Assembly: GCA_913057235.1 (NCBI GenBank) | Contig: CAJXNI010000005.1 | Coordinates: 62,001 to 126,000 of the forward strand | From: an uncultured Bacteroidota bacterium | GTDB lineage: Bacteria; Bacteroidota; Bacteroidia; Flavobacteriales; Schleiferiaceae | Direction: 5' to 3' | Length of the DNA: 64,000 nucleotides | Part shown: one piece after another, positions 1 through 64,000 of the stretch | How positions within the stretch are numbered: position 1 is the first letter of the stretch | Layout of the letters: the number at the start of each line of letters is the position of its first letter | Notes under the pieces: generated by a model | The model's database searches: none | Told to the model about the DNA's origin: nothing | The model's input: the letters and a program-made list of their open reading frames with translations, nothing else | Translations under genes and position numbers: made by a program

Positions 1-92
1 CCCCGGCTAACCGGGTGAAATCAGGAGTTTATCTGATCAAGGTTATTGGTGCTTCCCAGACCTTAACCCAACAAGTGGTAATCCGAAAATAA
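1..92 (+). CDS. 3' end of a secreted protein with a T9SS type A sorting domain (partial)
   Basis: Only the last 29 codons are present, ending in TAA at 90-92; the frame is open from base 3. The tail reads GVYLIKVIGASQTLTQQVV and ends IRK. This is the usual shape of the type A C-terminal sorting domain (GxYxxxV...Q.xKxxxxR/K) recognised by the Bacteroidota type IX secretion system, so the full protein is probably exported and anchored or released at the cell surface. The body of the protein lies outside the window and its function cannot be judged. A terminator-like hairpin follows at 118. Confidence 0.75.
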   Translation, partial: PANRVKSGVYLIKVIGASQTLTQQVVIRK

Positions 93-117
93 CCGCTTAA
101 AACTTTGTTTTCATGTG

Positions 118-155
118 AAAAGCCCGGGTGAACATTTTTGCCTGGGCTTTCTTTA
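118..155 (+). terminator. rho-independent terminator
   Basis: AAAGCCCGGG (119-128) pairs with CCTGGGCTTT (141-150), with one G-T wobble and a 12-base loop, and is followed by a T-rich stretch. It lies 26 bases after the partial secreted-protein gene. It is also the reason to reject an upstream start for the next gene that would place codons inside the hairpin. Confidence 0.75.
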
Positions 156-165
156 TTCTGGCACC

Positions 166-534
166 ATGCGAATTGACAAATATTTATGGTGCGTGCGCAA
201 GTACAAGACGCGCAGCCTAGCCACCCAGCAAATAAAAAAAGATAAGGTTAAGGTAAACGATGAGGACGTGAAGCCATCTCGTGAGGTAAAGCCGGGTGAC
301 CTTATCACCTATCGAAAGGAGGGAGTAGACTTTAGGCTTAAAGTGTTGGACATACCCAAATCTAGGGTAGGGGCAAAATTAGTAGCTGACTTTATGCAAG
401 ATGCCACGGCCCCTGAGGAACTGGAGAAACAAGAATTTATTCGCATGATGCATACTCTAAACCGGCCGCGGGGCACGGGTAGACCTACCAAAAAAGAACG
501 CAGGGATTTAGACGATTTTAAAGATCTTGATTAG
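166..534 (+). CDS. S4-domain RNA-binding protein (Hsp15 family)
   Basis: This 122-residue basic protein begins MRIDKYLWCVRKYKTRS, the typical opening of the S4 fold, with KVKVNDEDVKPSREVKPGD as the rest of the motif (residues about 1-60). A Lys/Arg-rich tail (RPRGTGRPTKKERRDL) follows. Hsp15-type S4 proteins bind rRNA and rescue stalled 50S-nascent chain complexes; that role is inferred from the family. I chose ATG 166 rather than the in-frame ATG at 115, because the earlier start overlaps the terminator and adds 17 residues unrelated to the family. The 3' end overlaps the convergent esterase gene by 17 bases. Confidence 0.85.
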   Translation: MRIDKYLWCVRKYKTRSLATQQIKKDKVKVNDEDVKPSREVKPGDLITYRKEGVDFRLKVLDIPKSRVGAKLVADFMQDATAPEELEKQEFIRMMHTLNRPRGTGRPTKKERRDLDDFKDLD

Positions 535-1192
535 CTGGAAAAATTTGAGCCAATAGTTTTTCTAGCAGACTCTTATTAAGCTCGTGCTTGCCTTCAAAAA
601 AATGGGTGGTGTAATGGATGTCTTTATCCTTTAAGAAGCGGAGATGCTGTTCTAGTTGCACGTTAGAAATGAACTCATCCTGCCTTCCCAAAACCATGTC
701 TACGGGTATGCTTTCCAAGCGATCATGCGCTTTAGCAAAATCCAAATCTGGAGGAAAGGCCCCTGCCCAGTTAATGAGGTGAGAAAAAGGGACTTTACTG
801 TGAGCCACCCAACGGCAAGCGGTTGCCACCCCTTGTGAAAAACCCAAAATGGCAATTTTCATGTAGGGCTGCTCTTGACGCTCTATTACTTCATAAGCCA
901 CCTGGTCCAACAAACCGATGTAATCTGCTATATCGGTCAGGCGGTCTTCTTTGGTCATCCAACTGGCCCCCACCCGGCCTTGGCTGCCCTTCAGGTAAAA
1001 ACGGTGTAAGCCCTCAGGAGCCACAAAAAGAATATCTGAGCGATTTAAGGCGCTGAATTTGCGCAAGAAAAATTGTGGCAGCTGGCCGTAACCATGCAAG
1101 ACAAAACACAAATATGGCCGATACACAAACGGCTCACCACTTAAATAGTAGCGAGCCGTGCGCGTGTACGAAATTCTTTGTTCTAAACTCAA
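518..1192 (-). CDS. alpha/beta hydrolase, phospholipase/carboxylesterase-like
   Basis: The 224-residue protein has an alpha/beta-hydrolase layout: LCFVLHGYGQ (oxyanion region), nucleophile elbow GFSQG with Ser, acid in VLGRQDEF and His in FEGKHEL. The triad is therefore complete. There is no signal peptide, so a cytoplasmic esterase or thioesterase is likely; the substrate is unknown. It follows the crotonase gene with a 4-base ATGA overlap (1189-1192), which suggests co-translation and perhaps a shared acyl-ester or acyl-CoA role. Its 3' end overlaps the convergent S4 gene. Confidence 0.8.
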   Translation of the reverse strand: MSLEQRISYTRTARYYLSGEPFVYRPYLCFVLHGYGQLPQFFLRKFSALNRSDILFVAPEGLHRFYLKGSQGRVGASWMTKEDRLTDIADYIGLLDQVAYEVIERQEQPYMKIAILGFSQGVATACRWVAHSKVPFSHLINWAGAFPPDLDFAKAHDRLESIPVDMVLGRQDEFISNVQLEQHLRFLKDKDIHYTTHFFEGKHELNKSLLEKLLAQIFPANQDL

Positions 1193-1968
1193 AACTGGGG
1201 TTTACGCTTTTCTAAAAAGGCGGAAGTGCCTTCATTGAACTCCTCGGTGCCAAAGCACTTTCCAAACTCTTCAATTTCTACCCGGTAGCCATCTTTATCT
1301 TGGCTAAAACCCGCGTTCACACACTTTATAGCGCTGTTAATGGCGTTGGGGGAGTTCTTAATCATTTTTCTCGCTAGCGTTTTACAAAAATCCAAAAGCT
1401 CATTAGGTTCTACCACATGATTAACCAAACCCATTTCATAGGCTCTGGCGGCCGATGTCATTTCTGCGGTAGTAATCATCTCTAAAGCACGTCCTTTGCC
1501 GATAAGCTGTGCCAACCGTTGGGTACCGCCATAACCGGGAATTACCCCTAAAGACACTTCGGGCAAACCCATTTTGGCATTAGTTGAAGCTACACGGATA
1601 TGGCAGGCCATAGCCAACTCTAGCCCGCCACCTAGAGCAAACCCATTAACAGCTGCTATCATGGGCTTGCTAAAATGCTCCACGTAATCAAATAGCTTTT
1701 GCTGCCCCTCTTGTGCCAGCTCTGACCCTTCGTTCACCGAATAATCAGCAAATTCTTTAATATCGGCTCCAGCCACAAAAGCTTTTTCTCCACTACCGGT
1801 AATAAGCACCACCCTAACCTCTGGATTGGTATTTAATGCGTGTAGCTCGTCATGCAGCTCTTGAATAGTGGCTCTATTGAGCGCATTTAGTTGCTTGGGT
1901 CGATTTATGGTAAGCAGCGCTATTTGGTCTTCTAAGGTGCTGGTAATTGTAGAATGGTTCATATGCAA
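1189..1968 (-). CDS. enoyl-CoA hydratase/isomerase family protein (crotonase)
   Basis: 259 residues, normal for a crotonase. Signature segments are RPKQLNALNR, the oxyanion-hole loop AFVAGADIKEF, and GFALGGGLELAMACHIRVA followed by LPEVSLGVIPGYGGTQRL, which carries both catalytic glutamates expected of enoyl-CoA hydratases (E in GGLELA and E in LPEV). It probably hydrates short-chain 2-enoyl-CoA in beta-oxidation or butanoate metabolism. The start may be the first Met or Met3 (MNHSTI). The gene is first in a two-gene unit with the esterase. The C-terminus (EKRKPQF) is complete. Confidence 0.9.
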   Translation of the reverse strand: MHMNHSTITSTLEDQIALLTINRPKQLNALNRATIQELHDELHALNTNPEVRVVLITGSGEKAFVAGADIKEFADYSVNEGSELAQEGQQKLFDYVEHFSKPMIAAVNGFALGGGLELAMACHIRVASTNAKMGLPEVSLGVIPGYGGTQRLAQLIGKGRALEMITTAEMTSAARAYEMGLVNHVVEPNELLDFCKTLARKMIKNSPNAINSAIKCVNAGFSQDKDGYRVEIEEFGKCFGTEEFNEGTSAFLEKRKPQF

Positions 1969-1995
1969 GCAAAAATTTGGTGCAAGTTTAAAGGC

Positions 1996-2655
1996 TTATT
2001 TACTAATAGCAAAAGTGACCTTCACTTTAACTTCCAATAAGGCCTTGTTAAGCCTAAGGCCTTCAAAACTCACCATAGGATCTACTTTTAGCTTAAAGCT
2101 TTTTGAAGGCTCGCCAGGCATTACCTCAACCCCTGTAGCCGAACCCAATTTGATGTGGGTAGCGCCAGCCATGGCCTGAGCTTTTTTCTTGGCATCCTCA
2201 ATGGCCAAATCTATGAGGTTTTGCATTATCTCCTCTTGATTAGGCATCATGAGCTCCACCTGAGTTACTTGTGTAGCGCCTTCATTTAGCAAATCTTCCA
2301 TTACTTTCTCAAAGATTTCCAAACTATCCATCACCAGTGTAAGGTGCTTGGTAGAACGGTAAGCATTTTGCGCTCTTACCCTATCGTACTCGTGCTGAAC
2401 CAAGGTGGCTCCCAGCGTAATTGATTTCACGTAGGGTTCTAGATAGTACTCTTTGACAATGTCTTCCGCTACTTCTTCGGCTTCATCCCAGGCACCATCC
2501 GCATCTTTATCTAATACAGAAATAGCCACAGTGATCTTTACTGCCTGTGGCAACTTATACGATTGAGCTGTGCCCACTGCGCTAATTTGCCCGGTGGAAA
2601 TGAACGGAATGGTAAGGGCTAAAAATAAGGCGGCCAGTGTAGTAATTCTTAGCAT
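1996..2655 (-). CDS. SIMPL (DUF541) domain-containing secreted protein
   Basis: 219 residues with an N-terminal signal peptide (hydrophobic residues about 4-18, cleavage plausible near STGQISA). The remainder has the SIMPL/DUF541 pattern: a beta-rich N-half, then AIEDAKKKAQAMAGATHIKLGSATGVEV and a C-terminal strand LLEVKVKVTFAIS. SIMPL proteins are periplasmic or outer-membrane proteins of uncertain function. A decayed paralogue lies directly upstream (2746-3362), so this looks like the surviving copy of a tandem pair downstream of a sensor kinase. A promoter box sits at 2736-2743. Confidence 0.8.
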   Translation of the reverse strand: MLRITTLAALFLALTIPFISTGQISAVGTAQSYKLPQAVKITVAISVLDKDADGAWDEAEEVAEDIVKEYYLEPYVKSITLGATLVQHEYDRVRAQNAYRSTKHLTLVMDSLEIFEKVMEDLLNEGATQVTQVELMMPNQEEIMQNLIDLAIEDAKKKAQAMAGATHIKLGSATGVEVMPGEPSKSFKLKVDPMVSFEGLRLNKALLEVKVKVTFAISK

Positions 2656-2735
2656 GTTCAGTTAAATTTAAATAATGAGGCAAGATACTTTTTTTCATTC
2701 AGGCTTTAGTGCAAAGTGTACGGTTTTGCTTTTAG

Positions 2736-2743
2736 CAAAGTTA
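2736..2743 (-). promoter_or_regulatory. -7 promoter box of the SIMPL gene
   Basis: On the minus strand the sequence is TAACTTTG, a match to the Bacteroidota -7 consensus TAnnTTTG. It lies about 80 bases upstream of the SIMPL start, just past the end of the broken paralogue, giving the intact copy its own promoter. No clear -33 TTTG was identified. Confidence 0.45.
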
Positions 2744-2745
2744 AC

Positions 2746-3362
2746 CTATGCCTCACTAAAGGCTGTTTTGCCCAATTGACCCGTAGCCATTGTCTTTATA
2801 TAAAGCTGGATGCCCCCCACTGAATGCTCTTCTATAAATAGCACCGCTCCAAGGCTTTGACCACTTTCAGCCGTTAAAAGCTCCGCTTTTTGTCCAGCCT
2901 TTGACATGGCCAGAGTTATGACCCCCTGCTTAACTGCTTTAGGATTGTTTAGGGCTGGTTTGTTCACCTGTAAGTTGGTAACACCTTGGCTAGCAGCACC
3001 ACCACTACTTCATTGTAGGCAAAAATATTGGTAAGGCGAAAGCTCGCTTCTTGATACACCTTAAAATCATCAGCGACTATGCGGTTGAATGCGGGCGTAT
3101 GGGCTGCTTAACTGGCTTACCTCTTTAGTAAGCTTCAAGTAATTGACCGCACCCTCTATACGCTCCGTAACCAATTGCTGCACTTCTGCTTTAGCGCCAA
3201 ACCTTCTGCTCTAATGACTACCTCTAAATAATCAGCCGGCACCTGTCGGCTAGCCTCACCGGTAACGGTAATGTAAGATGGCTCAGAGGCGGGTGCTTGG
3301 GCCGAGATGCTTATTACCCAAGGCAGGGGTTTAATGCTACCGAACAGGGGTGATTTCTTCAT
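2746..3362 (-). pseudogene. frameshifted SIMPL (DUF541) paralogue
   Basis: Reading leftward from ATG 3362, the protein starts MKKSPLFGSIKPLPWVIS (signal peptide), then YITVTGEASRQVPADYLE, a SIMPL N-terminus. The frame breaks near 3195-3200 and continues in another frame as AKAEVQQLVTERIEG and NYLKLTKEVSQL. It breaks again near 3095-3105, where KVYQEASFRLTNIFAYNEVV follows, and a third time near 2980-2990, after which VTNLQVNKPALNNPKAVK leads into a C-terminal half ending at 2746. All the pieces align in order with one SIMPL domain. With three disruptions in about 600 bases this is best called a pseudogene; clustered sequencing errors are a less likely alternative. The start overlaps the kinase gene by 26 bases. 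Confidence 0.8.
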
Positions 3363-4830
3363 GGTGTTTGGGTATTTGTAGGTAAAAAATAGTGCCTTGC
3401 AAAGGGGCTGGCTTAAAGCCGATGGTTCCTCCCAGGCTATTAACAATTCGTTTCACCAAAGCCAGGCCTAATCCCATGCCTTTGGTCTTAGTCGTAAAAC
3501 TGGGTTCAAAAATCCTATGAGCTTGGTCTGGGTTAATACCAGTGCCATTGTCTTGCACACTTATGTTAACGGAGGTTTCCGTTTCAGCCACCGTAATCTC
3601 AACACGCTCTTCGCGCTCTTCCGGAACTGCTTGCAAGGCGTTGTTGATTAAATTATTCATTACGCGAATTAATTGCTCCTTATCGGCCAAAATTTCAAGG
3701 TTATCATTGGGGCAAGAGAAGCTTACATTGTTTTCTGTGTATAGGGCTGCCACCCGGCTAATTACCTCCTGCACCGGAAAGCGCTTTTTCTTCACCTCGG
3801 GCATGCTGGCAAAACTTGAAAAGGCCTGGGCTATGTTGCTCAGCGTGTCTATTTGGTCAATCATGCTCTGACAAAATGCTTGAAGCTTTTCCGGCTCAGA
3901 AGTTACCAGGCTCTTTTGCAGGTGTTGCACATTTAAGCGCATAGGAGTTAATGGGTTTTTAATTTCATGGGCTACTTGCTTGGCCATTTCTTTCCAGGCA
4001 CTTTCACGCTCCGTTTGAGCCAGCTTTATAGCCGATTCTTCCAAGGCCTCCACCATGCGGTTGTACTCGTCTACCAGCGTTCCAATTTCATCATTAAATT
4101 TCCATTTTAAAGGTGGGTTTTTTTCGCTTATGCGGATGGTTTTAATCTTCTCACCCACCGCCTGCAAAGAGCCAGTAATGTAGTTTGAAAGAAAATAGGC
4201 AATAAAGCCCGCTGCTAAAAAAAGCAAAAAGTAAATTTCACCCAAACGCATTAAAAAAGCCTTCAAGTCTTGGCGGTGAATATCTTCTGTATCAAAATAA
4301 GGCAGGTTAATAATCGCTACTGGCTTTTCCTGATAATTGCGGATAAAGTCAAAAGTAGAAAGGTATTCCAGGCTATCACTGCGCGTTTTTAGCAGCACCT
4401 GGTCAGAGGTTTTGTACAAACGCTCCATTAGCTCATAGTTGATTTTGGCGGGAATGATGTGCTTTTCATGCAGCTCAGGGCGGCTACTAATCAGGAGGTC
4501 TCCATTGAGGCTGTAGATATTAATGTCCATGGAGTTGAGTCGGGCCAGTTCGCAAATTTTATTGTCAAACAGGCGCACAATGCTATCGGTGTTGTCTGAT
4601 AGCTCTTGCTCCCTTAAAAAATAATCTATGCTTTGCGTTACTGCGTACTCCTTACGTTTAAGGCGTTCTTCATGGTAGAGCTCATTCTCTTTCTTAAAGT
4701 GGTAAAACGAGATAGTACCGGTTAAGAAAAAAGAGATCGCAATAATCAGCAGCATGCTGAAAAATATGCGCCCCCGCAAAGTGATGTTGATCCGCTTCAA
4801 GCTCCCAAACTTTAGCGCGAAAGGTAGCAA
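3337..4830 (-). CDS. NtrY-like membrane sensor histidine kinase
   Basis: 497 residues: a membrane segment at about 22-42, an extracytoplasmic sensor region (about 45-195), a second membrane segment at about 198-217, then a HAMP-like linker. The H box is AHEIKNPLTPMRL with the phospho-acceptor His288, as in the NtrY/PAS-less kinase group. The ATPase domain has the N box (NNLINNALQAV), G1 DNGTGI and G2 GMGLGLALVKRIV. It should autophosphorylate and pass phosphate to a response regulator, none of which is encoded nearby. The signal is unknown. It lies upstream of the SIMPL pair on the same strand, which may reflect a former operon. Confidence 0.88.
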   Translation of the reverse strand: MLPFALKFGSLKRINITLRGRIFFSMLLIIAISFFLTGTISFYHFKKENELYHEERLKRKEYAVTQSIDYFLREQELSDNTDSIVRLFDNKICELARLNSMDINIYSLNGDLLISSRPELHEKHIIPAKINYELMERLYKTSDQVLLKTRSDSLEYLSTFDFIRNYQEKPVAIINLPYFDTEDIHRQDLKAFLMRLGEIYFLLFLAAGFIAYFLSNYITGSLQAVGEKIKTIRISEKNPPLKWKFNDEIGTLVDEYNRMVEALEESAIKLAQTERESAWKEMAKQVAHEIKNPLTPMRLNVQHLQKSLVTSEPEKLQAFCQSMIDQIDTLSNIAQAFSSFASMPEVKKKRFPVQEVISRVAALYTENNVSFSCPNDNLEILADKEQLIRVMNNLINNALQAVPEEREERVEITVAETETSVNISVQDNGTGINPDQAHRIFEPSFTTKTKGMGLGLALVKRIVNSLGGTIGFKPAPLQGTIFYLQIPKHHEEITPVR

Positions 4831-4883
4831 AAGTCAGACCAATACCGGTGTTTCAAGGGGAGCCTTCTAGGCCATAAGCCATA

Positions 4884-4915
4884 AAAAAAGCCCTTTGCTA
4901 CTAAAGGGCTTTTTT
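4884..4915 (-). terminator. rho-independent terminator of the ATP synthase operon
   Basis: AAAAAAGCCCTTT (4884-4896) pairs with AAAGGGCTTTTT (4903-4914) around a 6-base loop, with a T-run on each side when read from either strand. It lies 25 bases after the atpG stop codon and insulates the kinase gene downstream. Confidence 0.8.
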
Positions 4916-4939
4916 AAGGCTTTAATAACGCATGTTTAA

Positions 4940-5809
4940 CTAGCCATTCAAGGCTTCTGCACCACTTACAATCTCCAAAATTTCATTGGTGATAGCCGCC
5001 TGACGGGCTTGGTTGTACTCCAAACTAAGGCTCTTTTTAAGATCGTTGGCATTGTCTGTTGCCTGATGCATGGCCGTCATACGGGCACCGTGTTCAGAAG
5101 CGTTGCTGTCTAGCAGGGCTTTAAAAAGCTGGGTCTTCAATGATTTAGGAATCAAGTCATCCAAAATTTCTGCTTTGGCCTGTTCGTAAATGTAGTCGCC
5201 TCCGGCCTTAGCCTTATCTTCATTCTCAACCTCACGAATGGGCAAATACTGCTCAACCTGCACATGCTGTACGGCTGCATTTTTAAAGCGGTTGTACACC
5301 AACTCAATGCGGTCATACGCACCCTCACGGAAAAGACGCATAAACTCTTCTGCTACCTGCGCGGCTTCTTCATAGGTAAGGTTGTCAAAAATGGCGTTGC
5401 GCTCGCCAACCTGTTTAAGGTCAGGATCGCGCTTGCTTAAAACCTCTGCCGCTTTTTTACCAATACCAAATACATGCACCTCTGCCTGTGTTTGCGCTTT
5501 ATAGGCCAGCACCTTTTTCATAATGTTGGCGTTAAAAGCTCCGCACAAACCGCGGTTAGAAGAGATAGCTACCAGCAATACCTTTTCCAGTTTTTCAGGC
5601 TTGCGGCTGTAAACTCCCTCACTAGAATCCAAGGTAGCACTCACGTTTACAAGAATTTCTTCCAGCTTTTGAGCATAAGGGCGCATTTGAACAATGGCAT
5701 CCTGCGCTCTTTTTAGCTTGGCAGCCGATACCATTTTCATAGCAGAGGTAATCTGCATGGTACTGCTTACCGAAGTAATTCTATTTCTAAGTTCTTTTAA
5801 GTTAGCCAT
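4940..5809 (-). CDS. atpG: F1Fo ATP synthase subunit gamma
   Basis: 289 residues, normal length. It starts MANLKELRNRITSV and continues TMQITSAMKMVSAAKLKRAQ, the conserved N-terminal helix of gamma; the C-terminal helix MTAMHQATDNANDLKKSLSL and ARQAAITNEILEIVSGA is also complete. Gamma is the rotating shaft of F1 that couples proton flow to catalysis in the alpha/beta hexamer. It is the last gene of the atpBEFHAG run, with a terminator directly after. The beta and epsilon genes (atpD, atpC) are not next to it, as is common in this phylum. Confidence 0.96.
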   Translation of the reverse strand: MANLKELRNRITSVSSTMQITSAMKMVSAAKLKRAQDAIVQMRPYAQKLEEILVNVSATLDSSEGVYSRKPEKLEKVLLVAISSNRGLCGAFNANIMKKVLAYKAQTQAEVHVFGIGKKAAEVLSKRDPDLKQVGERNAIFDNLTYEEAAQVAEEFMRLFREGAYDRIELVYNRFKNAAVQHVQVEQYLPIREVENEDKAKAGGDYIYEQAKAEILDDLIPKSLKTQLFKALLDSNASEHGARMTAMHQATDNANDLKKSLSLEYNQARQAAITNEILEIVSGAEALNG

Positions 5810-5865
5810 TGCTATAAGTTTGGATAAACCGGAGCCGAATGCTGCTCCGGTCTACAATTTTCCAA

Positions 5866-7440
5866 CTAATATTTAGAAGCTAAGTCTTTAGCCACTTGTT
5901 TCAAGGTGTCTTTTACCTCATCGGTTAATTTACCGGCTTTTAGGGTATCCAACACATCACGGTGTTTGGCGTCTAAGTAATCCAGGTACTCAGCCTCAAA
6001 CTCACGAATCTTTTCAACCGGCACGTTGTTTACCAAGGCTTCAGTACCTACGTAAATAATAGCCGCCTGCTTTTCTACCGGTAAGGGACTGTTTACACCT
6101 TGCTTTAGGATTTCTACGTTACGCTTTCCTTTTTCAATAACGCGTAGAGTGGCCGCATCCAGGTCTGAACCAAACTTGGCAAAAGCCTCAAGTTCACGAT
6201 ACTGCGCCTGGTCTAACTTTAAGGTACCCGATACCTTTTTCATAGACTTAATCTGCGCATTACCACCCACACGTGATACGGAGATACCTACGTTAATGGC
6301 CGGACGAACACCCGAGTTGAATAAGTCTGACTCCAAGAAGATCTGCCCATCAGTAATGGAAATAACGTTGGTGGGAATATAAGCTGATACGTCACCCGCC
6401 TGCGTTTCAATGATGGGAAGAGCTGTTAAAGACCCCCCCCCTTTTACCTTGTCTTTCAACGATGGGGGCAAATCATTCATATTTTTAGCCACATCATCAT
6501 CGGCAATAATCTTGGCGGCACGCTCCAGCAAACGAGAGTGTAAGTAGAATACATCACCGGGGTACGCTTCACGACCGGGAGGACGTCTTAACAGTAGCGA
6601 AACCTCGCGGTAAGCAACGGCCTGCTTAGAAAGATCATCATATACGATTAAGGCCGGGCGTCCGGTATCACGGAAGTACTCACCAATGGCCGCTCCGGCA
6701 AACGGGGCAAAAAACTGCATGGGCGCGGGATCTGCTGCGTTAGCTGCCACAATCACCGTGTAATCCAAGGCACCTTTTTCTTCCAGGGTTTTGGCAATGT
6801 TGGCTACGGTAGAGCCTTTTTGGCCTATGGCCACGTAAATACAGAATACGGGCTCACCAGCTTCGTAAAATTCACGCTGGTTAATAATGGTATCAATTGC
6901 CACGGTAGATTTACCCGTTTGGCGGTCACCAATAATAAGCTCACGCTGGCCACGTCCTACCGGAATCATGGCGTCAATGGCTTTAATACCGGTTTGCATG
7001 GGCTCATTTACCGGCTGACGGTAAATTACACCGGGTGCCTTCCGTTCAATAGGCATTTCAAAGGTTTCTCCTTCAATAGGCCCTTTACCGTCAATAGGCT
7101 GGCCCAGGGTGTTTACCACACGCCCTACCATGCTGTCTCCTACTTTAATAGAAGCAATTTGGCCGGTACGCTTTACGGTGCTACCTTCTTTAATATCGGC
7201 ATCGGCTCCTAAGAGTACAATACCCACGTTATCTTCTTCCAGGTTAAGTACAATTCCGCGTAAGCCTGAATCAAACTCAACGAGCTCACCGGCTTGAGCG
7301 TTGCTTAGACCGTAGGCCCGGGCAATACCGTCACCCACTTGCAAAATGGTTCCTACTTCTTCTAATTCTGACTCACTTTTGAATCCGGCAAGTTGCTTTC
7401 TTAAGATTGCTGATACTTCAGCGGGATTTACTTCTGCCAT
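5866..7440 (-). CDS. atpA: F1Fo ATP synthase subunit alpha
   Basis: 524 residues. The P-loop GDRQTGKS lies at about 171-178 (Lys177), and [16 protein letters not shown] further on carries the arginine finger region. The N-terminal crown and C-terminal helical domains are complete. Alpha forms the non-catalytic nucleotide sites of F1. On the minus strand a run of nine G encodes three glycines in VKGGGSLT; the reading frame passes through it intact, although such a run is a likely place for sequencing slippage. It lies between atpH and atpG. Confidence 0.97.
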
Positions 7441-7463
7441 GTTACTGTTGATTATAAAGTTTT

Positions 7464-8021
7464 TTAAAAGTCTGCTACGTAAAGGTTTTTCTTGAAATCC
7501 AGGCGTAAGCGCTGCAGCTCAGAAGCAATGCTGCCGTTGTACTGCTTATCACCCACTCTTAAAATTAGTCCGCCAATTATATGGGGGTTGGTGTTTACTT
7601 TAAGTTGCACTGGTTTGCCTACCTGCTCTACTACGGCTTTTTCTATTGCCGCCAGTGTTTTGGCGTCTAGCTCTTTGGCTGAAGTAACCGACCCCTCCAA
7701 AACACCCTTGTGCTGGAGGTAGATGGTAGTATACGCTTGCGCGATGGCCGCTAGACCTTGCTCACGACCGTGTTTTACCACCAAGTTTAAGAAGTTAAGG
7801 GTTAGCTCGGTTACAGAATCTTTAAAGAGTTCGGCAATAATATTTTGCTTCTTATCGGCTTTAATCACCGGGCTTTTTAGCACTACCTCAAAATCTCTGG
7901 AGTCTGCTATTAAACGAGCTACGGTCTCCATGTCTTGTTTCACCTGTTCTTCCTGCTTGTTTTCAAGCGCCAGGTTGTGCAAGGCTGTGGCGTAAACTCG
8001 TGCTAACTTAGTTACCAGCAT
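7464..8021 (-). CDS. atpH: F1Fo ATP synthase subunit delta
   Basis: 185 residues with an OSCP/delta layout: an N-terminal helical domain ([18 protein letters not shown]) and a C-terminal part with the conserved [20 protein letters not shown] segment. Delta attaches the peripheral stalk (subunit b) to the top of F1. It is three bases from atpF and 23 bases before atpA, in a tight operon. Confidence 0.94.
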
Positions 8022-8024
8022 GGT

Positions 8025-8534
8025 TTAGTTGAGTTTAAAATTCTTGAGGTGGTTGTCTACCAACTTGCTCTGCTTTTCCTTGTCGTCTAGCTCGGCCCGC
8101 AAAATCATCTCGGCAATTTCAATACTCATTTCGGCTACCTGGTTTTTAAGCTCAGTAATGGCCGCCATTTTCTGATTGTCTATTTGCTCTTTGGCCGAGG
8201 CGATGATTTGCTCCGCTTGCTCATTGGCATCTGCTTTGGCATCACTCACAATTTTATCGCGAATGTCACGGGCGTCTTTCATCATTTTATCACGCTCCTG
8301 ACGGGCTTCCTGCAAAATGCGCTCATTGTCGCTTTGCAAGCGCTTCATTTCTTCACGGGCCTTTTCAGCAGAAGCCAGTGATTCTTTTATAGATTCTTCA
8401 CGACCTTTTACGGCTCCTAAAATGGGTTTCCAGGCAAACTTGCGCAGTAACACCAATAGAATTAAAAAGGTGATGGTGGTCCATACAATTAAGCCAATAT
8501 CGGGCTTTACTAAGGGATTAATTTCTAAAAACAT
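8025..8534 (-). CDS. atpF: F1Fo ATP synthase subunit b
   Basis: 169 residues: one N-terminal membrane helix (about 13-30, IGLIVWTTITFLILLVLL), the RKFAWKPIL motif just after it, then a long charged helix with heptad character that dimerises as the peripheral stalk. The length and layout match bacterial b subunits. It is separated from atpE by an 89-base gap holding a strong hairpin. Confidence 0.94.
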   Translation of the reverse strand: MFLEINPLVKPDIGLIVWTTITFLILLVLLRKFAWKPILGAVKGREESIKESLASAEKAREEMKRLQSDNERILQEARQERDKMMKDARDIRDKIVSDAKADANEQAEQIIASAKEQIDNQKMAAITELKNQVAEMSIEIAEMILRAELDDKEKQSKLVDNHLKNFKLN

Positions 8535-8575
8535 GGGCTTCTTTTATTTTATAAATCCTTGGGGAGTTCATTAAA

Positions 8576-8612
8576 AACCAAAGCGCCAGGCAATCCCTGT
8601 TACGCTTTGGTT
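8576..8612 (-). promoter_or_regulatory. intercistronic hairpin between atpE and atpF
   Basis: AACCAAAGCG (8576-8585) and CGCTTTGGTT (8603-8612) form a perfect 10-bp stem, and the loop contains a further AGG/CCT pairing. No T-run follows on the minus strand, so it does not look like a terminator. It begins 11 bases after the atpE stop in the transcript. The position suits a 3' stabilising stem-loop or processing site that would favour the high-copy c subunit; this is inference. Confidence 0.6.
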
Positions 8613-8623
8613 CTAATACCTAA

Positions 8624-8833
<210 letters not shown>

Positions 8834-8859
8834 TTATAATTAAAAAAAATAGTTACTAA

Positions 8860-10002
8860 TTAATGGTGATCTTCGGCCACAGCCTGCCCTATAAACAGGG
8901 CAGTAAGTAGCGTGAAGATAAACGCTTGCAAGGCTGCCACCAGCAACTCTAACACTGAAATGAACAGCGCAAAAGGCACAGAAACGGCAGACATGTAAAC
9001 CGATTTAAAAATGAATATTAAGGAGATTAAACTCAGCACAATAATGTGACCCGCAGTAATGTTGGCAAACAAACGAATCATTAGCGCGAAGAACTTAATC
9101 ACCACGTTACTCAAAAATTCAATCACAAAAAGTATGGGCCATAACCACCAGGGCTGAGGGGCAAAAATGTGTTTCCAGTAGGCCTTGTTTCCGCTGAAGT
9201 TTACCACCAGTAAGGCAATCACCGCTAAGGTTAGCGTAAAAGAAATGTTTCCGGAAAGGTTGGCACTAAAAGGAAAGAAAGGCACCAAGCCAATAAGGTT
9301 GATAATCCAGATAAAGAAAAACAAGGTGAGCAGGTAGGGCATGTAACGGCCATACTTAGGCCCAATGTTGGGGATGGCAATATCATCACGCACAAAAAGA
9401 ACCAGCGGCTCCATAAAACCAGCTAAGCCAGAAGGCACACTGCCTTTCTGGTAATTGCGCGCTACACTACCAAAAATGAGTAACAACAGGGCAGCCGCTA
9501 AAAATAGGGTAAACACGTTTTTAGTAATGGAAAGGTCTAAGGGCAAAGAGGCGTTGGTAACGGTGTGGTCGCCCTCAAACTCCAGGTGTTCTGCACCCGC
9601 GTTCAACTCGTAAATATCATCATGGTAGTTTACAAAGCGCTGTCCGTTGCGCTCTACCACATGGTGTCCGTGAGTGTCATGGTGAAAGGCGCTGCTCATG
9701 AAGGTAACCAGACCTTTGGACGTATACAGAATTACGGGCAAGGGCACTGAAACAGCCTCCTCGCCTTCACCGTATACATGAAAACTGTGGGCATCAGCAA
9801 TGTGGTGCATTACCACTTCCGTAGGATCAAATTCTTCCTCCTCTGCGTGAGCTGTCTCAACTTGGTCTGCGGCACTTTCTGATACCTCAGTGGTACTAGT
9901 CGAATGGTTTTCGGCTTGGTGAGACTGTGCGATTATTCCTGTAGGAAAGGTTACGCTAAAAAGCGCAACTGATAATACGCTGAGATTTAAAAATTTACGC
10001 AT
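8860..10002 (-). CDS. atpB: F1Fo ATP synthase subunit a with long N-terminal extension
   Basis: 380 residues against about 250-270 for the classic subunit a. Residues 1-26 look like a cleavable signal peptide (ending IIAQ). Then comes a region of about 120 residues rich in Glu, Asp and His (HHIADAHSFHV, FHHDTHGHHV) before the membrane core. The core carries the essential arginine in MIRLFANITAGH, which faces the c-ring carboxylate. Long a subunits of this kind are usual in Flavobacteriia; what the periplasmic extension does is not known to me. A TAnnTTTG box upstream suggests its own promoter. Confidence 0.94.
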   Translation of the reverse strand: MRKFLNLSVLSVALFSVTFPTGIIAQSHQAENHSTSTTEVSESAADQVETAHAEEEEFDPTEVVMHHIADAHSFHVYGEGEEAVSVPLPVILYTSKGLVTFMSSAFHHDTHGHHVVERNGQRFVNYHDDIYELNAGAEHLEFEGDHTVTNASLPLDLSITKNVFTLFLAAALLLLIFGSVARNYQKGSVPSGLAGFMEPLVLFVRDDIAIPNIGPKYGRYMPYLLTLFFFIWIINLIGLVPFFPFSANLSGNISFTLTLAVIALLVVNFSGNKAYWKHIFAPQPWWLWPILFVIEFLSNVVIKFFALMIRLFANITAGHIIVLSLISLIFIFKSVYMSAVSVPFALFISVLELLVAALQAFIFTLLTALFIGQAVAEDHH

Positions 10003-10040
10003 TTTGAAAACTTGTCAGGATGCCCTTTAAAAAATCGGTG

Positions 10041-10048
10041 CAAATGTA
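10041..10048 (-). promoter_or_regulatory. internal promoter box before atpB
   Basis: Minus-strand TACATTTG matches the -7 consensus TAnnTTTG and lies 39 bases upstream of the atpB start, in a 111-base gap. It would allow atpBEFHAG to be transcribed apart from sprE-bactofilin-atpZ. Confidence 0.5.
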
Positions 10049-10113
10049 GAATTATTTCTGGCAAGAAATGGCACCAGAAAATAAATATTTTATTTGGCCC
10101 TTACACCACGCTC

Positions 10114-10500
10114 TCACTCATTTTTCAACAGCTCATAAACCTGGCTTACTTCCCAGATAAGGAGCAAAAGATATGGGGTCATAAAATGCAGAACTATTTG
10201 CTCTTTAAGCACCGGGTTGCTTTGCAGCGGAAACCATAAAAAGGCGGTGGCCAGCATGAGTTTTATAAGGCTGAAACCTAAAAAGGCAAAACCGGCTTTA
10301 GTGGGAATTTTAAGACGAATGAAAAAAACCGTGGTATAACTAACCCAGTTTAAAAGAAATAAAAACAGATAGGTTTTAGTAAGGAAATCAGGAAGATCGG
10401 CTAGCGCCAAACGGTATTCTTGCACCAGAAATTGGTGCCCTAAATAAAGTAAAAGACAACTAAAGCCTAAAAACAGGGTAGACCGTAAAAGCTTTTTCAA
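10114..10500 (-). CDS. four-helix membrane protein of the atp cluster (AtpI-like/DUF6168-like)
   Basis: 128 residues with four predicted membrane helices (about 7-25, 42-61, 70-92 and 102-118). I do not recognise a catalytic motif. Its place between atpZ and atpB is where bacteria often carry atpI, a small membrane protein linked to c-ring assembly or Mg2+ supply; in Flavobacteriia this slot is held by a DUF6168-type protein. The role in ATP synthase assembly is inferred from context only. Nine bases separate it from atpZ. Confidence 0.6.
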   Translation of the reverse strand: MKKLLRSTLFLGFSCLLLYLGHQFLVQEYRLALADLPDFLTKTYLFLFLLNWVSYTTVFFIRLKIPTKAGFAFLGFSLIKLMLATAFLWFPLQSNPVLKEQIVLHFMTPYLLLLIWEVSQVYELLKNE

Positions 10501-10509
10501 GCGAATGGT

Positions 10510-10752
10510 TTATTTGGATGATTTAAGCAGATCTTTCAAAGCCAGGTACAAGGCCAAAAAAATAGAAACCAAGGTAATTACCAGAGTGTACAAACGACCA
10601 CCCTCTGAATATTTACCATCAAGCCAGTCCCCCAGCAGGGCCCCGGCCACCACCAAGGCAATCATTTGAAAGCCAATGGTAGAATACTTGATGTACTGAT
10701 TAAGAGGCTTCTGACTTTTTGCTTTTTTGTTTTTGTTCTCCGGTTTTGTCAT
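10510..10752 (-). CDS. atpZ: AtpZ/AtpI family protein
   Basis: 80 residues: a Lys-rich N-terminus (MTKPENKNKKAKSQ), then two membrane helices with GALLGDWLDGKY between them, the AtpZ/Gene-1 hallmark. Members associate with ATP synthase and are thought to transport Mg2+/Ca2+ or help assembly. ATG 10752 is chosen because upstream in-frame starts give a long unrelated N-terminus inside the bactofilin gene. Even so the gene overlaps bactofilin by 53 bases in a different frame. Confidence 0.8.
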   Translation of the reverse strand: MTKPENKNKKAKSQKPLNQYIKYSTIGFQMIALVVAGALLGDWLDGKYSEGGRLYTLVITLVSIFLALYLALKDLLKSSK

Positions 10753-11125
10753 CGTTTTGCATTTCGCGCACAACCGCTCCCATATTGCAAGAGCCACTAA
10801 ACTCTGCTCCTGTAGCCACAGAAAGTTTAACGGTGGTGATATCACCTTCTACGCGGGCGGTACTTTCCAAGCTTAGTAGTTCATCAACCAACAGGTTGCC
10901 ACTAAACTTACCCGAAACGTTGGCCGAGCCGCACTTCACATCACCCTCTACCTTTCCTTTTTCGCCTATAACTAGTTTGCCGGTAATGGAAATATCGCCT
11001 TTCATAAGACCATCTACTCGAAAGTCGCCATCAGAGCTTACAGAACCATCAATGGTGGTGCCTGCTAAAATTCGGTTGCTGCTGCTTTGCCCGGTGTTCA
11101 CCGCTTCTTTGCTTTTTTTAATCAT
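10700..11125 (-). CDS. bactofilin (polymer-forming cytoskeletal protein)
   Basis: 141 residues. The central region (about 20-115) is a run of short beta-helix repeats with regularly spaced Gly and hydrophobic residues (GTTIDGSVSSDGDFRVDG, ITGKLVIGEKGKVEGDVKC), as in DUF583 bactofilins. The tails are polar: a Ser-rich start and a Lys/Gln-rich end. Bactofilins polymerise without nucleotide and organise envelope or chromosome-associated structures. It lies between sprE and atpZ, an arrangement typical of Flavobacteriia. Confidence 0.88.
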   Translation of the reverse strand: MIKKSKEAVNTGQSSSNRILAGTTIDGSVSSDGDFRVDGLMKGDISITGKLVIGEKGKVEGDVKCGSANVSGKFSGNLLVDELLSLESTARVEGDITTVKLSVATGAEFSGSCNMGAVVREMQNDDKTGEQKQKSKKSEAS

Positions 11126-11134
11126 TACCTTAGT

Positions 11135-13741
11135 CTATTTATAGTTGTCTTTGTAAAACTCCATGTAGCCCTCAACATCTTGGTTGGTGTAAAATTTTGA
11201 AAAGTTAGCATTCGAAATTACAAATTGTTTATAATCAACTGACAAAAGTTCGGTTTCCAGTATTTTTTCGTTTTGTAAATTTTTTAAATACTGCTGGGCG
11301 CGACTCTTATTGGGAAGCCCGCTCACCGAAACTAGTTGATATTGCGTGCCAATCATAAAACTCTTAGCTCGTAAGGGGTCAGTAGGGTAGTACTTGGTGT
11401 TAAAATCGGTGAGTTTAATGGTAATTTGGTTGGCACTGGCCCGCTGGTTTGGAAAGAGCACCACAAAGCGATGCATAGAGGAAAAATCAGTACGGTAAGC
11501 AACCGTTTTTTCCTTTTCTCCGCCCTCTTTTTGGGCCCCTTTTTCAGGAGCCGCCTTTTTAAGCATGGCCGCTGCCTTAGCGGCCGCCTCCGTTTTAGGG
11601 TAACGGGCTACCACCTGCTCTAACAGCTTAATGTACTCTTTTTCTTTTTTCTGGTAGCCGGTACAAAGTGCCTGAAGCAGTAAAAAACGCGGGCCGTATT
11701 CACTTTCGGGGTATTTAGTAAAGCCCTCTTCAGCTAATTTTTCGCTTGCGCGATAGCGCTTGGCCTCGTAACCACTGTAGGCTTTTACGTAAAGCTCTTT
11801 AATCACGCTATTGTCTACTTCTTCTGGGTCTTTTCCCTCTTTGCGAATGAGGTATGCGTACTCAGAATCAGGGTAATTATCAAAAATCAATTTTTTGTAG
11901 CGTTCGGTTTCATTGGGGTCGTCTTGCACTTTAAATACCCTGTACAGCATGTACCAAACACGGGCTCTGTTGTCATACTTCGGATAGCGCTCCAGCAATT
12001 CCCTTAGAGAGCCTGCTGCCGCAAACAGATCCTTTATTTCTTCCTTATACAAAAGCGCGTTGTCCAGCAGGGCATTCTGTATTTTTTCATGACTAGCCGC
12101 TATTTGCTCTTCCGTTTCCGGGATGTCTTTTAGGTAGGTTTCAGGATCAAAGCGTGGGTCATCTTTTTGATCTTCTCCCGCTCCTGCTGAGCCAGACTCT
12201 GCGTTGGCGGCCCCTGCTGAACCGGCATTGATGGTTTTATTCTCCCTACGCCAATTATCTTCTAACTTTCGGTTGCCCCAGCGCTGCACAAAAGCACTGG
12301 CTCCCGTGCTGCGTAAAGTGGGGTTGTAAAAATAAAACTGTTCATTGGCCTTGCCGGTGCCCGCAATGCCGGCCATACCCCCTCCACCGTCACCGGTGTT
12401 AAAGGCAAGCTGTGCCATTTCGGCCCGCTGCCGCTCTAATTCTTTCTGCGCCTCTTCTTCCTTTATTTTGTCAATGATTTTCTCCACCACGGCCATGCGC
12501 TGCTTTTCGCTCATCCCGGCAAGGTTTTGCAAACTGTCTTGCAAAGAAATTACCCGTAGGTTTTCAACCAGTTTGCCCAGACTTTCTTTTAAAGCTTTAA
12601 CGCGCTCATAGCGCGAGTGATCTTTGGGTAGGTTGCTAAAGGTGCTGTCGTAATAAGCTTGAGCAGTGGGGTAGTCTTTCTCCTCAAAGTTTATTTCGGC
12701 CAACCACAAATAACTGAGTGCTTTTTGCTCGGCATTTTTGGTGCTGGTTTGTATAGATTTATTGAGGAAGGCTACCACCTGGTCCGGGTCTTCCATTTTA
12801 TCGGCCACCTCAGCCATTACGTAGTAGATCTTGTCGCGGTTGTCATAGTTTTTTTCGTCTTCCAGCATGTCGCGCAATTCATCATACACACGGTCTGGAT
12901 CTTGCAGATCTACATCGTACACACGGGCCCTACTTAATTGCGCGTTAAAAAGCATTTCATAAGGCGGATTCAATTTAATCACCTCCTTGTATAAGAGGCT
13001 GGCGTCATAATCATTGCCCAGGCGTGTTTGCAATTGCGCAGCAATGTAAAGCCAGCGCATTTTTTGTTCTTTTTCCCTTGATTTTTCAATGGCCTGGGTA
13101 ATAAGTTGGTAGGCATTGCTGTAGCGACCACGGTCAATTTCTAACTGCGCATAAGCGGCATACACGTCATCTTTTAGTTTTTTGGGCAAATCTGAGTCTC
13201 TGTAAATCCGCTCAAAGCGTTCGCGGGCAATCACAAAGTTCTCTAGGGCTGTTTCAGTTCGGGCGGCCCACAATTCAGCCTCTAGTCTAATTTCGTCTTC
13301 AGCGCTGAACTCTTGAATGACGTAGTTGAAAGTTTCCAGCGCTTTTAAAAAGTCTCGGTCGTAAAAGCGTGCTTTTCCAATAAGCAGGTAACTATCGTCA
13401 ATAAAGTCATTTTTTTGACGATTACGAATCATCATGGAGTGTTGAGAAATTACCTTGCTGCCTTTTTCAATGGCTTTTTCCAAATCGGGTTTAATAGAGC
13501 TTACACTTTGCTCATCGCCTATTAAAAAAACCGGAAGCAGCTCATCATAATCCTCTTCATGACTTTGCTCTAAGGTTTGCTGCGCTTTAAGCAAGGCCTG
13601 CTCACCATTAAAAAGCGGGTTGTATTTACTCACCATTTCATGATAAATGCGGGCCGTAAAGGTGTCTTTAGTTTTACTGCAGCGCGCTAATAAAAGGACG
13701 CTAACAGCTAATAGGATAAAGAGGCGGATGTGATTTTTCAA
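11135..13741 (-). CDS. sprE: TPR lipoprotein, SprE/PorW-like type IX secretion component
   Basis: 868 residues. The N-terminus is a lipoprotein signal with Cys21 (LLLARC; Arg just before the Cys is unusual). Several blocks of TPR-like helices follow (about 60-400 and 540-720), separated by a low-complexity Gly/Ala linker around 450-515. The C-terminal 110 residues include YLKNLQNEKILETE, like a SPOR-type or related beta domain. Length, architecture and position next to bactofilin match SprE/PorW, an outer-membrane lipoprotein needed for T9SS secretion and gliding. It heads the leftward operon with a promoter box at 13785. The exact orthology is inferred, not searched. Confidence 0.75.
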   Translation of the reverse strand: MKNHIRLFILLAVSVLLLARCSKTKDTFTARIYHEMVSKYNPLFNGEQALLKAQQTLEQSHEEDYDELLPVFLIGDEQSVSSIKPDLEKAIEKGSKVISQHSMMIRNRQKNDFIDDSYLLIGKARFYDRDFLKALETFNYVIQEFSAEDEIRLEAELWAARTETALENFVIARERFERIYRDSDLPKKLKDDVYAAYAQLEIDRGRYSNAYQLITQAIEKSREKEQKMRWLYIAAQLQTRLGNDYDASLLYKEVIKLNPPYEMLFNAQLSRARVYDVDLQDPDRVYDELRDMLEDEKNYDNRDKIYYVMAEVADKMEDPDQVVAFLNKSIQTSTKNAEQKALSYLWLAEINFEEKDYPTAQAYYDSTFSNLPKDHSRYERVKALKESLGKLVENLRVISLQDSLQNLAGMSEKQRMAVVEKIIDKIKEEEAQKELERQRAEMAQLAFNTGDGGGGMAGIAGTGKANEQFYFYNPTLRSTGASAFVQRWGNRKLEDNWRRENKTINAGSAGAANAESGSAGAGEDQKDDPRFDPETYLKDIPETEEQIAASHEKIQNALLDNALLYKEEIKDLFAAAGSLRELLERYPKYDNRARVWYMLYRVFKVQDDPNETERYKKLIFDNYPDSEYAYLIRKEGKDPEEVDNSVIKELYVKAYSGYEAKRYRASEKLAEEGFTKYPESEYGPRFLLLQALCTGYQKKEKEYIKLLEQVVARYPKTEAAAKAAAMLKKAAPEKGAQKEGGEKEKTVAYRTDFSSMHRFVVLFPNQRASANQITIKLTDFNTKYYPTDPLRAKSFMIGTQYQLVSVSGLPNKSRAQQYLKNLQNEKILETELLSVDYKQFVISNANFSKFYTNQDVEGYMEFYKDNYK

Positions 13742-13784
13742 GTTATCGGGGGCCTTTTTTGTGGCTAGTCTAACTCCTAAACGG

Positions 13785-13792
13785 CAAAAATA
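13785..13792 (-). promoter_or_regulatory. promoter box of the sprE-bactofilin-atp operon
   Basis: Minus-strand TATTTTTG matches TAnnTTTG and sits 44 bases upstream of the sprE start, in the gap after the radical-SAM-like gene. Confidence 0.45.
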
Positions 13793-13822
13793 TTATAATC
13801 CGCGGCACCTAACGCGTATTCC

Positions 13823-14962
13823 TTAAAAGAAAGCTGCTTTGTGTTGAACGCTGGCTTGGTGTATGAGGTGTTGCTTTTTGATGTGATATGCTTCTTGGTT
13901 GGCGTTGGAATAACAAAAGGCACAAGGCTCTAATTGGCCTTGGGCGTTATAGTTAACTGACCTTAAATGATAGAAGCAGCCTATTCTGCGTTGGTGATAG
14001 CCCATATACACAAAGGTGGGCGTGCCCGGTTCTGCCGTTTGATGGTTGTATTTTATGTACGCTTCTTCTAAAAGGTTGTGTTGCCTTTGCGCCAGACTTT
14101 GAGTGGAGGGCAGCGCTTTTTGGGGCTTTGGGAAATCAGACAATTGCACATAATGAACCCCTAATTCTTTGGCTTTTTGCATGAGCGAATCTATAAACTG
14201 TGGTGTAGTTTCTGCAGGGTGCGGCTGAAGGTGCCAAGCGGTGGCCAGCTCTTTGGCCTGTGCGTGTAAAATGGCTTGTTCTGCCCAGTAGAAGGCTTCG
14301 GGGTTTCCTATGCGCTGGTTGTGTATTTCATCTTGGTGGTGCTCTAAAGCTACCGACACGCCTTTTAGCCCGGCCTCTTTTAAAAGGGTCATGCGCTTTT
14401 CGTCTAATTTGTAGCCGTCGGTTAAGAGCCAAACTGTAGCCCAGGGGGCCGCTTTTAAGATTAGTTCTACCAAAAGGCTAAATCGCTCTAATGCCGCAGG
14501 ACCGCAAAGCTGAATTTGGTGTACACCTTTGGCTTTAAGCTCTTCTAAAAGGTTGAGGTAGTCTTGGCGCTGCAAGGCTTTAACGCGGCTTTTGCCGGTC
14601 CAGGCTGGTGCCGAAGGGTTTGCAGGCGACTCCCCACCCAGTTGAATTTTTGCAATATTTAAGGGGCGCTCCTGGTTGGGCTGGGTAAGCACCTGCAATT
14701 CATTCTCCAGTAAGCGGTTAAACGCTCGCGAGGGGAAAACCGGCAAGTGGTAATGCCAGTGGTATTTCCCTGCGGTACGGTGCACACGGCAGCAGGTAAG
14801 CTGCCCTTGCAAGCGTTGGTATTTGATAAAAAGTTGTTGCCTTAGCTGACCTGCTTTTTTAAAACCCACTTTTTGCAGGCACGCCCAGGTGATTTTAAGA
14901 AATAATTGCAGATGCACGATTTTTAAACGCAGGCTCAAGGTGCGTGATTGATGGTGCAACAT
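13823..14962 (-). CDS. radical-SAM-like protein lacking the N-terminal cysteine motif
   Basis: 379 residues. From about residue 100 the sequence follows a radical SAM/SPASM barrel: a first strand LNIAKIQLGG, a helix LNLLEELKAKGV, then HQIQLCGPAALERF where a GGEP motif is expected, VWLLTDGYKLDE, KEAGLKGVSVALEH and a helix up to AWHLQPHP. The CxxxCxxC loop expected after strand 1 is replaced by ESPANPSAPAWTGKSR, which has no Cys, so a canonical 4Fe-4S/SAM site is absent. Cys329, Cys347 and Cys350 near the C-terminus resemble an auxiliary-cluster site. It may be a non-catalytic or repurposed barrel. I know no function for it; the assignment is by pattern only. Confidence 0.5.
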   Translation of the reverse strand: MLHHQSRTLSLRLKIVHLQLFLKITWACLQKVGFKKAGQLRQQLFIKYQRLQGQLTCCRVHRTAGKYHWHYHLPVFPSRAFNRLLENELQVLTQPNQERPLNIAKIQLGGESPANPSAPAWTGKSRVKALQRQDYLNLLEELKAKGVHQIQLCGPAALERFSLLVELILKAAPWATVWLLTDGYKLDEKRMTLLKEAGLKGVSVALEHHQDEIHNQRIGNPEAFYWAEQAILHAQAKELATAWHLQPHPAETTPQFIDSLMQKAKELGVHYVQLSDFPKPQKALPSTQSLAQRQHNLLEEAYIKYNHQTAEPGTPTFVYMGYHQRRIGCFYHLRSVNYNAQGQLEPCAFCYSNANQEAYHIKKQHLIHQASVQHKAAFF

Positions 14963-14999
14963 GGTTGGAAAATTTAAGTGTTTCTTCTGTTTAGCGTGC

Positions 15000-15007
15000 C
15001 AAAACTA
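15000..15007 (-). promoter_or_regulatory. promoter box of the radical-SAM-like gene
   Basis: Minus-strand TAGTTTTG matches TAnnTTTG and lies 38 bases upstream of the start at 14962. Confidence 0.45.
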
Positions 15008-15224
15008 CGTTGGGGGTTAAGCCTGATTTTTGAAGAAAACCAGCTGCCAGACTAGGTTATGGTTATTTTTGCCAAAGGCCTGCTTTGGATTAGGGTGGGG
15101 CCATTCACAAATTCGCAAAAATTGCCAATGGCACAGCCATCGGGTTTAACCCTGGTATTTTTTGCCATAAATTTTAAGGCCCCTGGTAAGCTGCACTTTT
15201 GTTTTATGATATTTGCACCTAAGC

Positions 15225-16091
15225 ATGGCTCAGAAAAACAATCCTAAAAAGCCCTTTATCAGGAAACTGAGAAACAAGTACCGCCTGGTAATTTTAAATG
15301 ACGACACCTTTGAGGAAAAACTGTCGTTTAAACTCAGCCGTCTCAATGTTTTTTTGCTTTCTGGTTTTTTAGCCATTTTGTTGGTGGCCTCCACCACCCT
15401 GCTTATAGCCTTTACACCCTTGCGTGAATATATTCCTGGATACTCCAGCACACGATTAAAAAGGCAGGCCTATGAGCTGGCTTTAGTAAGCGACTCCATT
15501 CAACAACAGCTCAACCACAACAAACGGTATCTGTTTAACATTAAAAACATTATTGAAGGACGCACCCCAGTTGATTTTTCAGACACTACACTTACTGATA
15601 GCGTGGTGGAAGCGGAGCTGGAAAGCGGCATAACCAAGAACGATTCTATGTTACGCGTTTTTGTTGAAAATGAGGAGCAGTTTGACGTATCGTCTCAAAT
15701 TAAAAGCACTTCTGCTTCCGTTTCAGCCAACTTTTTTACACCTTTAAAAGGGCTGGTTACTCAAAGTTTTGACCCTGAGAAAAATCACTTGGGGGTAGAC
15801 GTAGTTGCTAATGAAAATGAAGTGATATACGCTGCGCAAGACGGCATTGTTATTTTTTCGGAGTGGACGGCTGAAACCGGTTACGTTTTGATAATACAGC
15901 ACTCCAATCAATTTATTAGCGCCTATAAACACAATTCTGACTTACTCAAAAAGCAAGGCGAAATTGTGAAATCTGGCGAGCCGGTGGCCATTATTGGCAA
16001 TACCGGTGAGCTCACTTCTGGCCCACACCTACACTTTGAGTTGTGGTATGATGGTTTTCCGGTGAACCCGGAGAACTACATTGATTTTTAG
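15225..16091 (+). CDS. M23 family peptidase (LytM-type), membrane-anchored
   Basis: 288 residues: a basic cytoplasmic N-terminus, one membrane helix (about 40-62), a helical periplasmic linker, and a C-terminal M23 domain. Zinc ligands are visible as NHLGVDV (His188, Asp192) and GPHLHFEL (His268, His270). It should cut peptidoglycan cross-bridges or act in envelope remodelling. I chose ATG 15225 (MAQKNNPKK) over the in-frame ATG at 15213, which adds only MHLS. It stands alone on the plus strand, with a gene-free region after it. Confidence 0.88.
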   Translation: MAQKNNPKKPFIRKLRNKYRLVILNDDTFEEKLSFKLSRLNVFLLSGFLAILLVASTTLLIAFTPLREYIPGYSSTRLKRQAYELALVSDSIQQQLNHNKRYLFNIKNIIEGRTPVDFSDTTLTDSVVEAELESGITKNDSMLRVFVENEEQFDVSSQIKSTSASVSANFFTPLKGLVTQSFDPEKNHLGVDVVANENEVIYAAQDGIVIFSEWTAETGYVLIIQHSNQFISAYKHNSDLLKKQGEIVKSGEPVAIIGNTGELTSGPHLHFELWYDGFPVNPENYIDF

Positions 16092-16238
16092 AGCAAGTTT
16101 TATGACGGAAAGACCTCGGTATTAAGACGACCGGAGCTTGGGAAGACTCTTGGTGCAAATTCGAGAAAAAGTTAATTGGTTAAATAGCGGTGCTGCGCGC
16201 TGAATCGCAGGCGCTGGCAGTCAAAGGCGGATGCTCAG

Positions 16239-16280
16239 CCCTCCTGGACCTGTGCTGAGTTTACCGAAGTATCAGGAGGG
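16239..16280. repeat. intergenic palindrome
   Basis: CCCTCCTG (16239-16246) pairs perfectly with CAGGAGGG (16273-16280). The 26-base loop contains GTGCTGAGTTTACCGAAGTA, which resembles degenerate copies of the CTGAGxxxxxCGAAG palindromes scattered in Bacteroidota genomes. Only one copy is in the window, so the claim that it is a repeat rests on recollection. Confidence 0.5.
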
Positions 16281-16361
16281 GCCAGGGGTGGTAGAAAAGC
16301 TCGTATTTTTTGCTGGCTGTGCAACCTCTCTGCCAGAAGTAGGATTGCGAAAAAACTGAGG

Positions 16362-16381
16362 TGCCGCGTCTCAGCGCGGCA
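16362..16381. repeat. GC-rich hairpin
   Basis: TGCCGCG (16362-16368) and CGCGGCA (16375-16381) form a perfect 7-bp stem with a 6-base loop. The flanking CTGAG and the loop CTCAG could form an alternative pairing. There is no T-run, so this is not a standard terminator. Confidence 0.5.
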
Positions 16382-16427
16382 TGAAAAGCAAGCAGCTCAC
16401 TAATAGACCAGTCAACAAGCTTTCCAA

Positions 16428-16880
16428 TCAACTACCTTCAAAACCCTCATCGGGCGGAAGCCCTGGTTCCTTGCTGGCTTCTACGGCCAGGGCATCACAG
16501 CGTTCATTTTGGGGGTGGTTGTTGTGGCCCTTAATCCAGTGTAGCTTGGGCTGATGCTGCTTGTGTAGCGGTAAATAGCGCTGCCACAGGTCTACGTTTT
16601 TTTTGTCCTTGAAATTTTTCTTGACCCAATTGAACAGCCAGCCTTTTTCAATAGCGTCTACCACGTACTTAGAGTCTGAGTAAATATGCACCTCATGTCC
16701 GGGTTGTTTGATTTTGCCCAAAGCCTCAATTATGGCCAAAAGCTCCATGCGGTTGTTGGTGGTGTTTCTAAAACCAGCACTAAACTCTTTCCGGTGCCCT
16801 ACGGCCTCCATAACAATACCGTAGCCCCCGGGTCCCGGGTTTCCCCGAGCGGCTCCATCTGTATAAATTGAAATGCGCAA
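16428..16880 (-). CDS. rnhA: ribonuclease HI
   Basis: 150 residues with the full RNase HI pattern: YTDGAARGNPGPGGYG (Asp8), NRMELLAIIEAL (Glu46), YSDSKYVVDAI (Asp69), the basic WVKKNFKDKKNVDLW stretch, and KGHNNHPQNERCDALA with the fourth Asp. It removes RNA from RNA-DNA hybrids such as primers and R-loops. It lies three bases after purN on the same strand, likely in one transcript. The final Pro/Glu-rich tail is extra. Confidence 0.95.
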   Translation of the reverse strand: MRISIYTDGAARGNPGPGGYGIVMEAVGHRKEFSAGFRNTTNNRMELLAIIEALGKIKQPGHEVHIYSDSKYVVDAIEKGWLFNWVKKNFKDKKNVDLWQRYLPLHKQHQPKLHWIKGHNNHPQNERCDALAVEASKEPGLPPDEGFEGS

Positions 16881-16883
16881 GAA

Positions 16884-17450
16884 TTAAAGGTCCTTTAAGA
16901 TGTACTCAATTACCTCAGGGTAGTGTTTGTACTCCAGCTGACGTACTTTGTATTCCACGTCTTGCCAGGTGTCTTCAAAGTCAATTTCTACTTCTTCCTG
17001 AAAAATGATTTCCCCTTCATCGTACTCTTCAGATACGTAGTGAATGGTTATACCACTTACTTCTTCTTCATTTTCAACTACCGCCTGATGCACGTGTTTT
17101 CCATACATGCCCTTCCCTCCGTAATCAGGTAAAAGCGCGGGGTGTATGTTTACAATCCTATCAGGGTACGCCTCAATTAGCGCTAGCGGAATCTTTTTTA
17201 GAAAGCCTGCTAATACGATTAACTGGGTGTTTTTGGCCTGCAGTTTTTCAATAAAACTGCCGTCTTCCATTTCGGCTTCTGTAACCTGAAAACAAGGGAT
17301 TGCGTGCTTTCGGGCTCTGTCAATAACCCCGGCTTTAGGGTTGTTGGTGTAAATGGCCGTTACCCGGGCCAATTCATTATCTGCAAAATATTGGATAATA
17401 TTTTCGGCATTGGTGCCTGAGCCTGAGGCTAACAGAACTATATTTTTCAT
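16884..17450 (-). CDS. purN: phosphoribosylglycinamide formyltransferase
   Basis: 188 residues. The N-terminus (VLLASGSGTNAENIIQYF) is the GAR-binding loop. Catalytic Asn and His are in VNIHPALLPDYGGKGMYG and the catalytic Asp in SEEYDEGEIIF. It transfers a formyl group from 10-formyl-THF to GAR in step 3 of purine synthesis. It is divergent from acpP across a 114-base gap. The purN-acpP neighbourhood is common in bacteria. Confidence 0.95.
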   Translation of the reverse strand: MKNIVLLASGSGTNAENIIQYFADNELARVTAIYTNNPKAGVIDRARKHAIPCFQVTEAEMEDGSFIEKLQAKNTQLIVLAGFLKKIPLALIEAYPDRIVNIHPALLPDYGGKGMYGKHVHQAVVENEEEVSGITIHYVSEEYDEGEIIFQEEVEIDFEDTWQDVEYKVRQLEYKHYPEVIEYILKDL

Positions 17451-17508
17451 GATTCTTTAATACGAAAGCGAAAATACAATTTGCCCTTAAACACTCTAAT
17501 AATTCATG

Positions 17509-17537
17509 TTTGAATTTTGATAAATTTACTTTCTTTG
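17509..17537 (+). promoter_or_regulatory. probable promoter of the acpP-fabF-rnc operon
   Basis: A TTTG at 17509-17512 is followed after 17 bases by TTTCTTTG (17530-17537), one mismatch from the -7 consensus TAnnTTTG. The spacing is suitable and the acpP start is 28 bases further on. Confidence 0.4.
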
Positions 17538-17564
17538 CAGCTTACTAATTTTAAAAAATCCACC

Positions 17565-17801
17565 ATGTCAGACATTGCTTCAAAAGTAAAAGCGATTATA
17601 GTAGACAAACTAGGAGTTGACGAAAACGAAGTAACCAACGAAGCCAGCTTCACCAACGATTTAGGTGCCGACTCTTTGGACACTGTTGAACTAATTATGG
17701 AGTTTGAAAAGGAATTTGATATTCAAATCCCAGACGATCAAGCCGAAAACATTGCCTCAGTAGGGCAGGCTGTTGCCTACATAGAGGAAGCAAAGAAGTA
17801 A
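17565..17801 (+). CDS. acpP: acyl carrier protein
   Basis: 78 residues, acidic. The phosphopantetheine attachment Ser lies in [16 protein letters not shown] carries growing fatty-acyl chains. I chose ATG 17565 ([10 protein letters not shown]), the universal ACP start; the longer frame to 17517 runs into the promoter. It is followed four bases later by fabF. Confidence 0.97.
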
Positions 17802-17805
17802 TTAA

Positions 17806-19056
17806 ATGGAGCTCAAAAGGGTTGTTGTAACAGGTTTGGGCGCTTTAACGCCCATAGGAAACAGCGCTGATGAATACTGGAAAGCTTTGCTTGCTGGTAC
17901 CAGCGGTGCGGCCCGCATTACCCGTTTTGATCCAGAGAAATTTAAAACCCAGTTTGCTTGCGAGCTTAAGAATTTTGACGTTAAGGATTACCTTGACCGC
18001 AAAGAAGCCCGCAAGTTAGACCGTTTTTCACAGTATGCCTTAATAGCTGCTGATGAAGCCGTGGTTGACAGTGGTCTTTTAGATGCTGGTTACAGCCTCA
18101 ATAGAATTGGCGTTTTATGGGGTTCTGGAATTGGTGGCATTGACACCTTCCTGGAGGAAAGTTTAAACTTTGCCAAAGGAGACGGCACCCCGCGGTTCAA
18201 CCCCTTCTTTATTCCAAAAATGATTGGCGATTTGGCCCCAGGTCATATTTCCATTAAGTATGGATTTAGAGGACCCAATTACACCACGGTATCGGCCTGT
18301 GCGTCTTCTACCAACGCCATAATTGACGCTTTCAATTATATCCGTTTAGGAAAAATTGATGCCTGTGTGGCGGGCGGAAGTGAAGCAGCTGTAAACCAGG
18401 CAGGCATGGGTGGCTTTAACGCCATGCACGCACTAAGTACCCGAAATGATTCTCCAGAAACGGCCAGCCGTCCTTTTGACAAAGAGCGCGATGGCTTTGT
18501 GCTGGGTGAGGGTTCTGGGTGTATTATTCTAGAAGAGTATGAGCACGCTAAAAAGCGAGGGGCTAAAATTTATGCGGAGTTAACCGGTTCTGGCGTAACA
18601 TCTGATGCGCATCACATTACCGCGCCACACCCTGAAGGACTGGGTGCCAAAGGGGTTATGGAGCAGGTTTTGGAAGAGGCTAGGCTCAACCCATCAGAGG
18701 TAGATTACATTAACGTACACGGTACTTCTACGCCTTTAGGCGATGTAGCAGAACTAAAAGCCATCAAAGCGGTGTTTGGCCAAGATGCTTATAACATGAA
18801 CATAAGCTCTACCAAATCTATGACCGGTCATTTACTGGGAGCAGCCGGAGCTATTGAAGCTATTGCTGCTATTTATTCAGTAGTGCATGACATAGTACCG
18901 CCTACCATCAATCATTTTACAGATGATCCGGATATTGACAGCAAATTGAACCTCACGTTTTTGGAGCCACAGGAACGTAAAGTGCGGGCTGCCATTAGCA
19001 ACACCTTCGGTTTTGGTGGGCACAATGCCAGCGTTCTGTTCTGCAAGCCTGAGTAA
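17806..19056 (+). CDS. fabF: beta-ketoacyl-ACP synthase II
   Basis: 416 residues with the condensing-enzyme triad: Cys in VSACASSTNA, His in VHGTSTPLGD and His in TGHLLGAAGA. The start MELKRVVVTGLGALTPIGN is typical. It elongates acyl-ACP with malonyl-ACP in the cytoplasm. It is in the conserved acpP-fabF-rnc run; rnc begins five bases after the stop. Confidence 0.97.
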   Translation: MELKRVVVTGLGALTPIGNSADEYWKALLAGTSGAARITRFDPEKFKTQFACELKNFDVKDYLDRKEARKLDRFSQYALIAADEAVVDSGLLDAGYSLNRIGVLWGSGIGGIDTFLEESLNFAKGDGTPRFNPFFIPKMIGDLAPGHISIKYGFRGPNYTTVSACASSTNAIIDAFNYIRLGKIDACVAGGSEAAVNQAGMGGFNAMHALSTRNDSPETASRPFDKERDGFVLGEGSGCIILEEYEHAKKRGAKIYAELTGSGVTSDAHHITAPHPEGLGAKGVMEQVLEEARLNPSEVDYINVHGTSTPLGDVAELKAIKAVFGQDAYNMNISSTKSMTGHLLGAAGAIEAIAAIYSVVHDIVPPTINHFTDDPDIDSKLNLTFLEPQERKVRAAISNTFGFGGHNASVLFCKPE

Positions 19057-19061
19057 TATCT

Positions 19062-19799
19062 ATGCTTAAATATTGGTTAACAAAATGGAGTTCCCTTCTA
19101 AAAACAGAAGGGAACTTTTCGTTTAAGGTAGCCTCCATTACCGGCTTTAAGCCGAAAAACGAGCAACTCTATCGTTTGGCTTTCACCCATAGTTCTGTAT
19201 CGGTGGAAACCAAGGGTAAAAAACTAAATAATGAGCGGCTGGAGTTTTTAGGTGACGCGGTTTTGGGTTCAGTAGTCTCTGAATACCTCTATCAAAAATA
19301 TCCTCATAAGGGGGAAGGGTTCCTGACTAGCATGCGAAGCAAAATTGTAAGCCGCCAACATCTCAATAAGCTTGCCCTAAATTTAAAATTAAATGAGCTC
19401 TTAGAGTATAACACTACGGGCAGTACCACCCCTAAATCTATTAATGGTGATGCCTTTGAAGCGTTGATAGGAGCCCTATTTCTAGACCGCGGTTACCGCT
19501 GCTGCCAGCGCTTTGTAGTGCATACCATTTTGCAAAATCACGTGAACCTTGAGCTCTTGAGTAAGCAAGTGAATAGCTACAAGAGCTTAATGTTGGAGTG
19601 GGCTGCTAAAAACAAGCAAAAGCTTTTTTTTAAAATGGTAAGCGAAAAGGGCCAGAGCCATGCCAAACACTTTGTGATTGCTTTATGGTATAATCAAGAA
19701 CAAGTAGCCACGGGCAGCGGCCCTAGTAAGAAAAAAGCTGAAGAACAAGCTGCCCGAGACGCTTACAATATCTTAGCTTTGAACCATGGCCCAGTTTAA
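19062..19799 (+). CDS. rnc: ribonuclease III
   Basis: 245 residues. The catalytic domain carries the signature NERLEFLGDAVLGSV and the second acidic cluster GDAFEALIGALFLDRG. A double-stranded RNA-binding domain ends the protein (SGPSKKKAEEQAARDAYN). It processes rRNA precursors and double-stranded RNA. The first about 20 residues, encoded right after fabF, are poorly conserved and the true start may be a little downstream. It overlaps the next gene by 14 bases. Confidence 0.95.
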   Translation: MLKYWLTKWSSLLKTEGNFSFKVASITGFKPKNEQLYRLAFTHSSVSVETKGKKLNNERLEFLGDAVLGSVVSEYLYQKYPHKGEGFLTSMRSKIVSRQHLNKLALNLKLNELLEYNTTGSTTPKSINGDAFEALIGALFLDRGYRCCQRFVVHTILQNHVNLELLSKQVNSYKSLMLEWAAKNKQKLFFKMVSEKGQSHAKHFVIALWYNQEQVATGSGPSKKKAEEQAARDAYNILALNHGPV

Positions 19800-20265
19800 G
19801 CTTGAAGCAGACTTTGCCGATACTGAGTTGGCCGCTTTTGGGATTTATTCCAGTTTGGGGGCTAGCCGCTTTTGTTATGCCCTCAACAATGCATTAAATC
19901 TGCAGCTTGTGCGTGCCGCTAAAGATTATTCCGCTAAAAAAGGAGCACAAGACTGTTTTTTTTTGACTTTTGGCTTTAAAGACCCAACAACTGATTTACT
20001 TTGGCAGCTGGTAAAAAACAAAGCAAAAACAGAAGCGGCAGGTGAACTGGACCAGGGTGGGTTATTTAATGCGGTAGAACAGAGTACGCGATGGCTAAGC
20101 TCAAAAACTAACTTTGATTACTTGTTATGGATAGAGCGTGATGATGCCCTCAAAGAATGGCCGCAAAAAATAGCAGATCAATTAAAAGAGTTTTCTTTCA
20201 TAGAAACCTTTGAAATACTTTCAGACCGCCTCAATAATTTAGTTCTAAATAAAACACAAGCATAA
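19786..20265 (+). CDS. IPExxxVDY family protein
   Basis: 159 residues, no membrane segment. It is assigned by its place between rnc and pyk, where Bacteroidota carry this small family, and by the general pattern (KLEADFADTELAAFGIYSSL, then FDYLLWI near the end). The name-giving motif is degenerate here (SSKTNFDYLLWI). Function is unknown. It overlaps rnc by 14 bases and stops directly before the pyk start, so it is co-transcribed and probably co-translated. Confidence 0.7.
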   Translation: MAQFKLEADFADTELAAFGIYSSLGASRFCYALNNALNLQLVRAAKDYSAKKGAQDCFFLTFGFKDPTTDLLWQLVKNKAKTEAAGELDQGGLFNAVEQSTRWLSSKTNFDYLLWIERDDALKEWPQKIADQLKEFSFIETFEILSDRLNNLVLNKTQA

Positions 20266-21693
20266 ATGTCAATCAACAAAGCAAAAATAGTAGCCACCCT
20301 AGGCCCGGCCTCTTCAGATTACAAGGTAATGCTGGCCATGGTTAAAGCAGGTGTAAATGTTTTTAGGATCAATTTCTCGCACAGCGATCATAAAACTGCC
20401 GAAGAAAACATTAAAAAGGTTCGGAAGCTTAATAAAGAGTTAGACCAGAATATTGCCATACTTGCTGATTTGCAAGGGCCTAAATTACGCATTGGAGAAG
20501 TAGAAGAAGGAGCCGTACTCAAGGTAGACGATGAGCTTACCTTTACTAACAAAAAGGTGAAAGGCAATGCCAAACAGGTGTTTATGACCTACCAGCAGTT
20601 TGCCTCTGATGTAAGGGTTGGTGACCGAATTATGATTGATGATGGCAAGCTTTTACTGGAAACTGTAACCAGTAACGGTATTGATAAGGTAACGGCCAAA
20701 GTGTTGCAAGGGGGGCCCTTGAATTCACGTAAAGGGGTCAACTTACCCAATACGCGCATCTCTTTACCCTGCCTTACAGAAAAAGATTTGGCCGATTTAG
20801 AAGTGGCCATGAAAAACGAGGTAGAGTGGATTGGCCTATCCTTTGTGCGTAACCCAAAAGATGTTCGCCAATTAAAAGACATTATTGCCAAGAATAATGC
20901 TCCCTGCCACGTTATTTCTAAAATTGAAAAACCTGAGGCGGTTGTGGAGATTGATGAAATTATTGAGCTGTCTGATGCCATTATGGTGGCCCGTGGTGAC
21001 TTAGGGGTGGAAGTACCCATGCAAGGAGTGCCCTTGATTCAGAAAATGATTGTAAATAAGTGTCACTTGCTATCTAAGCCGGTGGTTATTGCCACCCAAA
21101 TGATGGAAAGTATGATTGATAGTCTTACCCCCACCCGGGCCGAGGTGAATGATGTGGCTAACTCCGTATTGGATGGAGCAGACGCGGTGATGCTGAGCGG
21201 TGAAACATCGGTAGGAAAGAATCCTGTGCAAGTAGTAGAAGCTATGTCTAAAATTATTGCCCACGTTGAAGAAAGTGGTCAAATTAGTACTGAAACCGAA
21301 AACCCTCCTAAGTACCGCAACAAACGTTTTATCACAGACTCCATTTGCTACAATGCCAGTAAAATTGCTGACCAGGTTGGAGCCAGCGCTATTTTAACCA
21401 TGACTTTTAGCGGGTACACGGCCTTTAAAATTAGCTCACACCGCCCTAAGACTAGTATTTTTATGTTTACCTCTAACCGTAGTATTTTGAATACTATGAG
21501 TTTACTTTGGGGAGTGCAGGGTTTTTTCTACAATAAAACGGTAAGCACCGATGACACTTTCAGCGATATTAAACAGATTGTAAAAGATAAGGGTTTAGTG
21601 AGTACAGGTGACTTAATTGTAAAAATTGCCAGCATGCCTATTGAAGAAATGGGCATGACGAACATGCTAAAAATTTCACAAATCGATGAGTAA
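20266..21693 (+). CDS. pyk: pyruvate kinase
   Basis: 475 residues. The N-terminus [14 protein letters not shown] and [10 protein letters not shown] carry the substrate and K+ site residues. [29 protein letters not shown] (catalytic Lys and metal-binding Glu) and [12 protein letters not shown] are complete, as is the [21 protein letters not shown] region. It makes pyruvate and ATP from phosphoenolpyruvate and ADP, the last step of glycolysis. It abuts the IPExxxVDY gene and overlaps phhB by 8 bases. Confidence 0.97.
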
Positions 21694-21934
21694 TTATCCC
21701 AAAAGTTGGACAGCTGAAAACAACAAATTAACAAGAGGCTTTGAGTTTGCGAATTTCGTGGAAGCCTTCGGGTTTTTAACCCAGGTGGCTCTAGAGGCCG
21801 AAAAGGCCCAGCATCATCCCGAAATTAGTAATGTGTATAACAAGGTTTCCATAAGCCTTACCACCCACGATGCGGGCAATACTATTACCGAAAAGGATGA
21901 AAAGCTAGCCGCTGCAATTAACAATCTTTTATAG
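21686..21934 (+). CDS. phhB: 4a-hydroxytetrahydrobiopterin dehydratase (pterin carbinolamine dehydratase)
   Basis: 82 residues, slightly short for the family (about 95-110) at the N-terminus. The key motif is [20 protein letters not shown] followed by [15 protein letters not shown], with the catalytic His pair. It recycles the pterin cofactor used by aromatic amino-acid hydroxylases. Some family members also act as transcription cofactors. It is last in the acpP-pyk run and overlaps convergent pheS by 6 bases. Confidence 0.88.
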
Positions 21935-22948
21935 AGCGGCCGTAAACTGTTTTAAAAAGCGGGCATCGTTTTCAAATAACATGCGAATATCAGGTATTTG
22001 AAAACGATGCAGCGCTATGCGCTCTACACCAATTCCAAAGGCAAAACCTGAATATTCTTCGGGGTCAATGTTGTTATTTTTAAGTACAGCCGGGTCTACC
22101 ATGCCGCAACCTAGTACTTCCAGCCAACCGGTACCTTTGGTCATTCGGTAGTCGCGCTCATTTTCTAGTCCCCAATACACATCCATTTCTGCGCTAGGCT
22201 CCGTAAACGGAAAGTAAGAAGGACGCAGTCTAATCTTGGTTTTGGGCCCAAAAAACTCCTGCGCGAAAAAAAGAAGCGTTTGCTTGAGGTCTGCGAAGCT
22301 TACTTTCTTGTCAATATATAATCCTTCAATTTGATGAAAAAAACAGTGTGAGCGCGCTGAAATGGCTTCGTTTCTGAAGACCCTTCCTGGCGAAATGGTA
22401 CGAATGGGTGGTTTTTCATTTTCCATAACCCGCACCTGCACACTAGAGGTGTGGGTGCGTAGCGCCCAATCTGGATCTTTAGCCACAAAAAAAGTGTCTT
22501 GCATGTCTCGGGCCGGATGCTCTTCAGGAAAGTTTAGGGCTGTGAAATTGTGCCAGTCGTCTTCAACCTCTGGTCCCTCTGAAGTGTTAAATCCAATGCG
22601 GTTAAAAATCCCAATAATCTCGTTTTTCACCAGGTTTACAGGATGCTCGGCTCCCAAGCCCTCAAAGCGCACTGGCCGGCTTAAATCGCCTTCACTGAAA
22701 CTCTTTTGAGCCTGACCCGCTTCATTTTGCAGAGCAGCAATCTTAGCTTTAGCTTCATTCTTTAAACTATTTAAAGGCTGCCCAAACTTCCTTTTTTCTT
22801 CGCCCGGCAAGGCTTTAAACTCTGTAAAAAGGCTATTAACCAAGCCCTTTTTGCTTAAGTATCTAATGCGCAACTTCTCAACCTCGTCCGCGTTTTGTGC
22901 GTGTAAATTTTGAATTTCGTTTCTTAGTGACTCAATTTTTGACTGCAT
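21929..22948 (-). CDS. pheS: phenylalanine--tRNA ligase alpha subunit
   Basis: 339 residues: an N-terminal coiled coil that contacts tRNA (about 1-85), then the class II catalytic core with [12 protein letters not shown] (motif 1-2 region), LLRTHTSS-like [27 protein letters not shown] and motif 3 [13 protein letters not shown]. With PheT it charges tRNA-Phe; pheT is not adjacent. It stands alone between convergent phhB and a divergent lipoprotein gene. Confidence 0.97.
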
Positions 22949-22982
22949 AGAAAGCTAAAAACAAATGCCTTGCGTTAATTTT

Positions 22983-22990
22983 TATATTTG
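22983..22990 (+). promoter_or_regulatory. promoter box of the lipoprotein pair
   Basis: TATATTTG is an exact TAnnTTTG match, 36 bases upstream of the ATG at 23026, in the 77-base gap between divergent pheS and the lipoprotein genes. Confidence 0.5.
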
Positions 22991-23025
22991 CGTGAGGCAA
23001 AGATGCTAATTATTTAGGTTCCGCT

Positions 23026-23394
23026 ATGAAAAAGAGACTATTGCCGTGGGTTTTGCCCTTGCTTTTTACCGCCCTTTTATTGGGCTGTGAAAAGGATAAA
23101 AAAAACTATCGGCTAGATTTAACAGTAACTGTACAAGATTCTATTAAGGCTCAAAACGCCTTAGTGCATATCTATGCTCCCGTTGAAAATTCGTTTGTAG
23201 ACTTTTTTGTTTACACCGATGAGAACGGAAGGGCCTCCATTAAGTTGAAAAACAAAGCCGTTGTGGAGATTGTGGCCACCAAAGCACCCTACAAAGGATG
23301 CACCTTTGGAGAAATAGATCGCGATGGCACCTCCGTAAGTCTTGATATGAAATTGTATAACGATGAAAATAATGGCTGCCGTGGCAATCAATAA
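23026..23394 (+). CDS. small lipoprotein, paralogue of the next gene
   Basis: 122 residues. The N-terminus is a lipoprotein signal with Cys21 (LLLGCEKD). The mature part looks like a single beta-sandwich of the prealbumin or Ig-like regulatory kind: LDLTVTVQDSIKAQNALVHI, VYTDENGRASIKLKNKAVVE and a final strand. Residues KGCTFGEID and NNGCRGN contain two cysteines that could form a disulfide. Function is unknown; likely attached to the outer membrane. It overlaps its paralogue by 32 bases. Confidence 0.7.
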   Translation: MKKRLLPWVLPLLFTALLLGCEKDKKNYRLDLTVTVQDSIKAQNALVHIYAPVENSFVDFFVYTDENGRASIKLKNKAVVEIVATKAPYKGCTFGEIDRDGTSVSLDMKLYNDENNGCRGNQ

Positions 23395-23788
23395 ATCAAT
23401 ACCGTTTGGAGCCCATCTGCTCTTCCTTGCTCTTGTTATGATTTTAGGCTGTGAAAAAGAAGACCTTAACCCTGATTACCCTTTTAGGGTGGTGGTTAAA
23501 ACGATAGGAGACTCTACACGCGCAGCCAATACCTTTGTAGAAGCTTTTGCCCCTATACCAGGTGCCAAGCCCTACTTTGAGGGCTACACGAATGATCGAG
23601 GAGAAATTCGTTTCACTTATGATAAAGAGGCTGTTCTATTTGTCAGGGCATCCAGAGGGCCTAAAATTGACTATCAATGGCTGGGTTGTAGCGAGGTTTT
23701 TCTTGAAGCCAATGAAGAAATTACTAAAATCGTGTACATTGAGCCTAAACAAGGTAACAATTCACTGGTAGGCTGTACGTTTGATTAA
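23363..23788 (+). CDS. small lipoprotein, tandem paralogue
   Basis: 141 residues; lipoprotein signal with Cys after LVMILG. It repeats the layout of the preceding protein: FRVVVKTIGDSTRAANTFVE, then YTNDRGEIRFTYDKEAVLFV and a Cys-containing end (WLGCSEVF, LVGCTFD). The order of shared elements shows a tandem duplication, now well diverged. The start may be ATG 23363 or ATG 23372 (MAAVAINK). Function unknown. Confidence 0.65.
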   Translation: MKIMAAVAINKSIPFGAHLLFLALVMILGCEKEDLNPDYPFRVVVKTIGDSTRAANTFVEAFAPIPGAKPYFEGYTNDRGEIRFTYDKEAVLFVRASRGPKIDYQWLGCSEVFLEANEEITKIVYIEPKQGNNSLVGCTFD

Positions 23789-23789
23789 A

Positions 23790-24149
23790 CTAGAACTCTT
23801 GCAAGAGGCCTTCCTCTAAAAAATAACGAATTAACGCCTGTTTCATTAAAATACTTTGCTCTCCGGCCTTTAAGTTCGGGAGCTTTTCCTTTACCCGGTA
23901 ATGTGGCCACCCATCATCGTCTTTTCCTTCTAGCTCATAGAACCCATAAGGACTCAAAACTCTGCAAATAGCAATATGTAAAAGATCTAACTTTTGATCT
24001 TTCTTAAACTTTTTTCGGTTAGCCCCTAATTCCCGCACTCCTACTAAGAATAAAATGGTGTCTAAGTCTACATCTTCCTCAGCTCCAAATTTATCTACAA
24101 TTAGTTTCTTAACCTTTTTCCAATTTTCTTTGTCTTGTGGTTCTAACAT
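23790..24149 (-). CDS. conserved hypothetical protein
   Basis: 119 residues, no signal or membrane segment, mostly helical by composition. The start MLEPQDKENWKKVKKLIVDKFG and the middle LDLLHIAICRVLSPYGFYE suggest a small soluble domain. I do not recognise the family with certainty. It begins only 28 bases from the divergent cvpA start and ends one base after the convergent lipoprotein gene. Confidence 0.65.
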   Translation of the reverse strand: MLEPQDKENWKKVKKLIVDKFGAEEDVDLDTILFLVGVRELGANRKKFKKDQKLDLLHIAICRVLSPYGFYELEGKDDDGWPHYRVKEKLPNLKAGEQSILMKQALIRYFLEEGLLQEF

Positions 24150-24177
24150 ACACTGCGGCTTCTTTTAGTTTATTTGA

Positions 24178-24702
24178 ATGGATTTCTCCCTAACAGATAT
24201 TGTATTACTCATTCCAATGATTTACGGTCTCATTAAAGGCGCTTTTAGAGGCCTTATTGGGGAGCTAACCTCCATTGTAGGTTTTGTAGGTGGTATTCTA
24301 GCAGCCTTTTATTTTTCTGATTTTGTTTTCAACGTTTTAGCACGGCATATCCAAAACCCGGGCATTGCGGTAAGGGCGTTGGCCTTTATTCTGATTTTTA
24401 TAGGGGTGGTGGTGCTGGTTAAATTCACCGGCAAAGCTTTAACCAAGGCTTTTGACCTCATTGCCCTTGGCGCCCTAAATCACATTTTAGGAGCCGCTTT
24501 TGGATCTATGAAATGGCTGCTTATTACAGTGGTAGCGGTCTATTTTTTTGCCATGCTGCAAGAAGAAGCCAACATAATACAGCCTAAAACTCTATCCGGC
24601 AGCAAGGTTTACCAAAAGCTTTTAGAGTTTAGCTCCTACCTTTCAGAGTATCTTGATAAAGCCGCTGGTTATCAAAGACCTGCCGCTCCTAACTCTGTAT
24701 AG
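24178..24702 (+). CDS. CvpA family membrane protein
   Basis: 174 residues with four membrane helices. The first segment DIVLLIPMIYGLIKGAFRGL followed by GELTSIVGFVGGILAAF is the CvpA signature, and LNHILGAAFGSMKWLLI marks the third and fourth helices. CvpA proteins are inner-membrane proteins linked to colicin V production and envelope stress; the exact role is unclear. The 3' end overlaps convergent pgk by 14 bases. Confidence 0.85.
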   Translation: MDFSLTDIVLLIPMIYGLIKGAFRGLIGELTSIVGFVGGILAAFYFSDFVFNVLARHIQNPGIAVRALAFILIFIGVVVLVKFTGKALTKAFDLIALGALNHILGAAFGSMKWLLITVVAVYFFAMLQEEANIIQPKTLSGSKVYQKLLEFSSYLSEYLDKAAGYQRPAAPNSV

Positions 24703-25879
24703 CCTTAATTCCCGGCAAAAGTTTTCCTTCCAGGTACTCCAGCATTGCGCCTCCCCCGGTGCTCACGTAGCTTACCTGATCGGCCAATCCGAACTTTTTA
24801 ATAGCCGCTACAGAGTCACCTCCTCCTACCAAACTAAACGCACCCTTTTGAGTGGCCTCCGCAATAAAATGGGCCATCTCTCTGGTGCCCTTCGCAAAAT
24901 TGTCAAACTCAAAAACCCCCAAAGGACCATTCCAAAGAATCACCTTAGCTTCTGAAACCACACTTTTCAGGTGAGCCAGCGTTTCATCTCCCGCGTCTAG
25001 ACCCATCCAACCATCTTGAATAGCGTTGGCTTGAAAAACCTTTTGCTTAGCCTCATTCCTGAAATCATCTCCCGCTAAAACATCTTGCGGAAGGTGCAGC
25101 GTTACACCCAGCTCCTGCGCTTTCTGTTCAACACTGGCCGCCATCTCTAAATAGTCTTCTTCTACCAGAGAATTACCAATTAAGCCACCTTTCGCTTTTA
25201 TAAAAGTAAAGGCCATGCCCCCGCCAATTATTAGGTGATCAACCTTTGATAGCAGGTTTTCTAAAATGCCAATCTTAGATGATACTTTGGCTCCGCCAAC
25301 GATGGCTACCACGGGCTTTTCATTGCTATTCACCACCTTATCCACATTCAATATTTCTGCCTCCATCACCAAGCCAAAGGCCTTATTGGCAGGAAAGAAC
25401 TCGGCTATAATTGCGGTGCTTGCGTGGGCGCGATGTGCGGTTCCAAAGGCATCGTTTACATAGAAATCACCCAGCTTTGCCAGTGATTTAGCAAACTCCC
25501 GGTCACCTTGGGTCTCTTCAATATGATAGCGTAAGTTTTCCAACAATAAAATTTCATTGGCTTTTAAGCTATTCGAAAGTTTAATGGCCTCTTCGCCTAT
25601 GCAATTTGCAGAGAACAACACTTTGGCACCGGTAAGCCGTTCCAAATGACCTACCAGTTGTGTTAGGCTTAATTCCGACTTCCGCTCCCCTTTTGGTCTG
25701 CCCAAATGCGACATTAAAACCGGCCTTCCGCCTTGAGCTAAAATGGCTTTAATTGTTTTTAAGTGGGCCTGCATGCGGCTATCATCCGTTATTTCTCCCT
25801 GATCATTCAAAGGCACGTTAAAATCTACCCGCGTGAGTACACGCAAACCCTCAAAATTTATATCCTTGATGCTTTTCAT
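24689..25879 (-). CDS. pgk: phosphoglycerate kinase
   Basis: 396 residues. It has RVDFNVPLNDQGEITDDSR at the start, HLGRPKGERKSELSL for 3-phosphoglycerate binding, AHASTAIIAEFFP, the hinge-side IVGGAKVSSKIGILENLL, ILWNGPLGVFEFDNFAKGT and VGGGDSVAAIKKFG for nucleotide binding. It transfers phosphate from 1,3-bisphosphoglycerate to ADP in glycolysis. It is divergent from holB. Confidence 0.97.
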   Translation of the reverse strand: MKSIKDINFEGLRVLTRVDFNVPLNDQGEITDDSRMQAHLKTIKAILAQGGRPVLMSHLGRPKGERKSELSLTQLVGHLERLTGAKVLFSANCIGEEAIKLSNSLKANEILLLENLRYHIEETQGDREFAKSLAKLGDFYVNDAFGTAHRAHASTAIIAEFFPANKAFGLVMEAEILNVDKVVNSNEKPVVAIVGGAKVSSKIGILENLLSKVDHLIIGGGMAFTFIKAKGGLIGNSLVEEDYLEMAASVEQKAQELGVTLHLPQDVLAGDDFRNEAKQKVFQANAIQDGWMGLDAGDETLAHLKSVVSEAKVILWNGPLGVFEFDNFAKGTREMAHFIAEATQKGAFSLVGGGDSVAAIKKFGLADQVSYVSTGGGAMLEYLEGKLLPGIKAIQS

Positions 25880-25885
25880 TTCTTG

Positions 25886-25893
25886 TAATTTTG
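25886..25893 (+). promoter_or_regulatory. promoter box of holB
   Basis: TAATTTTG matches TAnnTTTG and lies 43 bases upstream of the holB ATG in the gap between pgk and holB. Confidence 0.4.
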
Positions 25894-25935
25894 GTGGCGA
25901 AATTAAGTATCTGTAGTTAAAATTGCCCGAAGCAT

Positions 25936-27072
25936 ATGCTATTTAAAGACATTATTGGTCACCACCGCATTAAGCAGCAGCTTATTAGCACTGTAAAGGA
26001 TGGGCGGGTGAGCCACGCTCAGCTTTTTTACAGCAAACCTGGTTCCACCAGTTTCAGTCTTGCTTTAGCCTATGCTCATTACATAAATTGCCTAAACCCC
26101 AGTGCAGAAGACAGCTGTGGCACTTGTAGTAATTGTAAGCAGTTTCTTTCAGGTAATTATCCAGATTTGCACTACTCCTTCCCGGTTATTACAAATGATA
26201 AAATAAAGAAACCCACCAGTGATGACTATCGTAAAGAGTGGTTAGATTATATTAAGCGCTGTAGTGGCATTCCGGCTTTGCATGATTGGTTAAGTTACTT
26301 AGATGCAGGCAATAAGCAAGGTATAATGACGGTTAGTGAGAGCTCCTCACTGAATCGGAAAAGTAGTTTAAAGTCTTACACAGGTGGTAAAAAGGTTTTT
26401 CTGATATGGTTACCAGAATTATTCCATCCGTCTGCCGCTAACAAGCTCTTAAAAACTATTGAGGAGCCTGAAGGCGATACGCTTTTTCTGCTTATAAGTG
26501 AAAACCTAGAAAAGGTTTTACAAACCATCACCAGCCGTTGCCAAAAACTATTTATCCCTCTTTACCGTCCAACGGAGGTAGCCACCTGGCTGGAGCAGCA
26601 AGGCACAGACACCAATACCGCTGAGCTTACTTCTTTACTGGCCGAGGGAAATTTAAATGAGGCGCTGCGTATTGCTGAAGACAGCGCCCGTTTTCATGAG
26701 TATGCCGTTTTATTCCGAGATTGGATGCGTGCGTGCCTGCGTGCTCGCGTTCAAGAGATCTTCACTTTTGTAGATGCGCTTAGTAAACAAAGCCGGGAAA
26801 CCATTAAAGAAGCACTTTCCTTTTACATCCAAACCATAGAGCTTTCGCTGAAAAGCCACGTAACCGCTAGCCCAATTGAGCATCCCTTATTTAAGAAAGC
26901 CAGTTTTGACCTTAATAAGTTTGCTCCTTTTGTTCACGCCCAGAATGCAGGGCCTATTCACCGGCAATTATCTGAAGCGCATCGTGATATTGCCCGCAAT
27001 GCTAACCCAAAAATTGTACTGAGCGACTGCAGCTTTAAAATGAGTCGTTATTTGCACATTAAGGCTTCTTGA
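25936..27072 (+). CDS. holB: DNA polymerase III subunit delta' (HolB)
   Basis: 378 residues. An AAA+ clamp-loader fold is recognisable: DIIGHHRIKQQL, a zinc module with Cys52, Cys61, Cys64 and Cys67, VFLIWLPELFHPSAANKLLK (Walker B position) and TLFLLISENLEKVLQTITSRCQ (sensor 1 and the conserved SRC). The P-loop position reads SKPGSTSFSLAL and lacks the Lys, as expected of a delta' that does not bind ATP. It works in the clamp loader that puts the sliding clamp on DNA. It overlaps the convergent methyltransferase gene by 14 bases. Confidence 0.88.
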   Translation: MLFKDIIGHHRIKQQLISTVKDGRVSHAQLFYSKPGSTSFSLALAYAHYINCLNPSAEDSCGTCSNCKQFLSGNYPDLHYSFPVITNDKIKKPTSDDYRKEWLDYIKRCSGIPALHDWLSYLDAGNKQGIMTVSESSSLNRKSSLKSYTGGKKVFLIWLPELFHPSAANKLLKTIEEPEGDTLFLLISENLEKVLQTITSRCQKLFIPLYRPTEVATWLEQQGTDTNTAELTSLLAEGNLNEALRIAEDSARFHEYAVLFRDWMRACLRARVQEIFTFVDALSKQSRETIKEALSFYIQTIELSLKSHVTASPIEHPLFKKASFDLNKFAPFVHAQNAGPIHRQLSEAHRDIARNANPKIVLSDCSFKMSRYLHIKAS

Positions 27073-27943
27073 GCACATAAATCAAAGAGCTCATATTTTG
27101 GTTTTGTAAACCCTGCCAATTACTTTTTAATCCTATCCAAAAAGCCCTTAGGAGGCTTGGCTTTTTAAGAATGCCTTGGCTAAGCATACTTACATAGAAG
27201 GCGTCAAAAGGCATATTTTTAATTCGCCTTACTTCAAAATAATGCTTTTGCGCTAAAGCCCTAATATCTGATTTTGAAAAATGGTAAAGATGTAGGGGCA
27301 GGTCTAAGGCAGCCCAATTTTCTTTATACTTTTTAGCATCAAAACTTTCATGGTTAGGTACTGCAATCACCAAAGTACCCCCTGGCTTTAGCCAATTGTG
27401 AAAGTTTTGTAAACTTTGATTTAAGTCGGGCAAATGTTCAAGCACATGCCACAAGGTAATAGCGCTATAATGGTTGTTTTTTGCAAAACTTTTTGGGTTA
27501 TCTGGGCTGAACAAAGACACGTTTTTTCTTTCGGCTTGCTGCCGCGCCAAGTTAGAGGGCTCCACGCCCGTGGTGATCCAACCATCTTTTTGCGCTACTT
27601 CTAAAAAAGCACCCGTGCCAGCCCCGTAGTCTAAAAGCGCCCCCTTGTTTTTTTGCTCCCTATTGATGATCGCCAACTTATTGGTTAGCGCCCATTTGCG
27701 CACAAGCATGTAAAGCTTGTCGGTAAGGGTATTGCTCTGCTCTGTATGCGAAACGTAATCTTCGGTTTCATAGTATTTAGTAAGCTCAGGCCCCGCCTGA
27801 GGTCTTGGACTAGTAAACCAAAAGCCACAGTTTTTACATCGCTTTACCGAAAAAAGCTGGTGGTCTCCTCTAAAGTAGGGGCCTTTAAAAACCTCTTCGT
27901 GTTCAGTGGCTTCGCATATGAAGCATTCTTTAATATCAATCAT
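27059..27943 (-). CDS. class I SAM-dependent methyltransferase with N-terminal zinc motif
   Basis: 294 residues. Residues 7-39 form a likely zinc site (CFIC and CKNC, Cys7, Cys10, Cys36, Cys39). The Rossmann SAM site is LLDYGAGTGAFLEVAQKDGW then VEPS, and SAITLWHVLEHLPDL is the post-motif typical of the Methyltransf_23 group. Such proteins often modify sugars or lipids of the envelope; the substrate here is unknown. A parS-like site overlaps its start codon and fills the gap to mnmG. Confidence 0.82.
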   Translation of the reverse strand: MIDIKECFICEATEHEEVFKGPYFRGDHQLFSVKRCKNCGFWFTSPRPQAGPELTKYYETEDYVSHTEQSNTLTDKLYMLVRKWALTNKLAIINREQKNKGALLDYGAGTGAFLEVAQKDGWITTGVEPSNLARQQAERKNVSLFSPDNPKSFAKNNHYSAITLWHVLEHLPDLNQSLQNFHNWLKPGGTLVIAVPNHESFDAKKYKENWAALDLPLHLYHFSKSDIRALAQKHYFEVRRIKNMPFDAFYVSMLSQGILKKPSLLRAFWIGLKSNWQGLQNQNMSSLIYVLKKP

Positions 27944-27958
27944 GTTTCACGTGGAACT
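27943..27958. promoter_or_regulatory. parS: parS-like ParB-binding site 1
   Basis: TGTTTCACGTGGAACT; the reverse strand reads AGTTCCACGTGAAACA, a 15 of 16 match to the bacterial parS consensus TGTTnCACGTGAAACA. It lies in the 13-base gap between mnmG and the methyltransferase, touching the first base of one start codon and two bases of the mnmG stop codon. ParB loads at such sites to segregate the chromosome and recruit SMC. Confidence 0.85.
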
Positions 27959-29828
27959 ATCTACCCATGTATACTAGCAAAACCGAAATGTCGGCTGGAC
28001 TCACCCCGCTAATGGCCTTAGCTTCCTTTATGTTAGAAGGTTTTAACTTGCCTAGTTTTTCCCTCGCCTCTAAGCTCATACTGGCAAGCTTACTATAATC
28101 CAAGCCCTTAGGAATGCTTAGAGATTCTAACCGGCTTAACTTGCTCGCATTTTCTTTCTCTTTGCCGATATAGCCCGCATATTTCAAGGCGATTTCCGCT
28201 TGCTCTAAATTCTCTGCTTTGATATTGTGCTTATCAACAACATCCTTAAGCGGCTTGTAATGCATAAATGACCTCACACCTAACTGTGGCCTGGCCAGTA
28301 ATTTGGCAATTTTTAATTTCTGATTTACTTGGCTTAAACCATGCCTCTTCAATACTGCATTTGCCTCATCTCTCTCTATAGAGTGATTGGTAAACCAATT
28401 TTGTAAAAACTCTGTCTTAGACTGTTTTTCTTGGAAATCTTTCCAACGACCTTCATCAATTAAACCAATCTCGTAACCTTTTGGGGTTAAGCGTTCATCC
28501 GCATTATCTTGCCTGAGAATAATTCTATACTCCGCTCGGCTCGTAAACATTCTATAGGGCTCCTTTGTGCCTTTTTGGATCAAGTCATCTATCAGAACGC
28601 CTATATAAGCCTCACTTCTATCCAGTATCACTGCCTCAAGCTCATCTATACTTCGGGCCGCGTTTATACCAGCCATTAAGCCTTGGCAGGCCGCCTCTTC
28701 ATACCCGGTGGTACCATTTATCTGACCGGCAAAGTACAGCCCATCAACAAGCCTTGTTTCTAATGAGTGAAACAATTGGGTTGGTGGAAAGTAATCATAT
28801 TCAATTGCATATCCAGGTCTAAATATTTTGGCGTTCTCAAAACCTGGTATTAAACGAAGTGCCCTTGCTTGCACCTCTTCTGGAAGACTCGTACTAAAAC
28901 CATTAACGTAAACCTCCACTGTTTCCCAACCCTCTGGCTCTACAAATATTTGATGCCTGTTTTTATGGGCAAACCGATTGATTTTCTCCTCTACACTTGG
29001 GCAATAGCGCGGCCCGGTACTATCAATCGCCCCATTGAACATGGGGCTTCTGTCAAAGCCCTCTTTTAAGGCCTCATGCACCTGCTCGTTGGTATAGGTT
29101 ATGTAACAACTTCTTTGTTTTATGAGTGTTGTTGATTCACTGCTGTATGAAAACTTTCCTGGATACTCATCACCCCGTTGCTCCTCCATTTTGGAGTAAT
29201 CCAAACTTCTGCCATCTACACGAGGCGGTGTACCTGTTTTCATCCGTCCCGCTTCAAAGCCTAAATCCACCAAACGCTCGGTAATCCCTTTGGACGCTCT
29301 CTCCCCCGAACGACCACCACCAAACTGTTTATCACCGATATGGATTAACCCATTTAAGAAAGTCCCGTTAGTTAGTATCACTTTCCGCGCGGGAATCTTC
29401 ACGCCCATAGACGTGCTAACACCCACCACTTTTCCTTTTTCAACTTCCAGGTCCGTCACCATATCCTGAAAAAAGTCAAGCTTAGGTGTCCGCTCTAAAG
29501 TTAAGCGCATTTCTTCTGCATAACGCATTCTATCACTTTGAACTCTTGGCGACCACATGGCCGGTCCCTTGCTCCGGTTTAGCATCCTAAACTGGATGGC
29601 TGTCTTGTCCGCTACCAAAGCCGAGACCCCTCCTAAAGCATCAATCTCACGTAATATTTGTCCTTTAGCGATACCTCCCATGGCTGGATTACATGACATC
29701 TGCGCTATGGTCTGCAAATTCATTGTGACCAACAACGTTGTTTTTCCTAGACGAGCTGCAGCCGAGGCAGCTTCCACACCGGCATGCCCTCCGCCAACCA
29801 CCACCACATCATAATCTACATTTAGCAT
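27957..29828 (-). CDS. mnmG: tRNA uridine-5-carboxymethylaminomethyl modification enzyme MnmG (GidA)
   Basis: 623 residues from ATG 29828. The FAD site is VVVVGGGHAGVEAASAAARLG, followed by NPAMGGIAKGQILREIDALGG. The cysteine-bearing AACQGLMAGINAA and the MFTSRAEYRI motif are present, and the C-terminal helical domain ending ISVLLVYMGR is complete. With MnmE it modifies U34 of several tRNAs. A longer frame starting at TTG 29867 is rejected because its extra residues run through a parS site and into ybeY. mnmG (gidA) is often close to the replication origin, which fits the parS sites at both its ends. Confidence 0.96.
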   Translation of the reverse strand: MLNVDYDVVVVGGGHAGVEAASAAARLGKTTLLVTMNLQTIAQMSCNPAMGGIAKGQILREIDALGGVSALVADKTAIQFRMLNRSKGPAMWSPRVQSDRMRYAEEMRLTLERTPKLDFFQDMVTDLEVEKGKVVGVSTSMGVKIPARKVILTNGTFLNGLIHIGDKQFGGGRSGERASKGITERLVDLGFEAGRMKTGTPPRVDGRSLDYSKMEEQRGDEYPGKFSYSSESTTLIKQRSCYITYTNEQVHEALKEGFDRSPMFNGAIDSTGPRYCPSVEEKINRFAHKNRHQIFVEPEGWETVEVYVNGFSTSLPEEVQARALRLIPGFENAKIFRPGYAIEYDYFPPTQLFHSLETRLVDGLYFAGQINGTTGYEEAACQGLMAGINAARSIDELEAVILDRSEAYIGVLIDDLIQKGTKEPYRMFTSRAEYRIILRQDNADERLTPKGYEIGLIDEGRWKDFQEKQSKTEFLQNWFTNHSIERDEANAVLKRHGLSQVNQKLKIAKLLARPQLGVRSFMHYKPLKDVVDKHNIKAENLEQAEIALKYAGYIGKEKENASKLSRLESLSIPKGLDYSKLASMSLEAREKLGKLKPSNIKEAKAISGVSPADISVLLVYMGR

Positions 29829-29834
29829 ATCACA

Positions 29835-29850
29835 AGTTTCACGTGGAACA
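29835..29850. promoter_or_regulatory. parS: parS-like ParB-binding site 2
   Basis: AGTTTCACGTGGAACA; the reverse strand reads TGTTCCACGTGAAACT, 15 of 16 to TGTTnCACGTGAAACA. It fills most of the 28-base gap between ybeY and mnmG, ending 6 bases before the mnmG ATG. With site 1 it brackets mnmG at a distance of 1.9 kb. Confidence 0.85.
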
Positions 29851-29856
29851 ATATAT

Positions 29857-30285
29857 TTAGCTGACAATCAACTTTTTGGGGCGCAAAAGTAAGCATTTAT
29901 CTTCTTCTCTCCGCATAATACTTTTCTCACTCTGAGTTCTATCATTATATCCTATGCAATGCAACAGTGCGTGCACCATTACCCTTGACAACTCCTCTTC
30001 TTTTGAGATTCCTAATTCCCCAGCCTGTTCCTGAATTCGTTCCCAACCTAAAAGCACTTCAACAATAAGTATGTTAGCTTCACTATAATCAAAGGTGATT
30101 ACATCTGTGGGATAATCATGGCCTAAGAACTCTAGGTTTGCCTCTTGGATCTCTTGATTATTATAAAAAACGAAAGACGCTTCCTTGACTAAACACTTTC
30201 GCGCTTCAACAACATCCGTTAGCCAACCCTGCAATTCTTCACGGTTATCTCTAACCCAATTTGGTGCCTGCAAAAACTTAATCAC
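29857..30285 (-). CDS. ybeY: endoribonuclease YbeY
   Basis: 142 residues. It has FVFYNNQEIQEANLEFLGHD, the TDVITFDY strand and the metal motif MVHALLHCIGYNDRT. In the classic motif HxxxHxxxxxH the third His is replaced by Asp or shifted here (GYND), which I believe is usual in Bacteroidota. The stretch before it (ILIVEVLLGWERIQ) is more divergent than the usual GDIxIS. YbeY matures 16S rRNA and helps ribosome quality control. It overlaps the DUF4175 gene by 8 bases. Confidence 0.87.
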   Translation of the reverse strand: MIKFLQAPNWVRDNREELQGWLTDVVEARKCLVKEASFVFYNNQEIQEANLEFLGHDYPTDVITFDYSEANILIVEVLLGWERIQEQAGELGISKEEELSRVMVHALLHCIGYNDRTQSEKSIMRREEDKCLLLRPKKLIVS

Positions 30286-33200
30286 TGGCTTGTTTTTCTG
30301 CTATCATTTGATAGAACTCCGCCAACCTGATATTATCCTTCAATAACTGCTCTTTAGTAATCCCTTTTTCCTTCAGGTAGCGCTCCAAAGCTTTGCGCTC
30401 AATCTGCTGTAATTCACTGGCCGCTTTTGACTCACGCTGATCATTAGTCTTGCGCTGCTGTTCTGCTTTTTCACTTTCCAATAATCGTGTTTCTACTCTT
30501 TTGTAACGCTCTACAAAATTATCATCCAACCGCTGGTTTAATAGGTCTTCCTCAATCTTATCCAATTCTTCCAGCGCCTTTTTCAGATTTCCATTACCAT
30601 TTTCACCGCCCACCTTTTCCGATAGCTCTTTCAACTCTTTACGCAACTGTTCCTGCTCCGCGAGAATCTGCACCAGCTCTTTACCATTCATTCCTTTTCC
30701 CTTTCCTTTTTTGGAACCCTTTTTCAACTTCTCTACTTTTTGACCCATCTGTTGCATCTTCATACCCGTTGAACCCGGCTTGGGTTTAGCACCCCCTGGC
30801 TTTTGACAGTTTTGGTTTCCCTTCTTTTGCTGTGCCATCATTTGCTGCATCTGGCTCAAGCTCTGCTCCAACATAAGGGCCAATTCATTGGCTGCCATCA
30901 TAGAATACTGGTGCTTAGCTGCCGCACGACCCTTATCCTGCTCCTGCAACAATTCTTTAGCCTGATTGAGGTTCTGTTCCATTTTGTAAAGCTCATCAAA
31001 GACTAAGTCCTTCACTTCTGGTGCCTTTTCCGCTAAAAACGTTAAACTGTCCCTAATGACCTGCGACCCTTCCGACAGACGGTTTTGTTCTTTCAACATT
31101 GCCCGGTAGCGAGGATCACCCTGGCTTAGATCTTCAATGATATCAGCGCTTACCTCCACTTCTTCAGAATAGGTTTCTAAGTTCTCAAGAATCTGCCGCA
31201 ACGACTTCATATTCAGTTCTAACTGCTTAGACATCATCTGCATCATAGACTGCATCAGCAAGTCACTCATTTCCTTAGCACCCTCTGATGACTTTTTCTG
31301 GCTTTCATTGCTCTGCTGGGGTTTACCACTGGATTGATTCTGCCGGGCCTTTTGCAACTCATTCTCCGTTTGCTCCAGGCTCTTTTTAAACTGATCTGAA
31401 TCTAAGGTTTGCTCTAATTCCTTATTCTTTTCACCCAAGTCCTCAAGTTCTTTGGCAATATCCTCTAATTGCCGTTCTGCGTCTTGCATCTGAGCGAGCT
31501 CATTCTTCTCGTCTTTCTTACTTAATTGCTCTAGTTTTTTACTTAGCCGATCCAGTTCATCCGCCTTTTTAAGGAGATCCCGCTGAAACACTAAGTCCTC
31601 CAAGGTCTTTTGATTACGCTCTTCTTTCCTTGCCGATCTTTTGTTCTCCTCCTGCAACTGCTTGAGTTTTTCCTGCAACGCCTCTTTATCCAGTTTTTCC
31701 AACAATTTCTCAATCTCCTTTTTGATTTTCTCCAGCTGCTTTTCCTCCTTGCTTAGCTCGTTGAGTCGCTCCTTCTTGGTACTGTCTAATTTCGGATCCT
31801 TTTTGAGCAATTCCTTCTGTTTTTCCTTACGCTTCCTTTCCTTTTCCTGCAAGGCCTCCAACTCTTTTAATAACTCTTTAAGCTTGTTCTTATCTTTCCA
31901 TTGCAACTGTTTCTGGCTGCGCAAGCTGCGTTCCAATTGCTTTAGCTCGTCATTGAAGGCTTCCCATTCTTTTTGTTGTGCTTGCGCGGCTTTACTGAGG
32001 GAACGTAACTTTTCCAACTGCTGGGAATCCCTTTCAGGTTCACTCAACAAACGTTCTCTATAGCTTTGGCTGATGCTCTTTTTGGGGCCTTGTACTCCGT
32101 CATTGTCGTAAACCGTAAAGAACACCTCCAATTGCGTTCCCTCTTCTACCCTAAAAGTGTCTAGGTTAAGCACCCCCCCCTGCCTTGGCCTTACCGGCAT
32201 CATGCGCTGCACTACTTGCTCACCCATTTTAATATTTTGGATAATTCTGGAAATGCCGTAATCATCTCCCACCGCCAAATCATAGACCAGAAAATTCCCT
32301 GCACTGCTGTCCTTTTCCCAGTTCACCATTACGGATGGATACTCATCGGGTTTAACCCTAACCTGACTTGGTGCCACAATGGGCTCTTTTAAAAACTCAT
32401 TTTGCAGGAACAACCGATATTTTAAGGACTGCATAAGTCTCTTTGCCAAGATTCCTTCCTTAAAAACCTGTGATTGGGCGTTGGTTTCTAGAATGGCTGC
32501 GCTCTGTTTTGTAGCTCGTACGTTCCAAATTATTTCGCTACCCACTGGCACCTCGAGATTTGGTTTATGCGCCACCGTAGAAGGAGCCAAATTGGTGTAG
32601 GCCGGGGGAATAATTTCCATGCTAACACTTTTAACCCGAGGAACAGGTATCACTGTAACTTCATAATTTTTGCTAGAGAAAGCTCCAGCTACAAAAGCTA
32701 ACGTCACGTTGTTTTCTAAGCCCTTTAGGTCCAAATTGAAGCGTCCGGGTGCTTCTTTAATCATGCGCAACCGTTGGCCGTTCATTTCGACCTGCGCCTC
32801 ATTGGGTATTTCCTCACCTTGTAAAACCAACTTTAGGCGCAATTCATCTCCTTGACGAACCGCCAGGCTATCATTCAAAACGACAAAACGAAATGGCGTA
32901 GGCTCTTTAAAGTTTTCCGTGTAACGGATCACCCGTGTGGTGCCTTGCAACACTTCTTTCCCTCCTTCTGACAAGATCAAAACGGCAAATACCAGTAAGG
33001 GCGCCAGCGCCAAAGGCGCATATTTGAGGTTATCACGATAATTTATGGATTGCGCGAATGGAAGAGGGCGGAGCTCATCTACCCTTTGCTGCACGGCTGC
33101 ACTTACCAGGGCATTATCTGCACCGCTTGTTTTGCCCAATTGCAAAGCCCCAATTATCTTGTCGTCTACGTGGGGGAAATGCCGGGCCAAAACTTTTGCG

Positions 33201-33478
33201 GCTTGCTCATCAGTGAGCACCTTGCCAATACCGGCCCATTGCAGCATGGGATATATTAAGTAGCTTACCAGTAAATAAAGTAGGACCAGGCAACTTGCTA
33301 TTAAAATTCCTAAGCGCCAGCTACTGCTAAAACGTCCCACGTGCTCCAGAACAGAAACCAGCAGAACCAAAATAAGCCCTAAGCCTAACGCGTACAAAGC
33401 ACCCTTGATCATTTGGTTTTGGTAGTACTTTTTACGGTATGCTTTTAACTTATGCTTAAGCTCTTCCAGAGTGTTCAT
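30278..33478 (-). CDS. DUF4175 family membrane protein with very long coiled coil
   Basis: 1066 residues. Membrane helices at about 25-45, 55-77 and 152-171 are followed by a beta-rich periplasmic part (about 190-480), then several hundred residues (about 490-960) of Lys/Glu/Gln-rich heptads (EKERKRKEKQKELLKKDPK) with Met/Gln-rich patches (LLMQSMMQMMSKQLELNM). It fits the DUF4175 family of Bacteroidota, whose function is not known. A membrane-anchored structural or scaffolding part is a reasonable guess only. On the minus strand a run of eight G encodes QGGVL with the frame intact. Confidence 0.8.
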   Translation of the reverse strand: MNTLEELKHKLKAYRKKYYQNQMIKGALYALGLGLILVLLVSVLEHVGRFSSSWRLGILIASCLVLLYLLVSYLIYPMLQWAGIGKVLTDEQAAKVLARHFPHVDDKIIGALQLGKTSGADNALVSAAVQQRVDELRPLPFAQSINYRDNLKYAPLALAPLLVFAVLILSEGGKEVLQGTTRVIRYTENFKEPTPFRFVVLNDSLAVRQGDELRLKLVLQGEEIPNEAQVEMNGQRLRMIKEAPGRFNLDLKGLENNVTLAFVAGAFSSKNYEVTVIPVPRVKSVSMEIIPPAYTNLAPSTVAHKPNLEVPVGSEIIWNVRATKQSAAILETNAQSQVFKEGILAKRLMQSLKYRLFLQNEFLKEPIVAPSQVRVKPDEYPSVMVNWEKDSSAGNFLVYDLAVGDDYGISRIIQNIKMGEQVVQRMMPVRPRQGGVLNLDTFRVEEGTQLEVFFTVYDNDGVQGPKKSISQSYRERLLSEPERDSQQLEKLRSLSKAAQAQQKEWEAFNDELKQLERSLRSQKQLQWKDKNKLKELLKELEALQEKERKRKEKQKELLKKDPKLDSTKKERLNELSKEEKQLEKIKKEIEKLLEKLDKEALQEKLKQLQEENKRSARKEERNQKTLEDLVFQRDLLKKADELDRLSKKLEQLSKKDEKNELAQMQDAERQLEDIAKELEDLGEKNKELEQTLDSDQFKKSLEQTENELQKARQNQSSGKPQQSNESQKKSSEGAKEMSDLLMQSMMQMMSKQLELNMKSLRQILENLETYSEEVEVSADIIEDLSQGDPRYRAMLKEQNRLSEGSQVIRDSLTFLAEKAPEVKDLVFDELYKMEQNLNQAKELLQEQDKGRAAAKHQYSMMAANELALMLEQSLSQMQQMMAQQKKGNQNCQKPGGAKPKPGSTGMKMQQMGQKVEKLKKGSKKGKGKGMNGKELVQILAEQEQLRKELKELSEKVGGENGNGNLKKALEELDKIEEDLLNQRLDDNFVERYKRVETRLLESEKAEQQRKTNDQRESKAASELQQIERKALERYLKEKGITKEQLLKDNIRLAEFYQMIAEKQASD

Positions 33479-33513
33479 GCTACATTAACGTAAGTGGTTC
33501 TTACTTTCTGCTT

Positions 33514-33521
33514 CAAAGGTA
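33514..33521 (-). promoter_or_regulatory. promoter box of the DUF4175-ybeY-mnmG operon
   Basis: Minus-strand TACCTTTG matches TAnnTTTG and sits 36 bases upstream of the DUF4175 start. A divergent box for gltX lies 20 bases away. Confidence 0.5.
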
Positions 33522-33540
33522 AAAAGCCTATGAAGATAAT

Positions 33541-33548
33541 TATCTTTG
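33541..33548 (+). promoter_or_regulatory. promoter box of gltX
   Basis: TATCTTTG matches TAnnTTTG, 23 bases upstream of the gltX ATG, in the 92-base divergent gap. Confidence 0.5.
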
Positions 33549-33570
33549 CCGGCCTTAAAGAAAGACTAAA

Positions 33571-35103
33571 ATGAGCCAACGATTGGTTAGAGTACGTTTT
33601 GCCCCCAGCCCAACGGGGCCCCTTCATATGGGAGGCGTACGTACGGCCTTGTACAATTACCTTTTCGCTAAACAGCACGGAGGCACTTTTGTGTTGCGTG
33701 TAGAAGATACAGATCAAACCCGCTTTGTGAAGGGTGCGGAAGAGTACATCATTAATGCGCTTAAATGGTGTGGCATTGCCCCTGATGAGGGCCAGGGCTT
33801 TGGGGGCGACTTTGGCCCCTATCGCCAAAGCGAACGCAAACCCCTGTACCGCCAATTTGCCGACCAGCTGGTTGAAAGTGGCCACGCCTACTATGCCTTT
33901 GATACGGCCGAAGATTTAGAACGCGTGCGTGATTTGGCCAAAAAAGCGGGTACCGCCAACTGGCAGTACAACCACGTGACTCGCGGCAGCATGAAGAACT
34001 CGTTAAGCATGCCCAAGGCAGAGGTTGACAAAAAAATTGCCAATGGCGACCCCTATGTGATACGCATTAAACTTCCGCGTAATGAGGAAGTAAAACTGAA
34101 CGATCTGGTGCGCGGCTGGGTAAGCGTTAACACCAACAACATGGATGATAAGGTGCTTTTTAAAAGTGACGGCATGCCTACCTACCACCTGGCCAATATT
34201 GTGGATGACTACCACATGAAAATTTCGCACGTGATACGGGGTGAAGAGTGGCTGCCTTCAGCACCTTTGCATGTTTTGCTTTACCGCTATTTGGGTTGGG
34301 AGGATGCTATGCCTCAGTTTGCCCACCTCCCCCTACTTTTAAAGCCAGACGGAAACGGCAAACTAAGCAAACGCGATGGTGACCGGCTTGGCTTTCCGGT
34401 TTTTCCCCTGGAATGGCATAATTCTGAGAATGGCGAAGTTTTCTCAGGCTACCGTGAAAACGGGTATTTCCCAGAAGCCTTTGTGAATATGCTAGCCTTT
34501 CTGGGTTGGAACCCCGGTACCGAGCAAGAACTTTTCGCTTTAGATGAGCTGATTGAGGCCTTCCGCCTTGAGCGGGTAAACAAGGCCGGAGCGCGTTATG
34601 ACCATGATAAAACCCGCTGGTTTAACCAACAGTACCTGCGCGCAAAAAGCAATGAAGACTTAGCGCCCTTGCTTAAAGCAGCCGCCCAAGAAGAAGGCTT
34701 AAAAGCCGATGAACCCTATTGCGCCCAAGTAGCTGGTTTAATGAAAGAGCGCGCCTTTTTTGTAAAAGACATGCTAAGCGAAGGCCGCTACCTTTTTGAA
34801 AAGCCCAAAGATTTTGATGAAAAAACCCTGCGCAAAAAATGGAATGCCGAGGCGCGCGGTCATGTAAGCAATCTAAAGACGATTTTTGAAAACCTCGATA
34901 GCTTTACCGCCAGCGCACTGGAAGCTGCCTTTAAAGAATACCTCCAGCAGCAAGAAGTAGGTTTTGGCAAAGTGGGTCCTGGGTTTCGTTTAGCCGTTAC
35001 CGGAAAAGGAATGGGGCCCTCTATGTTTGAAATTTGCGCGCTTTTGGGCAAAGAAGAAACGCTTAATCGCTTAGAAACGGCTTTAGCCGAACTCCCTCAA
35101 TAG
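33571..35103 (+). CDS. gltX: glutamate--tRNA ligase
   Basis: 510 residues. The class I HIGH motif is FAPSPTGPLHMGGVRTALYN and the KMSKS motif is GNGKLSKRDGD. RVEDTDQTR, TYHLANIVDDYHMKISHVIRG and the C-terminal anticodon-binding helices are present. It charges tRNA-Glu, and possibly tRNA-Gln if a GatCAB pathway exists. It is followed three bases later by folB. Confidence 0.97.
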   Translation: MSQRLVRVRFAPSPTGPLHMGGVRTALYNYLFAKQHGGTFVLRVEDTDQTRFVKGAEEYIINALKWCGIAPDEGQGFGGDFGPYRQSERKPLYRQFADQLVESGHAYYAFDTAEDLERVRDLAKKAGTANWQYNHVTRGSMKNSLSMPKAEVDKKIANGDPYVIRIKLPRNEEVKLNDLVRGWVSVNTNNMDDKVLFKSDGMPTYHLANIVDDYHMKISHVIRGEEWLPSAPLHVLLYRYLGWEDAMPQFAHLPLLLKPDGNGKLSKRDGDRLGFPVFPLEWHNSENGEVFSGYRENGYFPEAFVNMLAFLGWNPGTEQELFALDELIEAFRLERVNKAGARYDHDKTRWFNQQYLRAKSNEDLAPLLKAAAQEEGLKADEPYCAQVAGLMKERAFFVKDMLSEGRYLFEKPKDFDEKTLRKKWNAEARGHVSNLKTIFENLDSFTASALEAAFKEYLQQQEVGFGKVGPGFRLAVTGKGMGPSMFEICALLGKEETLNRLETALAELPQ

Positions 35104-35106
35104 ACT

Positions 35107-35472
35107 ATGGATAGAATTGAAGTTGAAGGCATACGCCTGTACGGCTATCACGGCTGTTTAGATGAAGAAGGGAAGATTGGCACAGAGTACAATGCCCATG
35201 TTACGGTGTGGGGCGATTTAAGCAAGGCCGCCGCCTCAGACAACTTGAACGACACCCTTGATTATGTGATCATAAACCGCATTGTGGCCAGGGAGGTAGC
35301 AACCCGGTCTAAGCTTATTGAAACGGTTGCCCAGCGTATTATTGATGCCTTGTTTGGGGAAATGACCAATGTACGCAAGGCCCAGGTGAAGCTCTCAAAA
35401 TTGTACCCGCCTATTAATGGCGATGTAGAACGTGTGAGCGTTGTGTTAAAGCGAAAGCGACCCAAAAAATAA
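35107..35472 (+). CDS. folB: dihydroneopterin aldolase
   Basis: 121 residues, the usual size. It starts DRIEVEGIRLYGYHGCLDEEG, the FolB signature with the substrate-site Tyr and His. SDNLNDTLDYVIINRIV and KLIETVAQRIIDALF contain the conserved Glu, and VKLSKLYPPINGDVERVSV closes the fold. It cleaves dihydroneopterin in folate synthesis. It shares a transcript with gltX. Confidence 0.93.
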   Translation: MDRIEVEGIRLYGYHGCLDEEGKIGTEYNAHVTVWGDLSKAAASDNLNDTLDYVIINRIVAREVATRSKLIETVAQRIIDALFGEMTNVRKAQVKLSKLYPPINGDVERVSVVLKRKRPKK

Positions 35473-35510
35473 GATATAGAACCTGACCCGTTGTTCTTTT
35501 ACCGCCCCTT

Positions 35511-35542
35511 TTTGGGTGCAGTAAAAAGAATGGTTACTTTTG
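35511..35542 (+). promoter_or_regulatory. promoter of tRNA-Cys
   Basis: TTTG (35511-35514) and TACTTTTG (35535-35542) are separated by 20 bases. This is the clearest match in the window to the two-part Bacteroidota promoter (-33 TTTG, -7 TAnnTTTG), and the mature tRNA begins 19 bases further on. Confidence 0.65.
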
Positions 35543-35560
35543 CAACTTCTAATAAAGTAT

Positions 35561-35631
35561 GGTTCCGTGGCCGAGTGGCTAGGCAGGGCTCTGCAAAAGC
35601 TCCCACAGCGGTTCGAATCCGCTCGGAACCT
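35561..35631 (+). tRNA. tRNA-Cys (GCA)
   Basis: The acceptor stem GGTTCCG (35561-35567) pairs with CGGAACC (35624-35630), with U as discriminator base, as is normal for Cys. The anticodon GCA is at 35593-35595 and the T arm contains GCGGTTCGAATCCGC. The CCA end is not encoded. A T-run follows immediately and may end transcription. Confidence 0.95.
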
Positions 35632-35643
35632 CTTTTTTTCCTT

Positions 35644-36426
35644 TTACTTTTTGGCCTCTTTGTAAGGCACCGTCTCCAAAATATAGCGCATAGCCTCTAA
35701 GCGCGCTTTGGTTTTGCGATTGGCTTTTAGCACAACCCAAGGGTTTTTAGACGTATGCGTTTTTTCAAACATGGCCTCTTTATAGCGTGTATACTCATCC
35801 CACAACTCCTGCGCCTTTTCGTCAACCGGTGACATTTTCCAGCGCTTCAAAGGGTTATTTTTAATATCCTCAAAACGCCTGGCCTGCTCTGATTTTGAAA
35901 TAGAGAAGTAAAACTTGATCAGGATGATGCCATCGCGCGTAAGCATTTCTTCAAAAGGCACTACCTCCTGCATGAAGTAATTATACTCTTCTTGAGTGCA
36001 AAAGCCATTAACGGGTTCCACCACCGCCCGGTTGTACCAGCTGCGGTCAAAAAAAACAATTTCACCCGCATTGGGCAACTTATTAATGTAGCGTTGAAAA
36101 TACCACTGATGCCGTTCTGTGGCATTAGGCTTGGGCAAAGCTATTACCCTGTAGTTACGCGGGTTCAAGTGGTGATTAATCCTGCGGATGGCGCCTCCTT
36201 TGCCTGCTGCGTCTCTCCCTTCAAAAAGAATGCATACCCTCTTGTTGTTTTCAATAACCCACTTTTGGAGCTTAATAAGCTGCACCTGCAGTTTTTCAAT
36301 TTCCTTTTCATACTTCACGTAGCGTAACACTTTGGCAGGATCAGGCTTGTTCTGGCTTACCAAAAGTTTTACCGCCAAATTTGTATTCAGTAGTTCTAAT
36401 TCTTTCTTAGAAAAATTATAAGCCAT
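35644..36426 (-). CDS. ppk2: polyphosphate kinase 2 family protein, second copy
   Basis: 260 residues from ATG 36426 (MAYNFSKKE). The Walker A motif is FEGRDAAGKGGAIRR, and the lid and base-binding segments LNPRNYRVIALPKP, QWYFQRYINKLP and IVFFDRSWYNRAVVEPV are all present. PPK2 uses polyphosphate to phosphorylate nucleotides, or the reverse. The in-frame ATG at 36441 would overlap the upstream copy and is less likely. It begins one base after the stop of its paralogue, an evident tandem duplication. Confidence 0.92.
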   Translation of the reverse strand: MAYNFSKKELELLNTNLAVKLLVSQNKPDPAKVLRYVKYEKEIEKLQVQLIKLQKWVIENNKRVCILFEGRDAAGKGGAIRRINHHLNPRNYRVIALPKPNATERHQWYFQRYINKLPNAGEIVFFDRSWYNRAVVEPVNGFCTQEEYNYFMQEVVPFEEMLTRDGIILIKFYFSISKSEQARRFEDIKNNPLKRWKMSPVDEKAQELWDEYTRYKEAMFEKTHTSKNPWVVLKANRKTKARLEAMRYILETVPYKEAKK

Positions 36427-36427
36427 A

Positions 36428-37327
36428 TTAATCCAAATCATAAATGGCCCGGTGAAACTTCATTACCACATTCGGGTCGGCCAGTACCCGGGTGGCAGCT
36501 TTTTCTTTACCTGCATACTCAAACTGTGAGAGCACGTAGCGCATGCTCTCAAGGCGCGCCTGTTTTTTTACATTGGTTTTAATAATTACCCAAGGACTAA
36601 AAGGCGTATGCGTTCGGCTGAACATTTGTTCCTTGTAATAAGTGTATTTTTCCCAGAGCTTTTGGCCCTCGCGGTCTACCGGGCTCAACTTCCATTGCTT
36701 GAGCGGATTTTTAGCTCGTTCTTTAAAGCGTCTCTCCTGCTCGGTCTTATCAATGCTAAACCAAAATTTTATCACTTTTAAGCCGTCTTCAAAAAGCATG
36801 TGCTCAAACTCCGAAACCTGCCGCATGAATTGCTGGTACTGCTCCAGGGTGCAAAAATCCATTACCGGCTCTACCACAGCACGGTTGTACCAGCTACGGT
36901 CAAAAAAAACAATTTCACCCGGGTTGGGTAATTCTTTAATGTAACGCCTAAAATACCACTGCCCTCGTTCCTTCTCGGTGGGTTTAGATAAAGCCACCAC
37001 CCGCATACTGCGGGGGTTTAGGTGCTCTACAAAACGTTTAATAGCACCCCCTTTGCCAGCCGCATCCCGGCCTTCAAAAATTACTGCTACTCGCTGCAGG
37101 GTCTTACTCACATGGCTTTGCAGCTTCACCAATTCTACCTGTAGCTTACGCAACTGATCTTCATAGTGCAGATTAAAGTCTACCTTTTCCAAAGAACGCC
37201 CTTTAGCTTCCAGTAAGGTCCGTAAGCTTTGCGCAGGGTCTAATTGATTAAAGTCCTGGTTGGTGAGGTGCTGTTGTTTTTTCTTGTTTTTGTTTCCTGC
37301 GTCATCCATAATGATAAACTCTCCCAT
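36428..37327 (-). CDS. ppk2: polyphosphate kinase 2 family protein, first copy
   Basis: 299 residues. It has the same core as its neighbour: FEGRDAAGKGGAIKRF (Walker A), LNPRSMRVVALSKP, QWYFRRYIKELP and IVFFDRSWYNRAVVEPVMDF. It carries an extra N-terminal arm (Lys/Gln-rich, residues 1-30) and an extra C-terminal stretch. The start could be Met1 or Met7 (MDDAGNKNK). The two copies may differ in substrate, as PPK2 classes prefer NDPs or NMPs. It follows the SPFH gene by 6 bases. Confidence 0.92.
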   Translation of the reverse strand: MGEFIIMDDAGNKNKKKQQHLTNQDFNQLDPAQSLRTLLEAKGRSLEKVDFNLHYEDQLRKLQVELVKLQSHVSKTLQRVAVIFEGRDAAGKGGAIKRFVEHLNPRSMRVVALSKPTEKERGQWYFRRYIKELPNPGEIVFFDRSWYNRAVVEPVMDFCTLEQYQQFMRQVSEFEHMLFEDGLKVIKFWFSIDKTEQERRFKERAKNPLKQWKLSPVDREGQKLWEKYTYYKEQMFSRTHTPFSPWVIIKTNVKKQARLESMRYVLSQFEYAGKEKAATRVLADPNVVMKFHRAIYDLD

Positions 37328-37333
37328 GAACTT

Positions 37334-38263
37334 TTATTTGCTTTCTTCTTTTAGTTCCTCCTCCTTTTCCATCTCAGAAATCTTATTAGCCGCCATAAAA
37401 CTGGTGGTCATTTGGTTAAGCATATCGCTGGCTGTTGAAGGACTATTGGGCATAAGGATAAGGTTGCTACGGGTATTCTCACTTACTGAGTGTAAGGTAT
37501 CGTAGTGCTGCGTTATCACAATTAAACTGGAAGCCTCCTGGCTGTTAATGCCTACCTTATTGAGCACCTCTACAGATTCTTCCAATCCCCTGGCGATTTC
37601 CCTTCTTTGATCGGCAATACCTTGTCCTTGCAGGCGCTTACTTTCCGCTTCAGCGGTAGCCTTGGCCACAATGCGTATCCGCTCGGCTTCCCCTTCATAC
37701 TCCGCAGCGGTTTTAATCCGCTCAGCCGCGTTAATTTTATTCATGGCCTGTTTTACTTCCTCATCAGGGTCAATATCGGTAACTAAAGCCTTTACGATGC
37801 CGTACCCATAGGTGTTCATGGCTTCTTCCAACTCACTTTTTACGGCTATGGCTATGTCATCTTTCTTTTCAAATACGTAGTCTAATTTCAACTTAGGAAC
37901 TTCGGCTCTGACCACATCAAAAACGTAGCTGGTAATTTGCCCGTGGGGGTTTTCCAATTGGTAAAAAGCTTCATATACTTTCTCTTTTAGCACCACATAC
38001 TGCACCGAAACTTTAATGGCTACAAAAACATCGTCTTTGGTTTTGGTTTCCACCATTACGTCTAGTTGCTGTATGCGTAGGCTTAAACGGCCGGCCACAC
38101 GGTCTATAATGGGAATCTTTATTTGAATACCTGCATCTCGAATACTCTGAAAACGACCAAATCTCTGAATGACCGCCACTTGCTGCTGTTTCACAATAAA
38201 TAGGGCGAAAACGAGAATCACCACCACTAAAAGAACTATGGGAATAATGCCTGCTATACTCAT
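37334..38263 (-). CDS. SPFH/band 7 (stomatin-like) membrane protein
   Basis: 309 residues: one N-terminal membrane helix (about 5-25), the SPFH domain (QVAVIQRFGRFQSIRDAGIQ, RLSLRIQQLDVMVETKTKDD, YVVLKEKVYEAFYQLENP) and a coiled-coil region rich in Ala and Glu (EGEAERIRIVAKATAEAESK). Such proteins form large rings at membranes and organise lipid domains or proteases. It is first in the operon with the two PPK2 genes; why these go together is not clear. Confidence 0.88.
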   Translation of the reverse strand: MSIAGIIPIVLLVVVILVFALFIVKQQQVAVIQRFGRFQSIRDAGIQIKIPIIDRVAGRLSLRIQQLDVMVETKTKDDVFVAIKVSVQYVVLKEKVYEAFYQLENPHGQITSYVFDVVRAEVPKLKLDYVFEKKDDIAIAVKSELEEAMNTYGYGIVKALVTDIDPDEEVKQAMNKINAAERIKTAAEYEGEAERIRIVAKATAEAESKRLQGQGIADQRREIARGLEESVEVLNKVGINSQEASSLIVITQHYDTLHSVSENTRSNLILMPNSPSTASDMLNQMTTSFMAANKISEMEKEEELKEESK

Positions 38264-38377
38264 TTTTTAAATTTTGGGAAAAGATAGTACAAAGTGCTCT
38301 TAACAGGCCAAAAAATTCTGGCTTATGCCCGATGGAGCCTGGGCAATTTTGCAACTTTGTAAGCAAAGTCTAATGGC

Positions 38378-39196
38378 ATGGATTATTTAAAGCGTGGCGA
38401 TAACTGGATTCCCCGACTGGGCTTAGGCACTTATGAAATTAAGGGGCGGCAAGGAAGGGGAGCCCTTGAGTTTGCCTTAGACTGTGGCTACAGGCATTTT
38501 GATACCGCACAAGCCTACCAGAATGAAGCAGAAATAGGGAAGGTTCTTGCCCGGACTTCCATTCCCAGAGAACGCCTTTTTATTACCACCAAAATTTACC
38601 CGTTGCACCTAGGCAAAGAAAAATTTTTGCCTTCTCTTGAGCAAAGCTTACGCGCTTTAAAACAAGACTTTGTAGACTTACTACTCATTCATTGGCCCAG
38701 CCAAACCATTGCTCTGGAAGAGAGCCTTGACCTCTTACAAGAAGCACGGGAAAAGCAATACTGCCGCTTAATTGGTGTAAGTAATTTTAACCTAGAGCTT
38801 CTGCAACGCGTAGAAAATTATAAAGTAGACATTGCCTGCAATCAGTTTGAGTATCACTCCTTTTTAGATCAAAGTAAACTACTGGAAAAAACCCATAGTA
38901 TGGGCTGTTTTGCCACTGCCTATTCGCCCATAGCAAGAGGTTTAGTAAATGATGAACCCGTGCTAAAAGAGATAGCAGCCTACAAGCGCAAAACTCCCGC
39001 TCAAATAGCATTACGCTGGCTTATGCAGCAAGACCAGCTGGTAGCCATTCCAAAATCCGTTCAGATTAAACGTATCAAGCAAAACTTTGACATTTTCACT
39101 TTTAGCCTTTCGGCCGAAGAAATGGACCGCATTACCAGGCTTACGCACCAGAACAAACGTTTAATTCAATCTGAATTTGCACCAACGTGGGACTGA
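38378..39196 (+). CDS. aldo/keto reductase
   Basis: 272 residues with the AKR tetrad: Asp and Tyr in HFDTAQAYQNEAEIG, Lys in ITTKIYP and His in LLLIHWPS. IGVSNFNLELL and the NADPH-binding AIPKSVQIKRIKQN end the barrel. It reduces aldehydes or ketones with NADPH; the substrate is unknown. It overlaps the next gene by 10 bases. Confidence 0.93.
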   Translation: MDYLKRGDNWIPRLGLGTYEIKGRQGRGALEFALDCGYRHFDTAQAYQNEAEIGKVLARTSIPRERLFITTKIYPLHLGKEKFLPSLEQSLRALKQDFVDLLLIHWPSQTIALEESLDLLQEAREKQYCRLIGVSNFNLELLQRVENYKVDIACNQFEYHSFLDQSKLLEKTHSMGCFATAYSPIARGLVNDEPVLKEIAAYKRKTPAQIALRWLMQQDQLVAIPKSVQIKRIKQNFDIFTFSLSAEEMDRITRLTHQNKRLIQSEFAPTWD

Positions 39197-39780
39197 AATT
39201 AGACGCAGCCTATTTTCAACAAAGTGACGTGGTGGCCCTGGCCAAAGATTTAATTGGTAAGCGGCTGGTTAGCCAAATTGGAAACATCCGCACCAGCGGA
39301 TTAATTACTGAAACGGAGGCTTACCGCGGCTGGGGAGACAAGGCCTGTCACGCACATTTGCAAAAAAAGACTCAAAGAACAGCCGTTATGTATCAACCGG
39401 GCGGTGTAGCCTATGTGTATCTGTGCTACGGCATTCACCACCTATTCAACATAGTAACCAATGTAAAAGACCAGGCGGATGCTATTTTAATCAGAGCCAT
39501 TCAGCCCGATGCGGGCATTGCCGCCATGCTCAACAGAAGGGCTAAGAAAAAAGCTGAGCCGGGCCTGGCTGCCGGGCCTGGAAACCTTACTAAAGCATTA
39601 GGCATAACCACAAAATATTACGGACATTCCCTTGAGGGAAGCCTGCTTTTTCTGGAGGATATCGGCTTAAAGCCGGACGTGGAAAGCCGCACTAGAATTG
39701 GCATAGACTACGCGGGCGAAGATGCACTATTGCCCTGGCGCTTTGTTTGGAAAGAAAAACCCTGCGTGAGTAAAAAATAG
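39187..39780 (+). CDS. DNA-3-methyladenine glycosylase (AAG/MPG family)
   Basis: 197 residues, GTG start overlapping the aldo/keto reductase. The core LITETEAYRGWGDKACHA contains the catalytic Glu, and QRTAVMYQPGGVAYVYLCYG with HHLFNIVT forms the intercalating loop; AAGPGNLTKALGI follows. It removes alkylated purines from DNA in base-excision repair. The length is normal. Confidence 0.93.
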   Translation: MGLKLDAAYFQQSDVVALAKDLIGKRLVSQIGNIRTSGLITETEAYRGWGDKACHAHLQKKTQRTAVMYQPGGVAYVYLCYGIHHLFNIVTNVKDQADAILIRAIQPDAGIAAMLNRRAKKKAEPGLAAGPGNLTKALGITTKYYGHSLEGSLLFLEDIGLKPDVESRTRIGIDYAGEDALLPWRFVWKEKPCVSKK

Positions 39781-39860
39781 ACCCCGCTCGTATTAAGTGA
39801 CTGCTAAAATTCTCTTATGAATATCTGACTTGTGTTACTTTTCTAATCCTGCAGGGTTCT

Positions 39861-39868
39861 TATATTTG
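39861..39868 (+). promoter_or_regulatory. promoter box of the FTR1 gene
   Basis: TATATTTG is an exact TAnnTTTG match, 31 bases upstream of the GTG start. Between box and start lies TCTAAATTAGA (39885-39895), a perfect short dyad that could be an operator. Confidence 0.5.
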
Positions 39869-39899
39869 CACTGTTTTTAATTGGTCTAAATTAGATTAC

Positions 39900-41822
39900 G
39901 TGATTAAGAGATTAGGATTTTTGTGGATAGGAGTGCTGACCATTTGGGCGAGTGTAACCTTTGCCAATGCAGATGATCAGGCACGTATGACGGTACATTT
40001 GTTGGATTACATAGCAGTAGATTACGCTATGGCGGTAGATAAAGGCGCGGTAATTAGCGCAGCCGAATACCAGGAAATGCAGGAGTTTGCCAATACCATT
40101 GAGGCCATCACTAAAGATGCCCCAGCTGCGGTTAAATCTGATGTAGAATTACTTAAAAAACTCATTGCCAATAAGGCCCCGCTGGAAAAAGTGAGCAGTG
40201 TGGCCAACAGTATCAAGCAAAAAGTAATTTCTACCTACAATTTAAGGGTGGCCCCTAAACGCTTCCCGTCTTTAGACAACGGTGCGCAGTTATTTGCTTT
40301 GCACTGTGCCTCCTGCCACGGTAAAACCGGAAAGGGTAATGGCATTTTAGCCGAGAGCTTAGAGCCGGCCCCCACCAATTTTCACCAAGAAGATAAGGCC
40401 AATGGACTATCACCTTTTCAGGCTTACAACACCATAAGGCTGGGTGTTGAGGGTACGGGCATGCGTGCCTTTGATGAGCTTAGTGACGATGAAATTTGGG
40501 ACCTGGCTTTTTACGCCATTAGCTTGCCCCAGCGCAGTGAACCGCTACCCCAATTACCTGAGAAAGAAGATCTGCCATTTTCAATAACACTGGACGACTT
40601 AGCCTCTCAAGACAACACAGAATTAAAAGCGGCCTACGCCTTAAATGCTCAACAAGCACAGTTTGTAATTCCGGCTTTAAGGCTTTATCCCAAAGAAACG
40701 GCCGAGCGCAGTCAAGGAGACTACCTAGACAAGGCTATTACTTTGCTTAAAGAATCTAACCAGGCTTATGCCGATGGCAACACCGATGAAGCACGCACCC
40801 TGGCCCTAACTGCCTATTTAGAAGGCGTTGAGCCCATTGAAGCTAAATTAAGAGCCAACAGCGGTGCTTTTGCCTCTGATCTGGAAACTCAGCTGGCCAC
40901 CATGCGCAGCTTAATCGAAAAGGAGGCTCCTGCTTCTGAAGTGAACGCATCGGCCACAGCCAGTATTAAAATGGTGGAAGAAGCCCAAGCCTTAATTGGT
41001 AGCAAAACCTTTAGTGGCTGGTTAGCTTTTCTCCTTTCTTCTTCTATTATTCTCAGAGAGGGCTTAGAAGCCTTTCTGGTAATCCTCACTATTTTAGGCA
41101 TTATACGCGCCCTTAAACTACCCAATGCCGCCAAGTGGGTGCACGGTGGTTGGATGGCCGCCATTGGCAGTGGCTTTTTAATGTGGCTGGCGGCCGGCAA
41201 GCTTTTCAATTTCAGTGGCGCTCAGCGCGAACTCATGGAAGGAATTATTGCCCTTTTTGCCGTGGGCGTACTGCTTTACGTTGGGTTTTGGATGCACAGT
41301 AAATCAGAAGCCGGTAAGTGGCAAGCTTACGTAAAGAATAAAATTCAGGGACTGGCCAGAAAAGAAAATATGCTGGGTTTGGCTTTCTTATCGTTTTTGG
41401 TAGTTTTTCGCGAGGCTTTTGAAAGCGTGCTATTTTTATCGGCTTTAAGCCTGGAGGTAGGCCCGGGACAGCAAATGGCTTTTGGTGGCGGTATTATCTT
41501 TGCCTTTGCAGCCTTGCTCATCATCTCGGTATTGCTGCTCAAATATTCTAAGAAAATACCCATTCCAAAGCTCTTTAAATACTCGGCCATTGTAATATCC
41601 TTTTTAGCCGTAATTCTGGTGGGTAAAGGCGTACATGCCTTACAAGAAGCGGGCACCCTAAGTATTTCTATGCTACCGGTAAATATTAAACTAGACGCCA
41701 TAGGTCTTTACCCTAGTTGGGAAAGTCTATTGGCGCAACTTGGTATTCTGGCGCTGGTGGTAGTGCTTTGGAACGTGGGTAACCGAAGCGTAAAAGTAAG
41801 CAGCCGGCCCGCTAAGGCATAA
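39900..41822 (+). CDS. FTR1 family iron permease fused to cytochrome c domain
   Basis: 640 residues, GTG start, signal peptide about 1-23. A cytochrome c domain has heme motif CASCH (Cys136, Cys139, His140) and a likely axial Met188 (GTGMRAF). A helical spacer follows (about 240-370), then the permease: the REGLE motif at 386-390 and REAFE at 504-508, both with the Glu residues that carry iron in FTR1. Around seven membrane helices are predicted. It probably oxidises and imports ferrous iron across the inner membrane, the heme domain taking the electron; this is inferred from architecture. Confidence 0.9.
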   Translation: MIKRLGFLWIGVLTIWASVTFANADDQARMTVHLLDYIAVDYAMAVDKGAVISAAEYQEMQEFANTIEAITKDAPAAVKSDVELLKKLIANKAPLEKVSSVANSIKQKVISTYNLRVAPKRFPSLDNGAQLFALHCASCHGKTGKGNGILAESLEPAPTNFHQEDKANGLSPFQAYNTIRLGVEGTGMRAFDELSDDEIWDLAFYAISLPQRSEPLPQLPEKEDLPFSITLDDLASQDNTELKAAYALNAQQAQFVIPALRLYPKETAERSQGDYLDKAITLLKESNQAYADGNTDEARTLALTAYLEGVEPIEAKLRANSGAFASDLETQLATMRSLIEKEAPASEVNASATASIKMVEEAQALIGSKTFSGWLAFLLSSSIILREGLEAFLVILTILGIIRALKLPNAAKWVHGGWMAAIGSGFLMWLAAGKLFNFSGAQRELMEGIIALFAVGVLLYVGFWMHSKSEAGKWQAYVKNKIQGLARKENMLGLAFLSFLVVFREAFESVLFLSALSLEVGPGQQMAFGGGIIFAFAALLIISVLLLKYSKKIPIPKLFKYSAIVISFLAVILVGKGVHALQEAGTLSISMLPVNIKLDAIGLYPSWESLLAQLGILALVVVLWNVGNRSVKVSSRPAKA

Positions 41823-41836
41823 GGAACCAATATTTT

Positions 41837-41878
41837 AAGGGGCGTTTCGTTATAATAGGGTTAATCCTATTTCCCCTT
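41837..41878. repeat. nested inverted repeats upstream of the SUMF1-like gene
   Basis: AAGGGG (41837-41842) pairs with CCCCTT (41873-41878), and inside it AATAGG (41854-41859) pairs with CCTATT (41866-41871). It spans most of the 60-base gap and ends four bases before the next ATG. It could be the FTR1 terminator without a clear T-run, or a leader structure. Confidence 0.4.
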
Positions 41879-41882
41879 TCGT

Positions 41883-42659
41883 ATGAATCGGTTCTTTCTT
41901 TTTGCTCTTTTGAGTTTCGCTCTTTGCAGTTTTAGCCCGGGTGACGCTAAAATTACACATCAATATTTGGCCATAAAACCTCGGTTGCGGGCTGACATTC
42001 ATGAAGTCACTAACGCCCAGTACCAATTGTTTTTAAAAAGCCTTTCGGCCGAAAAGCGAAACCTTTTTAAACCCGACAGCAGCGCCTGGCAAAAGGAAAA
42101 GACCTTTGGCTTTACTCAAGCCTTAGCCGATAAGTATCACAGCCATGAGGTTTATGCACGCTACCCAGTGGTAAATATTAGTTATGAAGCCATGGTGGCT
42201 TATTGCAAATGGCTTACCCAAGAGTATCATCTAAAAGATAAACGAGAGTTTGAAAAAGTGGTGTTTCGCCTACCTACAGAACGGGAGTGGTTAGCTCTGG
42301 CTAAACCGCTGCCGGGACATAATTTGCCTTGGTACGGCAACCTAGCTTTTATACCAGTTAAGGGTAAAAATGCCGTGTACTACTGCGCAAACCTTAAAGT
42401 GAAAGATCATACCAACCAGAGCTACAATTATGTTGCAGACGGTAGCTTTTTTACTTGTAAAGTGGGGAGCTATGAAAAAAATGGTCTGGGCTTTTTTGTC
42501 GTAATTGGCAACGTAGCCGAAGTAACCGCTGAGGGCACTATTAAAGGAGGTAGCTGGGATAATTTAGTAGAGGAAAGCACCGTTGATCAAAACCAGCGCT
42601 ACGCTTTACCAGACCCCCGAGTGGGGTTTAGAGTAGTTGTGGAGATTCTAGTTCCCTAA
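41883..42659 (+). CDS. formylglycine-generating-enzyme-like (SUMF1 domain) secreted protein
   Basis: 258 residues with an N-terminal signal peptide. The domain markers are DIHEVTNAQYQLFLKSL near the start, YPVVNISYEAMVAYCKWL, FRLPTEREWLALA, IKGGSWDN and VGFRVV at the end, typical of the FGE-sulfatase/SUMF1 fold. The cysteine pair used by true formylglycine-generating enzymes is not apparent. Bacteroidota use this fold in GldJ/GldK, T9SS lipoproteins; this protein is shorter and has no lipobox Cys, so its role is open. Confidence 0.8.
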   Translation: MNRFFLFALLSFALCSFSPGDAKITHQYLAIKPRLRADIHEVTNAQYQLFLKSLSAEKRNLFKPDSSAWQKEKTFGFTQALADKYHSHEVYARYPVVNISYEAMVAYCKWLTQEYHLKDKREFEKVVFRLPTEREWLALAKPLPGHNLPWYGNLAFIPVKGKNAVYYCANLKVKDHTNQSYNYVADGSFFTCKVGSYEKNGLGFFVVIGNVAEVTAEGTIKGGSWDNLVEESTVDQNQRYALPDPRVGFRVVVEILVP

Positions 42660-42699
42660 GCCTTTTTTTAAATACCTTCAAGCTTTAAAATTCTATTGA

Positions 42700-44649
42700 A
42701 TGCGCTTAGTTTACACCTTAGTTCTAGCCTGCTTGGCATACTTTCTTTCCGCTCAAAATCAAGTGGTTGATTCAAAAATAACCGAGGTAACCGTCTTTAG
42801 CCAGGGTGCCCAAGTAACCCGTACGGTAGAAATTAGTCTCAAAGCGGGTGAGCAAACTTTACTTTTCAATAACGTTGCTCTTAGTGTAGATGCCGAATCA
42901 CTACAATTAACCCAAGTAGATAATGCTGAGTGGTCTTTGCATCAGCTTAAGCATCAAGTGCAGTATTTAAGCCATGATCGCGCGTTTTTAGACAGCCTGG
43001 CATACCTTAACAAGGCACTAAATAAAACCAATAAAGACCTCACCGCCCTTAAAGAACAATACCGAAAAAGCCTGGTGAAAGAGAAAGTGCTTCTGGCCAA
43101 TACCAACTATGAAAAATCTTCTAATCAGGTGAGCACCTTGGAGCAGGGCTTGAACCTGATAGATCAAAAAATGGAGCGTTTCCGCAAAGAGCGCGCTTTG
43201 CTAGATGATCAAATTCATGACCAGGAAAGAAAGCAGCAAGAATTACTGAATGCATTGTTGCTCAAACGCCTGGAACAAAGCAGCCCAAAAGGTCAGATTA
43301 TTGTCAAAATTAGCAGCCCTGTTGCTCAAAAAACCATGCTCAAGCTTACGTATTTTGTAGAAAGTGCGGGTTGGGAACCGGTGTATGATTTGCAAATGAC
43401 CTCCCCGGGCGAACCACTGAAAATTGTATACAAAGCCCAGATTCAGCAAACATCAGGCGAACCGTGGAAAGATGTTAAACTCAGTCTGGGAACCGCTAAG
43501 CCCACACAAGGCCTGGACAGGCCAGAGTTGCGACCCTTTGAAGTTGGCAATCTATCTTACAATACTCGAACCAGAGGGACGAACACCAGACCTCAAAATG
43601 AAATACGGGGAACGATAAGCGGCCTTATCTACAACAGCAGCACCAATCAACCGGCACAACAAGCCACCATCTTGGCCTACAATAAGTATCAGCAGGTAGT
43701 GGGTGCCAGCACTTCAAATGTGGCGGGGCAATTTCAAATTGCCTTAAAGCAACCAGCCCAGAAGCTGCTAGTGATTAGCACGGGCTACCAGCAAAAAGAA
43801 GTCTATCTAAATCCCAATCAGAAATTTTATGAAATAGATTTCAACCCCACCAAAAAAAGCTATCAAACCACTGCAGAAGACATTACCCATATGGCGGTGC
43901 GCGATATCAGTTCTGTAGAATCTAGTGTAAGGGGCGCCCGTTCAGAAGGAACAACGTTCTTTATAAACGGTGTTAAAATAAAAGGCGCAACCAAGGTGCC
44001 TAAAGAGGTATACAACTACGGAGCTTTTGAACGCCCAGCCAGTGGTACCAATTTGAATTTTACCTTAAACAAGCCTTTTAGCCTTTCTTCAAACGGTGAA
44101 AGCCTAAATGTGGTGCTTAAAGCCTTGGAAGTACCGGCCAATTTCCAATACCTGCTAATTCCCAAGAAAAGCAAAGAAAGTTTTCTGGTGGCCGAAATAT
44201 CCGATTACAATCAATTGAATCTACTGGTTGGCAAAAGCAACATTTATGTAAATCAAACCTTTTTAGGAAGTTCAACCCTTGATCCGTTTACCCCCAAAGA
44301 TACCTTGAGTTTAAACATGGGAGTTGACCCCCGCTTACGGGCCCAGAGGACTTTAATTAAGCAAAAAACCAGTAAATCTGCCTTTAGTGGCGATAAGACC
44401 CGTGAGTTTACTTACCAGGTTGAAATTCAAAATACTTTTGATGATAGCATACGCGTGAAACTGATCGACCAGATTCCTATTAGTAAGTCTGAGCCCATTA
44501 CGGTTAAGTTATTGGAAGCTGAAGGCGCTCAATACACCAACGCTACCGGAGAATTAGAATGGAAGCTGCAAATGGCTCCTGGCGAAAAACGCAAACTCAC
44601 ATTCCAGTACGAAATAAAGTACCCTGGTAATGTGCGCATTAACCACTAA
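42700..44649 (+). CDS. MuiA/DUF4139 protein with CarboxypepD-reg and TonB-plug-like insert
   Basis: 649 residues, signal peptide ending FLSAQ. Residues about 25-120 are the N-terminal DUF4140-like domain (ITEVTVFSQGAQVTRT), about 100-190 a coiled coil, and 200-270 start the DUF4139 core (YFVESAGWEPVYDLQM, GEPWKDVKLSLGTAKP). At 301-370 comes a carboxypeptidase-regulatory-like domain (EIRGTISGLIYNSSTNQPAQ). Residues 390-435 (ITHMAVRDISSV, SVRGARSEGTTFFINGVKIK) look like a TonB-receptor plug loop. DUF4139 then resumes to the end. The role is unknown, probably periplasmic or at the surface. Confidence 0.78.
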   Translation: MRLVYTLVLACLAYFLSAQNQVVDSKITEVTVFSQGAQVTRTVEISLKAGEQTLLFNNVALSVDAESLQLTQVDNAEWSLHQLKHQVQYLSHDRAFLDSLAYLNKALNKTNKDLTALKEQYRKSLVKEKVLLANTNYEKSSNQVSTLEQGLNLIDQKMERFRKERALLDDQIHDQERKQQELLNALLLKRLEQSSPKGQIIVKISSPVAQKTMLKLTYFVESAGWEPVYDLQMTSPGEPLKIVYKAQIQQTSGEPWKDVKLSLGTAKPTQGLDRPELRPFEVGNLSYNTRTRGTNTRPQNEIRGTISGLIYNSSTNQPAQQATILAYNKYQQVVGASTSNVAGQFQIALKQPAQKLLVISTGYQQKEVYLNPNQKFYEIDFNPTKKSYQTTAEDITHMAVRDISSVESSVRGARSEGTTFFINGVKIKGATKVPKEVYNYGAFERPASGTNLNFTLNKPFSLSSNGESLNVVLKALEVPANFQYLLIPKKSKESFLVAEISDYNQLNLLVGKSNIYVNQTFLGSSTLDPFTPKDTLSLNMGVDPRLRAQRTLIKQKTSKSAFSGDKTREFTYQVEIQNTFDDSIRVKLIDQIPISKSEPITVKLLEAEGAQYTNATGELEWKLQMAPGEKRKLTFQYEIKYPGNVRINH

Positions 44650-44651
44650 AA

Positions 44652-45056
44652 TTAACCGGAGCCCTTCTCGGTTTTAGGTTCCTGGTAAAAAGTATCTTGC
44701 TCATGCTCTTTTATGGAATTGAACTCCATAAAGCGGCAATCCGTCAAAGCAGTGAATCGGTGAAATACCCGCGGGTGAATCTTCACAATTTGCGGTGCTT
44801 CAATCACTCGTGTAAGCTCATCATTGGTGTCTAAATGTCTACCATAGGCTTCCATGCTGCCTTCTAAGAGAAAAAAATGCTCAGGACTTTTCCCTACCAC
44901 TTTACCAGCGTGCCAATGGTTGCCGTTAACCGTTCCTTTTTTGCGAAAGCCTAAAATTAAACCAGTAGAAGGGAGGGCCGGTGCCTCATGGGTAGTCCCC
45001 TTTTCTGTAGTAGATAAATGCGTAACATCTGTAAAATCAAAGAGAGAAACTGCCAT
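44652..45056 (-). CDS. cupin-fold protein
   Basis: 134 residues, soluble. The double-stranded beta-helix motifs are GNHWHAGKVVGKSPEHFFLLEG-like (HWHAG, a following Glu and G) and a second half with IHPRVFHRFTAL. The two His of HWHAG and later His could bind a metal. Function unknown. Convergent with the MuiA-like gene with a two-base gap. Confidence 0.75.
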   Translation of the reverse strand: MAVSLFDFTDVTHLSTTEKGTTHEAPALPSTGLILGFRKKGTVNGNHWHAGKVVGKSPEHFFLLEGSMEAYGRHLDTNDELTRVIEAPQIVKIHPRVFHRFTALTDCRFMEFNSIKEHEQDTFYQEPKTEKGSG

Positions 45057-45145
45057 ATTTTGCCCTTAAGTCTAAAGGTAAAATTAATTTAAAAGCCTCA
45101 CACAATCGATGGTAAAAACTATATTTTCGCCAAAACGAAAAAATT

Positions 45146-46684
45146 ATGGCTCAACTAGACATTTCTCAAATTTTAAAAGAACTAAAAGTAGAACCCATAA
45201 ATGCCGGTACCTCTACCGGCCAAAACGCTCTAGGTTCTGGTGAGGTTATTGAAAGCACTACGCCCATTACCGGTGAGCTTATCGCGAAAGTAAAAGCCAC
45301 CACCAAAGAAGAGTATGAGCAAGTTATGGCTACAGCTGATACCGCTTTTAAACAGTGGCGGCTAATGCCTGCCCCGCAGCGGGGTGAAATTGTAAGGCAG
45401 TATGGCCTCAAATTGCGCGAAAAGAAAGAGGCTTTAGGAAAACTGGTGTCATTAGAAATGGGCAAGTCGCTTCAAGAAGGCTGGGGCGAAGTGCAGGAAA
45501 TGATTGACATCTGCGATTTTGCAGTGGGCCTTTCCCGGCAACTGCACGGCTTAACCATGCACTCTGAAAGACCCTCTCACCGCATGTACGAGCAATGGCA
45601 TCCAATGGGCACAGTAGGTATTATTAGTGCCTTTAACTTTCCGGTGGCGGTATGGTGCTGGAATACGGCCATTGCCTGGGTTTGCGGTGATGTAACTGTT
45701 TGGAAACCCTCTGAAAAAGTGGCCCTTTGTGCAGTGGCCTGCCAAAAGCTTTTTGCCGAAGTGCTGGAAGAAAATGATTTACCTGAAGGCATTAGCAACG
45801 TAATAGTTGGTGGCGTAGAAGCAGGGGAGTGGCTAAGCAATGATGCCCGCATTCCATTGGTTTCTGCCACAGGATCTATCCGCATGGGGCGGCAGGTAGG
45901 CGAAGCTGTAGCGCGTAGATTGGGTAAGTCTTTACTAGAATTAGGCGGCAATAACGCCATAATTATTACTGAAAATGCCGATTTAGAATCTACCCTGGTG
46001 GGGGCCGTTTTTGGGGCCGTAGGAACCTGCGGCCAACGCTGTACCAGCACCCGCAGGTTAATCATTCACGAAAGTAAGTACGATGAGGTAGTAGAAAAAC
46101 TAAAAGCTGCCTACGCCCAATTAAGAATTGGTAATCCACTGGATACCAACAATCATGTGGGCCCTCTTATTGACCAGGCGGCTGTAGAACAGTATGAAAT
46201 GGCACTGGAAAAAATTGCTCAACAAGGCGGTACTATGCTCGTAAAAGGAGGACGCCTTGAGGGCGAAGAATATGCCAGCGGCTGCTACGTGAAGCCTTGC
46301 ATAGCCGAAGTTGAAAACCAATACGAAATCGTGCAAAACGAAACCTTTGCGCCCATTTTGTACGTAATGAAATACCGAGAGCTGGATGAAGCCATTGCCA
46401 TGCAAAATGGAGTTCCGCAAGGACTTTCTTCAGCCATTATGACTACCAATATGCGGGAAAGTGAATTATTCCTTTCAGCTGCCGGTAGTGATTGTGGAAT
46501 AGCTAATGTAAACATTGGTACCAGTGGTGCCGAGATTGGCGGAGCCTTTGGTGGCGAAAAAGAAACCGGAGGCGGCCGTGAAAGTGGTTCTGATGCCTGG
46601 AAAGCCTACATGCGTAGACAAACCACCACCATTAACTATTCTACCGAAGTACCTTTAGCACAAGGAATTAAGTTTGAAATATAA
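45146..46684 (+). CDS. ALDH7-type aldehyde dehydrogenase (aminoadipate-semialdehyde dehydrogenase-like)
   Basis: 512 residues, a complete ALDH. The cofactor region WCWNTAIAWVCGDVTVWKPS, the ELGGNNAII segment with the general-base Glu, and the catalytic Cys299 in GTCGQRCTSTRR are present. The C-terminal end [19 protein letters not shown] is characteristic of the ALDH7/AmaB group, which oxidises alpha-aminoadipate semialdehyde in lysine breakdown. The last 141 bases are duplicated at 47628-47768. A strong terminator follows at 46705. Confidence 0.92.
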   Translation: MAQLDISQILKELKVEPINAGTSTGQNALGSGEVIESTTPITGELIAKVKATTKEEYEQVMATADTAFKQWRLMPAPQRGEIVRQYGLKLREKKEALGKLVSLEMGKSLQEGWGEVQEMIDICDFAVGLSRQLHGLTMHSERPSHRMYEQWHPMGTVGIISAFNFPVAVWCWNTAIAWVCGDVTVWKPSEKVALCAVACQKLFAEVLEENDLPEGISNVIVGGVEAGEWLSNDARIPLVSATGSIRMGRQVGEAVARRLGKSLLELGGNNAIIITENADLESTLVGAVFGAVGTCGQRCTSTRRLIIHESKYDEVVEKLKAAYAQLRIGNPLDTNNHVGPLIDQAAVEQYEMALEKIAQQGGTMLVKGGRLEGEEYASGCYVKPCIAEVENQYEIVQNETFAPILYVMKYRELDEAIAMQNGVPQGLSSAIMTTNMRESELFLSAAGSDCGIANVNIGTSGAEIGGAFGGEKETGGGRESGSDAWKAYMRRQTTTINYSTEVPLAQGIKFEI

Positions 46685-46704
46685 AGCGTAATACCTCAAT
46701 AAAG

Positions 46705-46744
46705 AAGCCGTCTCATTTTTAGTTAATGAGACGGCTTTTCTTAT
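46705..46744 (+). terminator. rho-independent terminator of the aldehyde dehydrogenase
   Basis: AAGCCGTCTCATT (46705-46717) pairs perfectly with AATGAGACGGCTT (46725-46737), with a 7-base loop, followed by TTCTTATTTT. It also could serve the convergent lipoprotein gene. Confidence 0.9.
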
Positions 46745-46772
46745 TTTAAACATAAGGAAAGGGGCGTTTAGG

Positions 46773-47390
46773 TTAGAAGTCTATGGAAATATCCACCGTG
46801 TCATGACCGATGGATTGTAGTGGATATTTAACTATATCATAGTTCCCAAAAGAGTGGTTTTTAAAAACTATTAATTCAATGTTCCTATTTCCAAGCACTC
46901 GTGTATGCAAGATCGTATCGGACCACGCTACAAATCCCCTAACGGAATTAGAACCTGGGGGTGGGTTTATTTCTAATGTATTATAAAGCCCCGTTTTCTT
47001 AATATTCATCCGCACCCATGCATAGGGTATTAAATCTAAGTTTACGGTTTGCTTTTTACCGCGTTTTACGTTGGGGCGTATTACCTCGGTTTGTTCAGTA
47101 ATGAAATAGCCGGGCGCATCGGCTATTACGTAGTATTCTTCTCCGTTGGGCACATCGCCAGCTAGGCTATAATTGCCTTGGGCATCAGCCGTAGTAGAGT
47201 CTACAAAATGGCGGGTTTCTCCAAAGGTGGCGGGGTTCCACCACTCAAAGCGTACTTTGGCAAAAGGCACAGGAGCGCCATTGTTGTATTCATAAACTTG
47301 GCCGCTTATTTGCGTAAAGGACTTATTTTCTTTCTCGCAGGCAGTGGTTAATACTGCTAAAAGAGTTAATAGTAAAAAGGGGGTTTTCAT
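46773..47390 (-). CDS. lipoprotein with carboxypeptidase-regulatory-like domain
   Basis: 205 residues; lipoprotein signal with Cys18 (VLTTACEKE). Residues about 28-125 form a prealbumin-like beta sandwich: ISGQVYEYNNGAPVPFAKVR, DSTTADAQGNYSLAGDVPNG and YYVIADAPGYFI, the pattern of CarboxypepD_reg domains. A second beta-rich part follows. Likely outer-membrane located, of unknown function. The gene lies between the dehydrogenase and a copy of its 3' end, so it sits in an inserted or rearranged segment. Promoter box at 47407. Confidence 0.75.
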   Translation of the reverse strand: MKTPFLLLTLLAVLTTACEKENKSFTQISGQVYEYNNGAPVPFAKVRFEWWNPATFGETRHFVDSTTADAQGNYSLAGDVPNGEEYYVIADAPGYFITEQTEVIRPNVKRGKKQTVNLDLIPYAWVRMNIKKTGLYNTLEINPPPGSNSVRGFVAWSDTILHTRVLGNRNIELIVFKNHSFGNYDIVKYPLQSIGHDTVDISIDF

Positions 47391-47406
47391 GGGGTTTAGT
47401 TTGAGT

Positions 47407-47414
47407 CAAAGATA
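47407..47414 (-). promoter_or_regulatory. promoter box of the lipoprotein gene
   Basis: Minus-strand TATCTTTG matches TAnnTTTG, 17 bases upstream of the ATG at 47390. Confidence 0.45.
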
Positions 47415-47548
47415 GGGGGCCAGGTAGTTTAAACCCGTGCGTTTTTCGCAATCGCACCAATCAATTCATGCAGTTTTCGCAATAATGAGCAAGGCTGTTT
47501 TGAAATTTGTGCGTTTTTTGCAAAAAATGGGTGGGGCGGTTTGCGATA

Positions 47549-47615
47549 TTCACCGCTGGCATGGATTAGCTTAGCTGAACTCGCAAGCTCGGTTGCAAAT
47601 CCGCGCCAGCGTGAA
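47549..47615. repeat. large imperfect inverted repeat (REP-like)
   Basis: TTCACCGCTGGC (47549-47560) pairs with GCCAGCGTGAA (47605-47615) with one bulge; inside, GGATT pairs with AATCC and GAAC with GGTT around an ACTCGCAAGCT-type loop. The GCTGGC...GGATT...AATCC...GCCAGC form recalls short repeats common between genes in Bacteroidota, some linked to IS200-like transposases. It directly abuts the duplicated dehydrogenase tail. Confidence 0.6.
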
Positions 47616-47617
47616 GG

Positions 47618-47768
47618 AATTAGTGGCGCCTTTGGTGGCGAAAAAGAAACCGGAGGCGGCCGTGAAAGTGGTTCTGATGCCTGGAAAGCCTACATGCGCA
47701 CACAAACCACCACCATTAACTATTCTACCGAAGTACCTTTAGCACAAGGTATTAAGTTTGAATTATAG
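47618..47768 (+). pseudogene. duplicated 3' fragment of the aldehyde dehydrogenase gene
   Basis: Bases 47628-47768 match 46544-46684 in 136 of 141 positions by eye, including the stop codon position, so the fragment encodes the same final 46 residues with two replacements (Arg to Thr and final Ile to Leu). It lacks the rest of the gene. The short frame from 47541 that includes it starts inside the inverted repeat and is not a credible gene. It has its own terminator at 47783. Confidence 0.88.
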
Positions 47769-47782
47769 TATTTAATTTTAGG

Positions 47783-47810
47783 AAAGGCCGGCAATAGCCG
47801 GCCTTTTTTT
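47783..47810 (+). terminator. rho-independent terminator after the dehydrogenase fragment
   Basis: AAAGGCCGGC (47783-47792) and GCCGGCCTTT (47797-47806) form a perfect stem with a 4-base loop and a T-run. It probably was the terminator of the gene whose tail remains. Confidence 0.9.
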
Positions 47811-47843
47811 ATCTTACCACCAGAATACTAAAAAACCTGTGAA

Positions 47844-48797
47844 ATGAACCGGTTCCTTTTTGCCCTAACTCTTTTATTTAACGCTTCACTAATGGCCCAA
47901 TGCATAGAGGCGGGGGTTACCAGTAAAGAATTTTTACAATGGAAGAGTGATACCACCTACGTAGTACTTAGTAGTGATAATTCTGCTTACAATGATGCTG
48001 TAAGCGATTACATGACCAATACCTGGTCTTTTAACCCGGTTAAGTTTATTGATCAAAACTTAATTGAAAAAAAGAGCTACCGTAACGCGCACAAAGAAAA
48101 AATGGTGTTGCATGTGGTGGCCTTATCAGGGGCTGGTTCTGGATCTAATAACATTAAAGCCCGTAAGCCCCAGGATGCTGAAATTGCTTTGGCCTTATTT
48201 CAAATGCAGTACCTGGGCAATATTGGTCTTGGTACTCCTGATATTTTTGTGCCCGTGCGTAAATGCTTTGCCTATTTCTCTTTTTTAAGAAAGCGCGGTA
48301 AACTAGGCTTTAACGCCTCCACAGAGTCTGTTTTTGTTACCGATTTTGATAAAAACCCTCTTCACTTTCAAATACCCCTGGCCCTGCAATATTTAGAAAA
48401 TCTAACCTTTCTAAGGCAAGCCAACAGTACCAAAAAATACATCTTTAGCCATCGCTTTCTCAAAGACATCAATGACATGATTAATCAGCCAAAGCAGCTG
48501 CGTAAAAAAACGCTGGTACTTATGGACGTTCACTTGGCTGACCTGGAGAAAGGAGACGTAAAGAAAAGCCTGCGCAGTAAATATGAAATAGTTACCCCCG
48601 TAAAATACCATCGGCTTGTGGCCGAAAAAAACCCGAACTACGCGGTGATCACAGGGCGCAGTACACGCTTAGGCTACCTGGTTACCGTATTTGACCTGGA
48701 GTTAGGGCAAATGGTATATTCCGATTATGGCTGGGGTGGAAAACTAACCAAAAAACAACTAGAGGATTTAAAGGACACCATTAGGAAGGGGAAATAA
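47844..48797 (+). CDS. secreted hypothetical protein
   Basis: 317 residues with a signal peptide (FALTLLFNASLMAQ). I do not recognise a family. The mature part has mixed alpha/beta composition, e.g. YVVLSSDNSAYNDAVSDYM, KMVLHVVALSGAGSGSNN, KKTLVLMDVHLADLEKGDV and YAVITGRSTRLGYLV. No lipobox, sorting domain or clear catalytic motif was found. It stands alone between a terminator and a convergent DUF2490 gene. Confidence 0.7.
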   Translation: MNRFLFALTLLFNASLMAQCIEAGVTSKEFLQWKSDTTYVVLSSDNSAYNDAVSDYMTNTWSFNPVKFIDQNLIEKKSYRNAHKEKMVLHVVALSGAGSGSNNIKARKPQDAEIALALFQMQYLGNIGLGTPDIFVPVRKCFAYFSFLRKRGKLGFNASTESVFVTDFDKNPLHFQIPLALQYLENLTFLRQANSTKKYIFSHRFLKDINDMINQPKQLRKKTLVLMDVHLADLEKGDVKKSLRSKYEIVTPVKYHRLVAEKNPNYAVITGRSTRLGYLVTVFDLELGQMVYSDYGWGGKLTKKQLEDLKDTIRKGK

Positions 48798-48839
48798 TTA
48801 TTGGTTTTGGTACTAACCCCATAATATTGAGATCACGAG

Positions 48840-49589
48840 CTAATCAGCCGTTTTTGAATACGAAAAAGTATAATGAAACTCTAGTGTGAGTATATGCCGC
48901 GTGAAGTATTCCCTGGGCCTCCCGGTAGGCTGCAGCCAAAACACATATCCCAGGGCACTGGAAAAATGAGGACTCCAGTTTTTCTGATACTGAGCAATTA
49001 AGCGGTTTTGCTGAAATACCTGACGCTCGGGCTCACTGGCAACGGTGAGATGCAACTCTTCTGAAAATAGTAAGCTCTGATTATTTTTTAGCGGGTATTT
49101 ATATTGAACTCTCAATCTCTCGCGTAAGCGCCTGCTTACCACTGGTCCTTCAAAATGAGAAGGGGCCTCTGGACCTCTAAAATGGCGGTATTCACTCTGC
49201 AATCGAAGTGCCAGCCTCCCTTTAGGCAGATCCACACTACGGGTTACTGAAAAATAAGGTCTTATTTCTTTTACTTCCCCTAACGATTTTTCAAAAGGTG
49301 TTTGGGGTAGCGTAATCTCAAAAAACCATAAACCCACTTCCGCTTTCCAGCTTGAGTTAAAGGTTTTAGTGGCTAAAAAATTTGACAAAATTCGCTGATG
49401 CCGCCTATCGGGGAACACATATCTCCGTTCTTCGGCCCTAAGACCCAAAGCATAATTATTAGGCAATTCTAAAGTTACTGAGCCTCCTAACCAAATCAGG
49501 TTTTGCTCAACTGTTTGCCACTGACTATAGGAGGTAAAGTGCGCCAATCCCGCAACTAAAAGAAGTACACCCCATTTTGTGCAATTCAT
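48840..49589 (-). CDS. DUF2490 family outer-membrane-like protein
   Basis: 249 residues with a signal peptide. The body is a series of alternating strands with aromatic ends (VTLELPNNYALGLRAEERRY, LALRLQSEYRHFRG, FSSALGYVFWLQP) and a C-terminal strand LTLEFHYTFSY, consistent with a small beta barrel. The spacing of LRERLRVQYKYPL and NRLIAQYQKNW matches DUF2490. Function unknown. Confidence 0.75.
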   Translation of the reverse strand: MNCTKWGVLLLVAGLAHFTSYSQWQTVEQNLIWLGGSVTLELPNNYALGLRAEERRYVFPDRRHQRILSNFLATKTFNSSWKAEVGLWFFEITLPQTPFEKSLGEVKEIRPYFSVTRSVDLPKGRLALRLQSEYRHFRGPEAPSHFEGPVVSRRLRERLRVQYKYPLKNNQSLLFSEELHLTVASEPERQVFQQNRLIAQYQKNWSPHFSSALGYVFWLQPTGRPREYFTRHILTLEFHYTFSYSKTAD

Positions 49590-49596
49590 AGAAGTG

Positions 49597-49604
49597 CAAA
49601 GCTA
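49597..49604 (-). promoter_or_regulatory. promoter box of the DUF2490 gene
   Basis: Minus-strand TAGCTTTG matches TAnnTTTG, 8 bases upstream of the start codon, implying a nearly leaderless transcript if used. Confidence 0.35.
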
Positions 49605-49667
49605 ATCTTGTAGCCGATAAACTCTCAATAAATACGCTATAATTCTACCCGTTCAAAATGGTCCGAT

Positions 49668-49675
49668 TATCTTTG
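49668..49675 (+). promoter_or_regulatory. promoter box of the VIT1-like gene
   Basis: TATCTTTG matches TAnnTTTG, 20 bases upstream of the ATG at 49696. Confidence 0.45.
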
Positions 49676-49695
49676 AGCCTAAAAATTTTTCTAGA

Positions 49696-50442
49696 ATGGC
49701 TACAGCCCAAACTCACCAGCATGAAGATCGCATACATGGCAGTAAATATTCTTTGGTAAATCGTTTCCAAGATTACCTGGGCGAGTTTGTATACGGAGGC
49801 ATTGACGGCAGTGTTACCACTTTTGCCGTGGTAGCGGGTTCGGCTGGAGCCGGATTAGATAGTAAGGTGGTCATAATTTTAGGCTTTGCCAATCTAATAG
49901 CCGATGGCTTTGCCATGAGCGTAGGCAGTTACCTTTCTACCAAAAGTGAACAAGAAAACTACAACAAGCATAAAAAAATTGAGTATTGGGAGGTTGACCA
50001 TCTCCCGGAAAAGGAGGTTGAAGAAGTACGTGAAATTTACCAGGCTAAAGGTTTTGAAGGAGAGCTATTAGATCAGGTTGTAGCTAAGATTACTGAAGAC
50101 AAAGACAGGTGGGTAGACGTAATGATGAAAGAAGAATTAGACATGTCTGAAGAAACCAAGTCTCCGGTGGCCATGGGCGGGGTTACATTTTTTAGTTTTC
50201 AGCTATTTGGGCTCATTCCGCTTTTGGCCTATGTGCTTGACTATTTGTTTAGCCTAAAAGCTGATCTATTTTTGGTGAGCAGCATTTTAACCGGTTTAAC
50301 CTTTATTTTAATAGGCTGGCTCAAAGCCACCGTAAACCAAACTAAAGTAGCCCGTAGCATTTTAGAGACACTTTTTCTGGGAGGAGCGGCTGCAACGCTC
50401 TCCTACTACGTAGGCAACGTGCTTGAAAAGCTTTTTGTATGA
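49696..50442 (+). CDS. VIT1/CCC1 family iron or manganese transporter
   Basis: 248 residues with about five membrane helices. The first helix carries GEFVYGGIDGSVTTFAVVAG and the second FANLIADGFAMSVGSYLS, then a charged cytoplasmic loop rich in Glu (EVEEVREIYQAKGFEGELLD), all typical of VIT1/CCC1. Such proteins move Fe2+ or Mn2+ out of the cytoplasm or into stores. It overlaps the next gene by 4 bases (ATGA). Confidence 0.9.
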   Translation: MATAQTHQHEDRIHGSKYSLVNRFQDYLGEFVYGGIDGSVTTFAVVAGSAGAGLDSKVVIILGFANLIADGFAMSVGSYLSTKSEQENYNKHKKIEYWEVDHLPEKEVEEVREIYQAKGFEGELLDQVVAKITEDKDRWVDVMMKEELDMSEETKSPVAMGGVTFFSFQLFGLIPLLAYVLDYLFSLKADLFLVSSILTGLTFILIGWLKATVNQTKVARSILETLFLGGAAATLSYYVGNVLEKLFV

Positions 50443-51233
50443 AAGCTTCAGCAAAATCTCTGGTAATTTTAAATTTACTGGGATACCTGTTGGTACTAAC
50501 TTTAAATACCTTGGCCAACGCTCTTCCCTTAAATGGTTACACCACTGGCGAGCTTTCTGCCCAATATCCCAATCTTTTTGTTCCTGCCGGTTTTACCTTT
50601 TCTATTTGGGGGCTTATTTACCTTTTTCTGGGCGGCTTTACGCTGTATCAGCTTAGAGCTCTTTTTAGTGGTTCCAAAGAGTTACCAAAATCAATTTATC
50701 TAATTGGTGCATGGTTCTTTATTTCTTGTCTAGCCAACGCCAGTTGGATTGTTGCTTGGCACTATCGGTTGCCTCTCGTTTCTTTGGGAGTAATGTTAGT
50801 ACTCTTATTGAGCCTTATTCAAATTTACCGTAATCTGGGCCTGGGCCTAAGGGAGGTTAGCCCTTCTGAAAAATGGTGGGTGCAAGTACCCTTTAGCCTC
50901 TACCTTAGTTGGATAAGTTTAGCTACTATTGCCAACGCAACAGCGGTTTTGGTGTATTATAACTTTTCGGGTTGGGGTTTCCCCGATGAATTTTGGGCGG
51001 CCGCTCTGGTATTGGTTGCAGGATTACTGGCGCTATTCTTTTTGCGTAAAAATTATGACCTTGTCTACGCAGCAGTGGTCATTTGGGCCTGTTTTGGCAT
51101 TTTTTATAAACGTAGCTACCTTACTAGTACAGAAACGCCTGTAATTACTACTTCGGCTGCAGCCGTTGCTCTTTTGCTACTTTACAGAATAGTCCGTTAC
51201 AGGTCATCTTTCAGAGGCCCGCGTGCTTATTAG
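50439..51233 (+). CDS. TspO/MBR-like tryptophan-rich membrane protein
   Basis: 264 residues with about eight membrane helices, longer than classic five-helix TspO. The start LANALPLNGYTTGELSAQYP followed by FVPAGFTFSIWGLIYLFLG is the pattern of the tryptophan-rich sensory protein group in Bacteroidota, with conserved Trp in the helices. The ligand is unknown. It is co-translated with the VIT1-like gene through a 4-base overlap and convergent with the M48 gene. Confidence 0.8.
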   Translation: MKASAKSLVILNLLGYLLVLTLNTLANALPLNGYTTGELSAQYPNLFVPAGFTFSIWGLIYLFLGGFTLYQLRALFSGSKELPKSIYLIGAWFFISCLANASWIVAWHYRLPLVSLGVMLVLLLSLIQIYRNLGLGLREVSPSEKWWVQVPFSLYLSWISLATIANATAVLVYYNFSGWGFPDEFWAAALVLVAGLLALFFLRKNYDLVYAAVVIWACFGIFYKRSYLTSTETPVITTSAAAVALLLLYRIVRYRSSFRGPRAY

Positions 51234-51234
51234 T

Positions 51235-51990
51235 TTAAGGTAAATTTTGTTGAAACTGCTGATACGGGCTTAGGGCGCTTGCCTCGGTGCTGCAATTTTC
51301 TTCCTGCGCCTTTTCTTCTATATTTTCAATACGATTTTCAGGGGAAGGATGGGCACTTAAAAACTCAGGGGTTTGGCCATTTTGGCCCGAATTCTCCAGC
51401 TTTTGAAAGAACAACTTGGCACCATCACAGGCAAAGCCCGTAGCGGCTAAATACTCCACAGACTTCTCATCACTTTCCGTTTCAAACTCTCGGCTAGAAC
51501 TAAGGCCTGCGGCAGTACCAGCTATTTGGGCGGCTATAGTTGTAAGCTCACTTTCGCTCTCTCCGGCAATAATTTGTAAAAGCAAGGAAATCCCATATTG
51601 GCGCTGCAAGTTTCGGCTGGTATGCCGCAAATCAGCATGGGCAATTTCATGGCCTAAAACCCCGGCAAAAGCATCGGCATTGTCTAAAAATTTAATCAAA
51701 CCGGTATACACGTAAATGAAACCACCTGGGGTGGCAAAGGCGTTTAAAGTATTATCATCCTGAATGATTTTTACCTCCCAAATAAATTCATCGCGGTAAG
51801 CTACCTGCCCCGTATTTAAAATAGCGTTTACTACTGAGTCTAGGTAGCCATAGGCCTGGGCATTATTGGCTCTGCTTAGGATGTTAAACTGAGGATCATT
51901 TTCAATTTGGGCGCTTACTTCCTGACCCAAACTAATATCGTCTTGTACTGAAAAAAGAGTGAAATTATTGTTTTTGTCGCAGGCCACCAT
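51235..51990 (-). CDS. M48 family metallopeptidase, beheaded lipoprotein
   Basis: 251 residues from ATG 51990. The zinc site is GHEIAHADLRH (His114, Glu115, His118) and a downstream Glu is in REFETESDEKSVEYL, so the peptidase domain is complete; members degrade misfolded periplasmic proteins. The frame continues upstream of the ATG as LVAGLIAMVACDKN, which is the end of a lipoprotein signal with its lipobox, but reaches a stop codon without any start. The N-terminal part of the signal is therefore missing and export may have been lost. Confidence 0.85.
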   Translation of the reverse strand: MVACDKNNNFTLFSVQDDISLGQEVSAQIENDPQFNILSRANNAQAYGYLDSVVNAILNTGQVAYRDEFIWEVKIIQDDNTLNAFATPGGFIYVYTGLIKFLDNADAFAGVLGHEIAHADLRHTSRNLQRQYGISLLLQIIAGESESELTTIAAQIAGTAAGLSSSREFETESDEKSVEYLAATGFACDGAKLFFQKLENSGQNGQTPEFLSAHPSPENRIENIEEKAQEENCSTEASALSPYQQFQQNLP

Positions 51991-52009
51991 TGCTATTAAA
52001 CCGGCGACT

Positions 52010-52555
52010 AAAAAAGTTTAAAAGGTCTGCAATAGACAAGTAATAAAACAACTCTGCCCCAGCAAAATTATGAGCCCTTTCAATTTTATAAGAAGCACTC
52101 GAAGCTTTTAAAGCTACCCAGTAATTTCCCTTATAAGAATACATAGAAGCTAATACCGACAGGCCAGAACTTAAATTATAGGCTTCTTCTAATGATCTAA
52201 AATATTGGCTCTTTTTTTGGAGACTTATGGCCGAATCTATTCTAAAGCCATAATTGTAGCAGGCCGGAGTAAATAAGTCATAAGCCTAGACTCCGGCCAC
52301 ACTTTCTTCATTTGAATGGGTGATGTGGTGATCAAAATAAACCTTAGAAATTTGATAAGCCTGCTCTGGCCTTGAATACATTAGATCAAAGGCTAAATAA
52401 TAAAGACTATTCAGAGTTTTAGTAGAAAGGCTGTCGGGTTGTGCCCTTAAACTAAAGGTGACCGAATTTTCTAAGAAAAAAATATGACAAGCCCTTGTTT
52501 CAAGTCCTCTAAATGTGTTGATAATTACATATTTAAAATAATTCACAAAAATCAA
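52010..52555 (-). pseudogene. truncated TPR protein (possibly a TPR-sensor kinase remnant)
   Basis: Read leftward from about 52555, the frame gives LENSVTFSLRAQPDSLSTKT, NSLYYLAFDLMYSRPEQAYQ, then a TAG at about 52286-52288, and goes on in the same frame as YDLFTPACYNYGFRIDSAIS, FRSLEEAYNLSSGLSVLASM, SYKGNYWVALKASSASYKIE. These are TPR-like helices, as in the N-terminal part of Bacteroidota TPR histidine kinases. Everything after about 52010 is gone and the M48 frame takes over. An in-frame stop plus loss of the 3' part make it a pseudogene; the kinase identity is inference. Confidence 0.7.
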
Positions 52556-52603
52556 AAACTTATTTCTGTACTTTGGGTTCTTTCCAGAATAAAAGCTTAT
52601 AGA

Positions 52604-53110
52604 ATGAAATCAATTTACGCTCTTTTCTTTTTTGTGTTTTCTATGTTTTCAGGCTACAGCCAAATGAAACAGAAAGCTAGCCCACCCAAGGAGGCAAAAG
52701 CCATTGTTGGAGAAACAACGGTAACCATTAATTACAGCAGCCCCTTTAAAAAGGGACGCAGTATTTTTGGTAGTTTGGTTCCTTTTGACAAGGTCTGGAG
52801 AACGGGTGCTAATGAAGCGACTACTTTAGAAATAAGCAGTGATGTGCAGATTGAAGAAAAAACGCTTGCCAAAGGAAAGTATGCTTTGTTTACCATACCC
52901 GGTGAAAAGGAGTGGACTATAATCTTGAACAGCCATAGTGAGCAATGGGGCGCCTACAATTATGATGCAGAAAAAGATGTAATGCGTTTTACAGTGCCCA
53001 CGCAAGAGTTAAAAGAAAGCGTAGAAAGTTTTACCATAAACGTAGATGAGAAAGGAGTGGTTTCCATCAAGTGGGACACTACCAAAGTTGATTTTACTGT
53101 AAAACCTTAA
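52604..53110 (+). CDS. DUF2911 domain-containing secreted protein
   Basis: 168 residues with a signal peptide (ALFFFVFSMFSGYSQ). The domain pattern is VTINYSSPFKKGRSIFGSLV, PFDKVWRTGANEATTLEIS, LAKGKYALFTIPGEKEWTII and WGAYNYDAEKDVMRF, as in DUF2911 proteins; function unknown. I chose ATG 52604 because it begins the signal peptide; the longer frame from 52484 adds 40 residues that overlap the antisense pseudogene. Confidence 0.85.
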   Translation: MKSIYALFFFVFSMFSGYSQMKQKASPPKEAKAIVGETTVTINYSSPFKKGRSIFGSLVPFDKVWRTGANEATTLEISSDVQIEEKTLAKGKYALFTIPGEKEWTIILNSHSEQWGAYNYDAEKDVMRFTVPTQELKESVESFTINVDEKGVVSIKWDTTKVDFTVKP

Positions 53111-53160
53111 TTGTTGCTGCTGGGTCGGGCTGGTGTAAGAATTGCAAATCTGTTATGAGG

Positions 53161-53742
53161 TTATATGATTCCGCGCTCTTTTAAAACCCAATGAGCTTTA
53201 AGTACGCCAGCCACGCTAAGGCTATCTACAATTTTTCCTTTTAGCACCCAATCCAGAACGGTGGTGAAAGGAACCTTTTGTAAGCTTAGTTTTTCTGTTT
53301 CATCAGGGGCGGTGGGAACTTCTTGTAGGTCTTGTGCAATATAAATGCGTGCTTGCTCAGTGGTGGCAGAATTGCTTAAATCCATTTCTTGAATGAGCTC
53401 CCACTTTTGCGCTTTTAAACCGGCTTCTTCGGCTAGTTCTCTTTGGGCGCTTTTCAGCGGATCTTGCTCTATGGGGCCACCCCCTTCAATAATTTCCCAG
53501 GTAAACTTTCCTTGAAAGGGAAAACGCTCTTGCCCCACCAGCCAAGTGTTGTATTCTTCATCTAGAGGAATGATACCTATTGCCAAATTTTTAAAATGCA
53601 CTACGCCATATTGGCCTTCTCCGCCATTAGGGTTTATAATAGCACTGTGGGTTACTTTAATCCAGGGGTTATCATAAACCTGCCTGCAATTGAGTTCAGT
53701 CCATTCGCCAACTTTTCGGGGAAAATCTTCAGTTGTAGGCAT
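53161..53742 (-). CDS. Nudix hydrolase (ADP-ribose pyrophosphatase-like)
   Basis: 193 residues. The Nudix box is GGGPIEQDPLKSAQRELAEE followed by AGL; the REL.EE.G part that binds metal is intact, while the first Glu of the consensus is Gln or shifted by one. The N-terminal WTELNCRQVYDNPWIKVTHS is typical of NUDT5-like enzymes, which split ADP-sugars. It is one base after the stop of the upstream YwqK-like gene. Confidence 0.87.
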   Translation of the reverse strand: MPTTEDFPRKVGEWTELNCRQVYDNPWIKVTHSAIINPNGGEGQYGVVHFKNLAIGIIPLDEEYNTWLVGQERFPFQGKFTWEIIEGGGPIEQDPLKSAQRELAEEAGLKAQKWELIQEMDLSNSATTEQARIYIAQDLQEVPTAPDETEKLSLQKVPFTTVLDWVLKGKIVDSLSVAGVLKAHWVLKERGII

Positions 53743-53743
53743 G

Positions 53744-55363
53744 TTAATTACTGTTTTGCCGTTCGGCCTCTTCTCGTGCGCGTTCCCGTTTCATTTCACG
53801 CTCATAGCGTCTGCCATACTTAATTTTTTCTCCGTTGTACTTCACTTCTTCACCTTCATCATACTCTATGGTTATAATACGTTCACCACTTTCGGTGAAA
53901 AACTCCCAGAGCCCGTCTCGCTTGTCTCCCAAGTATTGGCCTCGTCTGCGCACTTGCCCGTTATCGTAATAAAAAACAAAGTCTCCATTTTTAAGACCAC
54001 TTTCATAGCGTCCCTCAAATCTCAATTGATTATTACTTAGATAATAAGAACGCCATACCCCCGTGCGCTGGCCTTCAAAATAAGAGCCTTCCTCGCGGTG
54101 ATCATTTATTTGAAAGAACCAATCGCCCTCGCGGTAACCATCCACATAAGAGCCCTCTGCAATTACCGCTCCGGTGTCATTGTATTCAATAGACTTTCCA
54201 TCTTCTCGGCCGTTAAAATAATTTTCTACCCGCCAAAGTTCTTCATTCTCATGGTACCAAATCCATTCTCCATCAGGTTCACCTCTCAAGTAGGAACCCA
54301 CCTGTTCCAGCTTTTGCTCCTCGGGATAAAAGTATTTCCATTCTCCTACTTTTAAATCATCGCGGTAACGCCCACTAGCCTTAAGGTTACCGCTGGGGTA
54401 AAAGTGCTTCCAAGGGCCTTGTTTTCGACCTTGCTCATCAATTATACCTTCGTATAAGACCTTGCCATCCTCATATATCTTACTACTAACAACATTTCCT
54501 TCATCGTCATACTCCCGGTGAACGCCTACCGGCTGCCCGTTACGATAAGCCCCCTTGCTAGCCAGCTTTCCGGTTTTAGGGTTAAGGGTCCGTTTTATTT
54601 CAACTTTACTGGACTCCTTGGCCCCCTCTTGTAGAACACCCATCACCCATTTTTCCACCCGTATGAGGTTGCCATTAGACTGATAATATTTCCAATAGCC
54701 ATTTTTAAGATCGTTCACATAGGGCCCTTCAACCTTGATTACGCCATTGGGGTAAAACTCCATCCAAAGCCCTTGCTTCTGATTTTGTTGGTCAATTTGA
54801 TTAATATCTTGCTTGCGCACCAATTGGTTATTTTTGTAGGTGAGCAGGGTAATAATTCGTTGATCTTCCTGAGCATAAACGAAGCCGGTACCTGAAGATT
54901 TGCCTTTTTGGTACGGTACCTCTTTTTTGAGTTTGCCTGAAGGGTAAAAGTATTGCTCGGTGCCTTCAACCAGATCATTTTGGTAGGGCGTTATTTTTAC
55001 CAGGTTACCCTCCTTAAAACTACGGCTGGGTCCTTCTTTTATACCAAGCTTGTAGGTGATCTCAGCTGTTTTGAGACCTTCTCTGTTATAAAAAACCCAA
55101 AGACTGTCTAGCTTAAAGTTTCTGCGGTTCCCCTCGGTTTTTAAATTTCCATTGCGCCAGTAACTCTTCCAGTAACCGTTGGGCTGGCCATTTACTAGGT
55201 TGCCTTCACTACTTTTAGCACCCCCCTCATAGTAATACACCTTGTAGGTTACGCTATCACCTCCGTTCTGCGAAAGCGAAAGTAGGGGAATGGTAAGAAA
55301 CAGCAGAAGAGCCCACCTTTTTAATACTATACCTATATATCTTTTTAAATTATTTAAAACCAA
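53744..55363 (-). CDS. secreted MORN/YwqK-repeat protein
   Basis: 539 residues with a signal peptide (LLLFLTIPLLSLSQ). The body is about 20 tandem copies of a 22-24 residue motif such as GYWKSYWRNGNLKTEGN, GLWMEFYPNGVIKVEGPYVN and GEWKYFYPEEQKLEQVGSY, the MORN/YwqK type repeat. It ends in an Arg/Glu-rich tail. Often annotated as YwqK-family antitoxin, but the repeats say nothing of toxin action; probably an envelope or surface protein. Its start borders the candidate origin region. Confidence 0.85.
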   Translation of the reverse strand: MVLNNLKRYIGIVLKRWALLLFLTIPLLSLSQNGGDSVTYKVYYYEGGAKSSEGNLVNGQPNGYWKSYWRNGNLKTEGNRRNFKLDSLWVFYNREGLKTAEITYKLGIKEGPSRSFKEGNLVKITPYQNDLVEGTEQYFYPSGKLKKEVPYQKGKSSGTGFVYAQEDQRIITLLTYKNNQLVRKQDINQIDQQNQKQGLWMEFYPNGVIKVEGPYVNDLKNGYWKYYQSNGNLIRVEKWVMGVLQEGAKESSKVEIKRTLNPKTGKLASKGAYRNGQPVGVHREYDDEGNVVSSKIYEDGKVLYEGIIDEQGRKQGPWKHFYPSGNLKASGRYRDDLKVGEWKYFYPEEQKLEQVGSYLRGEPDGEWIWYHENEELWRVENYFNGREDGKSIEYNDTGAVIAEGSYVDGYREGDWFFQINDHREEGSYFEGQRTGVWRSYYLSNNQLRFEGRYESGLKNGDFVFYYDNGQVRRRGQYLGDKRDGLWEFFTESGERIITIEYDEGEEVKYNGEKIKYGRRYEREMKRERAREEAERQNSN

Positions 55364-55437
55364 TGCTGTTTTTGCTAATCTGTTAATTGGTTGTAAAACT
55401 ATTGAAAGGGTTGCTTGCTTTTTTCATTCGCCTGCTT

Positions 55438-55446
55438 TTATTCACA
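55438..55446 (+). promoter_or_regulatory. DnaA box
   Basis: TTATTCACA matches the DnaA-box consensus TTATnCACA exactly. It lies within the gene-free AT-rich gap. Confidence 0.55.
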
Positions 55447-55588
55447 GTGTATTAACAACTGTGTACGGCTTAAGCGCTTCTAAACTAAATAGTAAACGCT
55501 AAAAATGCACAATTGTTAAGAACCGATAACAACAAGACGTTTTTTAAAAGTTATAACAGGAGAAGTGGTTAATAAGATTAGCCTTGGC

Positions 55589-55597
55589 TGTGCATAA
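55589..55597 (-). promoter_or_regulatory. DnaA box
   Basis: The minus strand reads TTATGCACA, an exact TTATnCACA match, in the opposite orientation to the box at 55438 and 143 bases from it. Confidence 0.55.
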
Positions 55598-55704
55598 ATA
55601 CTCTAAAGCTTTTGATAATCTCAGACCCATATTCAAGCAATTTTTCAGAGAGATTTTAAGCTCTAAAAAGTCAAGCATAAATTTCAAGAACTAATTAACA
55701 GCCT

Positions 55705-55712
55705 TACCTTTG
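55705..55712 (+). promoter_or_regulatory. promoter box of rpiB
   Basis: TACCTTTG matches TAnnTTTG. It lies 77 bases upstream of the rpiB ATG, giving a long AU-rich leader. Confidence 0.4.
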
Positions 55713-55789
55713 ATAGAGATTTAACCTTGTTAATTGTAAAATATTGACTTAAAGTTAGTTTAACCATTTATTAATATTTATTAACAGCT

Positions 55790-56218
55790 ATGCAAATTGC
55801 AATAGGCGGAGATCACGCAGCGGTGGCTTTAAAGCCAAAGCTGATTTCATTTTTAGAAGAGCGTGGGCACGAGGTTCTTAACTTTGGTACCGATACGGCC
55901 GATAGTGTGGATTACCCTGATTTTGGTCACCCCGTTGCGGAAGCCATAACCCAAGGTACTTCTAAATTGGGTATTGTTATTTGTGGCAGCGGTAATGGGA
56001 TAAATATGACCGTTAACAAGCATAAAGGCATACGCTCTGCTTTGTGCTGGAATACGGAGCTGGCTGCGTTGGCCCGTCAGCATAACAATGCCAATGTTTT
56101 GGCACTGCCGGCCCGTTTTATCAGTCAAGAAGAAGCTTTAGGTATAGTAGCTTCTTTTTTAGACCATGAATTTGAAGGGGGTAGGCATCAAAGGCGGGTA
56201 GACAAAATTAACGGTTAG
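55790..56218 (+). CDS. rpiB: ribose-5-phosphate isomerase B
   Basis: 142 residues. It opens MQIAIGGDHAAVALKPKL, the RpiB/LacAB start, with DSVDYPDFGHPVAEAI and the catalytic Cys in IVICGSGNGINMTVNKHKGI. NNANVLALPARFIS then completes the active site. It interconverts ribose 5-phosphate and ribulose 5-phosphate in the pentose phosphate pathway. It overlaps the convergent lipoprotein gene by 4 bases. Confidence 0.95.
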   Translation: MQIAIGGDHAAVALKPKLISFLEERGHEVLNFGTDTADSVDYPDFGHPVAEAITQGTSKLGIVICGSGNGINMTVNKHKGIRSALCWNTELAALARQHNNANVLALPARFISQEEALGIVASFLDHEFEGGRHQRRVDKING

Positions 56219-57114
56219 GGAGTCAATACTTTTTCCAGCTCCTGGTTTAAACGCTCCAGATTTTTTCCCTGCATTTTTCCATCGCCTTTAAGGCTAAGTA
56301 CGCGGTTATGCGCATTGCCTTGCATCTTATTTAGTAATTGCAAATAATTTAGGTTGCTGGCTCGGTTTAGTGGATAGTCTTCAAACAATATCCAAAAGTT
56401 GGCTCCTGGTAAATGGGTATAAACTTCACTAAGCGGCTCTTGATTAAAGCTTAACCAGTACTTGTTGGTTTGCATACCCAAAATGATGTTGTTAGGGTCA
56501 GTTCTCTTAACACGCCTTATGGCTAATTCTAGTTGTGGTAAACTATCTAACTTTAAATATTCCTGTATGAAACTGCGCTCAGCCGGGTTAAGGGAATCTT
56601 TCTCGGTAAGTTTTTCCAGCTCCAGTAAAGGACTAAATGGCCCGCCATTTACATAAATCACGCTATCGGCTTTAAGCTGTACGGCTACAGTAGGAGCTAG
56701 ATAGGCGCCTTCTTCTACACCTAAAACAACCAAATTATTAAACTGCGCTTTGCTGCTGCTTTTTAAATACCGGGCGGTGCTTATAATTTCACTGGCTCTT
56801 TGGCTGGCAAAATTCATTTCTCGTAAAAGGTAAAACTCACCCTCCTTAGGGGCGGTAATTTCTACAATTTCATAACCGGCCTTTAATAACTTCTCAAAAA
56901 CCGGCAGCTGCTTTACAGAAAGGCTGTCAAGTGCAGGAGGTAAATACAACAGCGTTTTGGTAACAGGCTTGTCAAGCTTGTAAATAGTGTAGGGTATGGG
57001 AGCGTATTGTCCTTTAAAATTATGCTGGGCGGTGGTTGTTTGCAGCTGAGGCTTGCACGCCCAAAACAGGGCACAAACAATTAGCAGGGAGAGCCTATTA
57101 ATAAAATTGGTCAT
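56215..57114 (-). CDS. lipoprotein with alpha/beta-hydrolase-like fold lacking the nucleophile
   Basis: 299 residues with a lipoprotein signal (Cys20, ALFWACKPQ). TLLYLPPALDSLS and the helix after it, then NLVVLGVEEGAYLAPTVA, follow the alpha/beta-hydrolase plan. At the nucleophile elbow the expected GxSxG reads GVEEG, so Ser is replaced by Glu. Later pieces (SVIYVNGGPF, FWILFEDYPL) fit core strands. It is probably not an active serine hydrolase. The family is assigned by layout only. Confidence 0.6.
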   Translation of the reverse strand: MTNFINRLSLLIVCALFWACKPQLQTTTAQHNFKGQYAPIPYTIYKLDKPVTKTLLYLPPALDSLSVKQLPVFEKLLKAGYEIVEITAPKEGEFYLLREMNFASQRASEIISTARYLKSSSKAQFNNLVVLGVEEGAYLAPTVAVQLKADSVIYVNGGPFSPLLELEKLTEKDSLNPAERSFIQEYLKLDSLPQLELAIRRVKRTDPNNIILGMQTNKYWLSFNQEPLSEVYTHLPGANFWILFEDYPLNRASNLNYLQLLNKMQGNAHNRVLSLKGDGKMQGKNLERLNQELEKVLTP

Positions 57115-57126
57115 ATTAGCAATGTT

Positions 57127-58557
57127 TTGATTAACCCCATAGACCTAATCATATTTATTGTGTACCTCCTGGCCATGCTGGGGGTGGGTTTCTACTTTAT
57201 GCGTAGAAACAAAGATATTGATGATTACTATGTGGGCGGCCGTGGAATGAGTAGCTACCACATAGGACTTAGTGTAGTAGCCACAGATGTAGGGGGCGGC
57301 TTTTCCATAGGCTTGGGTGGTTTAGGTTTTGCTATCGGTCTAGCCGGAAGTTGGATGCTCTTTACCGGTCTGCTGGGCGCCTGGTTATCAGCTTACTTTT
57401 TAATTCCTCGGGTTTTTAAACTGATTAGAAAGCACAAACTTTACACCTTCCCTGAAATATTTCTGTACCTCTTTAATTCCCGCGTGGCACTTTTTGCAGG
57501 TATTGTTTCAGCCATTGGCTACATAGGTTTTACCAGTGCCCAAATTTTAGCAGGTGCTAAATTGGCCACGGCCACCTTCCCTTCATTAGACTTGCAAACG
57601 GCCGTACTGATTATGGGCGTAACAGCCGTAATTTATACAGTATTAGGGGGCTTAAAGGCGGTAATTTATACCGATACAGTGCAATGGATTCTACTCATGG
57701 GCGGCTTGGTATTTATTGGCATACCCTTAGCCTATTTTGAGGTTGGTGGTTATGCCACCATCAAAGAAACGTTGGATCCGGGCTTTTTGAATTTCTTTAA
57801 TTTACCCTGGCATCAGGTGGTGAATTGGGCCATAACCATTATCCCCATCTGGTTTATAGGTATGACTTTGTATCAAAGAATTTACGCCAGCCGCGATGAA
57901 AAAACAGCTCGTAAAGCATGGTTTATTGCGGGTATTTTTGAGTGGCCTATTATGGCCTTTATGGGCGTGTTGCTGGGCTTGTTTGCCCGGGTGGCTTTAC
58001 AGCAAGGAATGTTTGAAAGCATTGGCTACACCTCTTTATCAGGCATAGATGCTGAAATGGGCCTGCCTGTTTTATTACGCACGGTGTTGCCGGTTGGCCT
58101 TATGGGCCTTATGATGTCGGCTTACTTTTCAGCTATTATGAGCACAGCTGATAGCTGCCTTATGGCGGCCAGCGGCAATTTGGTGACCGATATTCTAGCA
58201 CGCTTTCTCCCTATTTCTGAAGAGAAATTATTGCGCAATTCGCAAATTGCCACCTTTATAATTGGCGCCCTGGCTTTGCTTTTGGCAACGGTTATGACCA
58301 ACGTTTTAGACCTTATGTTGCTATCCTATTCTTTTATGGTTTCAGGCTTGTTTGTACCCTTGTTGGCCGCGTTGTTCTTTAAAAAGAAAGATCCCCTGGC
58401 GGCTATGGTAGCCATCATAGCGGGAGGAGGCACCACCCTAACACTGGAGATTCTTAAGCTTAAAGAACTCATAAGCATGCCATTGCAATTAGACCCAAAC
58501 CTGTATGGAATTAGCGCTTCCTTAATCTGCTATCTACTAATTTCAAATAGAAAATGA
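57127..58557 (+). CDS. sodium:solute symporter family protein
   Basis: 476 residues with about 13 membrane helices. The N-terminal YYVGGRGMSSYHIGLSVVAT, GGFSIGLGGLGFAIGLAG and the later MMSAYFSAIMSTADSCLMAA, with the Na+-site Ser/Thr region, are SSS signatures. The substrate is not evident. The start is TTG 57127; the next Met (residue 17) would cut the first helix. Only 12 bases separate this start from the divergent lipoprotein start. Confidence 0.9.
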   Translation: MINPIDLIIFIVYLLAMLGVGFYFMRRNKDIDDYYVGGRGMSSYHIGLSVVATDVGGGFSIGLGGLGFAIGLAGSWMLFTGLLGAWLSAYFLIPRVFKLIRKHKLYTFPEIFLYLFNSRVALFAGIVSAIGYIGFTSAQILAGAKLATATFPSLDLQTAVLIMGVTAVIYTVLGGLKAVIYTDTVQWILLMGGLVFIGIPLAYFEVGGYATIKETLDPGFLNFFNLPWHQVVNWAITIIPIWFIGMTLYQRIYASRDEKTARKAWFIAGIFEWPIMAFMGVLLGLFARVALQQGMFESIGYTSLSGIDAEMGLPVLLRTVLPVGLMGLMMSAYFSAIMSTADSCLMAASGNLVTDILARFLPISEEKLLRNSQIATFIIGALALLLATVMTNVLDLMLLSYSFMVSGLFVPLLAALFFKKKDPLAAMVAIIAGGGTTLTLEILKLKELISMPLQLDPNLYGISASLICYLLISNRK

Positions 58558-58558
58558 T

Positions 58559-58987
58559 ATGAAGTTTACCATTATTAAAAGTGAAGACGGTCCTCATGAA
58601 AAGTATACCAACCAGGTAATTGCCGGCTTTTTGCATAAGCACCTTGAGCAGTACGGAGACCCCAAAGAAGATATTTTGGCCTGTTTAGACTATGTTTTTA
58701 CCAGAGGTGGTTTTGTAACCGTAGGCTCAGAGGCCGATACTATTAAGGGAATTGTTATTATTAATGAAACAGGCATGAGCGGTTACATTCCTGAAAATAT
58801 TTTGGTCTACATAGCGGTTGATCCAGCCTTTAGAGGCGAAGGAAATGGCCGGGCCCTCATGGAAAAAGCGCTAGCCGAAGCTAAAGGTAATGTGGCCTTA
58901 CACGTAGAGCCTGATAACCCCGCCCGATACTTGTACGAGAATTTAGGTTTTACCAGCAAGTATTTAGAAATGCGTTATACCAGATAG
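58559..58987 (+). CDS. GNAT family N-acetyltransferase
   Basis: 142 residues. The acetyl-CoA motif is YIAVDPAFRGEGNGRALMEK, then ALHVEPDNPARYLYENLGF with the typical NPA and Y positions. The acceptor is unknown. It starts one base after the symporter and ends six bases before the amidohydrolase, so the three are one transcript. Confidence 0.9.
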   Translation: MKFTIIKSEDGPHEKYTNQVIAGFLHKHLEQYGDPKEDILACLDYVFTRGGFVTVGSEADTIKGIVIINETGMSGYIPENILVYIAVDPAFRGEGNGRALMEKALAEAKGNVALHVEPDNPARYLYENLGFTSKYLEMRYTR

Positions 58988-58993
58988 CAAGCG

Positions 58994-60130
58994 GTGCAGT
59001 CACTTATAAGTATTCGTCAGCACCTCCATCAGTTTCCTGAGCTCTCAGGACAGGAATATCAAACTCAGCAGTTTCTCAAGAAGCAGTTAGCTCCACGGGA
59101 CCCAGATTATTTGCAAGAAGTGGCCACCACGGGCTTACTGGTGGAGTTCTGGTCAAAGCGTGCCGGTCCTAATATTTTACTCAGAGCCGACATTGATGCT
59201 CTCCCCATTGCGGAAATCAACAGTTTTGCGCACCGTAGCCGTAAAGAAAATGAATCGCACAAATGCGGGCATGATGGGCACACCGCCATTTTAGTGGGCG
59301 TTGCGCGTCAATTAGCACAACACCCACCACAGACAGGAAAAGTATTTCTTCTCTTTCAACCGGCCGAAGAAATAGGGCAGGGGGCCCAAGCGGTGTTGAA
59401 TGATCCAGAGTTTAAAAAGTGGTCTTTTGACCAATGTTTTGCCTTGCATAATTTACCCGGTTACCCCATGCACCAGATCATTTGCAAGCCGCACCAGTTT
59501 TCCGCAGGAGCGGTAAGCGTAGCTTTTAGGCTGTTTGGTAAAACGGCCCATGCTGCTCAACCCGAAAAAGGGCTTAACCCCAGCCAGGCTTTAAGCGCTA
59601 TTTTACAACTGAGGGAAAGGTTTACGCAGCCTAAAACTGATGCACAAGACTTTGCCCTGGTAACGCCCGTATACGCCACGCTAGGGGAGAAGTCTTATGG
59701 AGCATCGGCCGGCTATGCCGAAGCCCACTTTACCCTGCGCGCGTGGAATCAAGAGCATTTAGAGCAGGTATGTAAAGCCCTTAGCCATGCGGTAAAATCT
59801 CAGGCTACAGCCGAGGGACTTTGGTTGGAAGAAGAATGGTTTGAGGTTTTTCACGCCAATTACAACCACCCAAGAGCCTATGATTTGGTAAAGCAAAGCG
59901 CTGCTAGGCACAACCTTAGTTGGCAGGAAATGGAACGGCCCTTTAGATGGACGGAAGATTTTGGGCTTTTGAGTAGTACTTTCACCGGAGCTATGTTTGG
60001 ATTAGGGGCTGGTGAGCAGACTCCTGCCCTGCACAATCCAGATTATGATTTTCCAGATGAAATTATTGAAACGGGCGTAAAGATGTTTGTAGAAATACTG
60101 AGCCAGGCTCAGTACAACCAGGCGACATGA
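58994..60130 (+). CDS. M20 family amidohydrolase (N-acyl-amino-acid/hippurate hydrolase-like)
   Basis: 378 residues, GTG start. Metal ligands are visible in RADIDALPI, the CGHDGHTAIL segment and FQPAEEIGQGAQAV (Glu pair), with His in FALHNLPGYP and a C-terminal HNPDYDFPDE. The domain order is that of M20D amidohydrolases, which remove acyl groups from amino acids. The substrate is inferred only at family level. It forms a unit with symporter and GNAT genes, suggesting uptake and use of an acylated amino acid. Confidence 0.9.
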   Translation: MQSLISIRQHLHQFPELSGQEYQTQQFLKKQLAPRDPDYLQEVATTGLLVEFWSKRAGPNILLRADIDALPIAEINSFAHRSRKENESHKCGHDGHTAILVGVARQLAQHPPQTGKVFLLFQPAEEIGQGAQAVLNDPEFKKWSFDQCFALHNLPGYPMHQIICKPHQFSAGAVSVAFRLFGKTAHAAQPEKGLNPSQALSAILQLRERFTQPKTDAQDFALVTPVYATLGEKSYGASAGYAEAHFTLRAWNQEHLEQVCKALSHAVKSQATAEGLWLEEEWFEVFHANYNHPRAYDLVKQSAARHNLSWQEMERPFRWTEDFGLLSSTFTGAMFGLGAGEQTPALHNPDYDFPDEIIETGVKMFVEILSQAQYNQAT

Positions 60131-60212
60131 ACAAACCTTGTAGTATTTCTTTGATATATTTAGTTTAAACAGAATGGAAGTCTTAAACTACTTCTGTTGA
60201 ATCTTAAAAAAT

Positions 60213-61292
60213 ATGGCCTATTTAACGTTTGATAGAGCAAAATTAAAACACAACTTTAATTACCTTAACCAGCTATTCAAAAGCCATTCAATAGATTGGG
60301 CAATAGTTACCAAGCTACTTTGCGGAGAAGAAAAATACCTGAAAGAAGTAATTGATTTAGGTATCAAGGAAATTTGTGATGCCCGCATAAGCAACCTTAA
60401 GGCTATTAAGGAAATGGCCCCACCTGATGTAGAAACGGTGTACATAAAGCCACCGGCCAAAAAAAACATTCCTGATTTGGTGCGCTACGCTAACACCAGC
60501 TTTAACAGTGAGTACGATACCATTAAAGAAATAAACAAGGAAGCCAAGCGCCAAAATACTACCCATAAAATTATCATAATGATAGAGCTGGGAGATCTGC
60601 GGGAAGGCATTATGGGCGATGAGTTGATCGACTTCTACGGCTCTATTTTTGAGTTGCCCAACATTGAAATTACTGGTATTGGCTCCAATCTTAATTGCCT
60701 GCACGGTGTAATGCCCAGCCAGGATAAGCTCATACAACTTTCGCTGTACAAGCAACTGATAGAAGCTAAGTTTAACCGCAAAATCCCTTGGATTACGGGT
60801 GGGACCTCTGTGGTAGTACCCTTGCTTATAAGCCGCCAACTCCCTGAAGGCATAAATCACTTTAGGGTAGGCGAAACTTTATTTTTTGGCACCGACCTGG
60901 TGCATGACGGCCCTATTAAGGAAATGAAGCAGGGCTTGGTAAAGCTCTACGCGCAAATCATAGAAATCACAGAGAAACCCATGGTTCCCATTGGTGAAAT
61001 GGAGGCCAATCCGCAAGGGGAGGTTTTTGAAGTAGATGAAAGTTTGTACGGGCAAACCAGTCACCGGGCTATTTTAGATGTAGGCTCTTTAGATATTTCC
61101 ATTGACTATTTAATTTGTGAAGACGCAGATGTAGAGTTTATGGGCAGTAGCAGTGATATGCTGGTGATTGATATTAAAGACAATGCCCGTAATTATAAAG
61201 TAGGAGACTTTTTGGCCTTTGACCTTAAGTACATGGGTGCGCTAACCCTTTTCAACTCGCATTACATAGAAAAACGCATTATTGAAGATTAG
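60213..61292 (+). CDS. alanine/ornithine racemase family PLP enzyme
   Basis: 359 residues. The N-terminal barrel is of the Alr type, with YLTFDRAKLKHNFNYL and the PLP-binding Lys34 in WAIVTKLLCG; IGSNLNCLHGVMPSQ and ITGGTSVVVPLL follow, and the protein ends in a short beta domain (RNYKVGDFLAFDL). This matches the ornithine/alanine racemase group rather than classic Alr. It may make D-ornithine or D-alanine for the cell wall or for amino-acid metabolism. It overlaps the M23 gene by 4 bases. Confidence 0.88.
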   Translation: MAYLTFDRAKLKHNFNYLNQLFKSHSIDWAIVTKLLCGEEKYLKEVIDLGIKEICDARISNLKAIKEMAPPDVETVYIKPPAKKNIPDLVRYANTSFNSEYDTIKEINKEAKRQNTTHKIIIMIELGDLREGIMGDELIDFYGSIFELPNIEITGIGSNLNCLHGVMPSQDKLIQLSLYKQLIEAKFNRKIPWITGGTSVVVPLLISRQLPEGINHFRVGETLFFGTDLVHDGPIKEMKQGLVKLYAQIIEITEKPMVPIGEMEANPQGEVFEVDESLYGQTSHRAILDVGSLDISIDYLICEDADVEFMGSSSDMLVIDIKDNARNYKVGDFLAFDLKYMGALTLFNSHYIEKRIIED

Positions 61293-61981
61293 GGTAGAAA
61301 AGCAACTTTTAGAATAAGATTGGGGTTAGGACAATTAGCCAGCATCCTACCTTTTTCTTCTTGAGTGCACACGCCAGGGTAGTCCCCCTGGTAATTGCCA
61401 ATTTCTTTGATCAGCTGAAAATGCAGGTGAGGTGGCCAACCTACATTTTCATGCACATCTCCCAGCTGCCCTAGTTTAGCAACAGCCCCATAGTGTTGTC
61501 CCACTTTATAATGCAGTAAAGAAGCCATTGATAAATGGCCGTATAAACTGTAAAAAGTGTAGGTTTCTAATTGGTGTCTCAGAATTAAAGCTCCTCCGTA
61601 ATCGCCTGGCGCACCGTTGTAGGCAAAGCTGTGAACCTCACCAGGCAAGGGGCAAAAAACATCGGTATAAGCCGGGGCCCAAACATCTACACCCAGGTGG
61701 TGGTGCCTTTCGGCCGAAGAGCCATTATTAAAATGGCTAAAGCGTTTATAGATTATTCTATTTTCGGCATAACCGCCTACCCCATAGTTTTTTTGGGCAG
61801 CCAGTAATTCTTTATGGAGGTAAAGACTTAAACCCGCTGCATTTTGCACGTTTTTGAAATCAGTATTTTGATTACTCCTGGAAAGATTAAACACCAAAGT
61901 GTTGCCTTCATTTAAATCAAAGGAAAAAAGAGGGGCAAACTGTTGTTTGGTTAAAACTTCTCTCAAATACACTTTAAGCAA
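61289..61981 (-). CDS. M23 family metallopeptidase, secreted-like
   Basis: 230 residues. The Zn ligands are in HHHLGVDVWAPAYTDV (His, Asp) and GWPPHLHFQL (HLH). There is no clear signal peptide in this frame, so the start may lie elsewhere or the protein is cytoplasmic. The start codon is TTG 61981; a later GTG is also possible. It should cleave peptidoglycan peptides. It begins 2 bases after the stop of the frameshifted hemerythrin, on the same strand. Confidence 0.85.
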   Translation of the reverse strand: MLKVYLREVLTKQQFAPLFSFDLNEGNTLVFNLSRSNQNTDFKNVQNAAGLSLYLHKELLAAQKNYGVGGYAENRIIYKRFSHFNNGSSAERHHHLGVDVWAPAYTDVFCPLPGEVHSFAYNGAPGDYGGALILRHQLETYTFYSLYGHLSMASLLHYKVGQHYGAVAKLGQLGDVHENVGWPPHLHFQLIKEIGNYQGDYPGVCTQEEKGRMLANCPNPNLILKVAFLP

Positions 61982-61983
61982 TT

Positions 61984-62440
61984 TTAGGCACCATGCTCAT
62001 TCATAGCTTGGCGGTATTGAGTGGCCAGGTTTTCTTTCTGCTCTTCCTCCAAAGCTTTGCCGGCCAATTGAAAGACTTCCTGCTCTTCCTCATCTAAGTG
62101 GTGAATAATGCGATGTCCCATTCTTTTTGGCCGTGGCCAGCCAGGCGGGCGAGCTCATCTCGGTATTTTCCAGCTCTTCAATAAATTCATCCAACTCAGG
62201 GTGTTCTGCTACGCTATGGCGGGCCTTCTCTTGGGTGAGCTCATCTTTCATGAGTGGAATGTAGAAGTGACGTTCTTCAGCCATGGCGTGTACGGCTAAT
62301 TCTCTTTTTAGTTTGGTAAAAAGCTCTTCTCTTTTGGGGCTTTCTCCAGAGGTTTCTAAAAGTTCGTCAATAAGTTGGCGTTGAATCTGATGATCACTGC
62401 GTAAGGCTTCGAATATGGTCTTGATACTTTTTTTAAGCAA
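61984..62440 (-). pseudogene. hemerythrin HHE-domain protein, frameshifted
   Basis: The N-terminal part from ATG 62440 reads FEALRSDHQIQRQLIDELLE, ELAVHAMAEERHFYIPLM and AEHPELDEFIEELE, a hemerythrin-like set of helices with His and Glu ligands. The frame breaks near 62118-62125, where one extra A occurs in a run of As. In the other frame the last helix continues MGHRIIHHLDEEEQEVFQLA to a stop at 61984. Together they make a complete HHE domain. It may be a real pseudogene, a phase-variable gene or a sequencing error. Confidence 0.8.
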
Positions 62441-62468
62441 CGGCCATTACCCGGTACTGTTCAAAAAC

Positions 62469-63827
62469 CTAATTATCAGGTTTTAAGAAACACCACTCTA
62501 TGAATTTAAAATCACGCATGGGTGTTTGCTCTGTAATTTCCTCAGGTGGTAGCGCGCAGCTTACCAAAGCTACTATGGGTGTTCCTTTCTTAGTAAAACT
62601 CTGGCCTTTGCGTTTAGGCTTTACATAAAGCACATCATAGGTGTTGGGATGGGTGGCGCTAAATAATTTTATACGGTATACGGCTACATCCTTTTCAATA
62701 AAAATCTTTTGATCTAAATAGGCACGGTGGGGATACCCAATGCGGGTAAATCTTTTTTGCGCGGGAACAAGCTGGAAGTTCTGTTGGTAGTACGAGGTGA
62801 TTAAGGTTTCATTGTAGGGGTCACCTTTAATGGTTATCCCGCCACCACCTCTTCCATTACCCTGAGGGCCGTATTCATCAAAATCAAGGTAGGTAGAAGT
62901 AATTTCAAAAGGCATTTCCAGCTTCAGGGGAAACCAACGGTTTTCAATCAAGGTAAATCGCGCCAAGCGCACCGAAACAATACTGAGGATAAAAACGCTG
63001 GAGTATGTAGAGGCGGAGATTCCGTAAATGGCTTCTTCCCAACCCAACTCGGCCATTAGACCGATAAACTGCAGGGTAAAAACCACTATATAGGCACTTA
63101 TAATGCGGTTGGTTACTTTATGGCTATTTACCACCTTGGCATAGCTAAAATGCGGTGAGTTGTTAAGTGCGTTGTTAAGTATAACCACAAACAGAGAAAG
63201 ACTAAACATGTAGTACACCACCAAAAGCAGGTAGCCAAAAAGGTTAGGGGCCACACCAATAATGGTATTGTAGATGGCGTGGGCCAGTACCCCTGCCAAA
63301 AAAAAGAGTGGCATGATGCTCCAATGATATTTCTTTGGATGAAACCTAAAAAGGATGATGCCGTAGGCAGCTAAACTGCTGTCAAACATATGCCCTACGG
63401 TAGAAAGCAAAGATCGGCTGTCTATTATTGCCGAGCCATTGTAATAATAGTAAAGCACGTTTTCTACAGCCGCAAAACCCAAGGCCGAAACGGACACATA
63501 AAGCAAATAATCTAGCGGCTCAGAAAGCGCTTTTTTATTAAAGCGCATGAACAGTAGTAAAGGCAGCAACTTGCAAAACTCTTCTACCAGTGCTACTTCT
63601 ACAAGGAAGTATAAAAATATTTCACCCCAAGTTGGGCCCATGGCCAGCGTAAAGTCAGCGGGTCTAAAATATTCAAAGGCAAAAATGGGCAACACGGTGC
63701 AAGCACCCAAAGCAAAGGCCAACAGTAAGTGAGCGTTCTTTTCTGCGTCAAATACATCTATTTGCCGGAAGTAATCAACCCAAACAGCTGCCACTAAAAG
63801 AGCCACTACAATGTAGAGGGCAATCAT
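62469..63827 (-). CDS. PrsW family intramembrane metalloprotease
   Basis: 452 residues with about eight membrane helices in the first 270, then a long soluble C-terminal part. The catalytic pattern is FLVEVALVEEFCKLLPLLLF (Glu82, Glu83), LGFAAVENVLYY (Glu122, Asn123), GHMFDSSLAAYG and GVLAHAIYNTIIG. PrsW-type proteases cut anti-sigma factors or membrane proteins. The C-terminal 190 residues are not part of the core family. The start overlaps the upstream partial gene by 4 bases (ATGA). Confidence 0.88.
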   Translation of the reverse strand: MIALYIVVALLVAAVWVDYFRQIDVFDAEKNAHLLLAFALGACTVLPIFAFEYFRPADFTLAMGPTWGEIFLYFLVEVALVEEFCKLLPLLLFMRFNKKALSEPLDYLLYVSVSALGFAAVENVLYYYYNGSAIIDSRSLLSTVGHMFDSSLAAYGIILFRFHPKKYHWSIMPLFFLAGVLAHAIYNTIIGVAPNLFGYLLLVVYYMFSLSLFVVILNNALNNSPHFSYAKVVNSHKVTNRIISAYIVVFTLQFIGLMAELGWEEAIYGISASTYSSVFILSIVSVRLARFTLIENRWFPLKLEMPFEITSTYLDFDEYGPQGNGRGGGGITIKGDPYNETLITSYYQQNFQLVPAQKRFTRIGYPHRAYLDQKIFIEKDVAVYRIKLFSATHPNTYDVLYVKPKRKGQSFTKKGTPIVALVSCALPPEEITEQTPMRDFKFIEWCFLKPDN

Positions 63828-64000
63828 ATATTCAGCTTTTCTGCAGACTGTAGTTTTTGGAGATCATTTTGGGTGAGGGTAACCACAATGCTGCCTATGG
63901 CGTAAGGCGCCACCTCGTAGGGGTTGTACACAAAGCTTAGCGTCTGCCCATCGTAAGCAAAATTTTCAGCCAGTTTAAAACGGTCTTCTTCAAACCAAAA
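63824..64000 (-). CDS. DUF3298-like protein, partial
   Basis: Only the last 58 residues are present; the 5' part runs off the window. The sequence FWFEEDRFKLAENFAYDGQT then FVYNPYEVAPYAIGSIVVTL matches the end of DUF3298/RsiV-type domains, where a short Pro-Tyr-Glu motif before GxI is usual. RsiV-type proteins can be anti-sigma factors, so pairing with a PrsW-type protease would make sense, but the missing half prevents a firm call. It is translationally coupled to the PrsW gene. Confidence 0.65.
   Translation of the reverse strand, partial: FWFEEDRFKLAENFAYDGQTLSFVYNPYEVAPYAIGSIVVTLTQNDLQKLQSAEKLNI

Follow-up and report, generated by a model that had tools for sequence, protein, structure and literature searches.

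Gene Context and Domain Architecture

The stretch analysed here, referred to below as the window, comprises 64,000 nucleotides from an uncultured Bacteroidota bacterium of the Schleiferiaceae, and the closest named relatives of its genome are Owenweeksia-like or Cryomorphaceae MAGs. The gene of interest encodes a MuiA-family protein (Table 1) and is the only DUF4139 gene in the genome, in which 20 Plug and 26 CarbopepD_reg_2 matches were also counted. Immediately upstream lies a gene for an FGE-sulfatase domain protein (41883-42659, +), and two genes upstream a fusion of an FTR1-type iron permease with a cytochrome c domain (39900-41822, +). A 205-aa lipoprotein-like protein encoded on the other strand (46773-47390, -) matches CarboxypepD_reg over the cut-off, at 35.1 bits.

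Assignment to the MuiA family follows from DUF4140 and DUF4139, both over their Pfam cut-offs, and the NCBIfam model TIGR02231 (MuiA) matched the whole protein with 284.4 bits against a curated cut-off of 112.6. The full-length match, the helical arm and the split beta core are shared with other members; whereas the short-loop members have 30-81 residues at the place in question, the window protein has a loop of 166 residues with a receptor module in it. The putative signal peptide was assigned by reading of the sequence only. A single Pfam DUF4139 match (residues 214-642, E 2.1e-52) bridges the insert, the model itself having 205 positions. The original prediction had the core interrupted at about residues 300-440, and the core HMMs together with the bridging match place the split at 283-448.

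Pfam recognised the first part of the insert as CarbopepD_reg_2 (residues 306-384, E 1.8e-6, 28.4 bits, under the cut-off of 32.2) and as CarboxypepD_reg (residues 305-375, E 6.9e-6, also under the cut-off), and gave no match to Plug in the window protein at E <= 1. Of the two domains expected in the insert, the regulatory one was thus found by HMM, below threshold, and the plug was not. No barrel family was matched in Pfam at E <= 1, DUF4139 following directly after the insert, and no T9SS C-terminal sorting domain (Por_Secre_tail or similar) was found in Pfam or NCBIfam at E <= 1.

Table 1. Parts of the MuiA-family protein, with positions in the window, and further barrel-less proteins with the module, with their loci.
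Feature	Residues	Position or locus	Strand	Basis or remark
MuiA-family protein	649 aa	42700-44649	+	Signal-peptide-like N-terminus (MRLVYTLVLACLAYFLSAQ), DUF4140, long helical pair, split DUF4139
DUF4140	30-120	42787-43059	+	Pfam E 1.3e-12, over cut-off
DUF4139, first part	214-282	43339-43545	+	Pfam match 214-642; custom core HMM stops at 282
Loop with insert, recurrent capture site	283-448	43546-44043	+	166-aa gap between N-core and C-core HMM matches
NTE (CarboxypepD_reg-like)	303-387	43606-43860	+	pLDDT about 94; PDB 9hfj; Pfam below cut-off
Plug-start remnant	387-436	43858-44007	+	57% to plug of own-genome receptor; alignment and shuffles; pLDDT mostly <50
Plug core strand pair, RGARSEGTTFFINGVKIKG and preceding V	410-429	43927-43986	+	Alignment to own-genome receptor
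DUF4139, second part	449-649	44044-44646	+	Pfam match; C-core HMM
VWA/YfbK proteins with module		L067, L252		
VWA proteins with T9SS tails and module		L247, L248		
Small NTE proteins with T9SS tails		L256, L257		Without plug
Alpha-2-macroglobulin-like protein		L253:45-4424	+	NTE just before A2M domain
Alpha-2-macroglobulin-like protein		L254:754-6735	-	NTE just before A2M domain

The Insert is a Receptor N-Terminal Module

DUF4139 of the window protein is interrupted by the module that TonB-dependent receptors (TBDRs) carry at their N-terminus. Residues 381-436 match the plug of a 1255-aa TBDR of the same genome (L062) with 57% identity and E 2.9e-8; this receptor carries CarboxypepD_reg (E 3.2e-16) and Plug (E 5e-10) according to Pfam. 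Residues 284-448 aligned to its N-terminus with a score of 180, the maximum in 2000 shuffles being 75, and the plug piece alone (386-436) scored 138 against a maximum of 56 in 5000 shuffles. In the stretch 304-435, 56 of 132 aligned positions are identical. Chance likeness of the plug stretch is ruled out by the shuffles and the E-value, and Pfam alone would miss the plug. Besides the NTE fold, the insert has TTAEDIxxMAVRDIxSV and RGARxEGTxxFIxG in common with the N-termini of Bacteroidota TBDRs (SusC, L062). The regulatory domain is followed by VRDISSV and RGARSEGTTFFINGVKIKG, as first noticed, and the fold together with the plug-start alignment confirms that this succession, with no barrel behind it, is the N-terminal order of such receptors.

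In contrast to the TBDRs, the window protein has its module internally and not at the N-terminus, and this copy is degraded, being without barrel, TonB box and most of the plug. The TonB-box stretch LGEVTITYEAPLID of L062 falls mostly on alignment gaps in the insert, 13 residues around AAGVTQDANGN of L062 are absent, and the second half of the L062 plug has no counterpart.

An AlphaFold2 model of the window protein (49 relatives in the alignment, mean pLDDT 84) predicts a continuous DUF4139 core with a long helical pair, and the inserted domain, 301-385, as a separate unit with pLDDT about 94. The plug stretch is of low confidence, with pLDDT <50 at 397-420 and 427-448. In the model of a better-kept relative (L169) the NTE is likewise folded, while the TonB box and nearly the whole plug are of low confidence. 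The best solved match of residues 303-389 was the NTE in 9hfj, from the dextran transporter BT3090, a SusC protein (Z 12.5, rmsd 1.9, 79 of 80 residues), followed by 6ytc, the NTE of BT1762-63 (Z 10.2); the fold also matches 9n2d_E, which belongs to the extended BAM complex of F. johnsoniae (Z 9.0). Foldseek with the whole model returned domain-level matches only (pilins, mu2 adaptin), and a search of solved structures by sequence gave no useful match for the window protein. Structural matches outside residues 303-387 were few, so no clear structural relative was obtained for the DUF4139 core. That the insert is a part of the normal DUF4139 fold is ruled out by the core HMMs and the model. The original prediction could have failed on plug similarity of residues 385-435 or on their belonging to that fold; since the plug likeness is real and the NTE lies outside the fold, it failed on neither.

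Recurrence of the Insert in DUF4139 Proteins

In a sample of the phylum, 134 of 395 genomes had a DUF4139 match. Both halves of the core were located in 193 proteins, of which 177 were left after identical and contained copies had been dropped. The loop is at one place in all 177; it measures 30-81 aa in 86 of them and 108-221 aa in 91, with none between 81 and 108 aa, proportions that come from a non-random set, as long-loop proteins were the starting point of the searches. Own-genome receptors served to build an NTE model, which matched in 83 of the 91 long loops and in none of the 86 short ones, always within the loop. The survey proposed together with the original prediction has shown that the insert is not unique to the window protein, and the same loop is best explained as a site of repeated receptor-module capture in Bacteroidota. 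Pfam found CarbopepD_reg_2 in 34 and Plug in 5 of 50 proteins in one alignment (A3). In several close relatives (L167, L168, L169, L205) two DUF4139 genes stand in tandem, one with the short and one with the long loop; the window has no such tandem. A genome-contig scan with the single window protein, and a viral-contig scan, gave no relatives.

Among the open-licence papers listed for DUF4139, MuiA, plug, regulatory or NTE architectures and carboxypeptidase domains with BAM in F. johnsoniae, none was recognised as dealing with plug or NTE inserts in DUF4139, and those listed for DUF4139 and MuiA yielded no mechanism for DUF4139. Domain databases may list architectures of this kind.

Receptor Motifs and Their Order in the Loops

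Motif expressions (the TonB box as LxEVVVxG-type, and others) were written from receptor signatures after the loops had been read, so the counts below lean towards detection, and shuffles and comparison with other ORFs guard against this only partly. In the long loops the TonB box, LQGRVAG, xRIRG, YVIDG and YGSRxANG all occurred far above shuffle expectation. A TonB box followed the NTE in 52 of 83 NTE loops (shuffle mean 0.54), the remaining 31 having no match to the expression, and none of the 83 had one before the NTE. Short loops without NTE contained a TonB-box match in 10 of 86 cases, a count that none of 1000 shuffles reached (shuffle mean 0.21), and LQGKVAG in 4 (shuffle mean 0.02); xRIRG, in 2 of 86, was within chance. 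Neither TonB box nor LQGKVAG was matched in six short-loop proteins from records with non-Bacteroidota labels (L234, L235, L240, L241, L243, L244). Altogether, 63 TonB boxes were found in 18,325 aa of loops, 14 in 87,038 aa of DUF4139 core, and 8 in 118,770 aa of the 221 other ORFs of the loci, a comparison set which may include receptors.

The order of the pieces is not constant. LQGRVAG stood before the NTE in four loops (L173, L177, L182, L196; shuffle mean 0.01) and IRG in two (L183, L195; 18 of 1000 shuffles as high), and further odd orders were seen in L140 and L232. In L013:1477-3411 (-), VVVTGGTPAQYGDAAG (TGGTPAQYG) precedes IIVRGTRDDANLVFVDGVRVR (RG..FVDG), the reverse of the order in the receptors compared. 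The pieces kept differ by relative as well: L255 and L170 have MAVRDI without RGxR, and L050 and L072 a plug without NTE, whereas L197, from Dyadobacter fermentans, combines NTE, TonB box and a plug scrap.

Origins of the Inserts

The rows for the phylogenetic and conservation analyses were hand-picked, 54 (43 + 11) of the 83 long loops with NTE. In the tree of NTE, TonB-box and plug columns (11 DUF rows among 44), the RGxR-type inserts, that of the window included, formed one clade of 22 rows together with the receptor family of the window and further proteins lacking a barrel, with support of 100/99. As the window insert and those of its family relatives are nested within the clade of a receptor family that their own genomes encode, the transfer of the module into an unrelated secreted protein, as first suggested, holds. 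The SusC-type inserts L075-L077, from three other genomes, grouped among SusC-like receptors. In the tree with 54 DUF rows, the terminal branch of the window insert is among the longest.

A single clade of all inserts was rejected with these columns (AU p 1.8e-43), which rules out that the full module was acquired only once; with NTE and TonB-box columns alone (54 DUF rows among 102, 101 columns) a single clade was not rejected (AU p 0.316). The computation shows at least two separate transfers into the DUF4139 loop, from different receptor subfamilies, a number that rests on a test group named after the first tree had been seen and on only three SusC-type rows with full plug. One original insertion, the content of which other receptors later replaced, may also account for the inserts.

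Inserts are 42-59% identical in amino acids to TBDRs of their own genomes, and their synonymous codons agree at about chance. For the window insert and its receptor, 18 of 55 codons agreed at identical residues (expected 21.7, P 0.89). The relatives gave 44 of 100 (expected 37.4) in G016 and 33 of 75 (expected 30.6) in G003, and a slight excess in G018, 35 of 74 against 26.8 expected (P 0.03). With codon agreement at chance the likeness is kept at the protein level, not by recent copying, and the copying of the module into DUF4139 is old.

The receptor gene itself (L062:1969-5736, -) and its relatives encode TBDRs of 1200-1280 aa, and they are the likely source of the window-family inserts. 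At least one match to the N-terminal module of L062 was found in each of the 31 genomes searched of the window's family.

Conservation and Selection

Outside the window's family, 43 NTE inserts were compared, and their best-conserved stretch of eight residues was the TonB box (0.63 versus 0.35 for the NTE). The resulting ratio of 1.79 (1.66-1.97) is not below that of 28 true TBDRs, 1.52 (1.38-1.68). The 11 rows of the family to which the window belongs gave a ratio of 1.20 (0.94-1.47), an interval which includes 1. Substitution rates were compared within one genus, for three closely related genomes and a fourth, distant one. Between the three close genomes, dN/dS was 0.22-0.26 for the NTE versus 0.04-0.12 for the core, and the plug scraps were relaxed (0.20-0.99); the TonB box, with only 12 codons, gave 0.33, 0.67 and an undefined value. 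Towards the distant genome G212 the TonB box was the least changed part of the loop (pN 0.16-0.23), compared with 0.43 for the NTE and 0.32-0.38 for the plug scrap. The original prediction had supposed a signalling or carrier role; the pattern of conservation points to TonB docking as the likelier function.

Other Barrel-Less Carriers of the Module

Among the 31 genomes of the window's family, the receptor N-terminal module also matched other barrel-less proteins, among them those of Table 1. One of the two alpha-2-macroglobulin-like proteins, L254, additionally matches Plug (E 4.3e-5). The T9SS type A sorting tails on L247, L248, L256 and L257 mean that these proteins are probably exported to the surface, presumably beyond the reach of TonB. 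The genome of the window itself has a 278-aa non-receptor carrier of the NTE, without plug, on contig C15 (L131:1374-2210, +), in which a zinc-finger-like start CHEKW..CQSC is followed by CarbopepD_reg_2 and, further on, EVVVVG. PorE, a CpoB-TolB-CP-Pal fusion, is another envelope protein that is not a receptor but bears a CP/NTE domain of receptor type; it differs from the DUF4139 carriers in the host protein, and the available part of its description mentions no plug piece (PMC12204202).

Discussion

TonB powers receptors. We tentatively read the DUF4139 insert as a captured TonB-docking arm on a protein that is not a receptor, and consider this somewhat short of an even chance. The N-terminal module of TBDRs, consisting of an Ig-like NTE, a TonB box and a plug of varying length, has been put into one DUF4139 loop repeatedly. 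The C-terminal domain of TonB would grasp the flexible TonB box of the loop, the NTE would give specificity, and the DUF4139 protein, periplasmic or on the outer-membrane side, would be a non-transport client or a competitor of TonB. As the TonB box is missing in the window protein, the arm there would have to work by the NTE and the plug strand alone, unless it is decaying.

The docking reading is made by analogy: the VDEVVV box of SusC Bt1763, which directly follows the NTE, is flexible, and growth on levan depends on it (PMC7782687), and the CP domain of PorE has been interpreted as hinting at TonB/TolA coupling (PMC12204202). Counted in favour of docking were the identity of the module, the one loop position with its two length classes and the NTE confined to the long loops, the frequency of the TonB box after the NTE and in short loops, its conservation in the 43 inserts, the low dN/dS of the NTE, the small change of the box towards G212, and the protein-level likeness to own-genome receptors. 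The Pseudomonas aeruginosa muiA gene is placed in an ECF sigma factor regulon and is raised by envelope stress (PMC10418997). Our estimate is no higher because the window protein is without TonB box, the relatives keep different pieces, and the T9SS-tailed carriers would be beyond TonB; the long end branch of the window insert, the ratio of 1.20 in its own family, the lack of a low dN/dS for the few box codons in the close genome pairs and the 31 of 83 NTE loops without a box match were also counted against docking.

The loop could instead be a tolerant one that receives in-frame scraps of receptor genes, which then decay, the module being functionless here. The scrambled order of pieces (LQGRVAG before the NTE in four loops, IRG in two, and L013), the different pieces in different relatives, the relaxed plug scraps, the low confidence of the plug part in both models and the 86 of 177 proteins without long insert all speak for such debris. 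We consider it unlikely, however, since the NTE is under purifying selection and predicted to be folded, the TonB box is conserved beyond the NTE in 43 inserts, and the amino-acid identity to own-genome TBDRs has been kept despite codon agreement at about chance.

It is rather unlikely that the NTE serves as a general adaptor between envelope proteins with a partner other than TonB (e.g., in outer-membrane assembly or secretion), box and plug being passengers. The fold match to the BAM-complex chain would agree with this, as would the CP domain in PorE (PMC12204202), the plug-less NTE modules of small proteins with a T9SS tail (L256, L257) or of other kind (L131) and the NTE loops in which no TonB box was matched; but a general adaptor accounts neither for the TonB box being better conserved than any other stretch of the inserts nor for its presence in 10 of 86 short loops, which have no NTE. 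The high local protein identity to the own-genome receptor and the slight codon excess in G018 would fit a recent conversion of the gene by a receptor gene, or a chimeric assembly, but either is very improbable, as chance-level codon agreement rules out recent conversion in the window and like inserts are present in 91 proteins from many assemblies.

Extended beyond DUF4139, the docking reading would give a Bacteroidota class of non-receptor TonB clients (DUF4139, VWA, alpha-2-macroglobulin and small NTE proteins), which were repeatedly given a TonB-engagement arm, in DUF4139 at one fixed loop. TonB would then pull on, or be titrated by, soluble envelope proteins, and the scrambled pieces would mean that short receptor peptides were selected and not the whole domain. 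We regard this wider proposal as doubtful. If it is true, barrel-less proteins throughout the phylum, with the TonB box as the best-conserved feature of their inserts, would mean that TonB has other clients, and there would be a functional handle on DUF4139. The role of the NTE would become testable outside receptors, in a protein not resembling a transporter. Independently of this, the DUF4139 loop documents how domains have been captured repeatedly at a single position.

Follow-up and report, generated by a model that had tools for sequence, protein, structure and literature searches.

A probable chromosomal replication origin between ywqK and rpiB in an uncultured flavobacterial genome

Introduction

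In the Bacillus subtilis origin, a basal unwinding system was described that consists of a DnaA box with adjoining DnaA-trios (PMC6669920). Origins that lie at a distance from dnaA are in themselves not new, and in a survey with Ori-Finder, oriC both adjoined dnaA and lay close to the skew switch in only 342 of 568 chromosomes (PMC2275245). Ori-Finder also placed oriC near mnmG in two Flavobacteriaceae genomes (PMC11278836, PMC12843772), and for Mariniflexile a mismatch between dnaA and GC skew was remarked upon (PMC11278836). Our literature search returned no paper naming rpiB, oriC and Flavobacteri- together.

Here, we analysed a 64,000-nucleotide stretch of DNA (the window, C5:62001–126000) from a draft genome of 2.83 Mb in 49 contigs, in which a first-pass annotation had placed a candidate chromosomal origin between a YwqK-repeat gene and rpiB. 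Conserved DnaA boxes, the GC-skew minimum of relatives, linkage to parS and a DnaA-trio module in relatives supported this placement, and 55333–55789 is very probably the chromosomal replication origin of the host. As a kind of locus this is an ordinary oriC, and its interest lies in its exact placement, the trio module of the family and the distance to dnaA and parB. Genomes of relatives are given by label where needed; G003, G013, G016 and G025 belong to the host's Flavobacteriales family and G155 to another family.

Results

The ywqK/rpiB gap is AT-rich and contains the only close pair of exact DnaA boxes in the genome

The two genes that flank the gap are transcribed divergently away from it and the gap is rich in AT (69.7%, compared with 55.9% for the window), both as previously claimed.

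53744–55363, minus strand: ywqK, gene for a YwqK/MORN_2-repeat protein, flanking the putative origin
55364–55789: divergent ywqK/rpiB intergenic region, candidate oriC core by box density, family conservation and the skew minimum of relatives beside it
55790–56218, plus strand: rpiB, ribose-5-phosphate isomerase B (TIGR01120, above cut-off)

The start codon of ywqK is uncertain, as aligned relatives begin ~30 bp inside the listed ORF. At this start (55320–55363) most aligned relatives have an ATG, which is missing here at the aligned position, and the listed ORF begins at an upstream TTG that falls within the putative unwinding element described below. No RNA family match was found in 54000–57500 (Rfam). 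Elsewhere in the window, two PPK2-type polyphosphate kinase genes lie adjacent and in tandem at 35644–37327.

Both exact boxes reported for the gap, TTATTCACA at 55438–55446 (plus strand) and TTATGCACA at 55589–55597 (minus strand), were present, as was the weaker box AAATGCACA at 55503–55511. The window held four exact TTATNCACA boxes relative to a chance expectation of 2.4 (sd 1.6). The same count was reached in 25 of 100 shuffles, so that, taken alone, it is weak and not significant as evidence for an origin. The earlier tally had listed one further box, inside pgk, which stood (at 25338); the total was nevertheless four rather than three, as a box at 21832–21840 (minus strand), between two larger ORFs, had been missed. 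Genome-wide, exact boxes numbered 75 vs 72 in the reversed control. The 55438/55589 pair, with a spacing of 151 bp, was unique in the genome, as no other two exact boxes lay within 200 bp of each other; chance alone predicts ~0.3 such pairs (by arithmetic). Counting one-mismatch boxes, no other region of the window or of contig C5 was as dense in DnaA boxes as the gap, and in G016 the gap was the top box cluster in the 120 kb around rpiB.

The boxes are conserved in close relatives

The divergent ywqK–gap–rpiB layout recurred in the host's family, often with a box at approximately −350 from the rpiB start. Conservation of the boxes in close relatives, to which the first-pass annotation had pointed as a check, was borne out, with 30 exact boxes in the 450 bp upstream of rpiB, distributed over 21 of 29 family loci, compared to 2 in the reversed control. 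The rate of exact boxes upstream of rpiB was ~32-fold that of the rest of those 29 loci. In a wider sample of 76 loci, one-mismatch boxes numbered 211 vs 91 in the control, a weaker enrichment than in the family. Alignment with relatives revealed additional conserved weak boxes and two recurring short elements, ACAATTGTTA and AAAGTCAAG; the box at 55589 was without an exact counterpart in aligned relatives. The elements of the gap were as follows.

55438–55446, plus strand: exact DnaA box, kept at approximately −350 from the rpiB start in relatives
55503–55518, plus strand: AAATGCACAATTGTTA, the weak box plus the conserved ACAATTGTTA; CTATTCACAATTGTT or AATTAACAATTGTT in relatives
55567–55575, minus strand: GGTTAATAA, weak DnaA-box-like site, conserved in the family
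55589–55597, minus strand: DnaA box, exact here and weaker in aligned relatives (GGTGGATAAA or GGTGAAAA)
55667–55675, plus strand: AAAGTCAAG, family-specific element and not a DnaA box, found in part of the host's family at the fixed position −117 to −121 relative to the start of rpiB and absent from the wider sample
55692–55700, plus strand: TAATTAACA, weak DnaA-box-like site, from the alignment
55778–55786, plus strand: TTATTAACA, one mismatch relative to the DnaA box, conserved and adjoining the rpiB start

Relatives carry a clear DnaA-trio module, of which the host has a degenerate form

A search for DnaA-trio-like repeats, as the first-pass annotation had suggested, gave a mixed outcome, namely a clear module in relatives and a degenerate one in the host genome. 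The sites at and beside the ywqK end of the gap were as follows.

55333–55363: putative duplex-unwinding element, 87% AT, proposed from its position beside the trios and overlapping the uncertain 5' end of ywqK
55364–55378, plus strand: DnaA-trio array TGC TGT TTT TGC TAA, degenerate here, by alignment-anchored count
55381–55389, minus strand: trio-adjoining DnaA-box-like site TGTTAATTG; relatives often have TGTTNATAA, and one has TGTGGATAA, the inverted TTATCCACA

Across 18 aligned gaps (the host and 17 relatives), T was found at −5, −8, −11, −14 and −17 in 89–100% of sequences and was mostly followed by A or G, and the array was followed by GC or CC and then by the inverted DnaA-like box. 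The relative L003, for example, carries TAG TAG TAA TAA TAG. A strict TAN-repeat regular expression matched just a minority of the relatives, as the trio nearest the box frequently reads TGN. It was replaced by the alignment-anchored count, which was defined after the alignment had been inspected and is therefore descriptive. The host trios retained the phase of T (5 of 5) and just one of the five had the central A, which suggests that the module is weakened in the host genome or that its DnaA accepts other trios.

The cumulative GC skew of relatives reaches its minimum beside the gap

In the complete genomes G013, G016 and G025, the coarse whole-chromosome skew changed sign at or beside rpiB. 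Base-resolution cumulative G−C, computed over 120–160 kb around rpiB, gave local minima at 1,839,822 in G013 and 2,637,062 in G016 (both 555 bp upstream of the rpiB ATG), at 2,580,820 in G025 (621 bp upstream) and at 2,235,556 in G003 (518 bp upstream). These four minima fell 60–100 bp inside ywqK, beyond the ywqK end of the gap; as coding bias depresses the local skew at a divergent gene pair, this base-level agreement overstates the precision. Outside these genomes, the minimum of G155 was at 2,531,286 (244 bp upstream of rpiB), those of G287 and G414 were 1.8 and 9 kb away, and G125 exhibited no clear minimum in local cumulative skew around rpiB. The skew check suggested in the first-pass annotation thus came out beside the gap in four family genomes; for the host draft, its contig breaks restricted the skew to a local comparison, and within the window 39186 (−999) and 55500 (−983) were nearly tied, which is not decisive by itself.

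parS is linked to rpiB, and dnaA and parB are distant in relatives

The parS sites reported at 26–28 kb from the gap were found as claimed, one at each end of mnmG (gidA), a gene classically linked to the origin.

27944–27957: parS site 1, parS-like GTTTCACGTGGAAC, at the mnmG 3' end
29836–29849: parS site 2, parS-like GTTTCACGTGGAAC, at the mnmG 5' end
27957–29867, minus strand: mnmG (gidA), with parS at both ends (TIGR00136, 836 bits)

The parS motif GTTNCACGTGNAAC occurred in just 2 or 3 copies per family genome and always as one cluster (8 of 8 genomes searched), and this sole cluster lay 8–43 kb from rpiB in all eight, on the ywqK side in the complete ones. Among 26 complete Flavobacteriales genomes, which are related and hence non-independent and for most of which lengths were rounded, the rpiB–parS distance was 10–55 kb and the dnaA–parS distance was 19–47% of the chromosome (median 35%), never close. 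In many Flavobacteriales the parS pair was spaced by ~1.9–2.0 kb, and some members of one genus carried 8–9 parS copies, mostly clustered at one end.

In the host, dnaA was intact on another contig than the gap (C11:78788–80182). In G013, G016 and G025, both dnaA and parB were near the skew maximum, to within ~0.3 Mb (sampled resolution), and their distances from parS were 40–47% and 43–46% (the latter by arithmetic) of the chromosome, respectively. In relatives, dnaA and parB lie across the chromosome from the probable origin, which is an unusual arrangement.

Discussion

Among the features by which oriC is recognised, the gap has a DnaA-box cluster in an AT-rich intergenic region, a position and sequence conserved in relatives, parS nearby and, in G003, G013, G016, G025 and G155, a location at the cumulative GC-skew minimum; dnaA is not beside it, being on C11 in the host and near the skew maximum in relatives.

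An origin next to dnaA, as in many bacteria, would make the rpiB gap something else, and the intact gene with three exact boxes within 2.5 kb could be read in that way. However, all three boxes are inside coding sequences, the gap upstream of dnaA is without an exact box, and in three relatives dnaA is close to the skew maximum rather than the minimum and nearly opposite parS. A dnaA-adjacent origin was rejected on the intragenic position of its boxes and is extremely improbable. A second placement, at mnmG and parS (25–30 kb of the window), with the rpiB gap as a secondary DnaA site, would fit a classical marker gene that has parS at both ends. It would also agree with the Ori-Finder calls near mnmG in Flavobacteriaceae (PMC11278836, PMC12843772). 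The skew disfavours it, as four family genomes have their minimum at rpiB and the cumulative skew has risen by at least 600 units at parS, and the best box score near mnmG in the window is the single exact box in pgk; we consider this placement very unlikely.

The gap might instead be a double promoter regulated by DnaA or a DnaA-titration site (datA/DARS-like), rather than an origin. It must carry the promoters of two divergent genes, and DnaA boxes occur in promoters too. This reading leaves the skew minimum, the linkage to parS and the module of trios, GC and box unexplained, and there is scarcely any likelihood that it is correct.

With the gap as the probable origin, we infer from its elements DnaA binding, unwinding, a direction of loading and actual initiation at this site. 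DnaA would occupy the strong boxes (55438, 55589) together with the weak ones, and an ATP-DnaA filament would load leftward from the box at 55381–55389 onto the trio strand at 55364–55378, opening the AT-rich stretch beside ywqK. Helicase entry would then launch two forks, which would move out across ywqK and across rpiB, respectively. Segregation of the newly copied origins would fall to ParB loaded at the pair of parS sites flanking mnmG, ~27 kb leftward.

If correct, these results narrow the origin down to ~1 kb in a group that has received little study. The gap upstream of rpiB could serve as the marker for rotating flavobacterial genomes instead of the dnaA start, and it offers a testable target for origin plasmids. 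A further question is why the gene for the initiator, joined in the host's family by parB, should be remote from the origin on which their products act. One speculative and rather doubtful answer is that selection, and not chance rearrangement, keeps dnaA (and, in the host's family, parB) towards the terminus while oriC and parS stay together near rpiB/mnmG, both in this family and to some extent in Flavobacteriales at large. If true, replication would reach dnaA late, and the copy number of the gene could set when initiation next occurs.

Among known systems, the E. coli oriC is similar to the gap in not being beside dnaA and in its array of strong and weak boxes. The neighbouring genes differ, and dnaA of E. 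coli is still within the origin region, unlike that of the host. The gap resembles the basal unwinding system of B. subtilis oriC (DnaA-box#6/7 beside the DnaA-trios; PMC6669920) in the order of a DnaA box, a short spacer and in-phase trios beside an AT-rich stretch, with more boxes distally; it differs in that it is not beside dnaA, the trio-proximal boxes are weaker (TGTTNATAA in relatives) and the host trios are degenerate. The Flavobacteriaceae origins called near mnmG by Ori-Finder lie in the same neighbourhood as the gap, from which mnmG is 26–28 kb away, and one of these reports remarks on a dnaA position at odds with the skew (PMC11278836). Relative to those calls (PMC11278836, PMC12843772), the skew minimum and the conserved boxes found here favour the ywqK/rpiB gap over mnmG.
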